Source of the DNA: Nonomuraea sp. NBC_00507
GTDB taxonomy: Bacteria; Actinomycetota; Actinomycetes; Streptosporangiales; Streptosporangiaceae
Direction: 5' to 3'
Length of the DNA stretch: 64,000 nt
Assembly (NCBI RefSeq): GCF_036013525.1
Contig: NZ_CP107853.1
Span: 7,254,001-7,318,000, forward strand
Part shown: positions 1-64,000 of the stretch, piece after piece
Layout of the letters: the number at the start of each line of letters is the position of its first letter
Numbering within the stretch: position 1 is the stretch's first letter
The notes under the pieces: model-generated
Database searches by the model: none
What the model saw: the letters and a program-made list of their open reading frames with translations, nothing else
What the model was told of the DNA's origin: nothing
Program-made: the position numbers and the translations under genes

Positions 1-676
1 GCCCGATGCCCGGATCGGCGAACCAGCGGGTCGCCGAGAGCAGCGCCAGCATCACGGCCGTGACGGCGGCGCCCGCACCGAACGCGGCCAGCCTGAGCCG
101 CCGCTCGCCCACGGCCAGCGCCGCCCAGGCGAGGCCGCCGACCAGGGCCGCCGAGCCGATGACGGCAGGCGGGATGACGGGATCGCGGAGCCAGTCGTTG
201 AACTCGATGGCGATGTACTGCTTGAGCATGACCGCGACCCAGAAGAGCGGGAGCGAGAAGCAGACGAAGGCGGCGAAGGTGACCGAGTAGTCGAAGGCGC
301 TGTACTGCCGCAGCGCCGAGACGATGCCCACGATCACGCCGATGACGACCGCGAGCACGGTGGCCGCCACGACGAGCTGGAGCGTCGCCGACAGGGCCGC
401 GCCGAGCAGCACGCCCACGTCCTGGCCGTCGCGGTTGACGCCGAGGTCACCGCGGAACAGGTTGCCGAGCCAGGCCAGATACCTCAGGGGAAGGGCGACG
501 TCGAGGTTCATCCGATCGATGCGGTCGGCCATCCTCCTTTCCCGGTCCGGGCCCGGAAGCTCTCTCAGGTCCTCCAGCGGGTCGCCGGCGATCGCCGTCA
601 GCCCGTAGATGACCATGGTGGCGGCCAGGAGGACGAAGAAGGAGGTGATCAATCTTCGGGAGATGAAGGCGATCAC
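1..676 (-). CDS. Peptide/nickel-type ABC transporter permease (partial, 3' end beyond window)
   Basis: Inner-membrane permease of a DppB/OppB-type importer. Translation from a GTG at 676 gives a short cytoplasmic stretch, then a first membrane helix (SFFVLLAATMVIYGLTAIAG), the extracytoplasmic region typical of DppB, and further hydrophobic segments (LSATLQLVVAATVLAVIGVI and following). A purine-rich AGGGGG lies just upstream of the GTG. The reading frame is open to the window edge, so the C-terminus is missing. It lies 99 bases downstream of the binding-protein gene on the same strand, the usual order for an Opp/Dpp operon. Substrate is not predictable beyond peptide-like. The family call is firm; the exact start is likely. 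Confidence 0.85.
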   Translation of the reverse strand, partial: MIAFISRRLITSFFVLLAATMVIYGLTAIAGDPLEDLRELPGPDRERRMADRIDRMNLDVALPLRYLAWLGNLFRGDLGVNRDGQDVGVLLGAALSATLQLVVAATVLAVVIGVIVGIVSALRQYSAFDYSVTFAAFVCFSLPLFWVAVMLKQYIAIEFNDWLRDPVIPPAVIGSAALVGGLAWAALAVGERRLRLAAFGAGAAVTAVMLALLSATRWFADPGIG

Positions 677-775
677 TCGCTACCCCCTTGGTTCATGGCG
701 ACGATGTGCCGGCGCATGGGCCGGGGACCTGCGGGTGCCCGGCCCACGCTCGGCTGGTTTAGGATGATCGGACGG

Positions 776-2506
776 CTAGGGCGCCAGTGCCCACTTGTCC
801 ATGTTCCAGGTCACCGACGACTGCGCCGGGTTCGGCACGACGCCCTGGAGCTTCTCGTCCCACGCGAGCAGGCCCGGGTGGGCGAACAGCGGGATCGTGG
901 CGAGGTCCGCCCAGAGCAGCTTCTCGATCTCGGCGACCATGGCGGGGTGCTTGGTCTTGTCGACCTCGCCGTTGAGCTTCTTGATGAGCTCGTCGACTTC
1001 CTTGTTGGAGTAGCAGCCGTTGTTGTTCTCCTTGCCGGCCTCGCTGCACTCCTTGGCCGTGGTGTACGTCGAGCTCCACTGGCTGACCTCGGCCGAGCCG
1101 CTCCACGCGAACAGGGCGACGTCGTAGGTGTTGGTGGCCAGCGGTCCGCCGGCCTCGAAGAACTTCTCGTCACCGGCGTCGACGATCTTGAAGCCGGCCT
1201 TGCCGCAGGAGTCCGCGATCAGCTGCACTTCCTGGGTGCGGCGGGGGTTGGGCAGGTTGTGGCCGATCTTCACTTCCATCCCGGCCTTGCCGGCCTTCTC
1301 CAGCAGCGCCTTGGCGCCCTCGACGTCGGGCTGGGCGTAGGTCTCCGAGCCACTGCCCTGCGCGACGGTGGCGTACTCGGCCTCGAACGGGAACTTGGTG
1401 CGCACCTGCAGCACCTGTGCCTGCGGCGCCAGCGGCTTGATCAGGTTGTCCACGATGAGCTGCCTGGGCACGCACTTGGCGAACGCCTCGCGCAGCGTCT
1501 TGTCCTTGAACGCACCCTCGAAGTTGAAGTCCAGGTGCTCGTAGGTGTACTGGTCGCCGGGTTTCACGGTGACGCCCTGCATGCCTTCGAGCTGGGCGAG
1601 GAGGTCGGGGTTGGGCTGCGGCTCGATGAGGTTGACCTCGCGGTTCTGCAGAGCCTGGGCCTGCTCCTCCTGCGAGATGACCCGCATGACGATGGTCGGC
1701 GTCGCCGGCTTGGGGCCCCACCACTTGTCGTTGGCGGTGAGGGTCAGCGACTGGCCGGGCTCCATGGCGGAGATCTTGTACGGGCCGGCGGCGGGGAAGA
1801 GCGACATGTCCTTGATGCCGCCCTCGATGACCCAGTCCTCGTTGTAGAACTTGATCACCGCCTCCAGCTTCTTGGTGTCCTGAGCCTGCACCGCGGCGAT
1901 GAAGTCAGCCTCGCTCATGCCCGCGGCCTTGTAGGCCACATGGGCGGGCAGCAGGTCCGCGGCGCCGGGGCCGTTGCTGTCCCAGTCGGCGAACGGCGCG
2001 GAATACTCGAAGGTGAACTTCTTGTCGCCTGCCTTGCACGCCGGAACCTTGGTGAGCTCGACGCCGCTGGTGCCGTCGACCTGGAAGCCCTTGACCTTGC
2101 CCGACTTGGCCGCCCAGAACAGCAGAGCGTCGTCACAGTCGATGGGGGTGCCGTCGGACCACACGGCACTGGAGTTGAACTCGTAGTCGACGGTCAGCGG
2201 GTCGTCGGAGCTCTTGGTGTAGGTGCCGAAGTCCTTGTCCGGGGTCACGACGCCGTTCTCGCCGTAGTACCAGAAGCCGGCCAGGACCCGCTGCATGGCC
2301 GTGCTGTTGACGAGGTTGTTCACCGCGGTGCTGTTGTAGGAGTTGAACTCCTGCTCACCGGCATAGGTGATGGTCTGCGCCGCGGGGGCCGAGGCCGAGG
2401 CCGAGGGCTTGCTCGCCCCGTCGCCGGTCTGCCCGCAAGCCGACAGCAGAAGCGCGCCTCCTGCCACCGCCGTGAGGAATCTCCCAAGTCTCCGCCTGTG
2501 GGACAC
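776..2506 (-). CDS. ABC transporter substrate-binding lipoprotein, family 5 (SBP_bac_5)
   Basis: 576-residue extracytoplasmic binding protein of the peptide/opine/nickel class. A twin-arginine-like basic start is followed by a hydrophobic core and lipobox LLLSAC with the lipidated cysteine at residue 24, then an Ala/Ser-rich linker. Typical family-5 elements are visible, such as VWSDGTPIDCDDALLFW after the first domain and AGPYKI near the middle. The length is normal for the family. It precedes the permease gene on the same strand, so the two are probably one operon whose remaining parts lie outside the window. Ligand unknown; oligopeptide-like is a family-level guess. Confidence 0.93.
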   Translation of the reverse strand: MSHRRRLGRFLTAVAGGALLLSACGQTGDGASKPSASASAPAAQTITYAGEQEFNSYNSTAVNNLVNSTAMQRVLAGFWYYGENGVVTPDKDFGTYTKSSDDPLTVDYEFNSSAVWSDGTPIDCDDALLFWAAKSGKVKGFQVDGTSGVELTKVPACKAGDKKFTFEYSAPFADWDSNGPGAADLLPAHVAYKAAGMSEADFIAAVQAQDTKKLEAVIKFYNEDWVIEGGIKDMSLFPAAGPYKISAMEPGQSLTLTANDKWWGPKPATPTIVMRVISQEEQAQALQNREVNLIEPQPNPDLLAQLEGMQGVTVKPGDQYTYEHLDFNFEGAFKDKTLREAFAKCVPRQLIVDNLIKPLAPQAQVLQVRTKFPFEAEYATVAQGSGSETYAQPDVEGAKALLEKAGKAGMEVKIGHNLPNPRRTQEVQLIADSCGKAGFKIVDAGDEKFFEAGGPLATNTYDVALFAWSGSAEVSQWSSTYTTAKECSEAGKENNNGCYSNKEVDELIKKLNGEVDKTKHPAMVAEIEKLLWADLATIPLFAHPGLLAWDEKLQGVVPNPAQSSVTWNMDKWALAP

Positions 2507-3047
2507 GACAGCTCTCCTTTGTCCGAACCAGGGTCAACGCCGCTAGTTAGTGCGAAATAGAATCATTGACTAATGTTTCGGACAAATTGCCTGACAGTAA
2601 TGTTGCAGAGTTGAGATCTATGTCAACCCGATCCGTAATGTCCCTCCTGGGAGTCTGCAGGTCGAAGGGCACCTATAGACAGGAAGGGATGATCTATGCA
2701 AAAGTGTGCGGCTACAGCCATCGGCGTCCGAAACATTCGCCTGGGCGTATTGCGGTGCGCCCTCGGTAAGGCGGCTTTTCCGTTGCCATCCTGGGCTGCC
2801 ATTTACAGATATGGCCGTTTAAAGATTTAGCGGAACCTTCACTTCTCGCCCCTTCGCGAGCGCCGGCATCGCACCGCGCACACCCGGCGCGCGGCATGAT
2901 CGCGGCGCGGCCCCGTACGGGTGGCCCCGCAGGTCTTCGCCACGAGGTTCACCGCGCGGACGCCTGCCTGCCCCCGGGGGGCGACGCCGTTGTCATTTCC
3001 GCATGTCGACATAGGCGCGAGACCCCTTCAGGGAAGGACGCCCGCCC
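2507..3047. other. Low-GC intergenic region between divergent genes
   Basis: About 540 bases separate the binding-protein gene from the ornithine-lipid pair. Positions 2521-2850 are visibly AT-richer than anything else nearby. For the minus-strand transporter a possible promoter is TTGTCC at about 2580 with TCTATT 18 bases on. For the plus-strand genes TTGCCA at about 2782 with CAGATA 17 bases on is possible but weak. Apart from one short candidate ORF (2696-2830) no gene is supported here. Confidence 0.4.
2696..2830 (+). CDS. Candidate 44-residue small protein
   Basis: An ATG at 2696 is preceded by AGGAAGG at 2681-2687 with an 8-base spacer, close to an ideal ribosome binding site. The product is small and basic, with two cysteines and a C-terminal aromatic/basic tail (YRYGRLKI). 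Its base composition is much lower in GC than neighbouring genes and the codons lack the usual G/C third positions, so it is either a foreign remnant, a regulatory peptide or chance. It resembles nothing I recognise. A TATAGA at 2674 could be a -10 element but no good -35 is present. Confidence 0.2.
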   Translation: MQKCAATAIGVRNIRLGVLRCALGKAAFPLPSWAAIYRYGRLKI

Positions 3048-3782
3048 ATGACGATCTCTCTTGACACCGGTCGGTACACGGTCGACATGGCCACCAGCGC
3101 CGCCGACCTGCGGGCCGCGCAACGACTGCGGTACGAGGTCTTCGCCGAGGAGATGGGGGCGCGCCTGGACAGCCCCGTCTCGGGCCTCGACGCGGACCGG
3201 TTCGACGCCTACTGCGACCACATCCTCGTCAGGGACGGGGCCGAGGTCGTCGGGACGTACCGGCTGCTGCCTCCGGGCCGGACCGACCGGCTCTACTCCG
3301 ACGGCGAGTTCGACCTGCGCAACCTCGCCCCGATCAGGAAGGGGTTGGTCGAGGCCGGCCGCACCTGCGTGCATCCCGACCACCGGGACGGCGCGGTGAT
3401 GGCCCTCATGTGGGCCGGGATCGCCCGGTACATGACGGACGGCGGCCACCAGTGGCTGGCCGGCTGCTGCTCGGTCCCGCTCGACGACCAGGGCGCGGTC
3501 GCGGCGGCCGTCGTCGATCAGGTGCCGCTCGGGCCGGAGGAGTACCGGGTCACGCCGCGCGAGCCCTGGCGCGGCCGCCGGGGCGCGGCCCGCGGCGACC
3601 GGTTCGTGCCGCCGGCGCTGCTGCGCGGCTACCTACGGCTGGGGTCCTGGGTGTGCGGGGCGCCCGCGCACGACCGGGACTTCGGCACCGCCGACTTCTT
3701 CGTGCTGCTGTCCATGGCCCGCGTCAACCACCGCTACCTGCGCTACTTCCTCGGAGAGACCGCGCAGGGAGCGTCACGGTGA
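3048..3782 (+). CDS. OlsB-like N-acyltransferase (GNAT, Acetyltransf_5)
   Basis: 244-residue protein of the ornithine-acyl-ACP N-acyltransferase family, which makes lyso-ornithine lipid by attaching a 3-hydroxy fatty acid to the alpha-amino group of ornithine. Family features are RYEVFAEEMGA near residue 30, the acidic DYCDHILV-like segment here written FDAYCDHILVRD, GTYRLL, and ELGRTCVHPDHR-like EAGRTCVHPDHRDG. GGAAGGA lies about ten bases before the ATG. The stop codon overlaps the GTG start of an OlsA-like gene, the normal two-step arrangement for ornithine lipid synthesis at the membrane. An autoinducer-synthase-like role is unlikely given the partner. Confidence 0.85.
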   Translation: MTISLDTGRYTVDMATSAADLRAAQRLRYEVFAEEMGARLDSPVSGLDADRFDAYCDHILVRDGAEVVGTYRLLPPGRTDRLYSDGEFDLRNLAPIRKGLVEAGRTCVHPDHRDGAVMALMWAGIARYMTDGGHQWLAGCCSVPLDDQGAVAAAVVDQVPLGPEEYRVTPREPWRGRRGAARGDRFVPPALLRGYLRLGSWVCGAPAHDRDFGTADFFVLLSMARVNHRYLRYFLGETAQGASR

Positions 3783-4732
3783 GCGGCACGAGCAGCGGCA
3801 CGGTGAATGGCCCTGTGAGTGGCCCGGTGAGCAGCATCGCCCAGGCCAACCCTTGGCGGCCGGTCGGCCCGTGCACGACCGCCACCTGCGTGACGGGCCC
3901 GGCCGCCGCCGCGGGGATGCTGCGCCGGGTGGCGCGGCTGTCGGCGGCCCTGGTCGTGATCCTCGCCGGCCTGCCGGTGTCTCTGGCGGCCTTCCGGGCG
4001 CCCGCCCGCGTGCGGGCGGCCATCACGAGGGCGTGGGCCAGGCTGCTGCTCCGGGCGCTCGGCATCCGGGTCGAGGTCCCGCCGGGAATGCCCGGCGCGG
4101 AGGGGCTCGTCGTGGCCAACCACATCTCCTGGCTGGACCCGCTCGTGCTCGCCGCGACGGTACCGTCGCGGCCGCTCGCCAAGCAGGAGATCGCCGGATG
4201 GCCGGTCGTCGGACGGCTCGTGGCCGGATCGGGGGCGCTGTTCATCGATCGGGAGCGCCTGTACGCGCTGCCGGCGACCGTCGCGGCGGTCGCGGGCGCG
4301 CTGCGGGCCGGCGACACCGTTGTCGCCTTCCCCGAGGGCACGACCTGGTGCGGGCGCGGGATGGGCCGGTTCCGGCCGGCGGTGTTCCAGGCCGCCATCG
4401 ACGCGGAGGCGGCGGTGGTCCCGGCGGCGCTGTGGTATCACGAGGGCGGCGCCACCTCGACCCGCGCCTGCTTCGTCGGCGACGACTCGCTGCTGGCCTC
4501 CATGCTGCGGGTGGCCGCCACCAGGGACCTCGCCGTCGAGGTGACGCTCCTCGACCCCGTACGGCCCGCGCCCGCCGACCGGGCGGCGCTGGCCGCGCTG
4601 GCCGAGGGCCGGATCCGCGCACACGTGCTCGACGACGCGCACGCCGGCTGGGCGGCGAAGACACCCTTCAATACGCTCGTGCCCGCCGCAGCAGGCGGAA
4701 TCGACCTCGCTCAGCCGGTGCGTTCCCCGTGA
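3779..4732 (+). CDS. OlsA-like lysophospholipid/lyso-ornithine-lipid O-acyltransferase
   Basis: 317-residue PlsC-family membrane acyltransferase. The catalytic box NHISWLD (HX4D form) lies near residue 114, with FPEGTT near residue 184, the acyl-acceptor binding motif. A hydrophobic segment (LVVILAGLPVSLAAF) precedes the catalytic domain. The start chosen is the GTG at 3779 overlapping the TGA of the upstream gene; a longer frame upstream is only the shadow of that gene. The first 25 residues are a low-complexity Ser/Gly/Thr/Val stretch produced by short DNA repeats, so the functional start could be slightly later. With the preceding gene it would complete ornithine lipid synthesis; an ordinary lysophosphatidate acyltransferase role is the alternative. 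Confidence 0.85.
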   Translation: MSGTSSGTVNGPVSGPVSSIAQANPWRPVGPCTTATCVTGPAAAAGMLRRVARLSAALVVILAGLPVSLAAFRAPARVRAAITRAWARLLLRALGIRVEVPPGMPGAEGLVVANHISWLDPLVLAATVPSRPLAKQEIAGWPVVGRLVAGSGALFIDRERLYALPATVAAVAGALRAGDTVVAFPEGTTWCGRGMGRFRPAVFQAAIDAEAAVVPAALWYHEGGATSTRACFVGDDSLLASMLRVAATRDLAVEVTLLDPVRPAPADRAALAALAEGRIRAHVLDDAHAGWAAKTPFNTLVPAAAGGIDLAQPVRSP

Positions 4733-4748
4733 CGGCCGTGACGGCTGC

Positions 4749-6041
4749 TCACGCGGGCACGACGTGGCCGACGCGGAAGAAGCCGTCCGGGTCGTAGGCC
4801 CGCTTGACCTCCCGCAGCCGCCGGTAGTCCGCCGTGCTGTAGGCGGCCGCCGTACGCCGCGGGTCGGACAGGAAGTTGAGGAACGTGCCCCCGTTGGCGT
4901 ACGGCCGCAGCTCCTCGGCCAGGCCCGGCACCGGCGTGTCCACGATGACCGACAGCTTGGTGCTCCGGTGGCTGACCGGGCCCGCGTCGGGTCCCGGCCG
5001 GCCCAGCGCGCCGCCCCAGTGCCGGATCTCCACGGTCTGCGCCTGCTCGGCGGCCCGCACCACGATGTCGGCGACCTCGCCGGGGACCGTGTCGAACATG
5101 TCCATGTGCCGGTTCGGGGTGCCGCCCATGGCCGCGTCGGCGTACGCGATCGTGCGGGTCTCGTCCAGCAGCGCCGGGCCGGCCGCCCGCCACAGCGGGG
5201 CCAGCAGCCGCCTGCCCTCGGCGGCCTCCCCGGCGTGCACGACCTTCAGCATCGCCACGTGCCGGCCCGGCAGCGGCCCGCCGGCGGGCATGCGCTTGAG
5301 GACGACGGCGGTGCTGATCTCGTCGGGCGCGTCGTCGATCCAGGTCCGGTACGCGTGCAGGAGGCTGGCCGCCGCCTCGATCGGGAAGTACACGAACCCC
5401 GCGTACACCTGCGCGACCGGGTAGAGCCGGAACTCCAGCGAGGTCACCACGCCGAACCCGCCGCCGCCCCCGCGCAGCGCCCAGAACAGCTCGGGATGGC
5501 TGCCGGCGCTCGCCGTGACGTGCCGGCCGTCGGCCAGCAGCACGTCGGCCCGCACCACGCTGTCTGCGGCGAACCCGTGCTTGCGGGCCAGCCAGCCGAG
5601 GCCGCCGCCCAGCGTGTACCCAGTGACGCCGACCGACGGCGCCGACCCCGACAGCGGCGCCAGGCCGAACGGCGCGGCGGCGGCCAGCACCGCGCTCCAG
5701 CGTGCGCCCGGCCCCACCCGGGCGGTCCGGCGGACGGGATCCACCAGCACCGACACCATCGGCGACGTCCTGACCAGCACGCCGCCGTCACCCGCGGCGT
5801 GCGTGCCGTGGCCGGTCGACTGCACGGCGAACGGCACCCCGTGCGCCCGCGCGGCGAGCAGCGCCGCCCGCACGTCCGCCGCCCCGTACGCCTCGGCCAC
5901 CAGGGCCGGGCGGGCGTCCACGGCGGGGTTGAGCGAGCGACGCAGCTCGTCGTAGGCGTTCTGGCCCGGCAGGTGCACGGGGCCGGTGAAGCCCGGGAGG
6001 GCGATCTCGTCCTGGAGGGTGACGGTGGACGGCTGGCTCAT
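4749..6041 (-). CDS. FAD-linked oxidoreductase with BBE C-terminal domain
   Basis: 430 residues: an N-terminal PCMH-type FAD-binding domain followed by a substrate domain and a berberine-bridge-enzyme tail ending YDPDGFFRVGHVVPA. The flavin-attachment region STGHGTHAAGDGGVLVRT holds the conserved His; the second covalent cysteine seen in bicovalent enzymes is not obvious, so a single His linkage is likely. GGGLGWLARKHG is the expected second motif. Such enzymes oxidise alcohols, sugars or alkaloid-like rings. It is monocistronic, converging on the OlsA-like gene with a 16-base gap, and a 15-bp palindrome lies upstream of its start. Substrate unknown. Confidence 0.88.
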   Translation of the reverse strand: MSQPSTVTLQDEIALPGFTGPVHLPGQNAYDELRRSLNPAVDARPALVAEAYGAADVRAALLAARAHGVPFAVQSTGHGTHAAGDGGVLVRTSPMVSVLVDPVRRTARVGPGARWSAVLAAAAPFGLAPLSGSAPSVGVTGYTLGGGLGWLARKHGFAADSVVRADVLLADGRHVTASAGSHPELFWALRGGGGGFGVVTSLEFRLYPVAQVYAGFVYFPIEAAASLLHAYRTWIDDAPDEISTAVVLKRMPAGGPLPGRHVAMLKVVHAGEAAEGRRLLAPLWRAAGPALLDETRTIAYADAAMGGTPNRHMDMFDTVPGEVADIVVRAAEQAQTVEIRHWGGALGRPGPDAGPVSHRSTKLSVIVDTPVPGLAEELRPYANGGTFLNFLSDPRRTAAAYSTADYRRLREVKRAYDPDGFFRVGHVVPA

Positions 6042-6060
6042 CTTTCTGCCCTTCTCTGCG

Positions 6061-6075
6061 GTGATCTGTGATCAC
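6061..6075. promoter_or_regulatory. 15-bp perfect inverted repeat upstream of the BBE enzyme
   Basis: GTGATC-TGT-GATCAC lies 20 bases upstream of the ATG at 6041, where a repressor would overlap the promoter or leader. The half-site spacing (GTGA, seven bases, TCAC) is one base longer than the CRP/FNR consensus, so a GntR- or TetR-type regulator is at least as likely. No regulator gene is adjacent. Confidence 0.45.
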
Positions 6076-6269
6076 TGTGCTGGAGGGCGCTTACGGTCCC
6101 GTTCTCGTGGCCTTACCGCGCCCCTTAAGCCGTGAAGGACTCCAGGATCTTGCCGCCGCCGGGGAAAGGAATCCGCCGGCGGTCGCCGCCCGGGCTACGC
6201 CTGCGGTCGTACGAGCCTGCTGCCTGCTCCAGCGGGAGGGCTATGAGGCCCCAGGCGGGATCTTTCTGG

Positions 6270-6288
6270 TTAGGTAAGCCTAAGCTAA
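6270..6288. promoter_or_regulatory. Iron box (DtxR/IdeR/DmdR-type operator)
   Basis: The 19-bp TTAGGTAAGCCTAAGCTAA differs at only three positions from the actinobacterial iron-box consensus (TTAGGTTAGGCTAACCTAA) and sits 33 bases before the ATG of a siderophore-binding lipoprotein. A TAATAT immediately after it could be the -10 element. Fe(II)-loaded DtxR-family repressor would silence the gene when iron is plentiful. Confidence 0.85.
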
Positions 6289-6321
6289 TATGCCGTCCAT
6301 AAGGGCAAACGAGGAGAATTC

Positions 6322-7350
6322 ATGGCCATCCCCCCGCCACGCACCCTTGCCGCCGCACTCGCCGTCGCCGCCGTGCTGGGCGTCGGCGCCTGTGGCGGCA
6401 CGGCCTCCCCGCCCGCCGCCCTCGCCTCATCGGCCCCAGCCTCCGCGGGGCAGGGCCCCTGGACCTGGACCGACGACCGGGGCAAGAACATCTCCCTGCC
6501 GCAACGGCCGCAGCGCATCGTGGCCCAGTTCGACTCGGCGGCCGCGCTGTGGGACTTCGGTGTGCGGCCCATCGCGGTGTACGGCCCGCACCGGCTCAAG
6601 GACGGCAGCCGTGACAGGGCGGTGGGCGAGGTCGACATCACGAAGGTGGAGTCGATCGGCAACGCCTTCGGCGAGTTCAACGTCGAGAAGTACGCCTCGC
6701 TCCAGCCCGACGTGCTGGTGGCGGGCATGTACGAGAAGGACAAGCTCTGGTACGTCCCGGCGGAGTCCGTCCAGGCGGTCGACCAGATCGCGCCGTCCGT
6801 GGGCGTGATGCACAGCGGCAAGCCCCTGCTGGAGATCATCGAGAGGTACGGCCGACTCGCCGCCGCGCTCGGCGCGGACCAGAAGGCGGCCCCCGTGGTC
6901 GAGGCCAGGAACCGCTTCGACGCCGCGAGCGCCGCGCTCAAGACCCTCGCCGCGGCCAAGCCGGACCTCAAGGTGATGATCGTCGCCGGGGCGCCCGACG
7001 CCCTGTACGTCGCCTACCAGCCCGACCATCCCGACATCACATACTGGGGCAAGCTGGGCCTGAACGTCGTCTCGCCGCCCAAGCCCTCCGAAGGCGGCTT
7101 CTGGGAGGTCGTGAGCTGGGAGAGCGCCGACAAGTACCAGGCCGACGTGATCCTCGTGGACGCCCGCGCCCAGGCGATGACGATCGAGGAGATGGCGAAG
7201 AAGCCGACCTGGGCCAAGCTGCCCGCGGTCAAGGCGGGGCAGCTCTATCCGTGGCGCGCGGCCGAGCGCTACAGCTACCTGGGCTACGCCAACGTCATGG
7301 AGGAGCTCAAGGCCAACCTGGACAAGGCCCGCGACGACGTCGTCAGGTGA
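6322..7350 (+). CDS. Iron-siderophore ABC transporter substrate-binding lipoprotein (FepB/FecB type)
   Basis: 342 residues. Signal peptide with lipobox VGAC (lipid cysteine 24), then the periplasmic-binding fold PF01497: RIVAQFDSAAALWDFGVRPIAVYGP, an ASLQPDVLVAGMYEKDKLWYV segment and KLGLNVVSPPKPSEGGFWEVVSWE in the C-terminal lobe. GAGGAG stands seven bases before the ATG. The iron box just upstream makes ferric-siderophore binding the best assignment. No permease or ATPase gene is adjacent, so it must use components encoded elsewhere. Its 3' end overlaps the convergent phosphoesterase gene by eight bases. Confidence 0.92.
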   Translation: MAIPPPRTLAAALAVAAVLGVGACGGTASPPAALASSAPASAGQGPWTWTDDRGKNISLPQRPQRIVAQFDSAAALWDFGVRPIAVYGPHRLKDGSRDRAVGEVDITKVESIGNAFGEFNVEKYASLQPDVLVAGMYEKDKLWYVPAESVQAVDQIAPSVGVMHSGKPLLEIIERYGRLAAALGADQKAAPVVEARNRFDAASAALKTLAAAKPDLKVMIVAGAPDALYVAYQPDHPDITYWGKLGLNVVSPPKPSEGGFWEVVSWESADKYQADVILVDARAQAMTIEEMAKKPTWAKLPAVKAGQLYPWRAAERYSYLGYANVMEELKANLDKARDDVVR

Positions 7351-7825
7351 CGGGCACGATCTCGGCCCGGGTCAGCACACCGTCCTCGATCGTGAGCAGC
7401 CCGATCGTGCCGTGCGGCTGGCGGCGGCGGTCGGTGGGCGAGCCCGGGTTGAAGATCCGCAGGCCCTCGCCCGACTCGTCAAGCGGGATGTGCGAGTGCC
7501 CGAAGACCACCAGGTCCGCCTGCGGGAACCGGCGCCGCAGGCGGGCCGCCCGGCCCGTGGCCGGGCCGCTGTCGTGGATCATCCCGATCCGCAGCCCGTC
7601 CAGGGTCAGCTCCAGCGTCTCGGGCGCGTCCACGTCGGGGCCGTCGTTGTTGCCCTTCACCACGTGCACCGGCGCGTACGCGGCCAGCTCGGCCAGCACC
7701 GACGCGACGCAGACGTCGCCCGCGTGCAGGATGACGTCCGCCTCGCGCAGGTGCTCGGCGACCCTGGGCGGGCACGAGCGCCAGCGCCTGGGCGCGTGGG
7801 TGTCCGACAGCGCGACGACCTTCAT
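7343..7825 (-). CDS. YfcE/MJ0936-family metallophosphoesterase
   Basis: 160-residue cytoplasmic calcineurin-like phosphodiesterase. All metal-binding signatures are present in order: SDTHA (DXH) at the start, LHAGDV (GDX), KGNNDG (GNXD/N), MIHDSG and FGHSHIP (GHXH). The length is normal for the small YfcE-like group, which hydrolyses model phosphodiesters in vitro but often has no known physiological substrate. The frame ends inside the convergent iron-transport gene. Function beyond phosphodiesterase cannot be inferred. Confidence 0.9.
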   Translation of the reverse strand: MKVVALSDTHAPRRWRSCPPRVAEHLREADVILHAGDVCVASVLAELAAYAPVHVVKGNNDGPDVDAPETLELTLDGLRIGMIHDSGPATGRAARLRRRFPQADLVVFGHSHIPLDESGEGLRIFNPGSPTDRRRQPHGTIGLLTIEDGVLTRAEIVPVT

Positions 7826-7858
7826 ACGCTCCTCATGCCCCGTCCGCGCGACCCAACC

Positions 7859-8104
7859 TCAGCTCGCCGGCTCCTCGGCGAACGCCGCCCGGTCGGCCGC
7901 CGATGCGAAGCGCACCTCCCCGTCGATCGCGAACGTCGCCACGCGCTGGTGCCCCGGCGCGGCCCTCGTGATGAGGGCGCCGACATCCCGGACGAGCTGC
8001 GCGGCCAGCGCCGGCAGCCACCGCGCCGACAGCCGGTCGGGCGAGCGGGCGAGCGGGCACCGAAAAGAATCATTGTCAGGACAGGCGATCTGCTCGGTCT
8101 TCAA
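7859..8104 (-). CDS. Hypothetical protein, 81 residues
   Basis: Small ORF starting inside the 3' end of the sigma-factor gene (29-base overlap) and on the same strand. After the first fifteen codons nearly every third position is G or C, which is real-gene behaviour in this genome. It begins MKTEQIACPDNDSFRCP, with two cysteines, then a helical Leu/Ala-rich region and FAIDGEVRFASAADRAAFAEE. The N-terminal part outside the overlap looks AT-richer. Translational coupling to the sigma factor is plausible, so it might modulate that protein, but I recognise no family. Confidence 0.5.
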   Translation of the reverse strand: MKTEQIACPDNDSFRCPLARSPDRLSARWLPALAAQLVRDVGALITRAAPGHQRVATFAIDGEVRFASAADRAAFAEEPAS

Positions 8105-9314
8105 GATAGTGCCGCTCCGGCAGGCTGGTCGTCAGCCGGGCCGCCTCCCGGTATCCCTCCATGGCCGCCGCCCGGTCGCCCGCCATCTCCAGCAGGTGGG
8201 CGCGTACCGCGGCCAGCCGGTGGTGCCGCGTCATCCGCTCGTCGGCCGCCAGGCGGTCGAGCAGCTCGAGCCCGGCCCGCGGGCCGCGCACCATGGCCAC
8301 GGCGACCGCGTGGTTGAGCTTGACGACCGGGTTGTCGTCCAGGCCCGACAGCACCCCGTACAGCGCGAGGATCTGCGGCCAGTCGGTCTCCTCGGCGGTG
8401 GGCGCCTCGTCGTGCACGGCCGCGATGGCCGCCTGCAGCTGGTAGGGCCCGAGCACGGTCGTCGACAGCGCCTTCGTCACCAGCTCGACGCCCTCGTCGA
8501 CGAGCCGCCGGTCCCACAGGCTCCGGTCCTGCTCGGCGAGCGGGATCAGCCTCCCGTCCGGCCCGGTCCGCGCCGGCCGCCGCGCCTCGGTCAGCAGCAT
8601 GAGCGCCAGCAGCCCGGCCACCTCCCCGTCGCCGGGCAGCAGCCGGTGCACGGCTCTGGCGAGCCTGATCGCCTCGCTGGTCAGCTCGGTCCGGTGCAGC
8701 TCTGGTCCGGAGGTGGCGGTGTAACCCTCATTGAAGATCAAGTACAGCACGTGCAGCACCACGCGCAGCCGGTCGGCCCGCTCGGCCTCCGGCGGCATCG
8801 CGAAGCTCGCGCCGGTGGTCTTGATGCGCTGCTTGGCCCGGCTGATGCGCTGCGCCATCGTGGCCTCCGGCACCAGGAACGCGCTGGCGATCTGCGCCGT
8901 CGTCAGCCCGCCCACCGCCCGCAGTGTGAGCGCCAGCTGCGAGGGCTGCGAGAGTGCGGGATGGCAGCACAGGAACAGCAGCGTCAGCGTATCGTCCTGG
9001 TCGCCGGTCCGCTCCTCGCCCGGCGCCGGCGCCACGAACGCGTCGGCGGGCACGCTGACCGCCACGCTCTCCTCCCGCCGCCGGCGCGCCTGCTCGCTGC
9101 GCATGTGGTCGACGACGCGGCGCGCGGCCACGGTGATCAGCCACGCCCGCGGGTTGTCCGGCAGACCCTGCTCCGGCCACTGCACGGCCGCGTCGAGCAG
9201 CGCTTCCTGCACGGCGTCCTCGCAGGTGTCGAACTGCTCGTAACGGCGTACGAGCACGCCCAGGACCTGCGGCGCCAGCTCCCGCACCAGGCTCTCGACG
9301 GCAGCCACGTCCAC
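8076..9314 (-). CDS. ECF RNA polymerase sigma factor, ECF42-like with C-terminal TPR-like extension
   Basis: 412 residues from a GTG at 9314; a much longer open frame upstream is a shadow of the regulator on the other strand. Region 2 is VLVRRYEQFDTCEDAVQEALLDAA to RAWLITVAARRVVDHMRSE; region 4 contains LTTAQIASAFLVPEATMAQRISRAKQ. The long C-terminus after residue 180, rich in helices (HRTELTSEAIRLARAVHRLL, LNHAVAVAMVRG), is the TPR-like extension of the ECF42 group. That group normally sits beside a DGPF/YCII-like gene and has no anti-sigma factor. Here only a 20-codon stump of that partner precedes it, its TAG sharing a base with the sigma GTG. Confidence 0.9.
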   Translation of the reverse strand: MDVAAVESLVRELAPQVLGVLVRRYEQFDTCEDAVQEALLDAAVQWPEQGLPDNPRAWLITVAARRVVDHMRSEQARRRREESVAVSVPADAFVAPAPGEERTGDQDDTLTLLFLCCHPALSQPSQLALTLRAVGGLTTAQIASAFLVPEATMAQRISRAKQRIKTTGASFAMPPEAERADRLRVVLHVLYLIFNEGYTATSGPELHRTELTSEAIRLARAVHRLLPGDGEVAGLLALMLLTEARRPARTGPDGRLIPLAEQDRSLWDRRLVDEGVELVTKALSTTVLGPYQLQAAIAAVHDEAPTAEETDWPQILALYGVLSGLDDNPVVKLNHAVAVAMVRGPRAGLELLDRLAADERMTRHHRLAAVRAHLLEMAGDRAAAMEGYREAARLTTSLPERHYLEDRADRLS

Positions 9315-9376
9315 TACACCTCGTCGATGACGTGCTGCGACTCGGGGCCGGCGGAGATCATCAGCATGTATGTCAC
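9314..9376 (-). pseudogene. Remnant of a DGPF/YCII-like gene upstream of the ECF sigma factor
   Basis: A GTG at 9376 begins a frame reading VTYMLMISAGPESQHVIDEV and stopping at TAG 9316-9314. The YMLMI opening matches the first beta strand of DGPF proteins, the usual partners of ECF42 sigma factors, but the rest (about 100 residues including the DGPF motif) is absent. No convincing ribosome binding site is visible. Its stop overlaps the sigma-factor GTG by one base, so it may still serve as a leader ORF that couples translation. A chance ORF is the alternative. Confidence 0.4.
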
Positions 9377-9510
9377 GGGCACATGGTAGTGGCGCGGCCG
9401 CTTGAGGACCCGGCACGTGGGCGATGGTCCGCCGGGCGGCGCGGCAGGAGGAGGGCAGGGTTTGCGTCCGCCCTGTCATGGCATGGCCCGCCAGGGGTAG
9501 CGGGGGTGCT

Positions 9511-11811
9511 ATGGGGGCGACAACGCGATCGTGCGCCGGGAATCTGCCACTCGAGCTCACCAGCTTCGTCGGTCGCAGGCGCGAACTGGCGGAGGGCAAG
9601 CGTGCGCTCTCGGCGGGCCGGATGCTCACCCTCATCGGCGTGGGAGGGGTGGGCAAGACCCGGCTGGCGCGGAAGATCGCCGCGGAGATGTCACGGGAGT
9701 TCGAGGACGGGGTCTGGCTGATCGACCTGGCGCCTCTGGGGGCCAGGGACCTCCTCGCCGAAACGGTCGCCGCCGCCGTCGGATGCCCGTACCCGGATAT
9801 AGATTCTCTGGCCGCGTACCTGCAGGACAAGGAGACGCTGCTGGTGCTGGACAACTGTGAGCACTTGATCGCGCAGTGCGGCGCACTGGCGGGCGACCTG
9901 CTGTCGACGGCCCCCGGGCTGCGCATCCTGGCGACCAGCAGGCAGGCGCTGCGCATCGAGGGTGAACAGGTGCTGGAGATCTCGCCGTTCACGGTGCCCG
10001 AGCCGGCCGAGGCGTCCATGGAGGACGTCCTGCACAACGAGGCGGTGCGGTTGTTCGAGGACCGCGCGATGGCCGTGGTGCCCGAGTTCAAGGTCAGCGA
10101 CGCCAACATCCTGGCGGTGGCGCGGTTGTGCCGGCGGCTGGACGGCATCCCCCTGGCCATCGAGCTCGCGGCGGCACGCATGCTGATTCTCTCCGCGGAG
10201 CAGATCCTCCAGCGGCTTGACGACCGTTTCCGGCTGCTGACGACCGGGCCCACCACCGCGCCGCCGCGGCAGAAGACGCTGCGAGCGCTGGTGGACTGGA
10301 GTTACGACCTGTGCTCCGAGGAGGAGCAGGCGCTGTGGGGGCGGATGTCGGTCTTCTCCGGCGGCTGTGACCTGGAAGCCATCGAGCAGGTGTGCTCGGA
10401 GGACGGCATCGCCCGGGAAGGTGTGCCGGACCTGGTGACTCAGCTGGTGAGCAAGTCGATCGTGCTGCGCCGCGGGCAGGACTCCACCGTACGTTTCGAC
10501 ATGCTGGAGACGCTGCGCCAGTACGGATGGGAGCGGCTGGTCGCCTCCGGCCATGACACGACCCTGCGGCTGCGGCACCGCGACTGGTGCCGCGACCTGG
10601 CGGCGCGAGCCGAGGCGGAATGGTTCGGCGACCATCAGATGGAATGGCTCGGCCGCCTGAGCCGGGAGCAGGGCAACGTCCGGGCCGCGCTGGAGTTCTG
10701 CCTGAGCGAGCCCGGTGAGGCCTGGGCCGCGCTCGAGATCGCCGCCGCGATGTGGAGTCACCGGCTGTCCTGGAGCTCACCGAGCGAAGGGCACCATTGG
10801 CTGGAGCGGGCGCTCGCCAAGGAGCCCGGCGCCGGGGCGGTCCGGGCCAAGGCCCTGTGGGTCGACGCGTGGCTCGTGCTGCTCCGGGGCGATCCCGAAA
10901 CGGCGAAGCCGTTGCTGGAAGAGTGCCGCACGCTGGCGGAGCGGCTCGGCGACGAGGCCCAGCTCGCCGGCGCCCTCCACATCACGGGGTTCTCCGCGCT
11001 GCTGGCCGGAGACTTCGCCCGGGCCTTCACGCTGCTGGAGGAGGCCCTGGCCCGGCGCCGCCTCATCGGCCACCGGGGTCATGAGTGGGTCGCGCTCTTC
11101 CAGCTCGCCCTGACGGCCGTCCTCATGGACGATCCGCGTTCCACGAAACTCTGCGAGGAGGTGCTGGAGACGGCCAGGCGCGCGAACGCCGAGTGGTCGG
11201 TGTCCTACGCGCTGTGGGTCACGGCTCTCGAGCGGTGGCGGCGGGGCGCGTTCTGTGACGCCGTGACCATGATGCGTGACTCCGTGCGGCTGAAGTTGCG
11301 TTGCAACGACCATCTGGGCCTGGCCCAGTGTGTCGAGGGGCTGGCCTGGGTCCTGGCCGACGACAAGCAGTACGAGCAGGCCGCGCAGATGCTCGGCGCC
11401 GCCCAGGTGGTCTGGCGGTCGATCGGAACGTCACTGTCCGGCCTCGGGCACCTGGCCGGTGCTCATGACCGGTGCGAGTCCACCCTCCGGCGGCACCTGA
11501 AAGACGATCGGTTCCAGGCCGCCTTCGACCGCGGCGCGGAGCTCACCCTCGACCAGGTCGCCGCTTATGCGCTGGACGAGCGGCCCGCACGACCACCCGC
11601 ACCCGACGTGACCTCCGTCCTCACCCGCAGGGAGCGGGAGATCGCCGAATGCGTGGCGAAGGGCATGAGCAACAAGCAGATCGCGGACGCCCTGTTCATC
11701 GCGCAACGCACCGCGGAGTGCCATGTCGAGAACATCCTCCGCAAGCTGAACTTCACGTCCAGGTCCCAAATCGTCAAAACCTGGGACTCACGCCCGCCCG
11801 ATCAAGAGTGA
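9511..11811 (+). CDS. LuxR-family regulator with NB-ARC ATPase and TPR-like region
   Basis: 766 residues from the ATG at 9511, which follows a GGGGG box; upstream ATGs at 9424 and 9478 are possible but lack one. Domains: Walker A GVGGVGKTRLAR near residue 40, Walker B LLVLDNCE, RILATSRQALRIEGE, winged-helix part (LVDWSYDLCSEEEQALWGRMSVF), a long TPR-like helical region, then a C-terminal GerE/LuxR HTH: LTRREREIAECVAKGMSNKQIAD with AQRTAECHVENILRKLNF. Such proteins are cytoplasmic ATP-dependent activators that integrate metabolite or protein signals. It is divergent from the ECF sigma gene and 96 bases upstream of the sugar ABC operon, which it might control. Confidence 0.92.
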   Translation: MGATTRSCAGNLPLELTSFVGRRRELAEGKRALSAGRMLTLIGVGGVGKTRLARKIAAEMSREFEDGVWLIDLAPLGARDLLAETVAAAVGCPYPDIDSLAAYLQDKETLLVLDNCEHLIAQCGALAGDLLSTAPGLRILATSRQALRIEGEQVLEISPFTVPEPAEASMEDVLHNEAVRLFEDRAMAVVPEFKVSDANILAVARLCRRLDGIPLAIELAAARMLILSAEQILQRLDDRFRLLTTGPTTAPPRQKTLRALVDWSYDLCSEEEQALWGRMSVFSGGCDLEAIEQVCSEDGIAREGVPDLVTQLVSKSIVLRRGQDSTVRFDMLETLRQYGWERLVASGHDTTLRLRHRDWCRDLAARAEAEWFGDHQMEWLGRLSREQGNVRAALEFCLSEPGEAWAALEIAAAMWSHRLSWSSPSEGHHWLERALAKEPGAGAVRAKALWVDAWLVLLRGDPETAKPLLEECRTLAERLGDEAQLAGALHITGFSALLAGDFARAFTLLEEALARRRLIGHRGHEWVALFQLALTAVLMDDPRSTKLCEEVLETARRANAEWSVSYALWVTALERWRRGAFCDAVTMMRDSVRLKLRCNDHLGLAQCVEGLAWVLADDKQYEQAAQMLGAAQVVWRSIGTSLSGLGHLAGAHDRCESTLRRHLKDDRFQAAFDRGAELTLDQVAAYALDERPARPPAPDVTSVLTRREREIAECVAKGMSNKQIADALFIAQRTAECHVENILRKLNFTSRSQIVKTWDSRPPDQE

Positions 11812-11907
11812 CCCCGGGCCTTTGACCATGGGTTCTGTACGATGAAACGGATATTCGGCGACCTCGAGGTCCTGTCCGCCGGGTGGTGAGGTCCCGCGGA
11901 GACAGCT

Positions 11908-13455
11908 GTGCACAACGACATCTCGCATCACCGTCTGGCCAGACCGGGATCATGGACCGGCCCCGATCCGCTCGTCCGGATCCGGGGACTCCGCAAACAC
12001 TTCGGCGGCATCCACGCGCTCCGCGGAGTGGACCTCGACCTCCACGGCGGCGACATCCTCGCCCTGCTCGGCGCCAACGGAGCCGGCAAATCGACGCTGA
12101 TCAAGATCCTGGCCGGGATCCATCACGCCGACGGGGGACAGGTCGTCGTGGCCGGCCATCCCCTGGGAAGCCAGGCCGCTTCCGGCAGCATGGCCTTCAT
12201 CCACCAGGATCTCGGCCTCGTGGAGTGGATGAGCGTCGCGGAGAACATCGCCCTCGGCGCCGGATACGCCCGGCGCGGCGGCCTCATCTCGTGGCGCGCG
12301 GTGCGGCAGCGCGGCGTGGACGCCCTGCGAGCCATCGCCTCTCACCTCGACCCCGACCTGCCGATCGCGCAGCTGACGCGCGCGGAGCGTTCGCTCGTGG
12401 CCATCGCCCGCGCGCTGGCCACGGATGCGACGGTCCTCGTGTTCGACGAGCCGACCGCGTCCCTGCCCGCCGCCGACTGCGTCGCCCTGTTCGACGTGCT
12501 GCGCACGCTCCGTGACCGCGGCCACGGAATCCTGTACGTCACCCACCGGATCGACGAGGTATACCGGATCGCCGGCAGCGTCGCCGTCCTTCGCGACGGA
12601 CGCGTCGTCAGCCGCGGACCGCTCGCCGGCCGCCGGCCGGCCGATCTCGTGCGCGACATCGTCGGCCGGGAGAGCAGGGTTTACCGGCACCGGCATCGCC
12701 GGCCAGGAGAGGTCCTGCTGCGCGTCGCCGGCGTGCGTGCCGGGCAGGCGGGACCGGTCGGGTTCGAGCTGCGCGCAGGCGAGGCGCTCGGCCTGGTCGG
12801 ACTCGCGGGCGCCGGGCACGTGGACATCGGACGCGCGCTGGCGGGCGCCTGCCCCCTCCTGTCGGGCAGCGTGCACCTGGCAGGGCGCCCGTACCGGCCG
12901 GGCTCGGTGTCGGCCGCCGTCGGCGCGGGTGCCGGTCTCGTGGGCGGCGACCGGCAGGAAGAGGCCGCCGCGGAGCTGAGTGTACGGGAGAACCTCCTGG
13001 CCAACCCCGCGACCCGCGGCCGATCGCCGCTGAGCCCGGTGGGAGCCCGGCGGGAGCGCGCCGAGACGATGGCGGTCATCACGCGACTGCGGGTCAGCCC
13101 CGCCGACACCGAGGCGACTTTCGCCACCCTGTCCGGCGGGAACCAGCAGAAGATCCTGCTCGGGCGCTGGCTCGGAGCCCGCAGCCGCCTGCTGATCCTT
13201 CAGGAGCCCACGGCCGGCGTCGACGTCGGCGCGAAGTCCGAGATCTACCGGCTGCTGGGTGAGGCCCTGGCGAGCGGGCTGGCCGCCCTGCTCGTCTCCA
13301 CGGACTTCGAGGAAGTCGTGAACATGTGCGACCGCGCACTCGTGTTCACCCGCGGAGCGGTCACCGCCGAGCTCGGCGGTGACGCCCTCACCGTCGCAGC
13401 CCTTACCCACGCGGCCACGGCCGCGCCCGCCGGCCGCCGGGCGGAGCGTTGCTGA
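11908..13455 (+). CDS. Sugar ABC transporter ATPase with two ABC domains (RbsA/XylG/MglA type)
   Basis: 515 residues starting at a GTG. First ABC domain: Walker A GANGAGKST, Q-loop FIHQDLGLVEWMSVAENIALG, signature degenerate (LTRAERSLVAIARAL) and Walker B VLVFDEPTAS. Second domain: Walker A is degenerate (GLAGAGHVDIGR), as usual for this subfamily, but the signature LSGGNQQK and Walker B LLILQEPTAGVD are intact. Hence one canonical and one composite ATP site, the normal state of ribose-type importers. The stop overlaps the TTG start of the permease gene. Energises uptake of a pentose, hexose or similar ligand; the sugar is not predictable. Confidence 0.93.
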   Translation: MHNDISHHRLARPGSWTGPDPLVRIRGLRKHFGGIHALRGVDLDLHGGDILALLGANGAGKSTLIKILAGIHHADGGQVVVAGHPLGSQAASGSMAFIHQDLGLVEWMSVAENIALGAGYARRGGLISWRAVRQRGVDALRAIASHLDPDLPIAQLTRAERSLVAIARALATDATVLVFDEPTASLPAADCVALFDVLRTLRDRGHGILYVTHRIDEVYRIAGSVAVLRDGRVVSRGPLAGRRPADLVRDIVGRESRVYRHRHRRPGEVLLRVAGVRAGQAGPVGFELRAGEALGLVGLAGAGHVDIGRALAGACPLLSGSVHLAGRPYRPGSVSAAVGAGAGLVGGDRQEEAAAELSVRENLLANPATRGRSPLSPVGARRERAETMAVITRLRVSPADTEATFATLSGGNQQKILLGRWLGARSRLLILQEPTAGVDVGAKSEIYRLLGEALASGLAALLVSTDFEEVVNMCDRALVFTRGAVTAELGGDALTVAALTHAATAAPAGRRAERC

Positions 13456-14462
13456 CCAGAGAGCTCGTCCGGCGGCGGCTCGCCGCGGGACGTCTCATCG
13501 GTGGTTACGGGCTGCCGGCGCTGGCCTTCCTCCTGTTCGTCGTGTTCGCACTCGTCCTGCCGGACACCTTCCCCACGATGGCCAACCTGACCGCGATCAT
13601 CTCCGCCTATTCGATCATCGCGATCCTGGCGCAGGGCGCGATGATCCCCATCGTCACGGGCAACTTCGACCTGTCCATCGGCTACGGCCTCGGGCTGGGC
13701 CATGTCATGACACTGCTTCTCGTCGTCAACGCCGGCTGGCCGTGGCCCCAGGCCTGCCTGGCCGTACTCGCCGGCGGCGTCGCGGTCGGCGTGATCAACG
13801 GTCTCCTCGTGGAGTTCGCGCGCATCGACTCCTTCATCGCGACGCTCGGCACCGGCAGCGTCCTGTACGCCGTCACGGGCTGGGTGACACACGGCGCCCG
13901 CATCTTCGCCGGCCCGCAAGGCTTGCCCGCCGGTCTCACCGACCTGTACGACTCGACCTTCCTCAACCTGCCGATAGCCGCGTTCTACGTCCTCGCCCTG
14001 ACCGCTGTGCTCTGGATCGTGCTCGAGCGGCTCGCGCTGGGCCGCTACCTCTATGTCATCGGCTCCAACCCGCGGGCGGCGGAACTCGTCGGGATCCCCG
14101 TCCGCCGCTACGTCATCCTCGCCTTCGCGGGCTCGGGCCTGGTGACCGGCTTCGCGGGGATCCTGCTCGCCGCCCAGCAGCAGATCGGCAACCCGAGCGT
14201 CGGGCTGGACCACCTGCTGCCGGCGTTCGTCGCCGCGCTGCTCGGCTCCACCACGATCAAGCCCGGGCGGGCCAACCCCTGGGGCACCGTCGTCGCCGTC
14301 GCCGTCCTGGCCATCGGGCTGTCGGGCATCAGCCAGCTGGGGGCGGACTTCTGGGTGACCCCCCTGTTCAACGGGATCACGCTGCTCATCGCGGTCGGAC
14401 TGGCCGGCTATGCGGCGCGGCGCCGGACACGCGCCGGCCCCGCTGCCGCCGCCGCGGACTGA
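13449..14462 (+). CDS. Sugar ABC transporter permease (RbsC type)
   Basis: 337-residue inner-membrane permease of the branched-chain/ribose superfamily (BPD_transp_2). About nine hydrophobic segments are visible, with the family motif GNFDLSIGYGLGLG near residue 75, a loop INGLLVEFARIDSFIATLGT, and GSNPRAAELVGIP before the coupling region. It starts at TTG 13449 inside the end of the ATPase gene, seven-base overlap, with GGAG upstream. Its TGA at 14460-14462 shares a base with the first ATG of the micro-ORF array that fills the gap to the binding-protein gene. Confidence 0.93.
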   Translation: MLTRELVRRRLAAGRLIGGYGLPALAFLLFVVFALVLPDTFPTMANLTAIISAYSIIAILAQGAMIPIVTGNFDLSIGYGLGLGHVMTLLLVVNAGWPWPQACLAVLAGGVAVGVINGLLVEFARIDSFIATLGTGSVLYAVTGWVTHGARIFAGPQGLPAGLTDLYDSTFLNLPIAAFYVLALTAVLWIVLERLALGRYLYVIGSNPRAAELVGIPVRRYVILAFAGSGLVTGFAGILLAAQQQIGNPSVGLDHLLPAFVAALLGSTTIKPGRANPWGTVVAVAVLAIGLSGISQLGADFWVTPLFNGITLLIAVGLAGYAARRRTRAGPAAAAAD

Positions 14463-14580
14463 TGAGCCCTGAGTGATGAGATGAGCCCTGAGTGATGAGA
14501 TGAACCCTGAGTGATGAGATGAGCCCTGAGTGACGAGCCCTGAGTGGACAGCCCTGAGTGAGGAGCTCTGAGCGAGGAGC
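14462..14580 (+). repeat. Tandem micro-ORF repeat (ATG AGC CCT GAG TGA) between permease and binding protein
   Basis: Four 19-bp units begin at 14462, 14481, 14500 and 14519; each is a complete tiny ORF Met-Ser-Pro-Glu-stop (third copy Met-Asn-Pro-Glu), and each TGA shares its A with a following ATG. Because 19 is not a multiple of three, successive micro-ORFs rotate frame. Three degenerate 14-bp units follow (14533, 14547, 14561), lacking the ATGAG insertion, and the last supplies the AGGAG used by the next gene at 14585. The first ATG overlaps the permease stop. Seen directly; a termination-reinitiation or attenuation role is inference. Confidence 0.9.
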
Positions 14581-14584
14581 AGGC

Positions 14585-15754
14585 ATGGATCTCACCTGCC
14601 GCGGATTCCGGCGTGGTGCGACGGCGCTGGCCTTGGCCGCCGTGGTGACCGGCGTCGTTGCCGGCGGCTGCTCGCGGGGCGCGCCCCGCCCCACGCCGGA
14701 CGGCGCGCCCACCCGGGACCGGGCGGCCAGTCCGTGCCCTGACGTGACGGAAACGGCCGCTCGGGCGGTCGCGCGGGCTGAAGCGGTGAACACCGCGTGG
14801 GACGGCCCCACGACCGGGCCGCGCGCGGTCGCCGGCAAGAGCGTGGTCTTCGTCGCCTCGACCATGACGAACCCCGGCGTGGCCGGCACCGCCAACGGGG
14901 TGCGGGAGGCCGCCCGGACCATAGGATGGCGCGTCCGCGTGATCGACGGCCAAGGCACTCCGGCCGGGATCCGGTCTGCTCTGGGGCAGGCGATCGCCCT
15001 CCGGCCATCCGGCATCGTCATCGGGGGGTTCGACCCGAACTCCGTGGCTCAGCAGGTCAAGCAGGCCGACGCCGCCGGCATTCCGCTCGTCGGCTGGCAC
15101 GCCACCCCGTCACCCGGCCCCAGCACGAATCCCAAGCTCTTCACCAACGTGACGAGCCGGGTGGAGGACGTCGCGAGGATCAGCGCGTACTGGATCATCG
15201 CCACCTCCAACGGCGACGCGGACGTCGTGATCTTCACCGACTCCTCGATCCCCTTCGCGGAGAACAAGTCCCAGCTGATCAGGAAGACCCTGCAGAGCTG
15301 TTCCGGCGTGAAGCTGCTCGCGTACGAGAACGTCCCGCTACCCGACACCGGCAACCGGATGCCGGTGGTGACCTCATCGCTGCTGTCACGCTTCGGCGAG
15401 CGGTGGACGCACTCGGTCGCCATCAACGACGTCTACTTCGCCGACGCCGCCCCTGCGCTGCGTGCCGCGGGACGGAAAGGCGGCGGGCCTCCCTACGCCA
15501 TCGGCGCCGGGGACGGGGATCCTTCGGCGTTCCAGCGCATCCGCGCCCGGCAGTTCCAGCAGGCGACGGTCCCTGAGCCGCTGGAGGCTCAGGGCAGCCA
15601 GATCATCGACGAGCTCAACCGCGCGTTCGCCGGCCGGCCGGCCAGCGGGTACGTGACGCCGGTGCATCTGACCACGACCGGGAACGTGGACAACTCCACC
15701 TCATGGGAGCCACGCGGCTACCGGGAGGCCTACCGGCGCATCTGGCTCGGCTAA
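14585..15754 (+). CDS. Sugar ABC transporter substrate-binding lipoprotein (RbsB-like)
   Basis: 389 residues from ATG 14585, preceded by AGGAG. Signal peptide with lipobox VAGGC (cysteine 29). The mature part has the Peripla_BP_4 fold: KSVVFVASTMTNPGVAGTANG at the first lobe, ALRPSGIVIGGFDPNSVAQQV, then NGDADVVIFTDSSIPFAENKS in the second. Third member of the operon after the ATPase and permease, separated from the permease by the micro-ORF repeat. Ligand unknown. The conserved cysteine pair and long insertions between lobes are compatible with a monosaccharide, polyol or nucleoside-type ligand. Confidence 0.9.
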   Translation: MDLTCRGFRRGATALALAAVVTGVVAGGCSRGAPRPTPDGAPTRDRAASPCPDVTETAARAVARAEAVNTAWDGPTTGPRAVAGKSVVFVASTMTNPGVAGTANGVREAARTIGWRVRVIDGQGTPAGIRSALGQAIALRPSGIVIGGFDPNSVAQQVKQADAAGIPLVGWHATPSPGPSTNPKLFTNVTSRVEDVARISAYWIIATSNGDADVVIFTDSSIPFAENKSQLIRKTLQSCSGVKLLAYENVPLPDTGNRMPVVTSSLLSRFGERWTHSVAINDVYFADAAPALRAAGRKGGGPPYAIGAGDGDPSAFQRIRARQFQQATVPEPLEAQGSQIIDELNRAFAGRPASGYVTPVHLTTTGNVDNSTSWEPRGYREAYRRIWLG

Positions 15755-15774
15755 GGGCGGCCGGGTGCAACAGC

Positions 15775-15786
15775 GCTTATATAAGC
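15775..15786. promoter_or_regulatory. Palindrome in the MarR gene promoter
   Basis: The 12-bp perfect palindrome GCTTATATAAGC lies 18 bases before the ATG at 15804 and overlaps AT-rich sequence (TTATAT, then CTTATCAT) suited to a -10 element. Position and symmetry suggest the autoregulatory operator of the MarR protein that follows. Confidence 0.5.
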
Positions 15787-15803
15787 ACTCTTATCATCTG
15801 CTC

Positions 15804-16304
15804 ATGGCGGACTCCCACGCACCCGATCCCACCCAGGAGAGCATCTGGCGGCCTCTGCGGCTTCTGCAGGCCTCGATGGACGCGGACATCGCCCGGCTCT
15901 ACTCCGACAAGCGCATCAACGGGCTCAAGCCGAGCTTCGTGATGGAGCTGCTCCGGCTCCACGCCCGCGGGCCGATGACCATCACCGAACTGGCCGAGTC
16001 GGTCGGACGGACGCACTCGGCGCTCAGCCAGAAGGTGGCGGCGATGCGCGCGGCCGGCTGGGTCCGGACCGTCGCGGGCGAGGACGCACGTAGCAAGAAG
16101 GTGACGCTCACCGACAACGCCCGCGGCATCGTCGGCCGCCTGGCGGCGGAGTGGCGGGCCACGGAGGCCGCCATCGCCGAGATCGAGGCCGAGATCCCCT
16201 ATCCGCTCACCCGCGTCGTCGCCGATATCGAGCAGGTCCTCGCCCGCAAGAGTTTCCACGATCGGATCGCCGAGAAGCTGGCGGAGGACCCGGCGTGGGA
16301 GTGA
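15804..16304 (+). CDS. MarR-family transcriptional regulator
   Basis: 166 residues from ATG 15804. Winged HTH: MTITELAESVGRTHSALSQKVAAMRAAGWVRTV, followed by the wing (EDARSKKVTLTDNARGIV) and a C-terminal dimerisation helix. A frame extending upstream to 15765 would run through the promoter palindrome and is not preferred. It follows the sugar ABC operon by 49 bases but has its own palindrome, so it is probably separately transcribed and autoregulated. Target genes and ligand are unknown; the sugar operon and the broken nucleotidyltransferase are the nearest candidates. Confidence 0.88.
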   Translation: MADSHAPDPTQESIWRPLRLLQASMDADIARLYSDKRINGLKPSFVMELLRLHARGPMTITELAESVGRTHSALSQKVAAMRAAGWVRTVAGEDARSKKVTLTDNARGIVGRLAAEWRATEAAIAEIEAEIPYPLTRVVADIEQVLARKSFHDRIAEKLAEDPAWE

Positions 16305-16372
16305 GGCACGCGCTGCGGGCCTCGCCGCTGTCCCGAACCGGTGGGTGGGGGAGCGGCCTCTAGTCTCGACCC

Positions 16373-17060
16373 ATGCAAGAGAAGGATCTTCACGCCATCG
16401 CCGCCCGGCTTGCCGAGGTGCCCGGTGTGGTGGCCGTGGTGCTGGGCGGCAGCAGGGCGCGCGGCACACACCGGCCGGACTCGGACATCGACCTGGGCCT
16501 CTACTACCGAGGGCGGCTCGACGTGGACCGGCTGCGGGCGCTCGCGCGGGAGGTGACGGGCGAGCCGGTCGACGTGACCGAGCCGGGCGGGTGGGGCCCG
16601 TGGGTGGACGGCGGCGGATGGCTGACCGTGAACCGGGGAGGTGGCGCTGTGCCGGGTGCTGGCCGACCCGGGCGGGGAGCTGGCCGCCCTGCGGGAAGAG
16701 GCCGCGCAGTATCCGCCGGCGCTGCGCGCGGCGCTGATCAGGGAGCTGAGGGAGGCGGACTTCGCCCTCACGATCGCCCGGTACGGTGCCGCAGGGCGGG
16801 ACCCGGTGTACGCGGCGGGGGCGTTGTTCCGCGCGATCGGGGCCGCCTGTCACGCGCTGCACGCCAACGACGGGGCCTGGCTGATCAACGAGAAGGGCAT
16901 GGTGGCCTCGGCGGACCGGCTGCCGTCGGCGCCCAGCGGGTTCGGCGAACGGGCGCAGGCGCTGCTCGCGGCGGTCGGGCACACACCGGAGGAGATCGGC
17001 CGCACCGTCGACGACGCGGTACGGCTCATCGCGGAGGTGCGGGCCGCCTGCGGCTCATAA
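16373..17060 (+). pseudogene. Nucleotidyltransferase-domain protein broken by an out-of-frame internal deletion
   Basis: The N-terminal part from ATG 16373 has the polymerase-beta-like motif VVLGGSRARGTHRPDSDIDLGLYY and continues to GGWLTV near 16630. The rest of the family sequence resumes in another frame from about 16635 (GEVALCRVLADPGGELAALR) and ends at TAA 17060 after HALHANDGAWLINEKG. In intact relatives these two parts are joined by a stretch of some tens of residues that is missing here, so the lesion is a deletion plus frameshift, not a point error. Two fragments of translation are possible but neither is a whole enzyme. Assembly collapse is the alternative. Confidence 0.7.
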
Positions 17061-17107
17061 GCGCCCCTGAGTCGTGCCTGGATAATCGGGTACCGCGCAC
17101 CCAGCCG

Positions 17108-18028
17108 CTACCCCTCCTTGACTCGGGCCGAGGGCGCGGCAGGGGCCTTCGGGCGGCCGACGCGGGCCACGTGGAGCAGCGACGCGGGATCGTCCACCCC
17201 CAGCCGCCGGGCCAGCGCCTCCCGCGTCGGCCCGCAGTCGATGATCTGGCTCAGCGGATGCGTGGTGTAGCCCAGGCCGGACAACGTCAGCCAGTGCCGC
17301 ATGAGCAGGCGGCCCTGCTCCACCTCGTCGCCGGCCGCCCCGGCCAGCACCAGCACGTCCCCGTCGTAGTCCAGCAGCCCTCGCGACGCGCCGGCCAGCA
17401 CCCTGGGCAGGCCGAGGGGGCGCAGCGCCGGGTAGAGGGCGAGCGAGGCGCGCAGGGCGAGCGCCTCGAACCCGCTGAGCGCCAGCGCCCGATCGCTGAG
17501 GCCGTCCAGCAGGTAGCGGCGGTGCCGGCGGGTCAGGCGCAACCAGGCACGCAGCTCCCGCGTCACCTCCCGGTCGCCGAACTGGTGCAGGTCCGCCGCG
17601 TGCAGCAGGTCCGCCAGGTCCCGGCAGGCGACCCGTCGCATCCCGGCCAGCCCGGCGGCCACGTCGTCCGGCAGCCGTCCCGGGTGGTAGTCGCCCCGGT
17701 TGGCGCCGCGCGCCCGCACGTCCGCCGTCGCGAACGGCGTACGGTACGGCTCCTCGGCCCTGTGCAGGAAGCCCACGCGCAGCGGCCCGGGGTCGGGGCG
17801 GAAGGCGATGGACAGGCCCGCGTCCGCGCACACGATCAGGCAGCACTCCACGAACGCCCCCAGGCTGAGACGCAGGTCGCGCCCCATGGGGTCGCTGACG
17901 GGCAGCGCCCTGGCCGGATCCCAGCCGACCGCGACCTCGTCCGCCCCGTAGGCGAGCGTCCACGGCTGAGTGTTGTGCGCGCTCGGCGCACGCCAGAAGT
18001 CGGGCTCCAGCGCCCGCAACTCGTTCAC
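17108..18028 (-). CDS. Acg-type nitroreductase-family protein
   Basis: 306 residues of the flavin-binding nitroreductase superfamily, in the divergent group that includes mycobacterial Acg. The FMN-phosphate-contacting start is SAHNTQPWTLAYG; the C-terminal half has RLLMRHWLTLSGLGYTTHPLSQIID. Length and the internal duplication of the fold suit this group, some members of which bind but do not turn over FMN. Last gene of a four-gene operon; its ATG overlaps the TGA of the GNAT gene by four bases. In context it could oxidise or reduce an intermediate made by the upstream ligase and acyltransferase. Confidence 0.82.
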   Translation of the reverse strand: MNELRALEPDFWRAPSAHNTQPWTLAYGADEVAVGWDPARALPVSDPMGRDLRLSLGAFVECCLIVCADAGLSIAFRPDPGPLRVGFLHRAEEPYRTPFATADVRARGANRGDYHPGRLPDDVAAGLAGMRRVACRDLADLLHAADLHQFGDREVTRELRAWLRLTRRHRRYLLDGLSDRALALSGFEALALRASLALYPALRPLGLPRVLAGASRGLLDYDGDVLVLAGAAGDEVEQGRLLMRHWLTLSGLGYTTHPLSQIIDCGPTREALARRLGVDDPASLLHVARVGRPKAPAAPSARVKEG

Positions 18029-19113
18029 GAGAGGAGGTCCTTGGCGTAGAAGGTGTAGCCGTGCAGCGGGCGCCCGCCCATCGCGACGTACTGGGCGGCG
18101 GAGCCGGGGTTGGTGCGCTCGACGTACGTGCTGCGCAGCGTGTGGTAGCCGCCGCGGCGCAGCCCTTCGTGCAACTCGCGCGAGAGCAGCCGCATGTAGC
18201 CGTGACCCTGCTCGCCGGGGACCGTTCCCTTGATGATGAGCACCGCCTCGCGGCGGTAGCGGGAGCGGGTGGCGAGCAGCCGGAGCTGCCGCAGGAGATG
18301 GAGATTACCCCGGCATTTAGCGACAAATTCAGAAATGTCGGGCAGGCACAACACGAACGCCACCGGCCGGTCCGCCTTCGTCAGGTACAGCAGCAGGGCC
18401 TCGTCCAGCAGGTACGCCAGCCCGTCCGTCTGCGCCGCCAGCTGCTCGGCGGAGATCTCGGTGTAGTAGCCGAGCTGCGCGAAGCTTGCGTTGAGCATCT
18501 CCCGCAGGATCGGCAGCTGCTCCGCCACCCGTCGGCGGTCCCCCCGGTGCACCCGCAGCCGCTCGGCCTCGATCCTCCGGTCGTCGAACGCGAACACCTC
18601 CTTGTCCGGCACCGGGCAGATCCAGGTGTCGGACTCGAAGCGCCGGCTGAATCCTTGAGCCTCGTAGGCAGCCGGGTAGTAGGGATGGTTCCACGCGCTG
18701 TCGATGAAACCGCGCTCGCCGAAGCCCGAGGTGATGACCCCGCCCGCCTGGTTGGGCAGGAGCGACACCGGTCCGAAGGCCGATTCCCTGCCCGCGGCCC
18801 GCCCGGCGGCGCAGATGCCGTCGAAGAGCTCCTCTGCCGCCTCCTCGGCGAACTCCGTCAGGCCGAACAGCTGGGTGGGCCCGCCCAGCTTGACGTCCAG
18901 TGCGTCGTCGGAGTGCAGGGTGGTTCTGGCCACGACCTGCCCGCGTCGGCGCAGCACGTACATCCGCACGCCTTGACGGAACCACGTGCGGACCTGCGCG
19001 TGCAGCGGCGGGATGAACCGCGGCTCCCCGGCGTAGACGCGGTCGGTGAGGGAGAGGAAGTCGCGCAGGTCACGGCGGGTCTCGACGGGCTGCAGCCCCG
19101 CGAGCTCCGTCAT
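18025..19113 (-). CDS. YghO-type GNAT-superfamily protein
   Basis: 362 residues from the ATG at 19113. The N-terminus (LRDFLSLTDRVYAGEPRFIPPL) and the central stretch FGPVSLLPNQAGGVITSGF followed by NHPYYPAAYEAQGF are hallmarks of the YghO-like proteins, which consist of two GNAT-like halves. LLIKGTVPGEQGHGYMRLLSRELHEGL-type sequence in the C-terminal half corresponds to the acyl-CoA-binding region. An N-acyl transfer reaction is inferred; no member has a well-known substrate. Four-base overlaps with genes on either side show tight translational coupling. Confidence 0.75.
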   Translation of the reverse strand: MTELAGLQPVETRRDLRDFLSLTDRVYAGEPRFIPPLHAQVRTWFRQGVRMYVLRRRGQVVARTTLHSDDALDVKLGGPTQLFGLTEFAEEAAEELFDGICAAGRAAGRESAFGPVSLLPNQAGGVITSGFGERGFIDSAWNHPYYPAAYEAQGFSRRFESDTWICPVPDKEVFAFDDRRIEAERLRVHRGDRRRVAEQLPILREMLNASFAQLGYYTEISAEQLAAQTDGLAYLLDEALLLYLTKADRPVAFVLCLPDISEFVAKCRGNLHLLRQLRLLATRSRYRREAVLIIKGTVPGEQGHGYMRLLSRELHEGLRRGGYHTLRSTYVERTNPGSAAQYVAMGGRPLHGYTFYAKDLLS

Positions 19114-19556
19114 CCGCGCTTCACCGGCGGGCCGTCGCCGTCCTCTGCCGACAGCGGCGTGAACGTCTCGATGTGCGCCATCGGGCCGCCCTCCGCCCGC
19201 CAGACGCCGTTGCTGTAGCCCTTGGGCTCGGCGTTGTAGAGCCGGATGTAGCCGCCAGTGGCGTTCTTGGTGCCGTCGGTTACCCACTGCATGAGCTTGC
19301 GGTGGTGCCGGCTGCGGGCGAAACGCAGCAACGCGTCGCGGTCCTCGAAGAACGCCAGCGTGCCCAGCGTGAACGGGAACTCCCAGTAGACCTTGTGCCA
19401 GCGGTAGCCGCGCATCCGCTTCATGTCGCGCACCATGCGGAACCACGTGAAGGTCAGGGTGAGGATCGACAGCGGCCCCCGGTAGCGGGTGGCCCCGACG
19501 AACATGGCCGTCGCCTGCCCCTGCGGCGGCGCCTTGCTGAAATCCGTGGTCCTCAT
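19110..19556 (-). CDS. Small protein resembling dimeric alpha/beta-barrel monooxygenase-like families
   Basis: 148 residues. The pattern of a strand (AMFVGATRYRG), helix (WFRMVRDMKRMRGYRWHKVYW), strand (LGTLAFFEDRDALLRFARS), His-rich helix (RHHRKLMQWV) and strands (GGYIRLYNAEPKGYSNGVWRAEGG) is like CrtA, DUF4188 and other ferredoxin-like dimeric barrels. The His pair could bind haem or metal, but no catalytic motif is certain. Second gene of the four-gene operon, with ATGA overlaps both sides. Confidence is good that it is a gene, low for the fold. Confidence 0.6.
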   Translation of the reverse strand: MRTTDFSKAPPQGQATAMFVGATRYRGPLSILTLTFTWFRMVRDMKRMRGYRWHKVYWEFPFTLGTLAFFEDRDALLRFARSRHHRKLMQWVTDGTKNATGGYIRLYNAEPKGYSNGVWRAEGGPMAHIETFTPLSAEDGDGPPVKRG

Positions 19557-21103
19557 GCGTCCTTCACAAGGTAGACATTCTTCATCTTCGTGAACCCCGC
19601 GAACGGGCCCTCGCCCAGGTCGTGGACCTTGACCCTCAGGTCGGCGGCTGTCGGGTCCTCCTTGAGCGACTCGGCGAAGTCGCGTGAGACCGTGCTCAGA
19701 TGCGCCACGACGCCCTTGCGGCAGATGGCCGCCAGCTCCTCACGGTCCACGTCGCCGCGTACCTCGAGGTTGATCACCGGGCGGTACTCCAGGCCCGGCA
19801 GCTCCTCCAGCGACAGGCAGAACCGGTTGATCGCGGCGGCGTGCGGATTGCCCTGGTAGAGGCCATATTCGACGTCCTGCGGATAGAGGTTCGCGCCCAT
19901 GTAGGAGATCGTCGAGTCCTTGCGCCCGAACAGGAACAGCAGCGGCAGGTTCAGCCGCTCGTCGGTCCACGCCCGCTCGTACTCTTCCGCGCCTAACGCC
20001 TCCCGCACCTCGGCGAGGGTGTACAGGCGGGCCTCGTCGCCGACGTTGTAGCGGAGCTTGGGCTGCAGGCAGCTCTTGGTGTTGATGGTGCACAGCAGCT
20101 CGCCGTCCGCGTTGACCTCCAGGAACGTCTCCAGCGGGTTGTAGTGGAAGATCATCGGTAGCCGCTGCTCGCCCGGGCCGAGCAGCCGGTCGCGCAGGGG
20201 CTGGTCGGTGGCCAGGCGCTTGCGCAGCCACACGCTGAAACCGCTCTCCGCGCCCATGCCGATGGTCAGGTCGCTGGCGCCGTAGCCGGAGCGCACCTCC
20301 TCGAAGCGTTCCTGCAGGTAGTCGCGGAGCGCCTCGGTCATGCCCTCGCCGCCGACCATGCCGCGGATGCGATAGTCCCGCCACGCGAACCCGGCCTCGT
20401 CCAGGCGGTCGCGCAGGTGCTTGAGGAACGGCGGGTACGCGGCCACCACGTAGTCGTAGCCGGGCCCGAAGTGCTCCAGCGTGTCGGCGATCTTCTCCAG
20501 GTCCGGACCGGTGTTCTTGACCATCGCGATACGCGCCATGGCGGCGCCCGTGGTCGTACCGGTGGCCCAGGCGCCCATCGAGTACGCGTTGATCACGAAC
20601 AGCCGCTCGCCCGGGAAGACCAGCTCGATGTACCCGGCCGCGTTGCGGTAGATGCCCTTGAGCTCGCGCGGCCCGCGCACCCAGTTGTACGGTTTGCCGC
20701 TCGACCCCGACGACTCGTCCACGATCACGCCGGGGCGGTGCAGCCGGCCCTCCTGGCAGCGGCTCTGCTCGTCGTAGACGCCGGCGTAGTTCTGTTTGGT
20801 GGTCTCGGGGAAATCCGCCAGCCGGCTGGCCTGCTCGGCCCCGTTCGCCCGCAGGAAGTGGCGATACGCCGGCACGTCCACGGCCGCGAACTGGCAGGCC
20901 ACTCTGGCGTGCCTGGCGGCGACCCGGTCCAGCGCGGGATGGTAGCCACGGGCCACCAGCCGCCAGATGGCCGGATGCATCGCGCCGAGCCGGTAGGCGC
21001 CGGTCAGGGCCCAGGAATAGGCCTGGAGCCGGACCCGCCGCCAGCGCTGGCGGGGGGTGAGCGGTCCGAGGACGGGACTGAGGCGGGTCATGAGGCGTGA
21101 CAT
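19553..21103 (-). CDS. Adenylate-forming enzyme, PaaK/CapK-like (phenylacetate-CoA ligase superfamily)
   Basis: 516 residues. The phosphate-binding loop is DESSGSSGKPYNWVRG near residue 130; the aromatic motif appears as YGASDLTIGMGAE near 280; YNVGDEARL and FGRKDSTISYMGANLYPQDVE are the adenylate-binding and hinge motifs. It is longer than classic PaaK, with a helical N-terminal part before the core, as in CapK-like and biosynthetic members. It activates a carboxylate as acyl-AMP, with CoA or an amine as acceptor. First gene of the operon, so its product probably feeds the GNAT-like protein. The start follows an indifferent ribosome binding site. Confidence 0.82.
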   Translation of the reverse strand: MSRLMTRLSPVLGPLTPRQRWRRVRLQAYSWALTGAYRLGAMHPAIWRLVARGYHPALDRVAARHARVACQFAAVDVPAYRHFLRANGAEQASRLADFPETTKQNYAGVYDEQSRCQEGRLHRPGVIVDESSGSSGKPYNWVRGPRELKGIYRNAAGYIELVFPGERLFVINAYSMGAWATGTTTGAAMARIAMVKNTGPDLEKIADTLEHFGPGYDYVVAAYPPFLKHLRDRLDEAGFAWRDYRIRGMVGGEGMTEALRDYLQERFEEVRSGYGASDLTIGMGAESGFSVWLRKRLATDQPLRDRLLGPGEQRLPMIFHYNPLETFLEVNADGELLCTINTKSCLQPKLRYNVGDEARLYTLAEVREALGAEEYERAWTDERLNLPLLFLFGRKDSTISYMGANLYPQDVEYGLYQGNPHAAAINRFCLSLEELPGLEYRPVINLEVRGDVDREELAAICRKGVVAHLSTVSRDFAESLKEDPTAADLRVKVHDLGEGPFAGFTKMKNVYLVKDA

Positions 21104-21155
21104 TACTGATTCCGAATTGAAGATGGCTTTACGAACACTTACTTCGGCGTAGCGG

Positions 21156-21180
21156 CCTTTGGCAGCGTGCCGTCCAAAGG
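21156..21180. promoter_or_regulatory. Nested inverted repeat in the divergent promoter region
   Basis: CCTTTGG (21156) pairs with CCAAAGG (21174), and inside the loop GGCA-GCG-TGCC forms a second stem. It lies 53 bases upstream of the adenylate-forming enzyme gene and 78 upstream of the HTH_42 gene, in the only gap that could hold the promoter of the four-gene operon. It may be an operator or a leader hairpin. Confidence 0.4.
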
Positions 21181-21257
21181 GGCATGGCCACCGTCGATTG
21201 CGGCAGGTAATCTTCCGCGTTCGCCTCTACCGTGAGGATGCGGACGGAGGAGGACTG

Positions 21258-22391
21258 ATGATCGAAGTGTCGTGGCCGCAGGTGAGCGCGAGGCGGCTGC
21301 AACGGGCCGGGCTGGGTGCGGCACCTTGGGGCCAGGCGGACCCTGCGGAGGTCGTGGCGGCCATGTGCGGGGCGCACGCGCAGGTGATGTCGGCCGGCGA
21401 GGCGTCCGTCGCCCTGCGGCTGGACGGCGCCACGCGGACGCACCTGCGCGAAGCGCTATGGGATCGGCGCAGCCTGGTCAAGACGTTCGGGCCGCGCGGC
21501 ACCGTGCACCTGCTGCCCGCCCGTGACCTGCCCCTGTGGGTGAGCGCGCTGTCGTCGGTGCCTCCCGGGCACGCCACCTTCCCCGACGGCGTGCGGATGA
21601 CGCCCGAGCAGACCGACCAGGTGGTGGAGGCCATCCGCGAGGTGCTCGCCGCCGGGCCGGAGATGACGATCGACGAGCTGAGCGACGCCGTCGTGGCGGC
21701 CACCGGGCCGTGGGCCGGGGACCTGGTCATGCCCGCTTTCCAGGGCATGTGGCCGCGCTGGCGGCAGGCCATGGCGCTGGCGGGGCACCGGGGCGCGGTC
21801 GTCTTCGGCCCGAACAGGGGCCGCAAGGTCACCTACACCGCCCCGCCTCCCGCCGAGCCGGTCGAGGACGGGCTCGGCGGCCTGGTCAGGAGGTATCTGA
21901 CGGCGTACGGGCCGGCCACCCCCGACCAGTTCGCGCAATGGGCCGGCGGGCCGGTGCGGTGGGCGGCCCGGGGGTTCGAGGGGGCGGGGCTGGAGGAGGT
22001 GCTGTTCGAGGGGCGACGGGCCTGGGTGGTCGCCGGTGACACGGCCTTCCCCTCGGACCCGCCGCGCGGGGTGCGGCTGCTGCCGTACTTCGACGCGTAC
22101 GTGGTGGCCGGGCGGCCGCGCGAACTGCTGTATCCGGGCGCGGCGGCACAGCGGGCGCTGGCCGGCGGCCAGGCGGGGAACTTTCCCGTGCTGCTGGTGG
22201 ACGGAGAGGTGCGCGGAGTGTGGCACCAGCGGCGCTCCGGTAGCAAGATCGACGTCACTGTGGAGACGCTCCGCGATCTCACACCGGCCCAGCTGCGCGA
22301 GCTCGACGAGCAGGTGGAGCGGGTGGGGGAGGTGCTGGAGGGACGGCCGCGCCTGACCATCGGCCCCGTGGCAGTGGGACCGCATGCCTGA
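21258..22391 (+). CDS. Winged-helix DNA-binding domain protein (HTH_42, AlkX/YcaQ-related)
   Basis: 377 residues from ATG 21258, preceded by GGAGGAGG. Several winged-helix units are visible: SWPQVSARRLQRAGL, SLVKTFGPRGTVHLLPARDL, MTIDELSDAVV, GLVRRYLTAYGPATPDQFAQWAG, and RLLPYFDAYVVAGRPRELL near the end. This is the PF06224 family, some of whose members (YcaQ/AlkX) are DNA glycosylases acting on alkylated or cross-linked DNA; most actinobacterial ones are uncharacterised. Monocistronic. Whether the catalytic residues of YcaQ are conserved cannot be judged by eye. Confidence 0.88.
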   Translation: MIEVSWPQVSARRLQRAGLGAAPWGQADPAEVVAAMCGAHAQVMSAGEASVALRLDGATRTHLREALWDRRSLVKTFGPRGTVHLLPARDLPLWVSALSSVPPGHATFPDGVRMTPEQTDQVVEAIREVLAAGPEMTIDELSDAVVAATGPWAGDLVMPAFQGMWPRWRQAMALAGHRGAVVFGPNRGRKVTYTAPPPAEPVEDGLGGLVRRYLTAYGPATPDQFAQWAGGPVRWAARGFEGAGLEEVLFEGRRAWVVAGDTAFPSDPPRGVRLLPYFDAYVVAGRPRELLYPGAAAQRALAGGQAGNFPVLLVDGEVRGVWHQRRSGSKIDVTVETLRDLTPAQLRELDEQVERVGEVLEGRPRLTIGPVAVGPHA

Positions 22392-22412
22392 CTCCCTATT
22401 CTTCCCTGACAT

Positions 22413-22427
22413 TCCCTATTATAGGGA
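22413..22427. promoter_or_regulatory. Palindromic operator at the HTH-hydrolase-DUF4180 operon
   Basis: TCCCTAT-T-ATAGGGA is a perfect 15-bp palindrome ending five bases before the ATG at 22433. A further half-site TCCCTAT lies exactly 20 bases upstream (22393-22399), two helical turns away. The palindrome overlaps both a TATTAT -10-like element and the GGGAG ribosome binding site, so a bound protein would block transcription and translation start. The small HTH protein encoded next is the obvious ligand. Confidence 0.65.
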
Positions 22428-22432
22428 GTGTT

Positions 22433-22834
22433 ATGGAGCAATACACCGTGGAGCAGGCGGCCAGGCGACTGGGGTTGCACGTCAAGACCGTGCGTAACTA
22501 CGTGCGGGACGGGCGGCTGCCCGCCGTGCGCGTCGGCAGGCAATACCGGATCGCCAGGCAGGACCTCGCGGCGTTCGCCGGGCTGCCCGACGAGCGCCCG
22601 GAGGTGCCGCGGCACGCCGAGGTGTCCAGCATCGTGCAGATCGACGGCGTCGAGCGGCGTGAGATGGACCGGATCAGCACGATGGTCATGGGATCGCTCG
22701 CGGGAGCGCCGCACGGGCTCCGCGTGGAGTTCGTGTACGACGAGGAGCGCGCTCACCTGAAGATCATCGTGCTGGGCGGGCTCGAGGAGAGCGCCCAGGT
22801 GCTGCGGATCGTCGACGCGCTGGTGCGGCAATGA
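22433..22834 (+). CDS. Excisionase/MerR-like helix-turn-helix protein with extra C-terminal domain
   Basis: 133 residues. The first 55 form an HTH_17/excisionase-type domain: YTVEQAARRLGLHVKTVRNYVRDGRLPAVRVGRQYRIARQDLAAF. The remaining 75 residues are not phage excisionase-like; they read as an alpha/beta ligand or dimerisation domain (VSSIVQIDGVERREMDRISTMV, LRVEFVYDEERAHLKIIVLGG). No integrase or attachment site is nearby, so it is better read as a transcription factor. It heads an operon with a hydrolase (four-base overlap) and a DUF4180 protein and probably binds the palindrome at its own start. Confidence 0.85.
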   Translation: MEQYTVEQAARRLGLHVKTVRNYVRDGRLPAVRVGRQYRIARQDLAAFAGLPDERPEVPRHAEVSSIVQIDGVERREMDRISTMVMGSLAGAPHGLRVEFVYDEERAHLKIIVLGGLEESAQVLRIVDALVRQ

Positions 22835-23736
22835 GCGGCATCTACTCCTCGCCGGAGGGCGCGCGGGCGGTCGAGCGGCGCTACCGGGAACTGCTCGGCC
22901 GCTGGCCGGTGCCAGGTGAGCACGTGCACGTGCCCACAGGGCAGGGCGAGACGTTCGTGCTGGCGTCCGGGCCGGACGGCGCGCCCGCGGTGGTGCTCCT
23001 GCACGGGTCGGGGGCCACCAGCGCCATGTGGATGGGTGACGTCGCCGCTTGGGCGCGGCGGTTCCGGGTGTACGCGGTCGATGTGATCGGCGAGCCGGGG
23101 CTGAGCGCGCCGTCGCGGCCGCCGCTCGGCTCCGGCGCGTACGCCGCGTGGCTCGACGACGTGCTGGACGCCCTGGGCGTGGAGCGGGCCTCGATGGTGG
23201 GCGTTTCGCTCGGCGGATGGCTGGCGGTCGACTACGCCACACGCAGGGCCGGGCGGGTCGAACGGCTCGCCCTGCTCTGCCCCAGCGGCATCGGCCGCCG
23301 GCGGTGGCTGCCGCTGCTGGGCGCGCTGCCCCTGATGCTGCTGGGCGACCGGGGCCTGCGCCGCGCCATGCGCCGCCTCCTCGGCCCCGCCGCGGACGGA
23401 TGGGCCGCGAACGGTTCCGCCGCGGAGGGATTGGCCGCGAACGGTTCCGCCGCGGCAGGCGGTGATCTCGGCGCGTTCTCGTTGCTGATCCAGAAGAGTT
23501 TCCGGCCGCGCCGCGGCAAGGTGCCGGTCTTCGGCGACGAGGCGTTGCGCGGGCTGGCCGTGCCGGTGCTGGCGATCGTCGGAGGCCGCGACGCCCTGCT
23601 CGACTCCCACGACACGCGCCGCCGCCTCCAGCGCAACGTCCCGCACGCCGAGGTACGCCTCCTGCCCGACGCCGGGCACCTGCTCCCCGCCCACACCCGA
23701 GAGATCATGGACTTCCTGGAGACCGCCCATGCCTGA
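22831..23736 (+). CDS. Alpha/beta-fold hydrolase
   Basis: 301 residues. Oxyanion motif LLHGSGATSAMW near 55, nucleophile elbow GVSLGGW near 130 (Ser), acid in IVGGRDALLDS near 250 and His in DAGHLLP near 285, so the triad is complete. The lid region (about residues 186-210) carries a 10-residue tandem repeat, SAAEGLAANG-like, from a 30-bp DNA repeat, and is probably a flexible insertion. The reaction is unknown; esterase- or C-C hydrolase-like enzymes share this layout. Overlaps the preceding HTH gene by four bases and the following DUF4180 gene by eight. Confidence 0.9.
   Translation: MSGIYSSPEGARAVERRYRELLGRWPVPGEHVHVPTGQGETFVLASGPDGAPAVVLLHGSGATSAMWMGDVAAWARRFRVYAVDVIGEPGLSAPSRPPLGSGAYAAWLDDVLDALGVERASMVGVSLGGWLAVDYATRRAGRVERLALLCPSGIGRRRWLPLLGALPLMLLGDRGLRRAMRRLLGPAADGWAANGSAAEGLAANGSAAAGGDLGAFSLLIQKSFRPRRGKVPVFGDEALRGLAVPVLAIVGGRDALLDSHDTRRRLQRNVPHAEVRLLPDAGHLLPAHTREIMDFLETAHA
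23387..23459 (+). repeat. 30-bp in-frame tandem repeat inside the hydrolase gene
   Basis: Two full copies (23387-23416, 23417-23446) differing at a few bases and a partial third. Each encodes ten residues of the form (A/S)AAxGxAANG. The period is a multiple of three, so copy-number change leaves the gene in frame. Likely replication slippage within the lid region. Confidence 0.9.
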
Positions 23737-24070
23737 CGACAGCGTTCACCTCTGCCCGCCCGACGGCCCGCCGCTGCGGGACGAGCGCGACGCGCTCGAC
23801 CTCATCGGCGAGGCATGGGGGCACGGCGCCACCTGGGTCGCCGTGCCCGCCGAGCGGCTGCACGAGGACTTCTTCTCCCTGCGCACCGGCGTGGCGGGGG
23901 AGATCGCGCAGAAGTTCGTCAACTACCGGATGGGGCTGGCGATCGTGGGGGACGTCTCACGCTTCACCGCCGCGAGCGAGGCCCTGCGCGCCTGGGTGCT
24001 GGAGTCGAACCGGGGCACCCACCTCTGGTTCGTCCGCGACCTGGACGAACTCACGGCCCGGCGCTCCTGA
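23729..24070 (+). CDS. DUF4180 domain-containing protein
   Basis: 113 residues matching the DUF4180 pattern: LIGEAWGHGATWVAVPAERL, EDFFSLRTGVAGEIAQKFVNYRMGLAIVGD, then FTAASEALRAWVLESNRG and WFVRDLDEL at the end. The family has no established function; the fold looks alpha/beta with a conserved F-F-x-L-x-T-G segment. It overlaps the hydrolase gene by eight bases, so it is translated together with it under the HTH regulator. It converges on the Rsm22 gene with a two-base gap. Confidence 0.85.
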   Translation: MPDDSVHLCPPDGPPLRDERDALDLIGEAWGHGATWVAVPAERLHEDFFSLRTGVAGEIAQKFVNYRMGLAIVGDVSRFTAASEALRAWVLESNRGTHLWFVRDLDELTARRS

Positions 24071-24072
24071 CG

Positions 24073-25068
24073 TCAGCCCTCACCGCCTGGCCACGCGTCA
24101 CCCCAGTCCACGTCCCTGGCGCGCCGGTAGAGCTCGCCCTGCCGCTTGGAGACGATCACGTCGCGTAGCCCGTCGTCGGCCGTGCACAGCCGCAGGGACA
24201 CCACGCCCTTGCGTTTCTGCGGGTGACGCAGCACCCGGGCCTCGGCGCGCGGCGACGGGCCGGCCGTGGCGGCGACGTAGGAGAACTTCTCGTCCTCGAA
24301 GCTCAGCGTCCCCGCCTTGACCTGGCGGTGCAGGGAGCTCCTGGGCAGCCTGACGGAGAAGTGGCACCAGTCGCGGCCCGGCTGGATCGGGCAGCGGCCG
24401 TCGTGCGGGCAGGGGGCGACGAGGGTCATGCCCTGCCCGGACAGCACCTCCCGGGCGGCGGCGATGGTGGCGTAGCCGGCGGGTGTGCCGGGCTCGATGA
24501 TGACCACCATGGCGGCGCCGTCGGCGAGCCAGCGCACGACGTCCGGTCGGTCCTGTTCGGGGAGCTCACCCAGCGCGTACGACATCGTCGCCAGGTCGGC
24601 CGGCGGCCGGTCCAGGCCGGGCCGGATGGTGGCGTGCCGCCACGTGGTGTCCCGCACGGCGGCCGCCTCCGACCCGCGGGCCAGGCGCCGGCCGAGGTCG
24701 ATGACGTGTGGGTCGTGCTCGATGACCGTGACCTGGGACAGGGACGGCCAGATCGCGCCCGCCGCCCAGATGGCCGCCCCGGTCCCGCCGCCGGCGTCGA
24801 GAAGCGTCGCCGGCTGGAAGCCCGGCGTCAGCGCCGCCGCCTGACGCATCGCGGCGCCGGCGGCGGCGTAGGTGGCGGGCATGCGGTACGCGGCGTAGGC
24901 GGCGACATCGGCCTGGGTGCGCAGGTGCGTGCCCCCGGCTGACGGGGTGCGGTAGCTCTCGGTGAGGTGGGCGACCGACCGGGACAACTCCTGCGGCGAG
25001 TAGCGGGTCAGGGCCTGGTCCAGAGCGGCTCTGAGAGCGTCGGGCAGCATGGGTGCATTCGCTTTCAT
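24073..25068 (-). CDS. Rsm22-family small-ribosomal-subunit-associated methyltransferase
   Basis: 331 residues. Class I SAM-binding motif LLDAGGGTGAAIWAAG near residue 88, acidic loop VTVIEHDP, and the family pattern SYALGELPE. The C-terminal half carries the cysteine/histidine set CPHDGRCPI and DWCHF, which in Rsm22 proteins binds a metal or iron-sulfur cluster, followed by FEDEKFSYV and RVLRHPQKRKG. Mitochondrial Rsm22 is needed for small-subunit assembly; bacterial members are thought to act on ribosomes or rRNA. Monocistronic. A second in-frame ATG at residue 7 is possible. Confidence 0.87.
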   Translation of the reverse strand: MKANAPMLPDALRAALDQALTRYSPQELSRSVAHLTESYRTPSAGGTHLRTQADVAAYAAYRMPATYAAAGAAMRQAAALTPGFQPATLLDAGGGTGAAIWAAGAIWPSLSQVTVIEHDPHVIDLGRRLARGSEAAAVRDTTWRHATIRPGLDRPPADLATMSYALGELPEQDRPDVVRWLADGAAMVVIIEPGTPAGYATIAAAREVLSGQGMTLVAPCPHDGRCPIQPGRDWCHFSVRLPRSSLHRQVKAGTLSFEDEKFSYVAATAGPSPRAEARVLRHPQKRKGVVSLRLCTADDGLRDVIVSKRQGELYRRARDVDWGDAWPGGEG

Positions 25069-25364
25069 CGGAGGCGTTCAGAGGGTCCTGGCCTGGGCGA
25101 GGCCATGCTGACCGTAAGGGGGCACCGCTGCGGCGGTATCGGCCGGCGACCCACCGCGGACGCGGTCCACAGCTTGGAGAAGTTCGCGCCGAGACGCGCG
25201 GACGTGGAGGCACGCAAAACAGGTCCTACAACAGAGAAAGGGAAACGGTCGTTGACGCGAGCGACCGCTTCAGACGAGGAGCATCGCCGACATTATCAAC
25301 CAAGCGCTGCGCCGCTGGCGAACAGGCCCGAAGGGCCGCGCCGCCGCGCAGTAGCGTCGTGGCC
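25069..25364. other. Divergent intergenic region, no gene seen
   Basis: About 296 bases between the Rsm22 and hydrolase starts. An A-rich patch around 25215-25250 (AAAACAGG, AGAGAAAGGGAAACGG) followed by GTTGACG is the only promoter-like sequence. Frames through this stretch have no coding bias. No repeat or hairpin of note. Confidence 0.4.
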
Positions 25365-26240
25365 ATGGTGATCGTCGACGGCGCCGAGATCGCGTACGAG
25401 GAGGTCGGCCCGGACACGCCGGCGGGCACGATCGTGCTGCTGCACGCAGGCGTGGCCGACCTGCGCATGTGGGACCACCAGTTCGTGTCGCTGGCACAGC
25501 GCTACCGTGTGATCCGCTATGACCGGAGGGGGTCCGGCCGGTCCGGCGACGCCGAGGGCGAGGTGTGCCACCACGAGGATCTGCTCGCCGTCATGGACGC
25601 GCTGGGGGTCGAGCGGGCGGTGCTGGCCGGCTCGTCCATGGGTGGTGCGTACGCCGTGGAGGCCGCCCTCGCCGCGCCCTCCCGCGTCGCGGGGCTCGCG
25701 CTGATCTGCTCGGGCCTGACCGGTCACCAGTGGCCCGCCGACATGCTGGAGCAGGCCCGCGAGCGGGTCCACAGCTCGGTGCCCAACGACGTCCTGGCCC
25801 GCTACCGCGCGGGCGCCGCCGAGTGGGTCGATCCCGCCCACGTACGCGCCATGGCGGAAGCGCACACGTTGTGGCAGGTCGCGGGCCCAGAGCGAGGCCG
25901 CGACGCGCTGGCCGACGAGGTATGGGAGGCCGCGGTGGAGATGTGCCGGCTGGTGTTCGAACGCTCCTGGACCGGCCCCCGGTCCGCAGAACGGCATCTC
26001 GACCCGCCCGTCGCGGGCCGCCTGCACGAGATCGCCGTGCCCAGCCTGGTGATCAACGGCCTGTCGGACGTGCGCGGCATCCAGGAGGTGTCCGGGCTGC
26101 TGGCGGCGGGCATCCCGGCCGCGCGCCGCCTCGACCTGCCAGAAACCGGGCACCTGCCGCCGCTGGAACGCCCGGCCGAAGTGACGGCGGCGCTGACGAC
26201 GTTTCTTTCAGAGGTCGTCGACCAGCCCGCCCGCGCCTGA
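25365..26240 (+). CDS. Alpha/beta hydrolase
   Basis: 291 residues from ATG 25365. Oxyanion region LLHAGVADLRMWD, conserved YDRRGSGRS, nucleophile elbow GSSMGGAYA (Ser near residue 97), acid in INGLSDVRG and His in PETGHLPPLE. The triad is complete. Family includes haloperoxidase-like and 3-oxoadipate enol-lactonase-like enzymes. Its last 33 bases overlap the convergent P450 gene. No operon partner, so no pathway can be named. A frame extending further upstream is non-coding in character. Confidence 0.9.
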   Translation: MVIVDGAEIAYEEVGPDTPAGTIVLLHAGVADLRMWDHQFVSLAQRYRVIRYDRRGSGRSGDAEGEVCHHEDLLAVMDALGVERAVLAGSSMGGAYAVEAALAAPSRVAGLALICSGLTGHQWPADMLEQARERVHSSVPNDVLARYRAGAAEWVDPAHVRAMAEAHTLWQVAGPERGRDALADEVWEAAVEMCRLVFERSWTGPRSAERHLDPPVAGRLHEIAVPSLVINGLSDVRGIQEVSGLLAAGIPAARRLDLPETGHLPPLERPAEVTAALTTFLSEVVDQPARA

Positions 26241-27422
26241 CGTCTTGCGTACGGGCAGCCGTTCCGGCCGGATGATGATGGCGCCCTCCGTCCACGGCAC
26301 GTCGTCGGCGGGCACGGCGAGCGCGAGCTCGGGGAGCCGCTCGACGAGCATGCCGAGGATCTCCTGCAGCTCCATCCTGGCCAGGTTCGCTCCCAGACAA
26401 TAGTGGGCGCCACGGCCGAACGCCAGGTGACCCGTGTCGCGCCGCGGATCCATGACCCGCGGGTCGGGGAAGACCGACGGGTCGAGGTTGGCGCCGGCGA
26501 AGGAGGCGATCACCCCCTCGCCCTTGCGCACGGTGCCCGACGGAAGCTCGACGTCCTCGGTGGCCACCCGGAGGAGCGGGCTGTCGCCCGGCTGCTCGAG
26601 CCTCAGCAACTCCTCGACCGTGCTCGGGACCAGCTCCGGCGCGGCGACCAGGCGTGCGTATCCGTCGCGCGGGTCGAGCAGCCTGAGCATCGACCTGGCC
26701 AGGACGGATCCGGTCGTCTCGTGCCCGGCGAGGAACAGCCCGAGCGTGTTGCGCACCAGCTCATCCTCGGTCAGCCGGACCTCACCGTCACGGGCGTGGA
26801 TCATCGTGGCGAGCAGGCCGTTGCCGGGGTTGTCGCGATGGGCGGCGATGAGCTCGGCGATGTAGGCGTAGAACTCCATCGCCGCGGTGACCTTCTCCTC
26901 CTCCGTCAGGCGGGAGGTGGACAACATCGCATCCGACCAGGCGCGCACCGGCACGGCGTCGATCTCCGGCACACCCATCACGTCGCACATGATCTGCACG
27001 GGCAGCGGAAAGGCGAAGTCGTGCAGGAGGTCGAACTCGTCGGGCAGCGCGTCGAGGAGCTCGGCGGCCAGCGCACGCAGCCTCGGCCGCCAGCCGTTGA
27101 CCTGGCGCGGCGTGAACACCCCGGACAGCAGCCTGCGCAGCCGCGTGTGATCGGGCGGATCCATGCTGGTGAGGGATCCTGGTGCCTCGGCGAGGGAGAA
27201 CCCGGCGAACATCCGGGGTGAGCCGGGACGGCTGAGGTCCCGGCTGAAGCGCGGGTCGCTCATGACGGCGGCCGCGTCCCGGTAAGTCGTGGTCAGGTAC
27301 GCGGTGTCGCCGCTGGGCAGCCGGACCTTGCCCAGCGGGGCCTCCTCCCGCCGTTTCGCGTACGTCTCCGCCGGGACGCCTCGTGGACCGGGCATGAACG
27401 GGTATTGCTCAAGTTCGGCCAT
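26208..27422 (-). CDS. Cytochrome P450 (class I, soluble, CYP107-like)
   Basis: 404 residues from ATG 27422. Haem-binding loop FGRGAHYCLG, I-helix LFLAGHETTGS with normal acid-alcohol pair, K-helix EELLR. It begins ELEQYPFMPGPRGVP, typical of bacterial antibiotic- and xenobiotic-modifying P450s. A GTATACC lies about nine bases before the ATG with no clear ribosome binding site, so the mRNA may be nearly leaderless; a GTG six codons upstream is the alternative start. It lies 55 bases downstream of the MarR gene and is co-oriented, so MarR may co-regulate it. It needs ferredoxin and reductase from elsewhere. Substrate unknown. Confidence 0.9.
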   Translation of the reverse strand: MAELEQYPFMPGPRGVPAETYAKRREEAPLGKVRLPSGDTAYLTTTYRDAAAVMSDPRFSRDLSRPGSPRMFAGFSLAEAPGSLTSMDPPDHTRLRRLLSGVFTPRQVNGWRPRLRALAAELLDALPDEFDLLHDFAFPLPVQIMCDVMGVPEIDAVPVRAWSDAMLSTSRLTEEEKVTAAMEFYAYIAELIAAHRDNPGNGLLATMIHARDGEVRLTEDELVRNTLGLFLAGHETTGSVLARSMLRLLDPRDGYARLVAAPELVPSTVEELLRLEQPGDSPLLRVATEDVELPSGTVRKGEGVIASFAGANLDPSVFPDPRVMDPRRDTGHLAFGRGAHYCLGANLARMELQEILGMLVERLPELALAVPADDVPWTEGAIIIRPERLPVRKTSGAGGLVDDL

Positions 27423-27477
27423 GATTCGGACGGTATACACCGATGAGAGAGACCGATAGACCTACGAAGCCGGCCCG

Positions 27478-27942
27478 TCAGCTCTCGGGGGCGGTCCAGG
27501 CGCGGCCGGTCTGGGCGGTGTGCTCGGCGAGGATCCCGCCGATGGCCGACGTCAGCAGGTGCCGGTGCTCCTGCGGCAGTTTCCCCGCCAGCGCCTCCAG
27601 CCGCTCGCTCATCGCCTCGTGCGCCAGCGCCCCAAGCCGTTCCCCTTCCGGGGTCAGCACGATCCGGCAGGCCCGGCGATCCTTCGAGTCGCGGGCGCGG
27701 GCCACCAGGCCGCGTTTCCCCGCCCGGTCCACCAATCCCGTCAGGCTGGACTTCTCCAGGTGCAGGGACCGGGACAGGTCTGTCATCCCGACGGGCCCGT
27801 CGATGAGCAGGCAGAGCAGCTGGGCCTGCTGCGGGGTCAGGTCGTGCTCCCTGGCGACCTCGTCGAACACCTGCTGCACCAGGTGCGACAGGCGGACGAG
27901 CGCCTCGGTGAACCGCAGGAGCGGCTCCTTCGTGGTGACCAC
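27478..27942 (-). CDS. MarR-family transcriptional regulator
   Basis: 154 residues from GTG 27942 (VTTKEPLLRF); a TTG at 27999 would translate through the operator and is disfavoured. Winged HTH: GMTDLSRSLHLEKSSLTGLVDRAGKRGLVAR, then wing DSKDRRACRIVLTPEG. Divergent from the luciferase-hemerythrin fusion gene, with two operator-like palindromes between them, and upstream of a P450 gene on its own strand. It most likely represses both directions and responds to a small phenolic or oxidative ligand, as many MarR proteins do. Ligand is not predictable. Confidence 0.88.
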   Translation of the reverse strand: MVTTKEPLLRFTEALVRLSHLVQQVFDEVAREHDLTPQQAQLLCLLIDGPVGMTDLSRSLHLEKSSLTGLVDRAGKRGLVARARDSKDRRACRIVLTPEGERLGALAHEAMSERLEALAGKLPQEHRHLLTSAIGGILAEHTAQTGRAWTAPES

Positions 27943-27963
27943 GCCACCGAGTCTAGTTGACAC

Positions 27964-28015
27964 TAGTTGGTAGTACGAACTATTTTTCTCGCGTAACAAC
28001 TATTCGTATTACCAA
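27964..28015. promoter_or_regulatory. Two inverted MarR-type operators
   Basis: Site 1 (27964-27982) is a 19-bp palindrome centred on 27973, TAGTTGGTA-G-TACGAACTA, with one mismatched pair. Site 2 (28003-28015), TTCGTATTACCAA, centred on 28009, is almost the exact reverse complement of the site 1 core (12 of 13 bases). Centres are 36 bp apart. They fill the gap between the divergent MarR and luciferase-hemerythrin genes and include the AT-rich promoter sequences. Confidence 0.75.
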
Positions 28016-28046
28016 CTAATGCGCGGCCCGCCGCAAGGAGCCCCTT

Positions 28047-29591
28047 ATGCCCGACTACGGCCACGACCTGCTCTTCAGCGCCAACATCGTGCCGTACGCG
28101 CAGGACCCCGGCACCGTCGTAGCCCTCGCCCAGCTCGCCGAACGCGCCGGGCTGGACCTCGTCACCTTCCAGGACCACCCGTACCAGCCGGCGCTCCTGG
28201 ACACTTGGACGCTGCTCGGCTACGTGGCCGCCGCCACCGAGACGATCAGGCTGGCGGGCAACGTGCACCCGCTGCCCTTGCGGCCGCCCGCCATGCTCGC
28301 CCAGGCCGCCGCGAGCCTGGACCTTCTCAGCGGCGGCCGGTTCGAGCTCGGTCTCGGGACGGGCGGCTACTGGGACGCCATCGCCGCCATGGGCGCCCCG
28401 CGCCTGACCCCCGGCGACGCCGTGGCCGCGCTCGAGGAAGGCATCCAGATCATTCGCGCCGCATGGGATACCGACGCGCCCGGCGGAATCCACTTCCACG
28501 GCGTTCACCACCGGGTGGAGGGCACGCCGCGCGGGCCGCGTCCGGCCCACGACATCGGCATCTGGCTCGGCGCGTACAAGCCCCGGATGCTCCGCCTCAC
28601 CGGACGGCTCGCCGACGGCTGGCTTCCCTCTCTCCCGCACCTCCGGACCACCGCCAAGATCGCCGAGGGGAACGCCGTCATCGACGAGGCGGCCGCTGAG
28701 GCCGGCCGCGCGCCGGGCGACATCCGCCGCCTGCTCAACCTCGGTGAGGAGCTGCCACCCGCCCAGCTCGCCGAGCTCGCGCTGGAGCACGGAATCAGCG
28801 TCTTCACCCTCATGGCCGGCGATCCGCCTCAGATCCAGCGTTTCGCGGCGGAGACGGCGCCGGCCGTACGCGAGCTCGTCGCCGCCGCACGCCGCACCGC
28901 CCGAACCGCAACCATGGAGGGGAGCCCCGGGGGACGCGCGCCACGAGCGGCCCAGCCCAGTGCCTCACCGCAGACGCCGCCGGAGGCCGAGCCGTCGCTG
29001 GGGTTCACCCCGACCCCGGACGATGGCGTGCGCCTGAGCGACGTCCGCGTCTGGGACGAGAGCACCCGGCCCACCGCGCCGCGCCCCGACTCCGCCAGGC
29101 GCTACACCCCCCGGGAGCAGGCCAACGGCCGGCACCTCATCGACGTGCACGACCACCTGCGCGCCGAGCTCGCCCAGTTGCGCGACCTGATCGGCCAGGT
29201 CGCCGCGGGAACGCTCGACGCGGACGCCGCCCGCTCGCACATCAACACCATGACCATGCGCCAGAACAACTGGACGCTCGGCGCCTACTGCGAGTCCTAC
29301 TGCCGGCTCCTCACCATGCACCATTCCGCCGAGGACGCGGCCGTGTTCCCCCACCTGCGCCGCGTCGAGCCCGCACTCGCGCCGGTGCTCGACCGGCTCA
29401 AGGAGGAGCACCAGGCCATCCACAAGATCCTCGAACGGATCGACCGGGCGCTGGTGGCGTTCGTCGGGGACCCGGCCGGCCGCCTGGGCGAGCTGCGTGC
29501 GGTCGTGGACCTGCTCACGGACAGCCTGCTGTCGCATCTGTCCTACGAAGAGCGCGAGCTCGTCGAGCCCCTGGCCAGGCACGGCATCTGA
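28047..29591 (+). CDS. Luciferase-like (F420-type) oxidoreductase fused to a hemerythrin domain
   Basis: 514 residues with AAGGAG before the ATG. Residues 1-285: bacterial-luciferase-like TIM barrel (LAQLAERAGLDLVTFQDHPYQP, ATETIRLAGNVHPL, LDLLSGGRFELGLGTG, ADGWLPSLPH), the LLM class usually dependent on F420 or FMN. A Pro/Ala-rich linker spans roughly 290-350. The C-terminal part is a hemerythrin HHE bundle with metal ligands in HDHLRAE, MHHSAEDAAVFPH, EEHQAIHKI and HLSYEERELVEPL. A di-iron O2- or redox-sensing domain on a hydride-transfer enzyme is inferred. Controlled divergently by the MarR protein. Confidence 0.9.
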   Translation: MPDYGHDLLFSANIVPYAQDPGTVVALAQLAERAGLDLVTFQDHPYQPALLDTWTLLGYVAAATETIRLAGNVHPLPLRPPAMLAQAAASLDLLSGGRFELGLGTGGYWDAIAAMGAPRLTPGDAVAALEEGIQIIRAAWDTDAPGGIHFHGVHHRVEGTPRGPRPAHDIGIWLGAYKPRMLRLTGRLADGWLPSLPHLRTTAKIAEGNAVIDEAAAEAGRAPGDIRRLLNLGEELPPAQLAELALEHGISVFTLMAGDPPQIQRFAAETAPAVRELVAAARRTARTATMEGSPGGRAPRAAQPSASPQTPPEAEPSLGFTPTPDDGVRLSDVRVWDESTRPTAPRPDSARRYTPREQANGRHLIDVHDHLRAELAQLRDLIGQVAAGTLDADAARSHINTMTMRQNNWTLGAYCESYCRLLTMHHSAEDAAVFPHLRRVEPALAPVLDRLKEEHQAIHKILERIDRALVAFVGDPAGRLGELRAVVDLLTDSLLSHLSYEERELVEPLARHGI

Positions 29592-29684
29592 TGTTCACCC
29601 CCGCGGCCGCCCGCGAGGGCCGGAGCGCACGCCACTGATACGCTTTATGCCGTAAGGAGTTCTGTCCGCAAGGAGAGTCCCGCG

Positions 29685-30464
29685 TTGGTCGTGTACGCCG
29701 GTCAGGGTGACGCGCACCGTTCGATGGCGCTGCTGTGGCGCACGGAGGAGCGGGACGAGGCCCGGCCGGGGCCCAAGCCGGGGCTCAGCGTGGACCTGAT
29801 CGTCGAGGCCGCCATCGCGGTGGCCGACGGCGAGGGCATGACGGCGCTGTCCATGCGCAAGGTCGGCGAGCGGCTCGGCCGCACCGGGATGGCGCTCTAC
29901 ACGTACGTGCCGAGCAAGCGCGAGCTGGTCGATCTCATGTACGACCGGGCCATGGCCGAGCTGCCGGTCGAGTACGACCTCGGCGGGGGCTGGCGCCCGG
30001 CGGTCACCGCGTGGGCCGAGCACATGTGGGCCTTCTTCCTGCGTCACCCGTGGATGGCGCAGGTGTCGCAGGCGCGGCCCGTGCTGGGGCCGAACGAGTT
30101 CGCGGCGCTGGAGACCCTGGTCGGCATCCTGCGCCTGACCGGCCTGCCGCCCGCCAGGCTGCGTGGCGTGGTGGCGCTGCTGTTCGACTTCGTGCGCGGG
30201 GCGGCCAGGACGGTCGCCGAGTCACGCCAGGCCCCGTCGGAGACCGGGGTGTCGGACGAGGAATGGTGGAAGGCGCGCTCGGCCCTGCTGGAGGAGGTGG
30301 CCCCCGGGTTCGCTGCGCGCTACCCGCTGGTGAGCTGGGTGGAGTCCGAGGACGACACGCCCGGCGAGGGCGAGCCGTGGCTGCGGCACCGGGCCCGGCA
30401 GACGTTCACGGTGGGCTTGGCCGTGCTGCTCGACGGCGTCGAAACGGCCGCTGCCGGCCCTTGA
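29685..30464 (+). CDS. TetR-family regulator with TetR_C-type ligand domain
   Basis: 259 residues from a TTG start nine bases after AGGAG; GTG 29691 is an alternative. The DNA-binding domain is unusually late, after 35 residues: VDLIVEAAIAVADGEGMTALSMRKVGERLGRTGMALYTYVPSKRELVDLMYD. The remaining part matches the TetR_C domain seen in tetracycline-type regulators (AHMWAFFLRHPWMAQV, VALLFDFVRGAA). The next gene on this strand is an isoprenyl transferase 42 bases away, an unlikely efflux partner, so the target is probably elsewhere. Ligand unknown. Confidence 0.87.
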   Translation: MVVYAGQGDAHRSMALLWRTEERDEARPGPKPGLSVDLIVEAAIAVADGEGMTALSMRKVGERLGRTGMALYTYVPSKRELVDLMYDRAMAELPVEYDLGGGWRPAVTAWAEHMWAFFLRHPWMAQVSQARPVLGPNEFAALETLVGILRLTGLPPARLRGVVALLFDFVRGAARTVAESRQAPSETGVSDEEWWKARSALLEEVAPGFAARYPLVSWVESEDDTPGEGEPWLRHRARQTFTVGLAVLLDGVETAAAGP

Positions 30465-30506
30465 GGAAACGGTTTCGCCGCCCGCTGGGCGCGCCATCCT
30501 AATAGG

Positions 30507-31283
30507 GTGCACATCACTGATCTTCCCCACGCCCTGTACGCCCGCCGCCTGCGCCGCCAGGTCATGTCGGGCCCGCTGCCGCAGCACGTCGGCCTGATCA
30601 TCGACGGCAACCGGCGCTGGGCCAGGCAGAGGGGACTGGCCAACCCGAGCATCGGCCACAAGTACGGCGCCGACCACATCGAGCACGTGATGACCTGGTG
30701 CGAAGGACTCGGCATCCGGCACCTGACGATATTCCTGTGCTCGACGGAGAACCTGCAGCGGCGCGGCGACGAGGAGGTCGCGTTCCTGCTGCGGGTGATC
30801 GAGCAGATGGTCGCCGACCGGCTCGACCGGCCGGACGCCCGCTGGCGCGTGCACGTCGCCGGCCTGCTCGACATGCTGCCCGACACCACCGCCCGCGCGC
30901 TCAAGAGCGCCGTCGAGGCGACCCGCACCTGCGCCACCGGCTTCCACCTCACGCTGGCCATCGGGTACGGCGGCCGCCAGGAGGTCATCGACGCCCTGCG
31001 CGAGCTGCTGTACGAGCGGGCCGAGGCCGGGCAGTCCATGCTGGACCTGGCCGCCACGCTGACCGCGGACGACATCGCCAAGCACCTCTACACGGCCGGG
31101 CAGCCCGACCCGGACCTGGTGATCCGCACCAGCGGTGAGCAACGCATGTCCAACTTCCTGCTCTGGCAGTCGGCCTACTCGGAGCTGTACTTCTGCGAGG
31201 CCTACTGGCCGGCCTTCCGTGAGATCGACTTCCTGCGGGCGCTACGCAGCTTCGCGGCCCGGCAGCGCCGCTTCGGCGGGTGA
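30507..31283 (+). CDS. Cis-isoprenyl diphosphate synthase (UppS / Z-farnesyl diphosphate synthase family)
   Basis: 258-residue cytoplasmic prenyltransferase that condenses isopentenyl diphosphate units in cis. Motifs: HVGLIIDGNRRWAR with catalytic Asp, SIGHKYGADHIEHV, FLCSTENLQR, LTLAIGYGGRQE, DPDLVIRTSGEQRMSNFLLWQSAYSELYF. The length and lack of insertions fit the single-domain family; chain length (C15 or C50/C55) cannot be told. It begins at GTG 30507 with no obvious ribosome binding site and an AT-rich CATCCTAATAGG directly upstream, so a leaderless transcript is possible. Confidence 0.92.
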   Translation: MHITDLPHALYARRLRRQVMSGPLPQHVGLIIDGNRRWARQRGLANPSIGHKYGADHIEHVMTWCEGLGIRHLTIFLCSTENLQRRGDEEVAFLLRVIEQMVADRLDRPDARWRVHVAGLLDMLPDTTARALKSAVEATRTCATGFHLTLAIGYGGRQEVIDALRELLYERAEAGQSMLDLAATLTADDIAKHLYTAGQPDPDLVIRTSGEQRMSNFLLWQSAYSELYFCEAYWPAFREIDFLRALRSFAARQRRFGG

Positions 31284-31327
31284 CGGCGTACCCTTGATGT
31301 GCCGCCACCTGCTGAGGAGTCAACACG

Positions 31328-32227
31328 TTGCCCGGAACGAACCCGCGTGAGCTCGGCCTGCTGGCCGACTGCGCCAACTGCTTCGGGCTGTGCTGCGTGG
31401 CGCTGCCGTTCTCGGCCTCGGCCGACTTCGCCGCCGACAAGGCCGCCGGCGACCCCTGCCATAACCTGCGCGAGGACTTCACCTGCGCCATCCACGCGCA
31501 GCTGCGGCAGCGCGGCTATCCAGGCTGCACCGTCTACGACTGCTTCGGAGCCGGGCAGAAGGTCTCGCAGGTCACGTTCGCGGGCACGAGCTGGCGGCAG
31601 GCGCCGGAGACCGCTGGGCAGATGTTCGCGGTGTTCCCGGTCGTGCGGCAGCTGCACGAGCTGTTGTGGTATGTGGCGGAGGCGTTGACGCTGGAGGCCG
31701 CCGGGCCGATCCACGCCGAGCTGCGCAAGGCACTCGACGAGACCGAGTCGCTCACCCGCGAGAGCGTCGACGCGCTCAAGAAGCTCGATCTGGTGGCGCA
31801 CCGGGCCGGGGTCAACACGTTGCTGCTGCGGGTGAGCGAGCTCGTCAGGGCGGGCTCCCGGGGGAAGGACCGCAGGGGCGCCGACCTGATCGGAGCCCGG
31901 CTCAGGGGCGCCGACCTGCGCGGGGCCGACCTGCGCGGCGCCTACCTGATCGCGGCCGATCTGCGCGGCGCGGACCTGCGGCAGGCCGACCTGATCGGGG
32001 CGGATCTGCGGGGCGCGGACCTGGCGGGCGCCGACCTCACCGGCAGCATCTTCCTCACCCAGGCCCAGCTCAACGCGGCCAAGGGCGACGCCGCCACCCG
32101 CCTTCCCCCGGCGCTCACCCGCCCCTCGCACTGGCCCGACACACGCGGCGAGCCGAGACCGCAACCCCGCCCCGGACGCGGGCGGGGCGCGCGGCGCGGG
32201 ACCGGAGGCCGCGCCCGCCGCCGCTGA
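31328..32227 (+). CDS. Pentapeptide-repeat protein with N-terminal CxxC...CC metal-cluster-like region
   Basis: 299 residues from TTG 31328, eight bases after GAGGAG. The N-terminus has CANCFGLCCVALPF and further cysteines (DPCHNL, FTCAIH, GCTVYDCFG), nine in the first 80 residues, like YkgJ-type zinc/iron-cluster regions. A helical stretch follows (about 95-175), then a right-handed beta-helix of A(D/N)LxX repeats (GADLIGARLRGADLRGADLRG and on, about 11 repeats) and a basic Arg-rich tail. Pentapeptide repeats can mimic DNA and bind gyrase or act as scaffolds. Function unknown; the domain pairing is unusual. Confidence 0.85.
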   Translation: MPGTNPRELGLLADCANCFGLCCVALPFSASADFAADKAAGDPCHNLREDFTCAIHAQLRQRGYPGCTVYDCFGAGQKVSQVTFAGTSWRQAPETAGQMFAVFPVVRQLHELLWYVAEALTLEAAGPIHAELRKALDETESLTRESVDALKKLDLVAHRAGVNTLLLRVSELVRAGSRGKDRRGADLIGARLRGADLRGADLRGAYLIAADLRGADLRQADLIGADLRGADLAGADLTGSIFLTQAQLNAAKGDAATRLPPALTRPSHWPDTRGEPRPQPRPGRGRGARRGTGGRARRR

Positions 32228-34178
32228 TCAGAGGTGTCTGCGGAGGAAGCCGAGCTGGTGCAGGAGCAGGCCCTCGAAGACGCCGGGGTCGGACGTGGGC
32301 GAATGCGCGACACCGGTCAGCGGCAGCAGCTCGTGCGGCCGGCCGGCCGCGAGCAGCGCGGCGGACAGCCGCAGGGAGCCGGCCGCGAACACGTTGTCGT
32401 CGGCCAGGCCGTGGATCAGCAGCAGCGGCCGGGTCAGCCGGTGGGCCGGCGCAGCACCGCCATGACGGCCAGCGTGCCCGAGTAGGACCAGCCGCGGATG
32501 GCGACCCTGCTCAGGTCCAGGCCGGGGTGGCGGGCGGCGGCCGCGTGCAGGGCGGCCACCTGGTCGTCCAGGGGCGGGCCGAAGATGTCGCCGTGGACCT
32601 CGCGTTCCCAGGACGGGCCGCGTCCCGGGGTGCCGCTGCCGTCGGTGATCAGCACGGCGAAGCCCTGCTCGGCGAACCACTGGGAGACGAACGTCATGGG
32701 CGCCTGGTCGGCGGTGACCCGCTGCAGGGCCGGGCCGGCGTACGGGTCCACCAGCACGGGCAGCTTGGGGTCGCCAGGCCGGTGCCAGGAGGGGAGCAGC
32801 AGGTGGCTGCGGAGCTCGCGTTCGGTGGTGGTGAGGGCGGTGACGCGCAGGGTCAGCACCGGCCGCTCGGCGAGCGAGGCGATCGTGACGGCGGGCCGGC
32901 CGGTGCGCAGGGCTCTGGTCGTGGCGCCGGGGCGGGTGGGGGTGCGGGCGACGTGCACCAGCGTGCCGGCCCGCCACACACCGGCGTGCACGCCCGGCTC
33001 CACGCTCAGCCGCCGCAGCCCGGCCACACCCGCATCGTCCGGCCCCGCATCGTCCGGCCCGGTGTGGGGCCGGATCGCGCCTGATCCCACGCCCTCTGGC
33101 TCACCTTCGAAGGGCCGCTCGCCTGCGGTGCCCGGCTGGTAGAGCCACAGGTGGATCTCCGCCGGGTCGGTGGAGGCGGTGAACAGGATGGCGTCGCCGC
33201 TCACGCTGAGGACTTCGCGCAGCTGCAGTCCGGGCGGGGTGATCGGGACACCGTCGAGGGTGAGCCGCCGGGTGTCGTCCACGTCGGCGTGCGCCACGAG
33301 CGCGCCCGCCGCCGTACGCGCCGGCGTGCCGCCGACCAGCTGCACCCAGTGCGCGTCGCGCTGCTCGGCCAGCAGCACGGTACGCCCGGTGTCCGGGTCG
33401 GCGGCGAGCGTGCGCACGGTCCGCTGATCGCGGCTCTGCACCGCCAGGTAAGGGCCGTGCGCGTCCCAGCCAGCGGCCGTCACGTACTCGAAGGCCGTCC
33501 GGTCCCACCGGACCTCGGCACGCGTGCCGTCCAACCCGGCGATCCACAAGGTGACCTCGGCGTTGGCGGTGCCGGCCGCCGGGTATCGGACGGCACGCGG
33601 CGGCCGGGCCGGGTGCGACGGGTCGGCCACGTGCCACAGCGCCACGGCGCTCTCGTCCACCCTGGCCGCCAGCAGCCGGGCACCGTCCGGCGACCACCAG
33701 TGTCCGCGCGTGCGTCCCATGGACGCGGCCGCCGCATACTCCGCGACGCCGTACCGGACCGCGGGCCCGTCCGGTTCGGCGATCGCGCGGTCCTCGGGCC
33801 TGGCCGGTTCGGCGATCGCGCGGTCCTCGGCGCGGTCGAGCTCGATCACGCGCAGTGTGCCGCCAGCGCGAACGCCGCCACCCCTGCCGCCTCGTCGGTG
33901 GTGTACGTGGCGATCCCGCCCGCCGCCTTCCCGCCCAGCAGCTCCACCGGGTCGGCGAGCAGGCGCTCGGCCCCCGAGTCCAGGTCCAGCGCCCACAGAC
34001 AGGCGGCGGGGTCGTCGCCGCCCCGGCTGCGGAGGAACACCACCGACGCTCCGTCCGCCGAGACGGTGAACGCGGACGGAGCGCCCAGACTGAACCGCCG
34101 CGTCCGGGCGAACTGCCGGGGCAGGTCGTCCGCTCCCACCGACCGCGGGGCCGGGCCGTTTCCTGGCATGCCGATCAT
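32228..34178 (-). pseudogene. Prolyl oligopeptidase (DPP4/S9B-like), broken by two internal deletions with frameshifts
   Basis: Three frames are needed. Frame A from ATG 34178 gives the N-terminal propeller start (RRFSLGAPSAFTVSADGASV) and stops soon after 33858. Frame B continues from about 33864 (GGTLRVIELDR) through the propeller to IRGWSYSGTLAVMAVLRRP, including the nucleophile Ser, and stops near 32435. Frame C resumes from 32447 (HRLTRPLLLIHGLADDN) with the catalytic Asp and then TGVAHS with the His, ending at 32228. At both joins a conserved segment of relatives is missing. The triad is thus split between frames. Two in-frame DNA repeats (periods 33 and 15) also lie in the gene. Assembly collapse is possible. 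Confidence 0.75.
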
Positions 34179-34215
34179 GCGTGTGTCCTCTCTTCAGGAT
34201 CGATCAGAAGCCAAA

Positions 34216-34244
34216 GAAGGCGTACGCCAGAGGCGCACGCCTTC
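34216..34244 (-). terminator. Strong hairpin upstream of the broken oligopeptidase
   Basis: A 13-bp stem (GAAGGCGTACGCC with GGCGCACGCCTTC, one G-T pair) and a three-base loop; on the minus strand it is followed by TTTGGCTTCT. It ends 37 bases before the oligopeptidase ATG and begins 13 bases after the stop of a 35-codon ORF, so it can serve as a terminator for that ORF or as an attenuator for the peptidase. Confidence 0.6.
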
Positions 34245-34257
34245 ACGTGGTGATGGG

Positions 34258-34365
34258 TTAGCGGCCGCGATGAAAGGGAAATCCGCTGAACGTCCGGCGC
34301 GACAGGAGCCGCCCGCCGGGGAATCGTGCGCCTGGCCGCATGGCGGAGATCAAGCGCTGCGGCAT
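34258..34365 (-). CDS. Candidate 35-residue basic leader peptide or small protein
   Basis: ATG 34365 is preceded by GGAGA at ten-base spacing; the product is rich in Arg, Gly, Phe and Pro (ends RTFSGFPFHRGR) and stops at TAA 34260-34258. A strong hairpin follows directly, then the oligopeptidase gene, the geometry of a leader ORF with attenuator. No homologue is known to me. The rest of the gap (34366-34572) shows only TTGATC and AT-rich bits that could be a promoter for this strand. A chance ORF is quite possible. Confidence 0.25.
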   Translation of the reverse strand: MPQRLISAMRPGARFPGGRLLSRRTFSGFPFHRGR

Positions 34366-34572
34366 CTTAGGCACATCTCCGGCGGATGAGCAAAGCGATC
34401 AACGGACGAAGGTTTTCCCTGGAGCAGGGGAACCGCCGGGCGTGCCCGGCTGTCCAAGCTATGGGCGACGTTCACACCGGTGACCATGTTGGAGCCGGAT
34501 GACGCCGCGGGTGGCCCTTCCCGCTCGCCGGCGCGGGATGGACGTCGCCCCCACCAACCGGCCGGCCGGCCG

Positions 34573-35436
34573 TCAGAGCGTCGTCGGCAGCACCGGCAGG
34601 CCGCGCACCCCCGGGTCGGCGGCGAAGACGGCGCCCGCGCCGGGTTGCTCGGCCCTGTCCACGTCCAGCGCCGACGTGGTGATGAAGAGCCGGTCGAGAT
34701 CCTCGCCGCCGAAGGTCACCGCGGTGACCTTGCGGACGGGCAGGCGGATGACCGCGTCGAGCCGGCCGTCCACGTCGTACCTGTGCACGGCCCCGCCCTG
34801 CCACAGCGCCACCCACACCCCGCCCTCGGCGTCGACCGTCAGCCCGTCGGGAGCCCCCTGCGCGGGATCGACGACGGCGAAAGGACGGCGCCCGCTGAGC
34901 CCGCTCTCGGGGTCGTAGTCGAGCACGTCCACCCGCCCGGTCTCGGTGTCGGCGTAGTAGGCCAGGGCGCCGTCCGGGCTGAAGCCGAACCCGTTGGAGA
35001 TCGTCACCTCCGGTAGCACCACCCGCAGCGCGCCGCCGGGCTCGGCCACGTAGAACGAGCCGCGCCCGCGGGCCGCGTCATAGGCCATGCTGCCGATGTA
35101 GAAGCGGCCGTCGGGGTCGCAGCCGCCCTCGTTCATCCTGATCGAGGGATCGCTCCACGCCTCCCCCAGGGAGCGCAGCGGGGCGTCCAGGTCGTCGGAG
35201 CCGGACAGCAGCAGCTCCCGCTCGGCCGCGACCATATAGCCGCCGGACACGCGCGGCCGCACGACGGCGGCCACCGCGCCCACGTGGCGGCGGCGGACCG
35301 CGCCTTGGGCGTCGAGCGCGAGCACGTCGCCGGCCAGCATGTCGACCCACCTGAGCCCGCCCCAGCGGCCGGACCATACGGGTCCCTCCCCGTGTTCGGC
35401 GACGGGGTCGGTCACGGGGTAAGGGGCGATGGTCAT
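34573..35436 (-). CDS. SMP-30/gluconolactonase/LRE-family protein
   Basis: 287 residues from ATG 35436 with GAGGAG upstream. Six-bladed propeller of the SMP-30 family: EGPVWSGRWGGLRWVDMLAGDV (metal Glu in the first motif), RMNEGGCDPDGRFYIGSMA (metal/substrate Asn and Asp), ISNGFGFSPDGALAYYADTETG, GAPDGLTVDAEGGVWVALW and KVTAVTFGGEDLDRLFITT. All conserved metal-site positions are present, so a divalent-metal-dependent sugar-acid lactonase activity is expected. No sugar dehydrogenase gene is adjacent; the upstream gene on this strand is an NAD(P)-binding protein 55 bases away. Confidence 0.9.
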   Translation of the reverse strand: MTIAPYPVTDPVAEHGEGPVWSGRWGGLRWVDMLAGDVLALDAQGAVRRRHVGAVAAVVRPRVSGGYMVAAERELLLSGSDDLDAPLRSLGEAWSDPSIRMNEGGCDPDGRFYIGSMAYDAARGRGSFYVAEPGGALRVVLPEVTISNGFGFSPDGALAYYADTETGRVDVLDYDPESGLSGRRPFAVVDPAQGAPDGLTVDAEGGVWVALWQGGAVHRYDVDGRLDAVIRLPVRKVTAVTFGGEDLDRLFITTSALDVDRAEQPGAGAVFAADPGVRGLPVLPTTL

Positions 35437-35491
35437 GCCGGTCTCCTCGGTCGCTGGCGGGGCCACGTACCGATCATGCTGCCAGAGTCGG

Positions 35492-36124
35492 TCAATAGGC
35501 GACCGTGAACCTGGTGCCGCGGTGCCGGGGCAGCTCGGCCTCGTCCAGCAGCGCGATCGCGAAGTCCTCCATGGAGATCGCCGACCTGCCGTGCGCGTCG
35601 ACGAGCAGCTCGTCGCCACCGACCCGGTAGACGCCGGTACGCTCCCCCGGCTCCAGCAATGCCGGCGGGCTCAGGTACGTCCAGTCGGCGTCCGTGGCCG
35701 AGCGGCAGACCTCGAGCTGCTCGTTGCAGGCCAGCGCGATCGGGCGCAACGCGGGCGGGAAATCGGGAGTCTCGACGAGGGGGAGCCCACCGGCTTCGGG
35801 CACGGTCAGCCCCGCCGCGCCACCGACGAGCAGCAGCCGCACGCCGGTCCGCGCCACGCCGACCAGCAGCGCCTTGGCGGTGATCGGGAGCTCGCCCTCG
35901 TAACCGGGCGCGGGCCGGGTCGCGCTGATCACCACGTCCTGACCGGTGCTCAACGCGGCCACCTGCTCGACGTCCGAGGCGTCGCCCGCCCGCACCCGGG
36001 CGGGCGTGTGGGCCAGTCGAGCGGGATCGCGGACGACGGCGGTCACGTTGTGGCCGCGCGACAGCGCCTCGGCCACCACCCGGCTGCCTACGGCTCCGGA
36101 CGCTCCGAAGATGGTGATGCGCAT
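35492..36124 (-). CDS. NAD(P)H-binding atypical SDR (NmrA/YwnB-like)
   Basis: 210 residues from ATG 36124. Starts MRITIFGASGAVGSRVVAEAL, the glycine-rich dinucleotide site, and continues with VTAVVRDP, GDASDVEQVAAL and GQDVVISATRP. The catalytic YxxxK of classical SDRs is absent, as in YwnB- and NmrA-like proteins, which act as redox sensors or small-molecule reductases. Five bases downstream of the EamA gene, so it is co-transcribed with that exporter and probably under the MarR operators. Substrate unknown. Confidence 0.87.
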   Translation of the reverse strand: MRITIFGASGAVGSRVVAEALSRGHNVTAVVRDPARLAHTPARVRAGDASDVEQVAALSTGQDVVISATRPAPGYEGELPITAKALLVGVARTGVRLLLVGGAAGLTVPEAGGLPLVETPDFPPALRPIALACNEQLEVCRSATDADWTYLSPPALLEPGERTGVYRVGGDELLVDAHGRSAISMEDFAIALLDEAELPRHRGTRFTVAY

Positions 36125-36129
36125 GGTGT

Positions 36130-37041
36130 TCAGGATTCCTTTCCGATGAGTACGCGGGGTGCCGCCGCCTCCGGCAGCGGTCGCGTGCGGGTGGGTTGGA
36201 GCTGGGCGGCGACGAGCGCGCCCAGCACGATGAGCGCGCCGAGCGCCTGGGCCGCGGTGAGCCGCTGGCCGAGCACGGCCCAGCCGAGCGCGGTCGCGAC
36301 CACCGGGCTGAGCAGCCCGAGGAAGGTGACCTTGGTTGCCGAGAGGATCCGCAGCCCTCGGAACCACAGGGCGTAGGCGAGGGCGGCTCCGATGATCGTG
36401 AGGTAGGCGTACCCCGCGAGGTTGGCGGTGGTCAGCGTGGCCGGCGGCGGTCCTTCGACGACGAGCGCCACGGGAAGCAGCAGCAGGCCGCCTGCCACGA
36501 GCTGCCAGCCTGTGGTGGCCAGCAGCGGCGCGGGGGACGGCCACCGCTTGCTCAGCACGACGCCGACGGCCATGACGACGGCCCCGCCGAGCGCGGCGGC
36601 GACGCCGACAGCGTCCAGCCGGGCGTCGGCCCGCAACACGAGCAGCCCGACCCCCGCCACGCCCGCCACGGCGGCGACCACGGTGCGCGTGGTCAGCCGC
36701 TCGTGCAGCAGCCCGGCCGACAGCAGGGCGACCAGCAGCGGCTGGATGGCGCCGACGGTCGCGGCCACCCCGCCGGGCAGCCGGTACGCGCCGACGAACA
36801 ACAACGCCAGGAACACCCCGATGTTGAGCGCCCCCAGCACCAGGGCCCGCCACCACCAGATCCCCTGGGGCAGGCGGCGCGTGATGGCGAGGAGCAGGAT
36901 CCCGGCGGGCAGCGCCCGGATCAGCGCCGCCAGCAGGGGGCGGTCGGGCGGCAGCATTTCGGTGGTGACGAGGTAGGTGGTCCCCCAGATGGCAGGGGTC
37001 AGCGCGGTCAGCAGGACGACGGTCCATCGATTACTTAGCAC
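36130..37041 (-). CDS. EamA-family (DMT superfamily) exporter
   Basis: 303 residues from GTG 37041. Ten predicted membrane helices in two EamA repeats: LLTALTPAIWGTTYLVTTEMLPPDRPLLAALIRALPAG in the first and WQLVAGGLLLLPVALVVEG to VATALGWAVLGQRLTAAQALGALIVLGAL in the second. The conserved Pro/Trp in PAIWGTTY and the E-R-x-T loop (HERLTTR) fit metabolite or drug exporters of the RhaT/YdcZ type. The first operator copy (37034-37045) covers the start codon, so the MarR protein encoded divergently should repress it directly. Cargo unknown. Confidence 0.9.
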   Translation of the reverse strand: MLSNRWTVVLLTALTPAIWGTTYLVTTEMLPPDRPLLAALIRALPAGILLLAITRRLPQGIWWWRALVLGALNIGVFLALLFVGAYRLPGGVAATVGAIQPLLVALLSAGLLHERLTTRTVVAAVAGVAGVGLLVLRADARLDAVGVAAALGGAVVMAVGVVLSKRWPSPAPLLATTGWQLVAGGLLLLPVALVVEGPPPATLTTANLAGYAYLTIIGAALAYALWFRGLRILSATKVTFLGLLSPVVATALGWAVLGQRLTAAQALGALIVLGALVAAQLQPTRTRPLPEAAAPRVLIGKES

Positions 37042-37098
37042 TAAGACAAAGTATCTCAGCACTAAGCTACTTGGCCAGTGATTTACCTCACCACTAAG
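37034..37098. promoter_or_regulatory. Three copies of a CTYAGCACTAAG operator
   Basis: CTTAGCACTAAG (37034-37045), CTCAGCACTAAG (37055-37066) and CTCACCACTAAG (37087-37098) lie 21 and 32 bp apart, two and three helical turns, so all face the same side of the DNA. The first is a near-perfect palindrome. They fill the gap between the divergent EamA and MarR genes. Binding by that MarR protein is the natural inference. Confidence 0.75.
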
Positions 37099-37117
37099 AC
37101 ATCGGTAGGGTGGAGCC

Positions 37118-37630
37118 GTGGCAGACCACGTCGACTTCATCCTCAAACAGTGGGGCGCCCAGCGGCCTGACCTGGACGTTTCCCCGATGGCCGTGATCGG
37201 CCGGCTGTCGCGGCTGTCCCGGCTGATCGACGCGGAGCTGCGGCGCACGTTCGCCGCGCACGGGCTCGACAGGGCCTCGTTCGACGTGCTGGCCACGCTG
37301 CGCCGCAGCGACCCGCCGCACCGGCTGACACCCGCCGAGCTGATGCGCGCGTCCATGGTCACCTCGGGCGCGATCACGCAGCGGCTGGACCGGCTGGAGG
37401 AGCGCGGGCTGGTGACGCGCACGCCGAGCGAGTCGGACGGGCGGGGCGTCTACGTGACGCTCACCGAGGAGGGACTCGCGCTGATCGACCGGGCGCTGCC
37501 GGACCACGTCGCCACCGAGCACCGCGTGCTGACCGCGCTGAGCGGGAAGCGGCGCGAGGAGCTCGCGGGCACGCTCCGCGACCTGCTGGAGTCGCTCGGC
37601 GACGCCACGGACCTCCCGCCCCGCCCGTAG
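37118..37630 (+). CDS. MarR-family transcriptional regulator
   Basis: 170 residues from GTG 37118. HTH: LTPAELMRASMVTSGAITQRLDRLEERGLVTR, wing SESDGRGVYVTLTEEG, preceded by a dimerisation helix (LSRLIDAELRRTFAAHGLDRASFDVLATL). Divergent from the EamA-SDR operon with three operator copies between, so it should repress the exporter and itself and be relieved by the exporter's cargo. The PrmC-like gene follows on the same strand after 20 bases and may be co-transcribed. Confidence 0.9.
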   Translation: MADHVDFILKQWGAQRPDLDVSPMAVIGRLSRLSRLIDAELRRTFAAHGLDRASFDVLATLRRSDPPHRLTPAELMRASMVTSGAITQRLDRLEERGLVTRTPSESDGRGVYVTLTEEGLALIDRALPDHVATEHRVLTALSGKRREELAGTLRDLLESLGDATDLPPRP

Positions 37631-37650
37631 CGGGGCCGGACCTGGTAGGA

Positions 37651-38454
37651 ATGACGCCCATGTCGGTCTCTTCATCATCCGCCGCCCTGTCTGACATCGT
37701 GGCCAGGCTCCGCGCCGCCGGCTGCGTGTTCGCCGAGGACGAGGCGGAGCTGATTGTCGCCACCGCGCGCACCCCAGGCGAGCTGGCCGCCATGGTGGAG
37801 CGCCGGGTCGGCGGCCGGCCGCTCGAGCACGTGCTCGGCTGGGCCGAGTTCTGCGGGCTGCGGCTGGTGGTGGAGCCCGGGGTGTTCGTGCCGCGGCCCC
37901 GCACGCAGTTCCTCATCGACCAGGCCGTCGCACTCGCCCGCGAGGTGCGCGGGACTCCGGTCGTGCTGGACCTGTGCTGCGGCACGGGGGCCATGGGCGC
38001 GGCGCTGGCCGCCGGGCTGGCGCGCCCGGCCGAGCTGCACGCCGCCGACCTCGACCCCGCCGCCGTGCGCTGCGCCCGGCGCAACCTTCCCGGCGGGCAC
38101 GTCTACGAGGGCGACCTGTACGAGCCTCTCCCCGCCACCCTGCGCGGCCGGGTCGACCTGCTGATCGCCAGCCCGCCCTACGTGCCGTCCGGGTCCGTCG
38201 GGCTGCTGCCGCCCGAGGCCCGCCTGTACGAGCCGCGCGTGGCGCTCGACGGCGGCGACGATGGGCTGGACGTCGTACGCCGGGTGATCGAGCGGGCACC
38301 CCAATGGCTCGCTCCCGGCGGTCACCTCCTGATCGAGACCAGCGCACGCCAGGCGGCGGCGACCGTGCGCGCCGTCGAGCTCGCCGGCCTGGCGGCCCGC
38401 GCGGCCGGCTCCGACGAGCTGGACGCCACCGCCGTCATCGCCCGCCTTCCTTAA
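37651..38454 (+). CDS. PrmC/HemK-like putative N5-glutamine methyltransferase
   Basis: 267 residues. N-terminal small domain (GGRPLEHVLGWAEFCGLRLVVEPGVFVPRPRTQFLI) followed by the SAM domain with VVLDLCCGTGAMGAALAA. The catalytic NPPY motif of glutamine methyltransferases appears as SPPYVP, as in an actinobacterial paralogue group. EPRVALDGGDDGLDVVRRVI is the normal following motif. Because the Asn that binds the glutamine amide is replaced, release-factor methylation is doubtful; the housekeeping PrmC should be elsewhere. Role unknown. Confidence 0.87.
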   Translation: MTPMSVSSSSAALSDIVARLRAAGCVFAEDEAELIVATARTPGELAAMVERRVGGRPLEHVLGWAEFCGLRLVVEPGVFVPRPRTQFLIDQAVALAREVRGTPVVLDLCCGTGAMGAALAAGLARPAELHAADLDPAAVRCARRNLPGGHVYEGDLYEPLPATLRGRVDLLIASPPYVPSGSVGLLPPEARLYEPRVALDGGDDGLDVVRRVIERAPQWLAPGGHLLIETSARQAAATVRAVELAGLAARAAGSDELDATAVIARLP

Positions 38455-38593
38455 GAAAAAGCGCCGGAATTTGCCCTGGTTTATGGGTGGCCTACGTTTA
38501 TTGTGGCGTCCTGCCTGCATGGACTTCCTTCTTCATTCGCGCTTTCATTTTCTCCGTCAGATCAGTCGGCGGCCCTTCCAGGTGGGGGAGAAA

Positions 38594-39784
38594 ATGGCTC
38601 TTAGGCGGAGAACAATGGTCATTGCCGTCGCATTCGCGGTGGTGGCGGCGAATACCACCCCGCCGCCGCCGGCGTCGGCGGCGGGACGGCGGGATCCGGT
38701 GAGGATCACCCGTTTCCTGGGGGAGCAGCAGGTGCCGCACCTGACGCGCGTCGAGGGCACCACCGTGGGCGGGCTGTCCGGGATCGACCGGGATCCCAGC
38801 ACCGGAATCTGGTACTTCATCTCCGACGACCGATGGCGCTACAACCCGGCCCGTTTCTACACCGGCCACCTGGACATCGACCGGGTGACCGGGGCGTTCA
38901 ACGGGGTCCGGCTGACCGGGGTCACGACGCTCACCAGGGCCGACGGCACGCCGTACCCGGCGTACGGCAAGCCGGAGTCGGCCGACCCCGAAACGATCAG
39001 GTTCGACCGGCGCAGCGGCCGGCTGCTGTGGGGCGACGAAGGCGACCGGCCGGACGCCAGAAACCCGGCCATCCCGATCTCCATGTCCGCCGTACGGGCG
39101 ATGGACCTGCAGGGACGGCACCTGGGCGAGCTGCGGCTGCCGCGCAACCTGCGGCTGACCGGCGCCGACAGCGGTCCGCGCCGCAACTTCGGCTTCGAGG
39201 GGCTGGCCGTCACGGCCCGTACGATCACCGCCGTGACCGAGGGCCCGCGCTATGAGGACGGGCCGCCGCCGACGGCCGATCGGGGCGCTCCCGCGCGGCT
39301 CACCGTGTGGAACCGGGCAGGCCGGTTGCGCGGGCAGTACGTCTATCCGCTCGACCCGCTGCCCGTCGCCCCCGTCCCGCCCGGCGGGGAGGCCGACAGT
39401 GGGGTGTCGGAGATCCTGCCCATCGACGAATACCGCTATCTGGCGCTCGAACGTGCCTGGATCGAGGGCGTCGACTACCGGGTGCGGCTGTACGAGATCG
39501 ACCTGCGTGGCGCCACCGACGTCCTTCACCGGAGCTCTCTGGAGGACGCCGTGAACGTGCTGGACACGCGCTCTCCGGAAGCCGGCAGGCCGTACCGGCC
39601 GGTGGTCAAACGCCTGGTCCACGACCTGAGCGCGGTCAGCACGCCGGTACAGAACCTGGAGAGCATGGCCTGGGGGCCGCGCCTGGCGAGCGGCGAGTGC
39701 ACCCTGGTGATCGGGTCGGACGACAACTTCAGCCAGCAGGAGGTGACGCAGTTCCTGGCGTTCGGCGCCACCGGCTGCCGCTGA
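38594..39784 (+). CDS. Secreted esterase-like phytase-family protein (Phytase-like, PF13449)
   Basis: 396 residues from ATG 38594, with GGGGGAG upstream; earlier ATGs in the same frame lie in AT-rich non-coding sequence. Sec signal: basic start, hydrophobic VIAVAFAVVAA, then a Pro/Ala stretch ending ASAAG. The mature part has the propeller motifs GGLSGIDRDPSTGIWYFISDD, ADPETIRFDRRSGRLLWGDEG, NFGFEGLAVT, EILPIDEYRYLALER and ESMAWGPRL. These extracellular proteins are named for esterase/phytase similarity but substrates are unproven. Converges on the XRE-PNPOx gene. Confidence 0.88.
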   Translation: MALRRRTMVIAVAFAVVAANTTPPPPASAAGRRDPVRITRFLGEQQVPHLTRVEGTTVGGLSGIDRDPSTGIWYFISDDRWRYNPARFYTGHLDIDRVTGAFNGVRLTGVTTLTRADGTPYPAYGKPESADPETIRFDRRSGRLLWGDEGDRPDARNPAIPISMSAVRAMDLQGRHLGELRLPRNLRLTGADSGPRRNFGFEGLAVTARTITAVTEGPRYEDGPPPTADRGAPARLTVWNRAGRLRGQYVYPLDPLPVAPVPPGGEADSGVSEILPIDEYRYLALERAWIEGVDYRVRLYEIDLRGATDVLHRSSLEDAVNVLDTRSPEAGRPYRPVVKRLVHDLSAVSTPVQNLESMAWGPRLASGECTLVIGSDDNFSQQEVTQFLAFGATGCR

Positions 39785-39794
39785 CGCCGGCCCG

Positions 39795-40451
39795 CTACAG
39801 CCCGTGGATGCGGCGGCCGGTGATCTGCTGGCAGGCGATGCGGATGTAGAGATGCCGTTCGCCGCCCGCCCACGGTGTGACGCCCGCGCGGGTCACCTCG
39901 GGCACCTCCTCCTCCGGCACGTGATGGGCCGGCCCCTGCACCAGGACGCTCCAACCCTCCCGGTTGGTCTCGTCGAAGAGGTCCACCTCGAAGGCGATCT
40001 TGATGTCGACCCCTTCGAGCCCCGTACGCAGGTCCCTGTCCATGGGGCCGCCGGCGGCGGTGCGGAAGACGATGGCGCCCTCGTGCATCTTGTAGTTGAC
40101 CGGCAGCACGGTCGGCCCGTGCGAGCCGTTGAACGCCACCCGCCCGATCCCGCCGGGACCGATCAGCCGCAGGCACTCCTCCTCGGCCAGCACCTCCATG
40201 GTCGGATTGGCCATGGCGGGACCGTGTCCGGGCGGTCGTTCCCTGCCCCCGCCGAGAAGCTCCTCCGCGGTCGTCCGCAGGGCGTCGGCCAGGCGGTAGA
40301 GCGCGCCGGTGTCCGGCATGTCGGGGTGCTCCTCCAGGTAGGTCAGGTAGCCCGGCGACATGTCGGCGCGTTCGGCGACCTCCTCGCGGGTCAGGCCGAG
40401 GCGCTCGCGGTGATGGATGATGCGACGCCCGAGATCCCCCGTCCCAGTCAT
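39795..40451 (-). CDS. XRE HTH plus pyridoxamine-5'-phosphate-oxidase-like protein (internal start)
   Basis: 218 residues from ATG 40451, which has its own strong AGAGGAGGGG box inside the GH65 coding frame. HTH (RIIHHRERLGLTREEVAERADMSPGYLTYLEE) then a PNPOx-like flavin or F420-binding split barrel (CLRLIGPGGIGRVAFNGSHGPTVLPVNYKMHEGAIVFRT). This two-domain layout and length are common as a free-standing actinobacterial protein, so separate translation is likely even though the upstream frame also reads through. In another frame the stop of GH65 would have overlapped this ATG as ATGA, suggesting ancestral coupling. Confidence 0.8.
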   Translation of the reverse strand: MTGTGDLGRRIIHHRERLGLTREEVAERADMSPGYLTYLEEHPDMPDTGALYRLADALRTTAEELLGGGRERPPGHGPAMANPTMEVLAEEECLRLIGPGGIGRVAFNGSHGPTVLPVNYKMHEGAIVFRTAAGGPMDRDLRTGLEGVDIKIAFEVDLFDETNREGWSVLVQGPAHHVPEEEVPEVTRAGVTPWAGGERHLYIRIACQQITGRRIHGL

Positions 40452-42698
40452 GATCGCTTCCCCTCCTCTGTACGAGCGGCACGCGACGCCGTTGACGCGC
40501 GCCTCCCGATGGTCGGCGTCGATGAACAGCTGCCGCCCGCGGAAGCGGATCGGCATGGACAACAAGCCGAGCCGCCCGGGCAGCAGCGGGTCCAGCCGCA
40601 GCCCGTCCCGCCGCAGCTCCAACCCCAGGTAGCAGCGCTGCAGGAGGTCCAGCGTGCCGCCCATGGCGCCCAGGTGGATGCCCTCCGCGGTGGTGCCGCC
40701 CTGGACGTCCTTGATGTCGCTGTGGAGTGCTTCGGTGAAGAACCGCCAGGACTGTGCACGGTTGGCGCGGGACAGCACCCAGGCGTGCACGACCGCGCTG
40801 AGGGTCGAACCGTGGCTGGTGCGCTCCAGGTAGTACGAGACCGTGCGGGGGAGCAGGCCGGGCTCGACGGGGTAGCCGAGCCCGCGCAGGATGCCGGTCA
40901 GCTCATCGCCGGTCAGCAGGTAGCAGAGCATGAGCGTGTCGGCCTGTTTGGACGCCTTGTAGCGGTTGACGTCGTCGCCGTCGGCCTCCAGGGCCCGATC
41001 CAGGCGGCGCACGCCGCGGTAGCGGTGCCAGTCGAGCTCCTCCAGGTCGGCGTACCCGCTGAACTGGCTGATGACGCCGTCGTGGAAGTCGACCCGCAGG
41101 CAGCTGCCGATCTCGTCCCAGCGGTCCAGCTCGACCCGGTCCGGCACCAGGTCGGGCGCCAGGCGGGCGGTCTCGCGGGCGCGCAGCAGCAGCCAGGCCG
41201 TCATGACGTTGGTGTAGGCGTTGTTGTCCACGCCGGGTACGGCGGCGCCGGGGTAGCGGTCGTGGTACTCGTCGGGGCCCATGACGCCGCGGATCTCGTA
41301 CCGGTCGCCGTGCCGCACCGCCATCGAGGCGAAGAACCTGGCGATGTCGAGCAGCAGCTCGGCACACCACGGCGGCATGGATCCGGTGGCCAGGTAGTGC
41401 TGCCAGACGTTGTAGGCGATGGCCAGGCCGACGTGCCGCTGCAGGTGCGAGTGGTCGGGCAGCCAGCGGCCCGACTGGGGGTTGAGGTGCAGGATCTGGG
41501 TCTCCTCGCGGCCGTCGCTGCCGCTCTGCCAGGGGAACATCGCGCCGCCGTACCCGGCATCCCGGGCGGCGTCCCGCGCCTCGGGCAGCCGCCGCCAGCG
41601 GTAACGCAGCAGGCCGAGCGAGATCTCCGGGAAGCGCAGGCTCAGCCAGGGCTGGACGAACAGCTCGTCCCAGAACACGTGGCCGCGGTACGCCTCGCCG
41701 TGCAGGCCGCGGGCCGGCACGCCGGCGTCGAGGTCCGCGGTGTGCGGGGAGAGCGTCTGCAGCAGGTGGAAGATGTGCAGGTGCACGATCCGCGACAACT
41801 CGGCGCCGCCCACGTCGAGCCGGGCGCACCGCCACAGCCGCTCCCAGGCGGCCGCGTGCCGGGCCAGCAGGTCGTCGAACGGCGGCGCACGGCGCACGTG
41901 GCGCAACGCCGCCGAGCGGGCGTCGTGGCTGGCGTGGTCACGTGACGTGGCCAGTGCCACGGTCTTGGTGAGGACGGCCGGCCTGCCCCGGCTGACATCC
42001 AGCACGTGCTCGCAGGTGATGTTGTCAGCCTCCCGATGGAGCACGCACGGTCGCCCGGGGGCGTCGATCCGGCCGGCCAGGGCGATGGTGATGCGGGAGC
42101 AGCGCGTGATGGCGGTCAGCCAGGTGATGTCGTCCTGCGTTCCGGTGTCGTGGCAGGTCAGATGGTCGCCACGCAGATCGCGGTAGCGCGCCACGCCGTC
42201 GTTGGCCACCCGCCCGTCCAGCATGGACCGCACGCGGAGCGGCCCCGACCAGTTCTCGGCCGTGAAGGTGGTCTGCATCGCCGCCAGGTAGGGGTCGGCC
42301 ATCGACACCAGCCGGCGCTGGCGCACGGCCGTGACCCGGCCCGCGTCGTCGCGCCAGCGCAGCTTGCGCGTCAGCACTCCGTGCCGCAGGTCAAGCACGT
42401 GGCGGTAGGCCAGGAGGTCGGCCCGCTCGGGCGCGAACCAGTCGCCGTCCGGCGTGGCGAACGTCAGCGGCAGCCAGTCGGGCAGGTTGACGATGTCCTC
42501 GTTCGTTACGGTACGGCCGGCCACGAAGGAGTCGATCCGGTCGTAGCAGCCGGCCACGTACGTGCCGGGGGTGCGCACTTCGCCGTCCGGCGTGGCGCCG
42601 CGCGTGGCGAACCTGCCGTTGCCCAGCGTGCACAACGCCTCGCGCAGCCCCTCGCCCTTGGGGTCGAAGCCGTCGTAGACCAGGATCCAGGTGTTCAT
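39795..42698 (-). CDS. GH65 glycoside phosphorylase/hydrolase, reading in frame into an XRE-PNPOx protein
   Basis: 967-codon frame. Residues 1-745 are a glycoside hydrolase family 65 protein: beta-sandwich N-terminus (YDGFDPKGEGLREALCTLGNG), (alpha/alpha)6 barrel with VFWDELFVQPWLS, FPWQSGSDGREETQ, GVMGPDEYHD whose Glu (about 477) is the general acid, and KQADTLMLCYLL. The family includes trehalose, maltose, kojibiose and nigerose phosphorylases. The usual C-terminal capping strands stop early after PIRFRGRQLFIDADHREARV and the frame continues without a stop into a complete XRE-PNPOx protein (see 39795-40451). The ATG overlaps the stop of a beta-phosphoglucomutase gene by four bases, so the pair should phosphorolyse a disaccharide to glucose-6-phosphate. 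Confidence 0.85.
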   Translation of the reverse strand: MNTWILVYDGFDPKGEGLREALCTLGNGRFATRGATPDGEVRTPGTYVAGCYDRIDSFVAGRTVTNEDIVNLPDWLPLTFATPDGDWFAPERADLLAYRHVLDLRHGVLTRKLRWRDDAGRVTAVRQRRLVSMADPYLAAMQTTFTAENWSGPLRVRSMLDGRVANDGVARYRDLRGDHLTCHDTGTQDDITWLTAITRCSRITIALAGRIDAPGRPCVLHREADNITCEHVLDVSRGRPAVLTKTVALATSRDHASHDARSAALRHVRRAPPFDDLLARHAAAWERLWRCARLDVGGAELSRIVHLHIFHLLQTLSPHTADLDAGVPARGLHGEAYRGHVFWDELFVQPWLSLRFPEISLGLLRYRWRRLPEARDAARDAGYGGAMFPWQSGSDGREETQILHLNPQSGRWLPDHSHLQRHVGLAIAYNVWQHYLATGSMPPWCAELLLDIARFFASMAVRHGDRYEIRGVMGPDEYHDRYPGAAVPGVDNNAYTNVMTAWLLLRARETARLAPDLVPDRVELDRWDEIGSCLRVDFHDGVISQFSGYADLEELDWHRYRGVRRLDRALEADGDDVNRYKASKQADTLMLCYLLTGDELTGILRGLGYPVEPGLLPRTVSYYLERTSHGSTLSAVVHAWVLSRANRAQSWRFFTEALHSDIKDVQGGTTAEGIHLGAMGGTLDLLQRCYLGLELRRDGLRLDPLLPGRLGLLSMPIRFRGRQLFIDADHREARVNGVACRSYRGGEAIMTGTGDLGRRIIHHRERLGLTREEVAERADMSPGYLTYLEEHPDMPDTGALYRLADALRTTAEELLGGGRERPPGHGPAMANPTMEVLAEEECLRLIGPGGIGRVAFNGSHGPTVLPVNYKMHEGAIVFRTAAGGPMDRDLRTGLEGVDIKIAFEVDLFDETNREGWSVLVQGPAHHVPEEEVPEVTRAGVTPWAGGERHLYIRIACQQITGRRIHGL

Positions 42699-43447
42699 GG
42701 CCGCCCCACGGGCACCCGTCCCGCCACGCGCACGTCGGCCAGGTCATCGACGACGGCGTCCGCCCCGGCGGCCCGCATCGCGGCTGCCCGCGACCCGCTC
42801 CTGTCGACGGCGACGATCAGGCCGAAGCCGCCCCTGCGGCCCGCCTCCACGCCGGGCAGCGCGTCCTCCACGACCGCCACCCCGGCCGGCGGCAGCTCCA
42901 GACGGCGGGCGGCCTCCAGGAACAGCGCGGGGTAAGGTTTGCCCGGCAGGCCGAGCCTGGCGGCGTCGGCGCCGTCCACCAGCACGTCGAACAGGTGCAG
43001 CAGGCCCGCCGACGACACCACCGCGCGGCAGTGCCGGCTGGCCGAGACCACCGCCGTACGGCAGCCGCGGTGGCGCAGCTCGTGCAGCAGCGCCACGGTG
43101 GACGGGTACGCCGCCACGCCGTGCTTGTCGATCTCCGCCACGAACAACGCGTCCTTGGCCCGCCCCAGCCCGTGCACGGTCGGCGTGCCGGGCTCGTCGC
43201 CCGGCCCGCCCTCGGGCAGCGAGATGCCCCGGGAGGCCAGGAACGTCCGCACCCCGTCCAGCCGCGGCCGCCCGTCCACATACGCCAGGTAGTCGGCGCG
43301 CACGTCGAACGGTGCCGAGCCGTGGCTGCGCAGGAACCCGTCGAACACGTGCTTCCACGCGGCGGCGTGCACCCGAGCCGTGTCGGTGACCACGCCGTCG
43401 GTGTCGAAGACGACCGCGCGGATGCTGGTGAGGTCGAAGGTGGCCAT
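42695..43447 (-). CDS. Beta-phosphoglucomutase family HAD hydrolase
   Basis: 250 residues. HAD motif I VVFDTDGVVTDTARVHAAAW with the nucleophile and general-acid Asp pair (DXD variant DTDGV), motif II VVSASRHC, motif III Lys in GLPGKPYPALFLEAA and motif IV VVEDALPGVEAGRRGGF. The cap domain fits the C1 mutases. With the adjoining GH65 enzyme it would convert beta-glucose-1-phosphate to glucose-6-phosphate, completing disaccharide phosphorolysis in the cytoplasm. Starts 48 bases upstream of nothing else on this strand, so it is first in the operon. Confidence 0.9.
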   Translation of the reverse strand: MATFDLTSIRAVVFDTDGVVTDTARVHAAAWKHVFDGFLRSHGSAPFDVRADYLAYVDGRPRLDGVRTFLASRGISLPEGGPGDEPGTPTVHGLGRAKDALFVAEIDKHGVAAYPSTVALLHELRHRGCRTAVVSASRHCRAVVSSAGLLHLFDVLVDGADAARLGLPGKPYPALFLEAARRLELPPAGVAVVEDALPGVEAGRRGGFGLIVAVDRSGSRAAAMRAAGADAVVDDLADVRVAGRVPVGRP

Positions 43448-43494
43448 GCCTGGACGCTACCCGCGCAAACGCCCTCCAGCCCTGGCCGCGCCGG

Positions 43495-43983
43495 TCAGGA
43501 GGCCGGGTCGCGGCGGTCGTTCGTGCCGAACCCGTCCAGGGCCTCCCGTTCCTCCAGGGGGCGCAGCTCCTCGAAGACCGTGATGTGCAGTCCGGCCGGT
43601 GCGTCGAGGCGCGCGTTGAGCGACTCCCATGGGGTGACCGTCGGCGGCGCCACCTCGGCCGCGCCCGCCGACACCAGCCGCTCGGTGGTGGCGCGTGCGT
43701 CGTCCACCTCGAACGCGACCCGGATCTTCGGCGCCACCTGCCGCCCCACCTCCACCTCGTCGATCATCTTCTTCTGCGCCGGGTTGGCGATCTCCAGCGT
43801 GGCCCGCCCGGCGTCCAGGATCGCCACCCGGGCCCCGTCCCCGCTGGAGAACGCGGCCTGCTCGGGGAGCCCCAGGACGTCGCGGTAGAAGGCCAGCGCG
43901 GCCTCGTAGTCGTCTGCCTCCACCACCAGGCGGAGCTGGCGGACCGGGCGGCGGCCGCCCTCGGGCTCGGCGTGCGTGTTCAT
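43495..43983 (-). CDS. VOC-family (glyoxalase/bleomycin-resistance-like) protein
   Basis: 162 residues from ATG 43983, with GGAGGAG upstream. Two beta-alpha-beta-beta-beta modules: QLRLVVEADDYEAALAFYRDVLGLPEQ and IRVAFEVDDARATTERLVSAGAAEVAPP, closing with GLHITVFEEL. Metal ligands appear partly replaced, so the exact activity (dioxygenase, isomerase or drug binding) is open. It lies 47 bases upstream of the beta-phosphoglucomutase gene on the same strand but is not functionally linked by sequence. Confidence 0.88.
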   Translation of the reverse strand: MNTHAEPEGGRRPVRQLRLVVEADDYEAALAFYRDVLGLPEQAAFSSGDGARVAILDAGRATLEIANPAQKKMIDEVEVGRQVAPKIRVAFEVDDARATTERLVSAGAAEVAPPTVTPWESLNARLDAPAGLHITVFEELRPLEEREALDGFGTNDRRDPAS

Positions 43984-44206
43984 GGTTCTCCTCCGGGTGC
44001 GAGCCACGACGTTCGTTCCCCTACGGCAACCCGCTCGCCGTGCGCGTTCATCCCCCGCCTGCCATTTCTCCGGTCATGTCGCAGGTCGGGCCGTCGGCGG
44101 GCACCTTTTGCTCATTTTGAAAACTTTCCCGGGAACCGCGACCCCGGCAGGAAACGTCTTTTGACCAAACGGGGTTTTCCAGCACCTTTCCTGTCAGGGG
44201 ACGCCC

Positions 44207-45262
44207 ATGAACGTGGTTTTCTTCGGGGTCGCCATCGCACTGTTCGCGTTCATCACGATGACCGCGATCAGGACCTGGATGGTGGTATTCCGCGCCCGCG
44301 CCACCGCGGCTTCGACCATGCGCCAGCCGCTCGACCTGTACGAGACGGCGTATCTGGCGGGTGGGCCGCGCCGGGTCGTCAACACGGCACTGGTCTCGCT
44401 CGTCTCGCAAGGCGGCGTACGGGTGTCGAGCGAGGGAGTCGTCACGCCGGTGCAGGGGTTCCGGCCGGACAGGCAGATGCCGGTCGAGCGGGCGGTGTAC
44501 AAGCACGTCAAGTCGGCGCCGGGCGGGCGCACGACGGCGCAGGTACGGCACAGCGCACTCGAGGATCACACGATGCTGCGGCTGACCACGCCGCTGTGGC
44601 GGAACGGGCTCATCGTGCCGCCGGCCGACCGGGGGCGCTCGCGGAGGCGTGCGAGCAGGCTGGTCCTCCTCACCGTGCTGGCGGCGGCGGTGGCCGTGGC
44701 GGGGCTCTTCCTGCGGGCGCCGGTGGCCGCCATCGTGATCGCCGCCGCGGCGGCCGTCGTGGGTGTGGCCTTCTGCTTCTGGCTGCGCCGCGCCCTGGCC
44801 AACCCCCTGACGAAGGCGGGCAAGGCCGCGCTGGAGCAGGCGGACGTCCCTGAGCCGGCGCACGTGGGCCATGGGGCCGGCGGGTCGCAGCCGAGCTCCG
44901 GCGACATCCGGCTGGTGGCGCTGCACGGGCTGACCAAGCTGCCCGACCGGCAGCTGGCCGACACGCTGGCGCGCGACACCCGGGTCAGGGCCGGCCGGAC
45001 CGCCGCCTGCTGCGCCCCCGGCCACTGCGGGTCGTACAGCAGCTCGCACGGCGGGTCCAGCGGCGGCGGATGCGGCGGCGGGTGGTCCGACGGCGGATTC
45101 TTCGACTTCGGCGGCGGCTCCCACGGCTACGGCGGAGCCACCTTCGGAGGCGGCGACGGGGGCGGCTCCTACGGGGGCGGCTCCTTCGGGGGCGGCGACG
45201 GAGGCGGAGGTGGCGGCGGCGGATGCGGCGGGGGCGGCGGATGCGGGGGCGGCGGCTCGTGA
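44207..45262 (+). CDS. TIGR04222-domain membrane protein with Gly/Cys-rich tail
   Basis: 351 residues. Starts with a membrane helix (VVFFGVAIALFAFITMTAI), then the TIGR04222 core (LYETAYLAGGPRRVVNTALVSLVSQGGVRV), a central pair of hydrophobic segments (LVLLTVLAAAVAVAGLFL, VAAIVIAAAAAVVGVAF), and a C-terminal third almost wholly Gly, Ser and Cys (CCAPGHCGSYSS, then GGGC and GGGG runs). AGGGGA lies before the ATG. Such tails occur in many actinobacterial members; function unknown. A TTCCCGGGAA palindrome at 44126-44135 lies in the AT-rich leader. Confidence 0.85.
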   Translation: MNVVFFGVAIALFAFITMTAIRTWMVVFRARATAASTMRQPLDLYETAYLAGGPRRVVNTALVSLVSQGGVRVSSEGVVTPVQGFRPDRQMPVERAVYKHVKSAPGGRTTAQVRHSALEDHTMLRLTTPLWRNGLIVPPADRGRSRRRASRLVLLTVLAAAVAVAGLFLRAPVAAIVIAAAAAVVGVAFCFWLRRALANPLTKAGKAALEQADVPEPAHVGHGAGGSQPSSGDIRLVALHGLTKLPDRQLADTLARDTRVRAGRTAACCAPGHCGSYSSSHGGSSGGGCGGGWSDGGFFDFGGGSHGYGGATFGGGDGGGSYGGGSFGGGDGGGGGGGGCGGGGGCGGGGS

Positions 45263-45308
45263 CAGCCGCCGTCACCGCCGGCCCGTGACGCTCGCCGGGA
45301 CGGCGGCC

Positions 45309-45368
45309 GGTCACCGACCGGTCGCCGTCACCCCCGCCGGTCAACGACCGGTCGCCGTCACCCCCGGC
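45309..45368. repeat. Two 30-bp direct repeats at a convergent gene junction
   Basis: Copies at 45309-45338 and 45339-45368 share GGTCAnCGACCGGTCGCCGTCACCCCCG and each contains the palindrome CGACCGGTCG. The second copy covers the stop codon of the ABC permease on the minus strand. With hairpin potential on both strands this may act as a bidirectional terminator. Confidence 0.7.
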
Positions 45369-46257
45369 CGTACCTGTCCTCGGCGCGCCAGAAGTACCAG
45401 AAACCGGCGATGAGCGCGACCACCGCCCAGCACAGGCACGACACCCACACCATCCGCGGGGGCGTGTGGCTGCCGATGAGCAGGTCGCGCATCCATTCGA
45501 TGTAGGAGGCGGCCGGGTTGAGGTACATGGCGGTGGCCACCCATTCGGGCAATCCCGCGCTGTTGACGACCTTGTCGTGGATGGCGAAGAAGACGCCCGA
45601 GGCGTACAACCACGTACGCATGATGAACGGCAGCAACTGGTTGAGGTCGCGCATCGACGCCCCCAGCCTGGCCATGATGAGCCCCGCCCCGACGTTGAAC
45701 AGCGTCTGCAGCACCAGCACCACCGGGATCATGAGCCACAGCCAGGAGGGCGGCTCGCCCGTGATCACCACGATGACGAGGAGCACGCCCATGGAGATGA
45801 CCAGCTGCTGCAGCTCCTGGATCGTGTACGCCAGCGGCAGCGAGGCCCTCGGGAAGTGCAGGGCCCGGATCAGCGACAGGTTGCCGGAGATCGACTTGGC
45901 GCCGGCGGTGACCGTCCGCTGCGTGTACGTGAAGACGAACATGCCCGTCAGCAGGAAAGCGGGGTAATTGGGGATGTTCTTGCTGCCGCCCAGGATGAGG
46001 CCGAACATCACGTAGTAGATGGCCGCGTTCAGCAGCGGGGTGATGACCTGCCACAGCTGCCCCAGGGCCGAGCCTGAGTATTTCGAGACATTGCGCGAAG
46101 TCGCGTACGTCTGGATGAAATGCCGCCGCGTCCACAGCTGGCGCACATAGGCGGGGAAGCGCGGGCGCGCTATGGCGGGGCGGAGCCCGTGCTTCTTGGC
46201 GAGTTCGGCCAGCGACCCGCTGTCCTGTGAAGTGTTTTCCAGTTGGCTCATGGGCAC
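45358..46257 (-). CDS. ABC-2 type polysaccharide/teichoic-acid export permease (Wzm/TagG-like)
   Basis: 299 residues. Cytoplasmic N-terminus, then ABC-2 membrane domain: YSGSALGQLWQVITPLLNAAIYYVMFGLILGG is the family's first helix region, followed by AFLLTGMFVFTYTQRTV, the amphipathic segment NLSLIRALHFPRASLPLA, and a final VALIAGFWYFW. These permeases export undecaprenyl-linked glycans with an ATPase partner (Wzt/TagH), which is not encoded next to it. Start is GTG 46257 or ATG 46251. Cargo unknown. Confidence 0.9.
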   Translation of the reverse strand: MPMSQLENTSQDSGSLAELAKKHGLRPAIARPRFPAYVRQLWTRRHFIQTYATSRNVSKYSGSALGQLWQVITPLLNAAIYYVMFGLILGGSKNIPNYPAFLLTGMFVFTYTQRTVTAGAKSISGNLSLIRALHFPRASLPLAYTIQELQQLVISMGVLLVIVVITGEPPSWLWLMIPVVLVLQTLFNVGAGLIMARLGASMRDLNQLLPFIMRTWLYASGVFFAIHDKVVNSAGLPEWVATAMYLNPAASYIEWMRDLLIGSHTPPRMVWVSCLCWAVVALIAGFWYFWRAEDRYGRG

Positions 46258-46341
46258 CTCGATGCTTGGTGGGTCGTCAGCAGTCCGATCATCCCCCGCC
46301 GCCAGGGGCGTTGGCCGAGATTTCCCGGGGAGCGTCGCGGC

Positions 46342-47172
46342 CTACCGTGCCATGGTCACGCCCGTCACCGCGAAGCGCTCCACCTCGGCGATATGACCGC
46401 CGGTCGAGGCCACGATGGTCAGCGTCCGGCCCGGCGCCGGGGTGAAGGAGACCCCGGCCGACCAGCGCGCGTTCTCGCCGCCCGCGGGCAGGCAGCACTG
46501 CTCGCCCAGGAGAGACCCGCCGCGTACCTGGATCCTGATGCTCTCGTCCACCCCCGTGATGCGGCCGCCCACGGTCAGCGGAGGGGTGACCGCGGCGCCG
46601 TACTTGGGCGTGGTCAGCGTGAGCGAGGTGTCGTCGGTGCCGACCACCTCCCACGGAGCGTCCGGGCCGGAGCCGTACCTGACCAGGTGGACGATGGCGG
46701 CGACCAGCGGCCGCGGGCCCTCCTCGGCGCGGAAGCCGACGTGCACGCGCGCGTGCCGCCCCTCGCTCACGGTCTTCACGGCCCGGTCGATCTCCTTGAA
46801 GCCGAGGTAGTCGCGGGTGAAGGCCAGTGCGGTACGGCGCGCGTCCAGATGCCAGGCGCCGCGGCGGTCCGCCCGGTGGCCACGCTGCCACTCCTGCGCC
46901 TCGGCCAGCGTGGCGAACGGCCACAGCGGCTGGTAGTAGCCGGCCACCAGCCGGTCCTCCTCACCGGGCGGCGCCGTCGCGCTGGGAGACGATGCCGGTG
47001 ACCGCGTCGCCTCGGGGGTCGGCGGCGTCTCCGGTCGCGTGGGTGTCGGGCTGGCCGGCGGCGGGGAGGCCGTCGCACCAGGAGTCTCGCGTGGTGACCC
47101 ACCGCCGCAACCCGCGAGGGCCAGGCCGAGTGCGATCAGCAACGGCAGCGCGCTCTCGATACGTGGTCTCAT
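46342..47172 (-). CDS. Secreted lipoprotein of unknown function
   Basis: 276 residues from ATG 47172 with AGGAGG upstream. Lipobox LALAGC (cysteine 22) is followed by a Pro/Thr/Ser/Ala-rich tether of about 45 residues. The globular part has a region RTALAFTRDYLGFKEIDRAV then HVGFRAEEGPRPLVAAIVHLVRYGSG and, at the end, a beta-rich domain (LTVGGRITGVDESIRIQVRGGSLL) similar to Gmad2/immunoglobulin-like domains of spore-related lipoproteins. It is 84 bases upstream of the ABC-2 permease gene on the same strand and may be co-transcribed. Confidence 0.8.
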   Translation of the reverse strand: MRPRIESALPLLIALGLALAGCGGGSPRETPGATASPPPASPTPTRPETPPTPEATRSPASSPSATAPPGEEDRLVAGYYQPLWPFATLAEAQEWQRGHRADRRGAWHLDARRTALAFTRDYLGFKEIDRAVKTVSEGRHARVHVGFRAEEGPRPLVAAIVHLVRYGSGPDAPWEVVGTDDTSLTLTTPKYGAAVTPPLTVGGRITGVDESIRIQVRGGSLLGEQCCLPAGGENARWSAGVSFTPAPGRTLTIVASTGGHIAEVERFAVTGVTMAR

Positions 47173-47287
47173 GCGGACCTCCTGGGGGGCTGCGGAACGC
47201 GTCCTGCTGACATTAGGACGTACCCGAGACCGGCGGCGGCCCATCGCCCAAGCCGGTGGGCGAACGCGTGGGGCGATGCGTGGACCG

Positions 47288-47866
47288 TCATGTGGCGGTG
47301 GGGCGGGCCCTGACGTGCATGCGCTCTCCCTGCGGCCCGAACAACCCCAGCACCTCGGCCGGCTCGGCGTCGGGATTGGCGAAGGCATGCGGGACGCGGG
47401 TGTCGAACTCCGCCGCCTCGCCAGGCGTCAGGATCACGTCGTGCGGGCCGAGCAGCAGCCGTAGCCGCCCCGACAGGACGTACAGCCACTCGTAGCCCTC
47501 GTGGACCTTCTGCTCCAGATCGCACCCCGGCCAGTGCGGCGGATAGATCTGCTTGTACGCCTGCACCCCACCGGGGCGGCGGCTCAGCGGGATGAAGGTC
47601 GTGCCGTGGCGCTTGAACGGCCGCAGGTGCACGCGGGGGTCGCCGGTCACCGGCACGTCGATCAGCTCGTCCAGCTGGACCTGATGGGCGCGAGCGAGCT
47701 GGAGCAGCAGCTCCAGGGTCGGCTTGCGCTGCCCGGACTCCAGGCGCGACAGGGTGCTGACCGAGATGCCGGTGCTCTTGGACAGCTGCGCCAGCGTCGC
47801 GCCGCGCTCTTGGCGCAGCGCCCGCAGGCGCGGCCCGACCGCCTGGAGCGTCTCTTCGAGTTCCAT
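47288..47866 (-). CDS. XRE-family regulator with cupin sensor domain
   Basis: 192 residues from ATG 47866. HTH_3: LRALRQERGATLAQLSKSTGISVSTLSRLESGQRKPTLELLLQLA; then a cupin: HEGYEWLYVLSGRLRLLLGPHDVILTPGEAAEFDTRVPHAF with metal-ligand-like His and Glu. This architecture (PuuR/ClgR-like group) usually senses small molecules and represses a neighbour. It is divergent from the flavoprotein-methyltransferase fusion, its obvious target, with an inverted repeat and TTGACA between. Confidence 0.9.
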   Translation of the reverse strand: MELEETLQAVGPRLRALRQERGATLAQLSKSTGISVSTLSRLESGQRKPTLELLLQLARAHQVQLDELIDVPVTGDPRVHLRPFKRHGTTFIPLSRRPGGVQAYKQIYPPHWPGCDLEQKVHEGYEWLYVLSGRLRLLLGPHDVILTPGEAAEFDTRVPHAFANPDAEPAEVLGLFGPQGERMHVRARPTAT

Positions 47867-47875
47867 GCGGCTACT

Positions 47876-47905
47876 TTGCCAATACGGCAACGATATTTGT
47901 CAAAT
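47876..47905. promoter_or_regulatory. Inverted repeats between XRE-cupin and flavoprotein genes
   Basis: TTGCC-AATAC-GGCAA (47876-47890) and ATTTG-T-CAAAT (47895-47905) lie 10 to 40 bases upstream of the regulator's ATG. On the minus strand the second repeat contains TTGACA, a consensus -35, so binding at the first would block the regulator's own promoter. Confidence 0.55.
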
Positions 47906-47958
47906 GGGCAGCGGGTGGCGGACAGTGGCGTAGCGGATCGATGGAGAGGAGCCGAGCT

Positions 47959-49623
47959 GTGAACACGAAGTACGACGTGGTGGTCGTGGGCGGCGGGGCC
48001 GCCGGGCTGAGCGGCGCGCTCACCCTGGGACGGGCGCGCCGCAAGGTGCTGGTGATCGACGCGGGCCAGCCGCGCAACGCCCCGGCGGCGGGCGTGCACA
48101 CGTACCTGACACGGGAGGGCATGCCGCCGCGCGAGCTGCTGGCCGCCGGCCGCGAGGAGGTCATCGGGTACGGCGGCGAGATCGTGACCGGAACGGTCGT
48201 GGCCGCCGAGCGTGTCGAGGACGGCTTCCGGATGGTGCTGGACGACGGGTCGGCGGTCGCGGCGGACCGGCTGCTGCTGGCCACCGGCCTGGTCGACGAG
48301 CTGCCCGACGTGCCGGGGCTGGCCGAGCGGTGGGGACGGGACGTGCTGCACTGCCCGTACTGCCATGGCTGGGAGGTCCGCGACCAGGCCATCGGCGTGC
48401 TGGCCACCGGGCCGCTGGCCGTGCACCAGGCGCTGCTGTGGCGGCAGTGGAGCGACCAGGTGACCCTCTTCCTGCACACCGGGCCTGAGCCCGACGCGGA
48501 GCAGCGCGAGCAGCTGGCCGCCAGGGACGTCGCGGTGGTCGAGGGGCGGGTGGCCGGCCTGGAGGTGACCGGGGATCGGCTCGCCGGAGTGCGGCTGGCC
48601 GACGGCACCGTCGTGGAGTGCCGGGCGCTGGCCGTCGCCACCCGTCTGACCGCCCGCGAGGACCTGCTCGCCGGGCTGGGGCTGGAGACCGAGGAGCAGG
48701 AGATGGGCGGCCACGTGATCGGCACCCGCATCCCGGCCGACGCGATGGGCGCCACGAACGTCCCCGGAGTGTGGGTCGTGGGGAACGCGGCCAGCGTGAC
48801 CGACCAGGTCATCGTCGCCGCCGCGGGTGCCGTGCGGGTGGCGGCGGCCATCAACGCCGATCTGATCGCCGAGGAGACCCGCCGCGCCGTCACCGCCCGC
48901 CGCGCCGGCTCCGCGGCCGCCGAGTCCCACGGCGGGTCCCACGCCCAGTCCCACGGCGAGTCCCACGGCGAGTCCCACGGCGGGTCCGGATGGCATGGGA
49001 CGGCGCTTCCCCCGGAGGAGTTCTGGGACGCCTTCTACGCCGAGAAGGCGCAGGTCTGGAGCGGCAACCCCAATGTCGCGCTCGTCCGCGAGGCCGCGGG
49101 CCTCGAGCCCGGCACCGCGCTCGACCTGGGCTGCGGCGAGGGCGCCGACGCGATCTGGCTCGCCCGCCGCGGCTGGCGGGTCACCGCCGCCGACATCTCC
49201 CACGTGGCCCTCGAACGGGCGGCCGAGCACGCCAGGGACGCCGAGGTCGCCGGCCGCATCGACTGGCAGCGCCACGACCTGGGCATGTCCTTCCCCGAGG
49301 GCTCCTACGACCTCGTCTCCGCCTGCTACCTGCACGCTCCCACGGACCTGCCGCGGGAGAAGATCCTGCGGGCCGCCGCCGCGGCCGTCGCGCCCGGCGG
49401 GGTGCTGCTCGTCGTGGGGCACGCGGGCTGGCCGTCCTGGGAGCACAACCCGCCCGCGGAGGTGCATCTCCCGACTCCGCAGGAGGTCCTCGACGCGTTG
49501 GAGCCTGCGGAGGGGGAGTGGGAGGTGCTCCGCAGCGAGGAGTTCGAGCGCACGCAGGACGGCCCCGACGGCCGGGCGGGCGCACGGAAGGACAACCTGC
49601 TCAAGCTCCGCAGGCTCCCCTGA
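47959..49623 (+). CDS. Thioredoxin-reductase-like flavoprotein fused to a SAM-dependent methyltransferase
   Basis: 554 residues from GTG 47959, eight bases after GAGGAG. Residues 1-305: NAD(P)/FAD pyridine nucleotide-disulfide oxidoreductase (VVVGGGAAGLSGALTLGRAR, redox CPYCHGWE, NVPGVWVVGNAASVTDQVIVAAAGA). A linker of five SHGx units (12-bp DNA repeat) joins a class I methyltransferase (ALDLGCGEGADAIWLARRGW, VTAADISHVALERA) of the TehB/ThiJ-like group. The same bifunctional arrangement exists elsewhere in actinobacteria. A role in electrophile or metalloid detoxification is inferred from TehB-like methylation; unproven. Controlled by the divergent XRE-cupin protein. Confidence 0.9.
   Translation: MNTKYDVVVVGGGAAGLSGALTLGRARRKVLVIDAGQPRNAPAAGVHTYLTREGMPPRELLAAGREEVIGYGGEIVTGTVVAAERVEDGFRMVLDDGSAVAADRLLLATGLVDELPDVPGLAERWGRDVLHCPYCHGWEVRDQAIGVLATGPLAVHQALLWRQWSDQVTLFLHTGPEPDAEQREQLAARDVAVVEGRVAGLEVTGDRLAGVRLADGTVVECRALAVATRLTAREDLLAGLGLETEEQEMGGHVIGTRIPADAMGATNVPGVWVVGNAASVTDQVIVAAAGAVRVAAAINADLIAEETRRAVTARRAGSAAAESHGGSHAQSHGESHGESHGGSGWHGTALPPEEFWDAFYAEKAQVWSGNPNVALVREAAGLEPGTALDLGCGEGADAIWLARRGWRVTAADISHVALERAAEHARDAEVAGRIDWQRHDLGMSFPEGSYDLVSACYLHAPTDLPREKILRAAAAAVAPGGVLLVVGHAGWPSWEHNPPAEVHLPTPQEVLDALEPAEGEWEVLRSEEFERTQDGPDGRAGARKDNLLKLRRLP
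48925..48984 (+). repeat. 12-bp tandem repeat encoding a His-rich linker
   Basis: Five copies of TCCCACGGCGRG (starts 48925, 48937, 48949, 48961, 48973; the second and third variant) encode SHGG, SHAQ, SHGE, SHGE, SHGG between the flavoprotein and methyltransferase domains. The regular His spacing could bind metal, or the repeat is a neutral slippage product. Confidence 0.9.
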
Positions 49624-49663
49624 TCGATATCCGCGCCACGAGACGCGCTCCCGGGGGCCCGCG

Positions 49664-50869
49664 CTATGCGCAGCCTCCCGGGAGTGCGCGCAATGCGGAG
49701 TCTCCCGGGAGTGCGCGGTAGGCGGTGCCCTTGCCGCCGAGCCGCGTCGAAGGCACGCTCGCCGGGATGAAGGCGGACTCTCCCGGCCGCAGCGTCAGCG
49801 CGTCGCCCAGCAGGGCCTCGCCCTCGACGCACACGACGATCTGCGGCAGGCCGCCCGGCAGCTCATGCGTGCTCTCCCCGTCGAGATCGTGGCGGCTGAG
49901 GGCGAACTCGGGGGCGGGCGCCCGGTAGTGGTAAGCGCCGGGTTCGCCGGGCTCCGGCCGGACCAGGAACGGCTCGCCCGGCGTGAAGTCCACGACCCGC
50001 ATCAGCTCGGGTACGTCCACATGCTTGGTGGTGAGCCCGCACCGCAGCACGTTGTCGGAGTTGGCCATGATCTCCACGCCGACGCCGCCGAGATAGGCGT
50101 GCGGCACCCCGGCGCCGAGGTAGAGGGCCTCGCCGGGGCGCAGGCTCACGTGATGGAGCAGGAGCGCCGCGACCACGCCCCGGTCGCCCGGGCAGGCGCG
50201 GGCGAGGCCGGCGTAGACCGCGAGATCGGCGTCGTCCGCGTCGAGCAGGGCCGCCTCGACCTCCGCGCGCAGCGGCAGAGAGGCGTCGTCGAGCATCTCG
50301 GCGAACACACGGCGCAACGCGTCCCCGGGCTCCGCGCTCCTCAGCGTGTCGATCCAGGACCGCAGGCCGGGCACCGCGAGCCGGTCGAGGAGATCGGCGG
50401 TGGCGGCGGGGGAGCGGAAGCCGCACAACCCGTGGAACGGGGTGACCGCGCAGACCATCTCGGGTTTGTGCGAGGCGTCCCTATACGTACGGGCGAAGTC
50501 GTCGAGGGGGATGCCGCGCGCCGTCTCGTCGGCGAACCCGGCCCGCGCCTGCTCGGTGGTGGGGTGGACCTGCAGCGACAGGGGCCGCGCGACGGCCAGG
50601 ATCTTGAGCAGGTAGGGCAGCGCGGGACCGAAGCGGGCGGCGGACGGCTCGCCGAGCGTGCCGGCCGGGTCGGCGGCGATGAGCTCGCCGAGCGGGACGC
50701 CGCCGACGGTGGAGGGAGCGCCCGGGTGGGCGCCCATCCAGAGTTCGGCCTGCGGCTGTCCGGTCGGCTCTGTTCCGAACAGTTCCGGCAGGGCGGTCAC
50801 CGAGCCCCAGTCATAGGGGCGGATGGTGGTGGCCAGGCGCGCGGGGGTGCGCAGGTCGGGCTGTGGCAC
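49664..50869 (-). CDS. manA: Mannose-6-phosphate isomerase, class I
   Basis: 401 residues from GTG 50869 (GGAG nine bases upstream); an ATG at 50923 gives a longer, less typical N-terminus. Type I phosphomannose isomerase: TIRPYDWGSVTALPELFG, zinc-site motif LSLQVHPTTEQARAGFADE, SHKPEMVCAVTPFHGLCGF, and GVPHAYLGGVGVEIMANSDNVLRCGLTTKHVD. It interconverts mannose-6-phosphate and fructose-6-phosphate in the cytoplasm. The C-terminus ends in a short RALPG repeat produced by a 27-bp DNA duplication, so the original end may be about ten residues earlier. Monocistronic. Confidence 0.92.
   Translation of the reverse strand: MPQPDLRTPARLATTIRPYDWGSVTALPELFGTEPTGQPQAELWMGAHPGAPSTVGGVPLGELIAADPAGTLGEPSAARFGPALPYLLKILAVARPLSLQVHPTTEQARAGFADETARGIPLDDFARTYRDASHKPEMVCAVTPFHGLCGFRSPAATADLLDRLAVPGLRSWIDTLRSAEPGDALRRVFAEMLDDASLPLRAEVEAALLDADDADLAVYAGLARACPGDRGVVAALLLHHVSLRPGEALYLGAGVPHAYLGGVGVEIMANSDNVLRCGLTTKHVDVPELMRVVDFTPGEPFLVRPEPGEPGAYHYRAPAPEFALSRHDLDGESTHELPGGLPQIVVCVEGEALLGDALTLRPGESAFIPASVPSTRLGGKGTAYRALPGDSALRALPGGCA
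49675..49717. repeat. 27-bp-period duplication at the 3' end of manA
   Basis: CTCCCGGGAGTGCGCG occurs at 49675-49690 and 49702-49717; each copy contains the palindrome CTCCCGGGAG. The period is in frame and adds nine residues to ManA. Hairpin potential may help termination. Confidence 0.75.
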
Positions 50870-51073
50870 GGCGTATGACTCCAATCGTGGTGAGTTGGAG
50901 CCTAGAACGGGAGGCGATGTCACGCGTAGCCGGGTCCCGCACCTCGGGTGAACAGCAGGCGTGGACTGACGACCATACCGGATGGCGACGGGCTCGACCA
51001 GCTCGGCCGGCCCAGCGGACCGGCCGCCCGAGCTGGAAGAGCAGTTCCTGCGGCCTTGCGACGGGAGTGCGAG

Positions 51074-52300
51074 CTAGCGGGCCCGCGGGCCGAGAATGAC
51101 GGGCATGCTGCGAGTGCTGTTGCCCAGCAGATTGTCCAGCGGGCTCAGCTCCTCGGGCCGGGCCGCGGCCCTGATGGCGGGAAACGCCGCGAACAACGCC
51201 TCCAGCGCCACCTCGGCCTCGACCCGCGCCAGAGGCGCGCCGAGGCAGAAGTGCGGCCCGTGCCCGAATGCCAGATGCGAGGCCGGCGGACGGCTGATGT
51301 CGAACCGGTCCGCGTCCGGCCCGTACTGGTCGGGATCGCGCCCGGCCGAGGCGAAGCAGGCCAGCACCGGCTCCCCGGCCCGCAGGTGCACGCCGTCGAT
51401 TTCGACATCGCGCATGGCGTACCGGAACGGGAAGTAGGCGATGGGCGAGTCCCAGCGCAGCGTCTCCTCGACGGCGGCGCTGAACGGGCACCGGCCCGAG
51501 CGCAGCAGATCGAGTTGCCCCCGCACGTTGAGCAGGGCGCCGATGGCGTTGGTGATGAGGTTGACGGTGGTGACGTGCCCGGCGATGAACAGCAGGTCGA
51601 TGGTGGCGAGCAGCTCCGACTCCGACAACCGGCCACCGTCCTGCTCCCGCAGCGTGATCAGATCGGTGATCAGGTCCTCTCCAGGCGTCTGCCGGCGCTC
51701 CTCGATGATCTGGTGGAGCAACGCGTGCAGAGTGCCGCGTACCTCCGGGCCGTCCTCGAGGTCGCCGCTGACCTGCGCGACCGCATCGGTGAGCTCGTGC
51801 AGCCTGTCCTGGTGAGCGCGCGGGATGCCGATCATCTCGGAGATCACCTCGCGCGGCAGCGGGTAGGCGAAGTCGCGCCGCAGGTCCACCGGCTGGTCGG
51901 GCGGCAGCTCCGCGAGCCGGTCGATCAGCTCGGCGGTGATCGCGGCGATCTTGGGCCGCAGCTGCTCGATCCGGCGCGGGCTGAACCCGGCGGCCAGCGG
52001 CGCGCGGAGCCGCCGGTGATCCTCACCTTCGGCGTTCAGCATGGAGATGTCGGTGACGATGCGGAAGATCGCGCTCCCTGGCCGGGCGCTGCCGCGTTCC
52101 GCGGGGTCCCAATAGCGGATCTCCCTGGTCATGTCCGGATGGGTCAGCACGGACAGCAGGGTCGCGTGCCGGGTGGCGGCCCAGGCGTCCACGCCCTCGG
52201 CCGTCACGGGCACGAGCGGCCCCGCGTGCCGCAGCCGCTCGTTGTCGGCGTGCAGCTCGCGGGTCGCCGGGTCGATGACGAATCGGATCAGCTCGGTCAT
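51074..52300 (-). CDS. Cytochrome P450 with atypical I-helix (AGHVTT)
   Basis: 408 residues. Haem loop FGHGPHFCLG and K-helix EETLRW are normal, but the I-helix reads LLFIAGHVTTVNLI, so the usual acidic residue before the Thr is Val. That residue normally helps proton delivery for O2 activation; its loss is seen in some P450s that use alternative chemistry. Third gene of a compact operon, three bases after the DAO-type oxidase, which follows a cucumopine-synthase-like gene. It probably modifies the operon's product. Redox partners are not encoded nearby. Confidence 0.9.
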   Translation of the reverse strand: MTELIRFVIDPATRELHADNERLRHAGPLVPVTAEGVDAWAATRHATLLSVLTHPDMTREIRYWDPAERGSARPGSAIFRIVTDISMLNAEGEDHRRLRAPLAAGFSPRRIEQLRPKIAAITAELIDRLAELPPDQPVDLRRDFAYPLPREVISEMIGIPRAHQDRLHELTDAVAQVSGDLEDGPEVRGTLHALLHQIIEERRQTPGEDLITDLITLREQDGGRLSESELLATIDLLFIAGHVTTVNLITNAIGALLNVRGQLDLLRSGRCPFSAAVEETLRWDSPIAYFPFRYAMRDVEIDGVHLRAGEPVLACFASAGRDPDQYGPDADRFDISRPPASHLAFGHGPHFCLGAPLARVEAEVALEALFAAFPAIRAAARPEELSPLDNLLGNSTRSMPVILGPRAR

Positions 52301-52303
52301 GGG

Positions 52304-53392
52304 TCACCCCGTTCGTTGCCGGCCGACCGACAGCGCGGCGATGTCGATGCCGGGGTCCTTGCCGAGGTAGAGATCGCGGACCAGCTCGCCGGCGGCCGGC
52401 GCGTTGCACAGGCCGTGGCCCGAGAACCCGGTCGCGTACAGGAACGCCGGAGGCCCCGGCTGGTGGCCGATGAAGGCCGTCTTGTCCGGGCTGGCATCCC
52501 GCAGGCCGGTGACGGCCGTGTGCAGGGCCACGCCGGCCAGGCTCGGGTACGTCACCGCGAGCTGAGCGGCCACCCCGCGCCGCCAGGCCGCCCGATCGGG
52601 GCCCGGATAGCCCATGCCGATGAGCAGGCGGTCGCCGCGCACCCGTACCAGCAGGCCGCTGGCGGCGTGCAGGGTGACCGGGATGTCCGGCGTGCCCGGC
52701 GGCAGCAGGTCGGTGACCAGCAGCTCCTGCTCGGTCGGCTCGACCAGCGGAAGGTCCACGCCCGCGCAGCGCACGAGCGAGGCCGACCACGCGCCGGCGG
52801 CGCACACGATCGCGTCGGCGGTGATCTCGTCGTCCGCCGTGAACACCCGGCCGCCCAGCGCGTCGAGCCCGGTGACCGGGCAGCCGGTACGCAGCGTGGC
52901 GCCCGCCAGCTCGGCCGCCTCGGCGTAGGCGGTGACGATGGCGGTGGTGTCGGAGACGTAGGCCTGCGGCGAGTACGCGGCGGCCAGCAGCGGCAGGTCG
53001 CCGATGAGCGGATTGTGCTCCCTGGCCTCCTCCACGCTGATCAGGCCCACGTCCACACCGGCGTCCAGCTGGGCGGGCAGGTCGGCCTCGAAGGCCGTCA
53101 CCTGCTCAGGCTCGCTGAACAAGACCAGGTAGCCGACCTGCCGCAGCGGCAGCTCGGTGCCCGGCCTGGCCGGGAACGCGCGGTAGGCGTCGAGGCTGCG
53201 CACGGCCAGCGCCGAGCTGACGGCGTTGCCGGCGAAGTACGACCGGACCACGTCGGCGGTGGCGCGCGAGGCGCCGGAGCCGAGCGCGCCGCGTTCCAGC
53301 AGCATGGTCTCGACCCCGGCCTCCGCCAGGTGGAAGGCGATCGACAGCCCGATCACGCCGCCGCCGATCACCGCCACTTCCGTGTCGCTCAT
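52304..53392 (-). CDS. FAD-dependent amine/amino-acid oxidase (DAO family, sarcosine-oxidase-like)
   Basis: 362 residues from ATG 53392. Dinucleotide motif VAVIGGGVIGLSIAFHLAEAG, LLERGALGSGASRATADVV for FAD contact, a C-terminal GHGLCNAPAAGELVRDL that closes on the flavin. The family oxidises secondary or primary amino acids (D-amino acids, sarcosine, glycine, cyclic imino acids). In the operon it follows the cucumopine-synthase-like gene with 31 bases between, so its substrate may be a cyclic or N-carboxyalkyl amino acid made by that protein. The P450 gene starts three bases after its stop. Confidence 0.88.
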   Translation of the reverse strand: MSDTEVAVIGGGVIGLSIAFHLAEAGVETMLLERGALGSGASRATADVVRSYFAGNAVSSALAVRSLDAYRAFPARPGTELPLRQVGYLVLFSEPEQVTAFEADLPAQLDAGVDVGLISVEEAREHNPLIGDLPLLAAAYSPQAYVSDTTAIVTAYAEAAELAGATLRTGCPVTGLDALGGRVFTADDEITADAIVCAAGAWSASLVRCAGVDLPLVEPTEQELLVTDLLPPGTPDIPVTLHAASGLLVRVRGDRLLIGMGYPGPDRAAWRRGVAAQLAVTYPSLAGVALHTAVTGLRDASPDKTAFIGHQPGPPAFLYATGFSGHGLCNAPAAGELVRDLYLGKDPGIDIAALSVGRQRTG

Positions 53393-53423
53393 GCGCCCTC
53401 CCCCTCTTTCGTCGGTCGCGCGC

Positions 53424-54368
53424 TCATACCGTCGCCTCCACGCGGCGCAGGCGGTCGCCGGCGTGCCACGGGAACAGGTGCAGGTTCCAGCCGCCGAGGC
53501 AGTTGCAGTAGAGCGCCATGTGAGCCATGGCCGAGATGTAATCGGCATGGCTGTTGAGGCGATCCAGCCCGTCCATGAGCCGCTTGGTGAAGCCCCACAG
53601 CGTGTCCAGGCCGCAGTAGCCGAGGAACTCCGCCGGGGTGTGGGCGAGCTGCCGGGTCATCTGGCGCAGCCACGGCAGCGGCATGCCGTCCAGGGCGGCG
53701 CGCACGAGGCCGCCGTAGCAGCTGTAGCCGAGCGGACGGGTCTCGCCGTTGACGAACAGCAGCGTGGTCAGGACCGTCTCGTAGCTGCCGGCCTGCGACG
53801 GGATCCGGCCCGCGTGCAGGTCGACCAGCTCGCGCGGCGGGTGGAGCCAGATGCGCTCGGTCTCGGCGTGCACGTCGGCGATCAGGCTGTTGAGCTCCGG
53901 GTCGCCGACGGGCAGCCGGGGCAGATCGTGGCCGCCTGGCTCGCCGGCCCGGCGCACCTCGGCGATGATCGGCTCCTTGGTGGTGTAGACGGACTGCCAC
54001 ACCTCGCGACCGGCCTCGACGAGAGCGTCGAGATCCTCCGGGACGACCTGGCCGATCGGCGTGGCGGTCATCGGTTCGGTCAGCCGGCCGTACTTGATGC
54101 CGAGGTGCTGCAGCCGCGAGCAGAACAGTGTCCCGTCAGGGACGGTGCGCCGGTCCACGCGGTAGGCCGCGGGCGCGTGCAGCAGCGAATGGACCGGTGC
54201 GACGTGGTACAGGTGATTGCCCGCGACCAGGGCGTGGCCTTGCAGGCTGCGGTACGGCAACGCGTCCCAGAAGCACTGGGCCAGGGCCGGGTTGCGCTGG
54301 TCGAGTTCGGCCGCCACGGTGATCCCGAGGGCGGGCCAGGCTATTTCCACACGCTTCGAGTCGTTCAC
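53424..54368 (-). CDS. Cucumopine-synthase-like protein (cyclophilin-like DUF3830 N-domain plus helical C-domain)
   Basis: 314 residues. N-terminal ~110 residues have the pattern of the cyclophilin-like DUF3830 fold (VEIAWPALGITVAAELDQRNPALAQCFWDALPYRS, then GNHLYHVAPV, DGTLFCSRLQHLGIKYG, with a glycine/strand closing). The C-terminal part is all helical (EVWQSVYTTKEPIIAEVRRAG, LPWLRQMTRQLAHTPAEFLGYCGLDTLWGF, LNCLGGW-type end), as in cucumopine synthases. Those enzymes condense histidine with 2-oxoglutarate to an opine-like bicyclic product by a Pictet-Spengler-type reaction. First gene of the operon with DAO oxidase and P450. Family assignment is from memory of the domain pattern, moderate certainty. 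Confidence 0.6.
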   Translation of the reverse strand: MNDSKRVEIAWPALGITVAAELDQRNPALAQCFWDALPYRSLQGHALVAGNHLYHVAPVHSLLHAPAAYRVDRRTVPDGTLFCSRLQHLGIKYGRLTEPMTATPIGQVVPEDLDALVEAGREVWQSVYTTKEPIIAEVRRAGEPGGHDLPRLPVGDPELNSLIADVHAETERIWLHPPRELVDLHAGRIPSQAGSYETVLTTLLFVNGETRPLGYSCYGGLVRAALDGMPLPWLRQMTRQLAHTPAEFLGYCGLDTLWGFTKRLMDGLDRLNSHADYISAMAHMALYCNCLGGWNLHLFPWHAGDRLRRVEATV

Positions 54369-54595
54369 AATGTGTCACTCTAACGTCACGTTTTGTGTCG
54401 ATTCGGGCGGGGGTGGGCGCTTTACCGGGTCATGACCGCGTCTGGGGGAGCGGTTCAGCCGCCGTCCACCGGTGCCTGGGCCATGGTGTGACGGCCGGGC
54501 CGGACGTCGCGCCGGCGGTGGGCGGAGGGTCGTTAGGGGGCGAGGGCGGAGGGTAGCCGACCTGCTCAAAAGGCGATGACGAGGGGTGGATCCCG
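54369..54595. promoter_or_regulatory. Divergent promoter region of the cucumopine-synthase-like operon
   Basis: Positions 54370-54405 are AT-rich. On the minus strand GTGACG and GTGACA repeat 11 bases apart, AACGT-C-ACGTT forms an 11-bp palindrome, and CACAA...TTGTG arms flank both. This looks like an operator over the operon's promoter. The remaining bases to the BON/SRPBCC gene (54596) are GC-rich with no clear motif apart from GAGGGG used as its ribosome binding site. Confidence 0.45.
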
Positions 54596-55780
54596 ATGCG
54601 TGCGAGAAAGGTTTACATGACGGCCGGGGAGCGGCAGACGCACCTGGCCGGGAAAGCGGCCGCGGCCGGGATGGGCTTCTGCGCCGGAGCCGCGATCGCC
54701 TACCTGTTCGATCCTGCGCGGGGACGCTCCCGCCGGGCCAAGAGCCGCGACAAGGCGGCGCATGCGAGGCACGAGCTGCGTGACAGCCTGGGCGTCCTCC
54801 GCCGGGACCTGGCCAATCGCAGCCGCGGCTCGGCCGCCGCCGTGCGCTACCGTGTCGCCGGCCGGTCGGTCGACGACCGCGTGCTCTACGAGCGCGTACG
54901 GGCCGAGCTGGGCCGCCACGTCAGCTACCCGCACGCGGTGGAGGTCCACGTCCAGGACCGCGTCGTGAGGCTCGACGGCGACGTGCTCGCCACAGAGGAC
55001 GAGCGGACCAGGCGGGCGCTCCGGCACATCCCCGGCGTCAAAGGCGTCGAGGCGCACTGGACTCCCTACGATGACGCGGCGCAGTCGCCGCGGCTCCAGG
55101 GCGCGGGCAGGCGCCGCGAACCGGTGCCCGAGCTGCTGCAGCAGCAGTGGTCGCCGACCACCAGGTTCCTGGCCGGCACGGCCGCCGCCGGCATGATGGC
55201 GCTGCCGGGCGGCCTGCCCCGGCCGGTCGCCTGGGCCGTCCGCGGCGCCGGCGCGCTGCTGGCCGCCCGCGCGGCGACGAACCTGCCGCTGCGGCGCCTG
55301 ACCGGGCTCAAAGCCGGCCGGCACGCCGTCGACATCACGGAGGGCATCTCGATCGACGCGCCTGCCGCGACCGTGTGGTCGCTGGTGAGCGACTACTCGG
55401 CCTTCCCCCGCTTCATGCCGGACGTGCTCGAGGTACGCCGCTCCGCCGACGGCCGGACGTCCCACTGGACGATCAGCGGGCCCGCCGGGACGCCGATCCG
55501 GTTCGACGCCACCGAGATCAGGCGCGAGGAGGGCCGGGAGATCGCCTGGCAGTCGGCCGAAGGCGAACTCATCGCCCACACCGGCTCGCTGTGCCTGGAC
55601 GAGCAGCCCGACGGCAGGACCCGCGTCCAGGTGCGGCTCGCCTACAACCCGGTGGCGGGCGCGGCAGGCCACGCCGTGGCGCGGCTGCTGGGCGCGAACC
55701 CGGCACGCAAGCTGCGGCAGGACCTGATGCGGCTGCGGTCGTACGCCGAGAGCCGGCGGCAACCGGCCGGCTCGCGCTAG
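54596..55780 (+). CDS. BON and SRPBCC (polyketide-cyclase-like) two-domain protein
   Basis: 394 residues from ATG 54596, nine bases after GAGGGG. N-terminal hydrophobic stretch (GMGFCAGAAIAYLFDPARGRSRRAK) resembles YtxH-like membrane anchors; next a BON domain (ERVRAELGRHVSYPHAVEVHVQDRVVRLDGDVLATEDERTRR); then another hydrophobic segment (LAGTAAAGMMALPG, AVRGAGALLAARAATNLPLR); finally SRPBCC (GISIDAPAATVWSLVSDYSAFPRFMPDVLEVRRSADGRTSHWTISG). Lipid or envelope stress binding is inferred. Common in actinobacteria, uncharacterised. Monocistronic or with the next gene. Confidence 0.88.
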   Translation: MRARKVYMTAGERQTHLAGKAAAAGMGFCAGAAIAYLFDPARGRSRRAKSRDKAAHARHELRDSLGVLRRDLANRSRGSAAAVRYRVAGRSVDDRVLYERVRAELGRHVSYPHAVEVHVQDRVVRLDGDVLATEDERTRRALRHIPGVKGVEAHWTPYDDAAQSPRLQGAGRRREPVPELLQQQWSPTTRFLAGTAAAGMMALPGGLPRPVAWAVRGAGALLAARAATNLPLRRLTGLKAGRHAVDITEGISIDAPAATVWSLVSDYSAFPRFMPDVLEVRRSADGRTSHWTISGPAGTPIRFDATEIRREEGREIAWQSAEGELIAHTGSLCLDEQPDGRTRVQVRLAYNPVAGAAGHAVARLLGANPARKLRQDLMRLRSYAESRRQPAGSR

Positions 55781-55835
55781 GAGGACGGTTGTGATACGGA
55801 TCTGAGCGATCGGCGCGCACCCGCAGGGAGTCCGC

Positions 55836-56486
55836 ATGTCCCACCGCAAGACCCGGCTGCCCGGCCTGCTGCCCGAGCACCTGGACGAGGAGCAGGCCGA
55901 GGTCTACCGCGCCATCGCGGCCGGGCCGCGGGCGGCGGGGCCGCAGGCGTTCGCCCTCGCCGACGAGCGGGGACGGCTGCGGGGGCCGTTCAACGCGATG
56001 TTGCTGAGCCCGCCCGTCGGCCTGGCGTTGCAGGCGGTGGGCACGGCGGTGCGGTACGGCTCGGTCCTGAGCGCCCGGATCAGGGAGATGGCGATCCTCA
56101 CCGTGGCCGCGCACTGGGGCAGCGACTTCGAGCGTGAGGCGCACGAGGCCGTGGGCCGTACGTGCGGCCTCACCGAGTCCGAGCTCGCCGCGCTGCGCGA
56201 GGGCCGCTTGGCCGGCCTGGACGACCCCGCGGAGCAGGCCGCCGTGCGCGCCGCGGCCGCGCTGGCCGGCGCGGGCGAGCTGACCGACGAAGAATACGCC
56301 GGCGCGGTCGCGGCGCTGGGGGAGCGGGGCCTGTTCGAGCTGACGACCCTGGTGGGCTACTACGCCACGCTGGCCATGCAGCTGAGGGTTTTCGCGGGCG
56401 AGCACAAGGAGAGCGAGCCGAGCGACCGCTCAGGGGGCGAACCAGACCTCGCCCCCCGTTCTGACGTGCGGCGGCCGGCCGGATGA
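55836..56486 (+). CDS. Carboxymuconolactone decarboxylase / AhpD-like family protein
   Basis: 216 residues. CMD fold: SARIREMAILTVAAHWGSDFEREAHEAVG with the C-x-x-C of AhpD replaced by non-Cys residues (HWGSDFE), so peroxidase-type chemistry is unlikely and a decarboxylase-like or structural role fits. A second repeat (LTDEEYAGAVAALGERGLFELTTLVGYYATLAMQLRVF) completes the bundle. The C-terminus is a charged unstructured tail. 55 bases downstream of the BON/SRPBCC gene. Converges on the MarR gene. Confidence 0.88.
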   Translation: MSHRKTRLPGLLPEHLDEEQAEVYRAIAAGPRAAGPQAFALADERGRLRGPFNAMLLSPPVGLALQAVGTAVRYGSVLSARIREMAILTVAAHWGSDFEREAHEAVGRTCGLTESELAALREGRLAGLDDPAEQAAVRAAAALAGAGELTDEEYAGAVAALGERGLFELTTLVGYYATLAMQLRVFAGEHKESEPSDRSGGEPDLAPRSDVRRPAG

Positions 56487-56501
56487 ACGCGCCCCGGGCG
56501 G

Positions 56502-56894
56502 CTACAGTTCGATGCTGGCGTTGAAGTGCGCCAGGCCCTCGGCGAAGGATGCCAGCTCCTGCCGGCTCCAGTCCTTCAGCACCGTGGCCAGGCCGCCGAG
56601 CCGGACGTCGCGCTCCGCCGCCACCCGCCGCAGTCCCTCGTCGGTGATGCGGAGCTTGCGCGCCATGCCACCCTCAGGGTCGGGGATGCGCTCGGCCAGG
56701 CCGCCGCGCAGCAGCACGGCCGTCTGCCGATTGACCGTGGAGGTGTCGAGCACGAACGCCTGCGCGAGCTGGCCGATCGACATCGGCCCCTCGGCCTCGA
56801 GCCGCCTGAGCAGGATGTAGCTGCTGCGTTCGAGCCGTTGCTCGGCGGGGCCGGCGGCGTACACATTGCGGGCGTCGCGGGCCGGACCCATCAC
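56502..56894 (-). CDS. MarR-family regulator, short N-terminus
   Basis: 130 residues from GTG/ATG at 56894/56891, overlapping the stop of the glycosyltransferase gene. HTH: PMSIGQLAQAFVLDTSTVNRQTAVLLRGGLAERI, wing DPEGGMARKLRITDEG. Relatives normally have about 15-20 further residues before RLERSSYILLRRLEAEGP, so the N-terminal dimerisation helix is short, either truncated or starting inside the upstream gene. Fourth gene of the GT-SGNH-GT operon by orientation and overlap. Confidence 0.82.
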   Translation of the reverse strand: MMGPARDARNVYAAGPAEQRLERSSYILLRRLEAEGPMSIGQLAQAFVLDTSTVNRQTAVLLRGGLAERIPDPEGGMARKLRITDEGLRRVAAERDVRLGGLATVLKDWSRQELASFAEGLAHFNASIEL

Positions 56895-58030
56895 GCCGCC
56901 GGGTGGCAGGAGGCGGCGGGGGAGCCCGCCAGGACGTCGCTGTAGTGGCCGAGCAGCTCCTCGCAGACGCTCACCCAGTCGCGCTCGCGCACGGACTGCC
57001 TGGCCTGCCGCGCCATGCGGGCACGCAGACCGGCGTCGGCGGCGAGCGCGGCGACGGCGGCGCGGAGCGCCGACGGCTCGCCGTGCGGATAGAGCAGGCC
57101 GTTGACGCCGGGTTCGACGAGGTCGAGCGGCCCGCCCGAGTCAGGCGCGACCACGGGCACGCCGGAGGCGAGCGCTTCCTGCACGGCCTGGCAGAAGGTC
57201 TCGTTGCTGCCGGTGTGCACGAAGACGTCGAGCGAGGCGAGGACGCGGGACAACTCGGCCCCGGTGCGCAGGCCGAAGAACTCCGCCTGCGGCAGCAGCC
57301 GCCGCAGCCGCCCCTCCATGGGGCCCGCCCCCACGACGGCCAGCCGGACTCCCGGCAGGTCGGCCAGCGCGGCCAGCAGCTGGGGCTGCTTCTCGGCGGC
57401 CAGGCGGCCCATGTAGCCGACGATGGTCTCGCCGCCAGGGGCGAGCCGGTCGCGCAGACGCCGGCAGCGATGGCCGGGGTGGAAGAGGCCGAGGTCGACG
57501 CCGCGCCCCCACAACGCCAGCCGGGGGATGCCGCGGCCGGCCAGCTCGTGCAGGGTCGGCGTGGACGGGACGAGGGTCCGGGCGGCACCGCGGTGCATGC
57601 GGCGCAGCCAGGACCAGATGATCGCGTCCCCGCAGCGTAGGCCGTACTGGCGGGCGAACCCCGCCAGATCGGTCTGGAACACGGCGACCGTCGGCACGCC
57701 GAGGCGGCGCGCGGCGGCCAGCCCGGCCCCGCCGAGCACGGCGGGCGAGGCGAGATGGACGAGGTCGGGCTTGAAGCCGGCCAGCGTGCGCGCGATGCCG
57801 CGGCCGGGCAGGCCGACCCTGACGGAGCGGTAGAACGGCAGCGTGAGGCTGGGGACCGGGTGGACGGGGAAGCCGGCGTACGCAGGGGGAGCGGGATCCG
57901 GGGCGATCACCAGGGCGTCGTGCCCGGTGGCGGCCAGGTGGTCAAGGATGCGGCACACCGAGTTCGTGACCCCGTTCACCTGGGGCAGGAACGACTCGGC
58001 CACGATGGCGACCCTCATGTCCTGTTTCAT
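56891..58030 (-). CDS. GT4 glycosyltransferase, MgtA/PimB-like alpha-mannosyltransferase type
   Basis: 379 residues from ATG 58030 (or 58018). N-domain opens RVAIVAESFLPQVNGVTNSVCRIL, a hallmark of MgtA-like GDP-mannose-dependent glycolipid mannosyltransferases; C-domain GYMGRLAAEKQPQLLAAL, FFGLRTGAELSRVLASLDVFVHTGSNETFCQAVQEALASGVPVVAPDSGGP holds the nucleotide-sugar EX7E-like pattern. Cytosolic face of membrane. Overlaps the end of the SGNH gene by about 90 bases and ends at the MarR start. Probably glycosylates a lipid or secondary metabolite. Confidence 0.88.
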   Translation of the reverse strand: MKQDMRVAIVAESFLPQVNGVTNSVCRILDHLAATGHDALVIAPDPAPPAYAGFPVHPVPSLTLPFYRSVRVGLPGRGIARTLAGFKPDLVHLASPAVLGGAGLAAARRLGVPTVAVFQTDLAGFARQYGLRCGDAIIWSWLRRMHRGAARTLVPSTPTLHELAGRGIPRLALWGRGVDLGLFHPGHRCRRLRDRLAPGGETIVGYMGRLAAEKQPQLLAALADLPGVRLAVVGAGPMEGRLRRLLPQAEFFGLRTGAELSRVLASLDVFVHTGSNETFCQAVQEALASGVPVVAPDSGGPLDLVEPGVNGLLYPHGEPSALRAAVAALAADAGLRARMARQARQSVRERDWVSVCEELLGHYSDVLAGSPAASCHPAA

Positions 58031-58835
58031 CCCGTTCCAGAGCGACGTGCAGGTCACCGGCAGTCGCCCGTTGGGCGAATTCCCCGGCAACCCCATCCCT
58101 GTCGACCTGCGCCCAGAGCTCCCTCGCGATGAGCACCGTGAAGGCGGGCAGGAAGTCCCAGCTGCGCCGCGCCAGCCAGGCGGTGCCCGCGGTGGCCAGC
58201 CAGAACGCGCTCGCCCACGCGCTCGGCTCGGCGCCGGTCGGCTCCGGGGCGGGCGGCCGCACGGCGAGGCCGCGTGCGCCTAACTCGGCGGCGGCGAGCC
58301 GGGCGAGACTGCGGTGGCCGCGTTCGCTGGGGTGCATGCGGTCGACGCTCCACATGCCCGGCTCGTACAACGCGGGATGCCGGGCGAGGTCCAGGTGCGC
58401 GGTCCCGTGGCCGTGGGACAGGCCCGCCACGATCGTGTTGATGACGTGGATGCGGCGGGCGAGGGGGCGGCGCAGCAACGCCGGGATCCGCAACATCAGG
58501 CCCGGATCGGGCAGGGTGGCGGTCACCACGGTGATCCGGTCCGCGCTCAGCCGTGTCACCAGGTGCTCCAGATCGGCGGCGATCTCCGCGGGCCGGAAGT
58601 CGCCGCGCAGCGTGTCGTTCACGCCGACCAGCACGGTGACGACGGACGGGCGCAGGGCCAGAGCGCGCGGCAGCTGGTCGTGCACGACGTCGTGGACGCG
58701 GGCGCCGCAGGCGGCGAGGTTGGTCAACTCGGCGGGGGCCAGCGACTCGGCCAGCAGGCCGGCCCAGCCGCGCCCGGGCACGGAGTCGCCCAGGCCGACC
58801 GTGACGGAGTCGCCCAGGGCGGCGATGCGGATCAT
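57942..58835 (-). CDS. SGNH/GDSL hydrolase
   Basis: 297 residues from ATG 58835. Blocks: I IAALGDSVTVGLGD (Ser), II GARVHDVVHDQLPRAL with Gly, III VLVGVNDTLRG (Asn), V WSVDRMHPSERGHRSLA (Asp, His). Catalytic set is complete, so it is an esterase or acyl hydrolase, likely deacylating a sugar or lipid intermediate. No signal peptide; cytoplasmic. The stop lies inside the following glycosyltransferase gene, so the last 30 residues, a charged low-complexity tail, are of doubtful function. Middle gene of the GT-SGNH-GT operon; starts four bases within the upstream GT. Confidence 0.88.
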   Translation of the reverse strand: MIRIAALGDSVTVGLGDSVPGRGWAGLLAESLAPAELTNLAACGARVHDVVHDQLPRALALRPSVVTVLVGVNDTLRGDFRPAEIAADLEHLVTRLSADRITVVTATLPDPGLMLRIPALLRRPLARRIHVINTIVAGLSHGHGTAHLDLARHPALYEPGMWSVDRMHPSERGHRSLARLAAAELGARGLAVRPPAPEPTGAEPSAWASAFWLATAGTAWLARRSWDFLPAFTVLIARELWAQVDRDGVAGEFAQRATAGDLHVALERDETGHEGRHRGRVVPAPGERGHELGVPHP

Positions 58836-59956
58836 CGCACCTCCGTGTCGATCACGCTGTGCGCCCGCAGGAATCCCTGGACCGCCGCGGGCCAGCCGTA
58901 CCGTTCGGCCTGAGCACGCGCCATCGAGCGCCGGGCCGGATCGGACAGGAGGGTCTCGATCGCGTCCGCGTAAGCGGCCGGGTCGTCGCGTACCGCCGCT
59001 CCCGCCGGGCCGACGACCTCCGGCAGGGCGCTGTCGCGGGACACCACGACCGGGGTCCCGCTGGCGAGCGCCTCCAGCGCGGCCAGGCCGAAGGTCTCCA
59101 CCGGCCCGGGCGCGACGGACAGGTCTGCGGTGGCGAGCAGCGCGGACAGCTCCTGCCGGTCGGCCACGTGGCCGAGGAAGCGCACCGGCAGCCCCTCCGC
59201 CTGGCGCGCCAGCCGGGGCCGCAGTGGCCCGTCCCCGGCCACCACGAGCACCGCGGGCAGGCCCCGGCGGCGCAGCTCCGCCAGGGCCCGGATGGAGCGG
59301 TCCGGCCGTTTCTCCGGCGACAGCCGCCCGCAGTGGACCAGCAGCGGCTGACCGGGCGCGGCCAGGCGCGCACGCAGGCCGCGGTCGAAGCGCCCCGGGC
59401 CGAACGTGGTGAGGTCCACCCCGAGCGGCACGCGGACCAGGTTCGGCACGCCGAGCCTGGTGAACTCGGCCGCGGCCCAGCCGGTCGTGCACACCACGGT
59501 GTCGAAGGCGGCGGCCGTCGCGCGGTTGAGCGGGTCGGCGAGCCGGCCGAGGGGGCCGTACATGCGCAGCAACGCCGACAGGCTCTCGTGCGAGACCATG
59601 ACCGAGCGCACGCCGGCGGCCCGCGCCCACGCGCCCGTCCACCGCAGCGTGGTGCGGTCGGACACCTCCAGCCGGTCGGGCGCCAGCTCCTCCAGCAGCC
59701 GGCGCAGCCTCCGCCGGCCGGTGATGACCCGGTAGCCGCCGAGACCCGGCACCACCGGGCCGGGCAGGGTGATCACCCTCCCGGCAGGGGTGAGCTCGTC
59801 GCCGGCGCTCGCTCCCGGCGTGATCAGAACGGGCTCGTGGCCCGCCGCCGCGTATCCGGCGCCGAGCTCGTGCAGGGCGGTACGCAGCCCGCCCGACGTA
59901 GAAGTGACGAAGTTCGCTACCCGAACGATGCGCACACCGGATTGCTTGCCGGGCAC
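58832..59956 (-). CDS. GT4 family glycosyltransferase
   Basis: 374 residues from GTG 59956 (GTG 59935 also possible). N-domain RIVRVANFVTSTSGGLRTALHELGAGYAAAGHEPVLITPG, C-domain LVHCGRLSPEKRPDRSIRALAELRRRG, VRFLGHVADRQELSALLATADLSVAPGPVETFGLAALEALASGTPVVVS with the family E-x7-E pattern. Nucleotide-sugar-dependent retaining transferase acting on a lipid or small acceptor. First gene of the operon with the SGNH hydrolase and a second GT, joined by ATGA overlaps; the set suggests assembly and trimming of an acylated glycolipid. Confidence 0.9.
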   Translation of the reverse strand: MPGKQSGVRIVRVANFVTSTSGGLRTALHELGAGYAAAGHEPVLITPGASAGDELTPAGRVITLPGPVVPGLGGYRVITGRRRLRRLLEELAPDRLEVSDRTTLRWTGAWARAAGVRSVMVSHESLSALLRMYGPLGRLADPLNRATAAAFDTVVCTTGWAAAEFTRLGVPNLVRVPLGVDLTTFGPGRFDRGLRARLAAPGQPLLVHCGRLSPEKRPDRSIRALAELRRRGLPAVLVVAGDGPLRPRLARQAEGLPVRFLGHVADRQELSALLATADLSVAPGPVETFGLAALEALASGTPVVVSRDSALPEVVGPAGAAVRDDPAAYADAIETLLSDPARRSMARAQAERYGWPAAVQGFLRAHSVIDTEVR

Positions 59957-59969
59957 CCGTCCTAACGCG

Positions 59970-62900
59970 CTAATTCAGCATGAACCTGTCCATAATGGTG
60001 TTCAACGGACGCTCCGCGACCTTGTCGATGACCATCGCGGCGCCTACCGAGAACAGCGCGATCGGCCACGCCACCGGGCCGAGCGGCGTGGAGCCGAAGA
60101 AGTGGCTGAGGCCGGGCGTCTGCACGATCGCGGCCAGCGCCACCGCCGAGCCCACGGCGCTCAGCAGCACGGTCCGGTCCCGTCCCGCGGTCTGCACCGT
60201 CTGGGCCAGCTGGGTGCCGACGAGCGCGACCAGCCCGACCGTGCGCGCTCGCGCCGGTGTGCCGGTGAACTTGGCCAGCGTCCACCCGATCCCCGCGCCG
60301 AGCGACGTGATCACGGCACGCCGGGCGATGTCACGCGTGAGCGCCTGGCCCAGCGAGCTTTCCGGACCCTCCTGCAACAGGTTCGCCGCCTCCTCGGGCG
60401 AGGGGGCGCGCAGCGCGATGGCCAGCGCGGGCGCCAGGTCCGTGAGCATGTTGACCAGCAGCAGCTGGCGGGCCGACAGCGGGGAGGAGCCGGCGGCAAG
60501 CGCGCCGAGCAGGGTGAAGCCGATCTCGCCCAGGTTGCCGCCCACCAGGATGGCCAGCGCCTCGCGGACCGAGGCCCACATGGCGCGGCCCTCCGCCAGC
60601 GCCGAGACGATGGTCTCCAGCCGGTCGTCGCTCACGATGATGTCGGCGGCGGCCCGCGCCGCCGGGGTGCCGGTGAGGCCCAGCGCGATGCCGACGTCGG
60701 CCAGCCGGATCCCGGCGGCGTCGTTCGCGCCGTCGCCGGTCATCGCCACCACCTTGCCGATCCGCTGGAACGAGCGCACGACCCGGACCTTCTGCTCCGG
60801 CGTGCAGCGGGCCACCACGTCGACGGAGGGCAGCCGCTCGTCCAGCTCCGTGTCGTCCAGGGCGTCCAGCTCCGCGCCGGTGAGCACCCGTGGCTCGGCC
60901 TCGATCAGCTCGGCGGCGATGGCGCTGGCCGTGCTGGGATGATCTCCGGTGATCATGACGATCTGCACGCCGGCCGCGCGCAGGCGGGTCACGGCCGGGC
61001 TGGCGGTGTGCCGCACCACGTCGGCCAGGCCGAGCAGCCCGGCGAAGGTCAGGTCGGCCACGTCGCCGTCGTCGAGATCGTCGCGCCCCGTCACCGGGCG
61101 TTCGGCCACGGCCAGCACGCGGTGCCCGGAGGCGGCCAGACGCTCGACGTGTTCCTCGACGCGGTGCCGTTCCTTGTCGTCCAGAGGGCGCTCCTGGCCG
61201 TTCACCCGTACGCGGGTGCAGCGCGGCAGCACGGTCTCGGGCGCGCCCTTGACGCTGAGCAGCCTGGTCCGCCCGTTCTTGCCGAGGGTGGCGTGGAAAC
61301 CCCTGGACGGCTCGAACGGCAGCGCCGCCAGCTCACGCCAGCCGTGCACCCCCGTTCTGCGGCTCACCCCGGCGGCCTCGGCGCCGGCGGCGACGGCCGC
61401 GTCGGTCAGGTGGCTGTGCTCGCCGTTGCCCTCCCGGCGGGGCGTCGCGCGCAGTCCGGTGGCCAGGACCGTGTCGAGATCGCCCAGCCTCCGCACGGAC
61501 ACCTCGCGGCGGGCGTCGCAGACGCGGGTCAGCCGGATCTCGCCCGCGGTCAGCGTGCCCGTCTTGTCGAAGCACAGCACCTGGACCCGGCCGAGCGCCT
61601 CGATGGTCCGCGGATCGCGTACGTGCACGCCGTGCGCCGACAGCCGGCGGGTCGCCGCCAGCTGCGCCGCGCTGACCAGCAGCGGAAGCCCTTCGGGCAC
61701 CGCGGCCACGGCGAGGCTGACGCCCTCGGCGAGCGCCTGGCGCAGAGGCCGGCCGCGCACCAGGCCGGCCAGCGTCAGCACCGCCGCCGCACCGCCGGCG
61801 ATCGGCGTGGTGGCCCGGGTGATCCGCGCCAGCCGGTCGGCCACCCCGCTGCGCGGGGCGCGCTCCTCGGCGGCGGCCAGGGCGCGGCCCGTCTCCGTGG
61901 CCTCACCCACGGCCACCACCACGGCCGTGGCCGTGCCGGCCGCGATCGAGGTTCCCTCGTACAGCATGGAGCGCCGATCGGCCACGTCCCTGGCGAAGAC
62001 CGGCGCGGCGTTCTTGGCCACGGGGAGGGACTCCCCGGTCAACGCCGACTCGTCGGCCTCGAGCCCGACCGCCGCCACGATCCGGCAGTCGGCGGGCACC
62101 ACCTGGCCCGCCGAGAGCACCACCACGTCGCCGGGGACCAGGTCGCGGGCGTCGGCGTCGTGTTCCTCGCCGTGACGCAGGACCCGCGCGCGGACGCGTA
62201 CGTGCCCGGCCAGCTCGGCCAGCGTGCGCGCGGTGGCCACCCGCTGCACGCCGCCGGCCAGCGCCGACAGCCCCATCACGCCGGAGACCAGGGCCGCGTC
62301 CACGACAGAGCCCACCGCGGCCGAGCCCACCGCGCCGGCCGCGAGCACGGGCGTGAACGGGTTGGCCAGCTCCGCCGCCGTCTCGCGCAGCAGCGACGGC
62401 CGCCTGCCGTTGGCGGCGACCGGTGTCCGCCTGCGCGCCGCCTCCCCTTCGCTCAGCCCGCCAGGGCCGGTGTCCAGCTCGCGCAGCACCGTCTCGACCG
62501 GCATCGCGTGCCACGGCCGCGGATCGGCCGGAGTGAGGGCGGGCGTCAGCGTGGTACGCCAGGCACGCCAGGCGCCGTGGCCCATCGACAGGCAGGTCGC
62601 GACGTGCATCGCCGTCAGGGCGTTGCCCGCAGAGCGCGGGGCGGGAGAGGTGAGGGCGAACAGGGCGCCCACGCCGGTGCCGCCGCGGGCCAGCCGCACC
62701 CCGCCGGCGGCCACCTCGCGTGCCGCCGGGATGGCGGCGATCAGCGCGACCAGAGGCCGCAGATCGTCGTCGAGCAGCAGATGGGCGCCCCAGGGAGGCG
62801 GGGCCGGGGCGCCGGCCGCCGAGCCGGTGCGGGCCCCCGGGGTGACCCCGGCTCCGCAGTCGGCCTGCGCCAGGGCCTGGGGGTCGGAGGACACCAGCAG

Positions 62901-64000
62901 CACGCCCGCCCCGCCGGCCTGCAGCTCCCGCACCCGCTCCGCGCCCGCACCGGGCCGCACGATCACGCGCAGCCCGGCCTTGCGCGCGGCCGCCACGGCC
63001 GCCTCCGCGTCCGGCGAGCGCTGCCGCACGGTCTCGGCGCTCGCCTGCTTCTCGCCGTCGCGGGTCAGGGTGAGCCGCCGGCCGCGGGCCCGCAGCCGCC
63101 ACGGCCCCTCCTCCTGCGCGGCCTCCGGCCGGTCGGGGTCGAACAGCCGGTAGAGCCACGTGGCGATCTCCTCATGGTCGGCGCCGGGCGCGGGCCGCAC
63201 CTCGCCGATCGCACTGCGTGGCGACAGCAGGACGTCCTCGTCGAACACGACCGTGTCGATCCGGTCCAGGCGCCGCAGCGCCGCGCGGTCGGCGATCACC
63301 ACGCCGCGGCGCGACAACACGAAGCCCAGCTCGGCCGCGAACGTTTCGCGTCCCGCGAACGCCGGCTTGGGCGTGCAGATCATCGCCGTCTGCAGGCCGC
63401 GCCGGGCGTTCATGCTCAGCAGCGAGCCGACCAGGCCGCCCAGCGGCGCACCGGCGAGCAACTGGTCGGCGTAGCGGTCGGCGGGGCCGGGCGGCAGCGG
63501 GACGGGCCGCTCGGCGGGGACCGCGGAGGCGGCGGCCTGCTCCGGCGTCCCGGTCAGGCGCTCGTGCACCGCCTGCCACGCGCTGTCCACGGCGTGGTTC
63601 TCCCTGATCTGCACCAGACGCTGGGCCGTGTCGACCACCAGCCCCGTCAGGCCGGGCGCCAGCCCTTTCACGGCGGCGCTCGCCACCGGCAGCCACGTCC
63701 TCAGCGCGGGAAGGGGGATCGCGTCGTCGATCGCGTCGCGGAGCCGCGGCAGGTTGTCGACCAACGACACCAGGCCGGCGACCTCCCCGGGCAGCGGGGT
63801 GCGGTGGAGGAGCCACTCCACGCCGGTCGCCGCGATGCCGCCCAGGTCCGCCGCCAGGACCAGCCCGGGCGGCGGTTCGGCGGCCACCCGCGACCCGGCC
63901 TTGGCCTCCGCCTCCTCCAGCGCCCTCATCAGCTCGGCGGTGTCGGCGGGCGGGTCGTCCAGCGCCACGATCGCCCGGCTCAGCGGCACGTTGACCCGGG
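59970..64000 (-). CDS. Cation-transporting P-type ATPase, CtpI-like (partial, 5' end beyond window)
   Basis: At least 1,340 residues, much longer than ordinary P-type ATPases, as in mycobacterial CtpI. The visible N-terminal third is a degenerate ATPase-like copy (TPKPAFAGRETFAAELGFVLSRRGVVIAD, IDTVVFDEDVLLS lacking the DKTGT Asp motif). The functional half has the phosphorylation site CFDKTGTLTAGEIR, TGES actuator loop ESALTGESLPV, KGAPETVLP, MITGDHPSTA and GDGANDAAGIRLADVG, and C-terminal helices. The frame is open through the window edge with coding bias (RVNVPLSRAIVALD), so the start lies outside. Ion not predictable; no CPx motif seen in the part present. Confidence 0.9.
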   Translation of the reverse strand, partial: RVNVPLSRAIVALDDPPADTAELMRALEEAEAKAGSRVAAEPPPGLVLAADLGGIAATGVEWLLHRTPLPGEVAGLVSLVDNLPRLRDAIDDAIPLPALRTWLPVASAAVKGLAPGLTGLVVDTAQRLVQIRENHAVDSAWQAVHERLTGTPEQAAASAVPAERPVPLPPGPADRYADQLLAGAPLGGLVGSLLSMNARRGLQTAMICTPKPAFAGRETFAAELGFVLSRRGVVIADRAALRRLDRIDTVVFDEDVLLSPRSAIGEVRPAPGADHEEIATWLYRLFDPDRPEAAQEEGPWRLRARGRRLTLTRDGEKQASAETVRQRSPDAEAAVAAARKAGLRVIVRPGAGAERVRELQAGGAGVLLVSSDPQALAQADCGAGVTPGARTGSAAGAPAPPPWGAHLLLDDDLRPLVALIAAIPAAREVAAGGVRLARGGTGVGALFALTSPAPRSAGNALTAMHVATCLSMGHGAWRAWRTTLTPALTPADPRPWHAMPVETVLRELDTGPGGLSEGEAARRRTPVAANGRRPSLLRETAAELANPFTPVLAAGAVGSAAVGSVVDAALVSGVMGLSALAGGVQRVATARTLAELAGHVRVRARVLRHGEEHDADARDLVPGDVVVLSAGQVVPADCRIVAAVGLEADESALTGESLPVAKNAAPVFARDVADRRSMLYEGTSIAAGTATAVVVAVGEATETGRALAAAEERAPRSGVADRLARITRATTPIAGGAAAVLTLAGLVRGRPLRQALAEGVSLAVAAVPEGLPLLVSAAQLAATRRLSAHGVHVRDPRTIEALGRVQVLCFDKTGTLTAGEIRLTRVCDARREVSVRRLGDLDTVLATGLRATPRREGNGEHSHLTDAAVAAGAEAAGVSRRTGVHGWRELAALPFEPSRGFHATLGKNGRTRLLSVKGAPETVLPRCTRVRVNGQERPLDDKERHRVEEHVERLAASGHRVLAVAERPVTGRDDLDDGDVADLTFAGLLGLADVVRHTASPAVTRLRAAGVQIVMITGDHPSTASAIAAELIEAEPRVLTGAELDALDDTELDERLPSVDVVARCTPEQKVRVVRSFQRIGKVVAMTGDGANDAAGIRLADVGIALGLTGTPAARAAADIIVSDDRLETIVSALAEGRAMWASVREALAILVGGNLGEIGFTLLGALAAGSSPLSARQLLLVNMLTDLAPALAIALRAPSPEEAANLLQEGPESSLGQALTRDIARRAVITSLGAGIGWTLAKFTGTPARARTVGLVALVGTQLAQTVQTAGRDRTVLLSAVGSAVALAAIVQTPGLSHFFGSTPLGPVAWPIALFSVGAAMVIDKVAERPLNTIMDRFMLN

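Follow-up and report, generated by a model that had tools for sequence, protein, structure and literature searches.

A tandem array of stop-start overlaps between the permease and lipoprotein genes of a Nonomuraea ABC importer, probably a lineage-specific minisatellite

Bacterial minisatellites, or VNTR loci, are formed by tandem units; their copy number varies between strains and they are specific to a lineage. Short repeats are also present at the gene junctions of actinobacteria: the MIRU, as described in one study, have a small open reading frame (ORF) able to couple with the neighbouring gene, are found in many genomic places, are seemingly mobile and insert at start codons (PMC12548453). 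Neighbouring genes may also be coupled by termination and reinitiation, which operates at ATGA and TGATG overlaps according to two studies (PMC6728339, PMC10666635). In the literature which we searched, outside which most subscription papers fall, we found no description of stop-start overlaps repeated in tandem.

Here we describe an array of this kind in Nonomuraea sp. NBC_00507, whose genome has 12.9 Mb in two contigs. The window, by which we mean the whole stretch of 64,000 nucleotides that was analysed, corresponds to positions 7,254,001–7,318,000 of contig C1. The array is hosted by an operon of three genes which code for the ATP-binding protein, the permease and the lipoprotein of an ABC importer; a MarR-type gene then follows. 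The coordinates of all features are given in Table 1. The NCBIfam matches listed for the importer are far under the cut-off, so that they do not assign a substrate to it.

The spacer from the permease TGA to the lipoprotein ATG has 122 bp, and it is filled by four units of 19 bp and three units of 14 bp. They are head-to-tail copies of one unit, as detected by TRF, and as a repeat the array is well beyond chance. The 14-bp part is placed by TRF in positions 14521–14580, a somewhat different extent from that of the units which we delimited by eye. The initial annotation had noticed a four-codon micro-ORF in each of the 19-bp repeats, one of them with Asn, and an overlap of the first ATG with the permease stop. 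All four micro-ORFs are indeed present and the overlap consists of one shared base. The ribosome binding site of the lipoprotein gene had been attributed to the last of the three further units, and we find it across the end of that unit. Two details have to be modified, both on the idea that every stop shares a base with a following ATG. Stops 1–3 do so, but their partner is a two-codon ORF which joins consecutive units; the ATG of the next four-codon ORF starts 4 nt past the preceding four-codon stop and shares no base with it. The fourth stop shares no base with any ATG. GTG codons also overlap stops in the array, in the form GTGA.

Table 1. Position of the importer genes, of the elements of the array in the window and of a second stop-start array found in another Nonomuraea genome
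Feature	Position	Strand	Remarks
ATP-binding protein, sugar-type ABC importer	11908..13455	+	ABC_tran; best NCBIfam matches AraG/RbsA-like, all those shown below cut-off
Permease	13449..14462	+	BPD_transp_2; RbsC/AraH-like, below NCBIfam cut-offs; stop TGA 14460-14462
Four 19-bp tandem units, consensus GATGAGCCCTGAGTGATGA	14461..14537	+	TRF: 4.1 copies, 94% matches, score 140
Micro-ORF 1, MSPE*, ATG AGC CCT GAG TGA	14462..14476	+	−1 overlap with permease stop
Two-codon ORF ATG AGA TGA, joining units 1 and 2	14476..14484	+	identical at 14495-14503 and 14514-14522
Micro-ORF 2, MSPE*, ATG AGC CCT GAG TGA	14481..14495	+	
Micro-ORF 3, MNPE*, ATG AAC CCT GAG TGA	14500..14514	+	
Micro-ORF 4, MSPE*, ATG AGC CCT GAG TGA	14519..14533	+	stop followed by C, no ATG
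13-codon GTG ORF, final link of the chain	14530..14571	+	stop 13 nt 5′ of lipoprotein ATG
Three degenerate 14-bp units	14535..14576	+	by eye: 14535-14548, 14549-14562, 14563-14576
AGGAG, Shine-Dalgarno site of lipoprotein gene	14575..14579	+	spans the end of the last 14-bp unit
Lipoprotein (substrate-binding protein)	14585..15754	+	Peripla_BP_4
14-bp stop-start array (L197)	G049:C1:9177300-9180400, 1485-1584	minus	multicopper oxidase / sulfotransferase junction

The array resembles minisatellites and VNTR loci in its tandem units, in its number of copies, which is seven in one strain and six in another (two genomes), and in its restriction to one lineage; it differs from them by the stop and start codons which its units hold in rotating frames. 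With the MIRU it shares the presence of short repeats and small ORFs at an actinobacterial gene junction, but its unit has 14–19 bp, the array is found at one locus and it has seemingly grown in place. The unit is not present at many loci: elsewhere in the 12.9 Mb there are only single matches of its core, with 2–3 mismatches. Neither is a small ORF coupled at −4 nt, since in this strain 13 nt separate the final stop from the lipoprotein ATG. As for mobility, the single locus, together with a two-copy seed in the same place of N. turkmeniaca, speaks for growth in place. Finally, the links of −1 and −4 nt in the array are those of termination-reinitiation, and a −4 overlap is found in 8 of the 13 related gene pairs. 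In the known cases two genes are joined directly, whereas the array, a candidate for coupling, would need eight overlaps in succession, with ORFs whose length goes from 3 to 13 codons.

We searched the whole genome for a 17-base core of the unit with up to 3 mismatches. Of the 46 matches, 7 fall within the array and 39 are scattered singly; none of the latter is in tandem. A control with the reversed core gave 8 matches, to be compared with the 39 scattered ones, a difference which may indicate a loose sequence preference of the core. We also considered a dispersed repeat family and rejected it, since the unit forms an array at a single locus.

Tandem arrays are common in this genome. In a sample of 1.264 Mb, made up of the window and 60 stretches of 20 kb, TRF detects 128 arrays with a score of at least 60 and a period of 7–100. 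Outside called genes there are 58 of them, half of which (29) lie between genes of the same strand; the window array is the 18th of the 58 by score. The last three figures depend on the rough gene calls of a home-made program. Another array of this genome is found in locus L071, in positions 4629–4745 (near 9,064,630 of contig C1). It has 3.8 copies of a 31-bp repeat with a GGAG-type site and an ATG, and it is placed between a murQ-like and a serine-hydrolase-like gene, 5′ of the latter (gene names from translations).

Nonomuraea sp. G32, which belongs to the same species, also has the array, in a stretch of 4.1 kb with 96.7% identity. A whole 14-bp unit is absent in G32, which has thus six units in a spacer of 103 bp; there are also deletions of 4 bp and 1 bp and five substitutions. 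Between both arrays 101 of the 106 aligned bases are identical, with 19 gap positions in addition. A change of copy number by slippage, which had been suggested when the array was noticed, is therefore supported by the comparison of these two genomes. As they are the only carriers of the array, selection is not measurable.

In other species the situation is different. The permease has a match with E ≤ 1e-60 in 13 of 52 genomes from other species of the genus (a tally of 14/98 includes the genome of the window itself), and the array is absent in all 13 orthologous junctions. The spacing of the lipoprotein start in these junctions, determined by eye from the sequence, is −4 in eight of them (one with GTG), +10 in four and either +2 or +14 in one. 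The array is also missing from a paralog in the same genome (L016) and from a second copy in genome G007 (L017). In a wider sample, the best 80 of 207 relatives, both genes were located in 67 cases and TRF finds the array in one of them, which is G32; 7 of the 67 junctions were inspected as sequence and the remainder through the TRF output. A script gives a candidate lipoprotein start at −4 in 18 of the 67. Absence from close relatives, which the initial annotation had regarded as adverse to its proposal, thus applies to the other species but not to the sister strain.

The junction of N. turkmeniaca (L081) has a −4 overlap, and in it TRF detects 2.1 copies of a 14-bp repeat (score 44) immediately 5′ of the lipoprotein ATG. 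The final units of the window array are similar to this repeat. Two Streptomyces (loci L107 and L152) have unrelated arrays in the corresponding spacer: S. olindensis has 4.1 copies of 23 bp and Streptomyces sp. BR123 has 4.5 copies of 15 bp.

We consider that the array is a minisatellite specific to this lineage, which originated from the lipoprotein leader by slippage, and that the micro-ORFs are a by-product; we give this interpretation a probability of about three in four. A by-product of DNA copying errors is most likely, ahead of a dedicated control device. In the ancestor the permease and lipoprotein genes were probably overlapping or almost touching. The ancestral leader 5′ of the lipoprotein ATG would have been short and internally repeated, approximately GAGCGAG-AAGCCCCGAACGAG-GAGCAG, as it is in N. 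turkmeniaca, and slippage would have multiplied its 14-bp unit. The amplification would have put a TGA into the frame of the permease, whose present end coincides with the beginning of the array, while growth of the array would have pushed the two genes 103–122 bp apart. Some units would have been lengthened to 19 bp through a duplication of 5 bp. Since the units hold TGA, ATG and GTG, a chain of micro-ORFs would appear as a consequence, and the lipoprotein would be translated mainly from its own Shine-Dalgarno site.

The chain itself is striking and requires some discussion. When GTG starts are included, eight ORFs with links of −1 or −4 form a strict chain, which begins at the permease stop and continues unbroken until 13 nt are left before the lipoprotein ATG; if only ATG starts are allowed, the window spacer has no such unbroken chain. 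Coupling demands an overlap of stop and start or a distance of at most about 10 nt: every internal link fits this spacing, the last link has 13 nt, and the sister strain has relaxed links only. TGA, ATG and GTG are abundant in the window spacer. We prepared 4,000 dinucleotide shuffles of it, in which the permease stop and the Shine-Dalgarno end were held fixed and in-frame GTG extensions were counted. A strict chain is found in 10.05% of them and a relaxed chain in 34%. The chain of coupled ORFs is not clearly beyond chance.

A simulation shows how such a chain can arise. When a random unit is repeated through TGATG, a strict ATG chain is kept in 83–96% of the trials (2,000 for each unit length, with lengths of 9–24 not divisible by 3); lengths which are 1 mod 3 keep it about equally to those which are 2 mod 3. 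When the length is a multiple of 3, the strict chain is found in at most 0.05%. The chain is an automatic result of copying in tandem through a TGATG overlap, so that the ladder requires no selection.

The main alternative is a relay of ribosomes: those which terminate at the permease would pass along the micro-ORF chain, through its overlaps of 1 or 4 nt, to the lipoprotein leader, and the number of units would set how many arrive. A selected relay of this type would be possible on paper in the window strain, where the strict chain comes so close to the lipoprotein ATG, but it is less likely than a minisatellite with a variable number of copies and we consider it rather improbable. The frequent −4 overlap in other species indicates that coupling may be ancestral. 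The orthologs lack the array, so that conservation gives no support to the relay. In G32 the four unit starts are ATG, TTG, ATG and GTG, all of them with their stops retained, while five random substitutions spare all four starts in 40% of 20,000 trials. The conservation of four NTG starts is what a relay predicts and it counts against the by-product interpretation. On the other hand the strict chain of G32 is broken. Only a relaxed chain remains, which reaches a GTG in the lipoprotein frame and is also found in 44% of the shuffles of the G32 spacer.

Eight successive steps should also lose most ribosomes. Binding proteins are usually required in excess over permeases, which sits badly with a loss of ribosomes along the chain. 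No other of the 14 starts in the spacer has a Shine-Dalgarno pairing as strong as that of the lipoprotein ATG (−8.6 kcal/mol): the remaining 13 range from −3.2 to −6.5, and the starts of three neighbouring genes from −6.8 to −7.2. These energies, calculated against an anti-Shine-Dalgarno tail, are rough. With such a pairing, independent initiation would suffice. Huber et al. 2023 report for six gene pairs that an intergenic distance of about 20 nt nearly abolishes reinitiation, cite contrary results of others on long-range reinitiation, and find that the last 15 nt of the upstream gene are enough for coupling, a point in favour of the relay (PMC10666635). The 122-bp spacer thus either uncouples the two genes or requires the chain. 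Uncoupling would be the simpler reading, given the strong Shine-Dalgarno site, a choice which sequence alone cannot decide.

A second stop-start ladder, independent of the window array, is found in another Nonomuraea (G049, locus L197), between two genes which we named multicopper oxidase and sulfotransferase from reading their translations. Its 14-bp unit forms six ORFs ATG AGA GCC CAC TGA with −1 links, and a last ORF overlaps the sulfotransferase ATG by −4, so that the chain is complete with ATG starts only. In the two closest relatives of G049 (L250, L251) the same gene pair meets in a plain TGATG overlap. These features favour a relay, but here again a strict chain is found in 10% of the shuffles, as for the window array.

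Three TGATGA within short distances are found in 37 of 54 genomes of the genus. The reversed pattern has a single match, in a control which is unmatched for coding words. We picked 20 of these places by hand and classified them with the home-made gene calls. Only three (L193, L197 and L204) are in sense between genes of the same strand, a small number for a relay; six are wholly inside called genes, four are placed at the end of a gene which faces a convergent one (L192, L202, L205 and L208) and seven are elsewhere.

The unit length of such arrays was also compared, in rows picked by hand from the matches listed: those with equal gaps were taken, one per site, and those with unequal gaps or with a multiple of 3 were dropped. 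With multiples of 3 set aside, the TGATGA arrays listed comprise 25 sites, and in 20 of them the length is 2 mod 3 (binomial p 0.004), as might be expected for a relay, but 10 of 15 are so in the TGACGA control and the difference is not significant (Fisher p 0.46). If period 14 is excluded, the proportions among the arrays listed become 10/15 for TGATGA and 2/7 for TGACGA, which leans the other way with small numbers. The simulated chain, as we have seen, is kept about equally with lengths 1 mod 3, which also argues against the relay. Period 14 is the commonest among the TGA-anchored arrays listed from Nonomuraea and family genomes (10 of 25 for TGATGA, 8 of 15 for TGACGA). Selection on unit length was rejected, since the bias does not differ significantly from that of the control and both sets share this commonest period.

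The two ladders suggest another possibility, which we put forward as a speculation with low odds. Stop-start overlaps might propagate themselves under slippage: copying of a TGATG or ATGA with a length not divisible by 3 would give a ladder which still passes ribosomes, so that overlapping gene pairs would tolerate minisatellites and gain a relay tunable by its length. The array in the window and L197 would then be two natural examples.

A quite different explanation is that the array is a binding site for a regulator, either protein or RNA, or a structured leader which controls the lipoprotein gene within the operon. Regular repeats of 14–19 bp beside a start codon could fit such a role, and a search in Rfam shows some resemblance to C/D-box RNAs, but none of the five matches listed reaches the gathering score. 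These matches, in positions 14454–14535 of the window, are four archaeal C/D-box RNAs and one IRES, the best one with 25.5 bits versus a gathering score of 38; they are probably due to chance, derived from GTGATGA and CTGA words. The RNA fold has no excess stability (z +0.6; 146 of 200 shuffles are equally or more stable). A scan limited to sigma-70-type signals, which has little power in this case, found no promoter-like or terminator-like site, although none was expected by chance either. Together with the absence of the array from the 13 orthologs of other species, these results make a regulatory site very unlikely. An assembly artefact, to which tandem repeats are prone, is hardly credible for an array found in the genomes of two strains with different substitutions, one of them assembled in two contigs.

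A slippage-born minisatellite with its micro-ORFs as a by-product is thus our preferred interpretation, and its meaning depends on whether ribosomes use the chain. A working chain would provide a natural test of the number of successive terminations and restarts of which a bacterial ribosome is capable, and slippage would be a simple route to change the ratio of the products of an operon while keeping their coupling intact. If the chain is idle, it would mean that repeats at overlapping genes readily mimic designed regulatory arrays.
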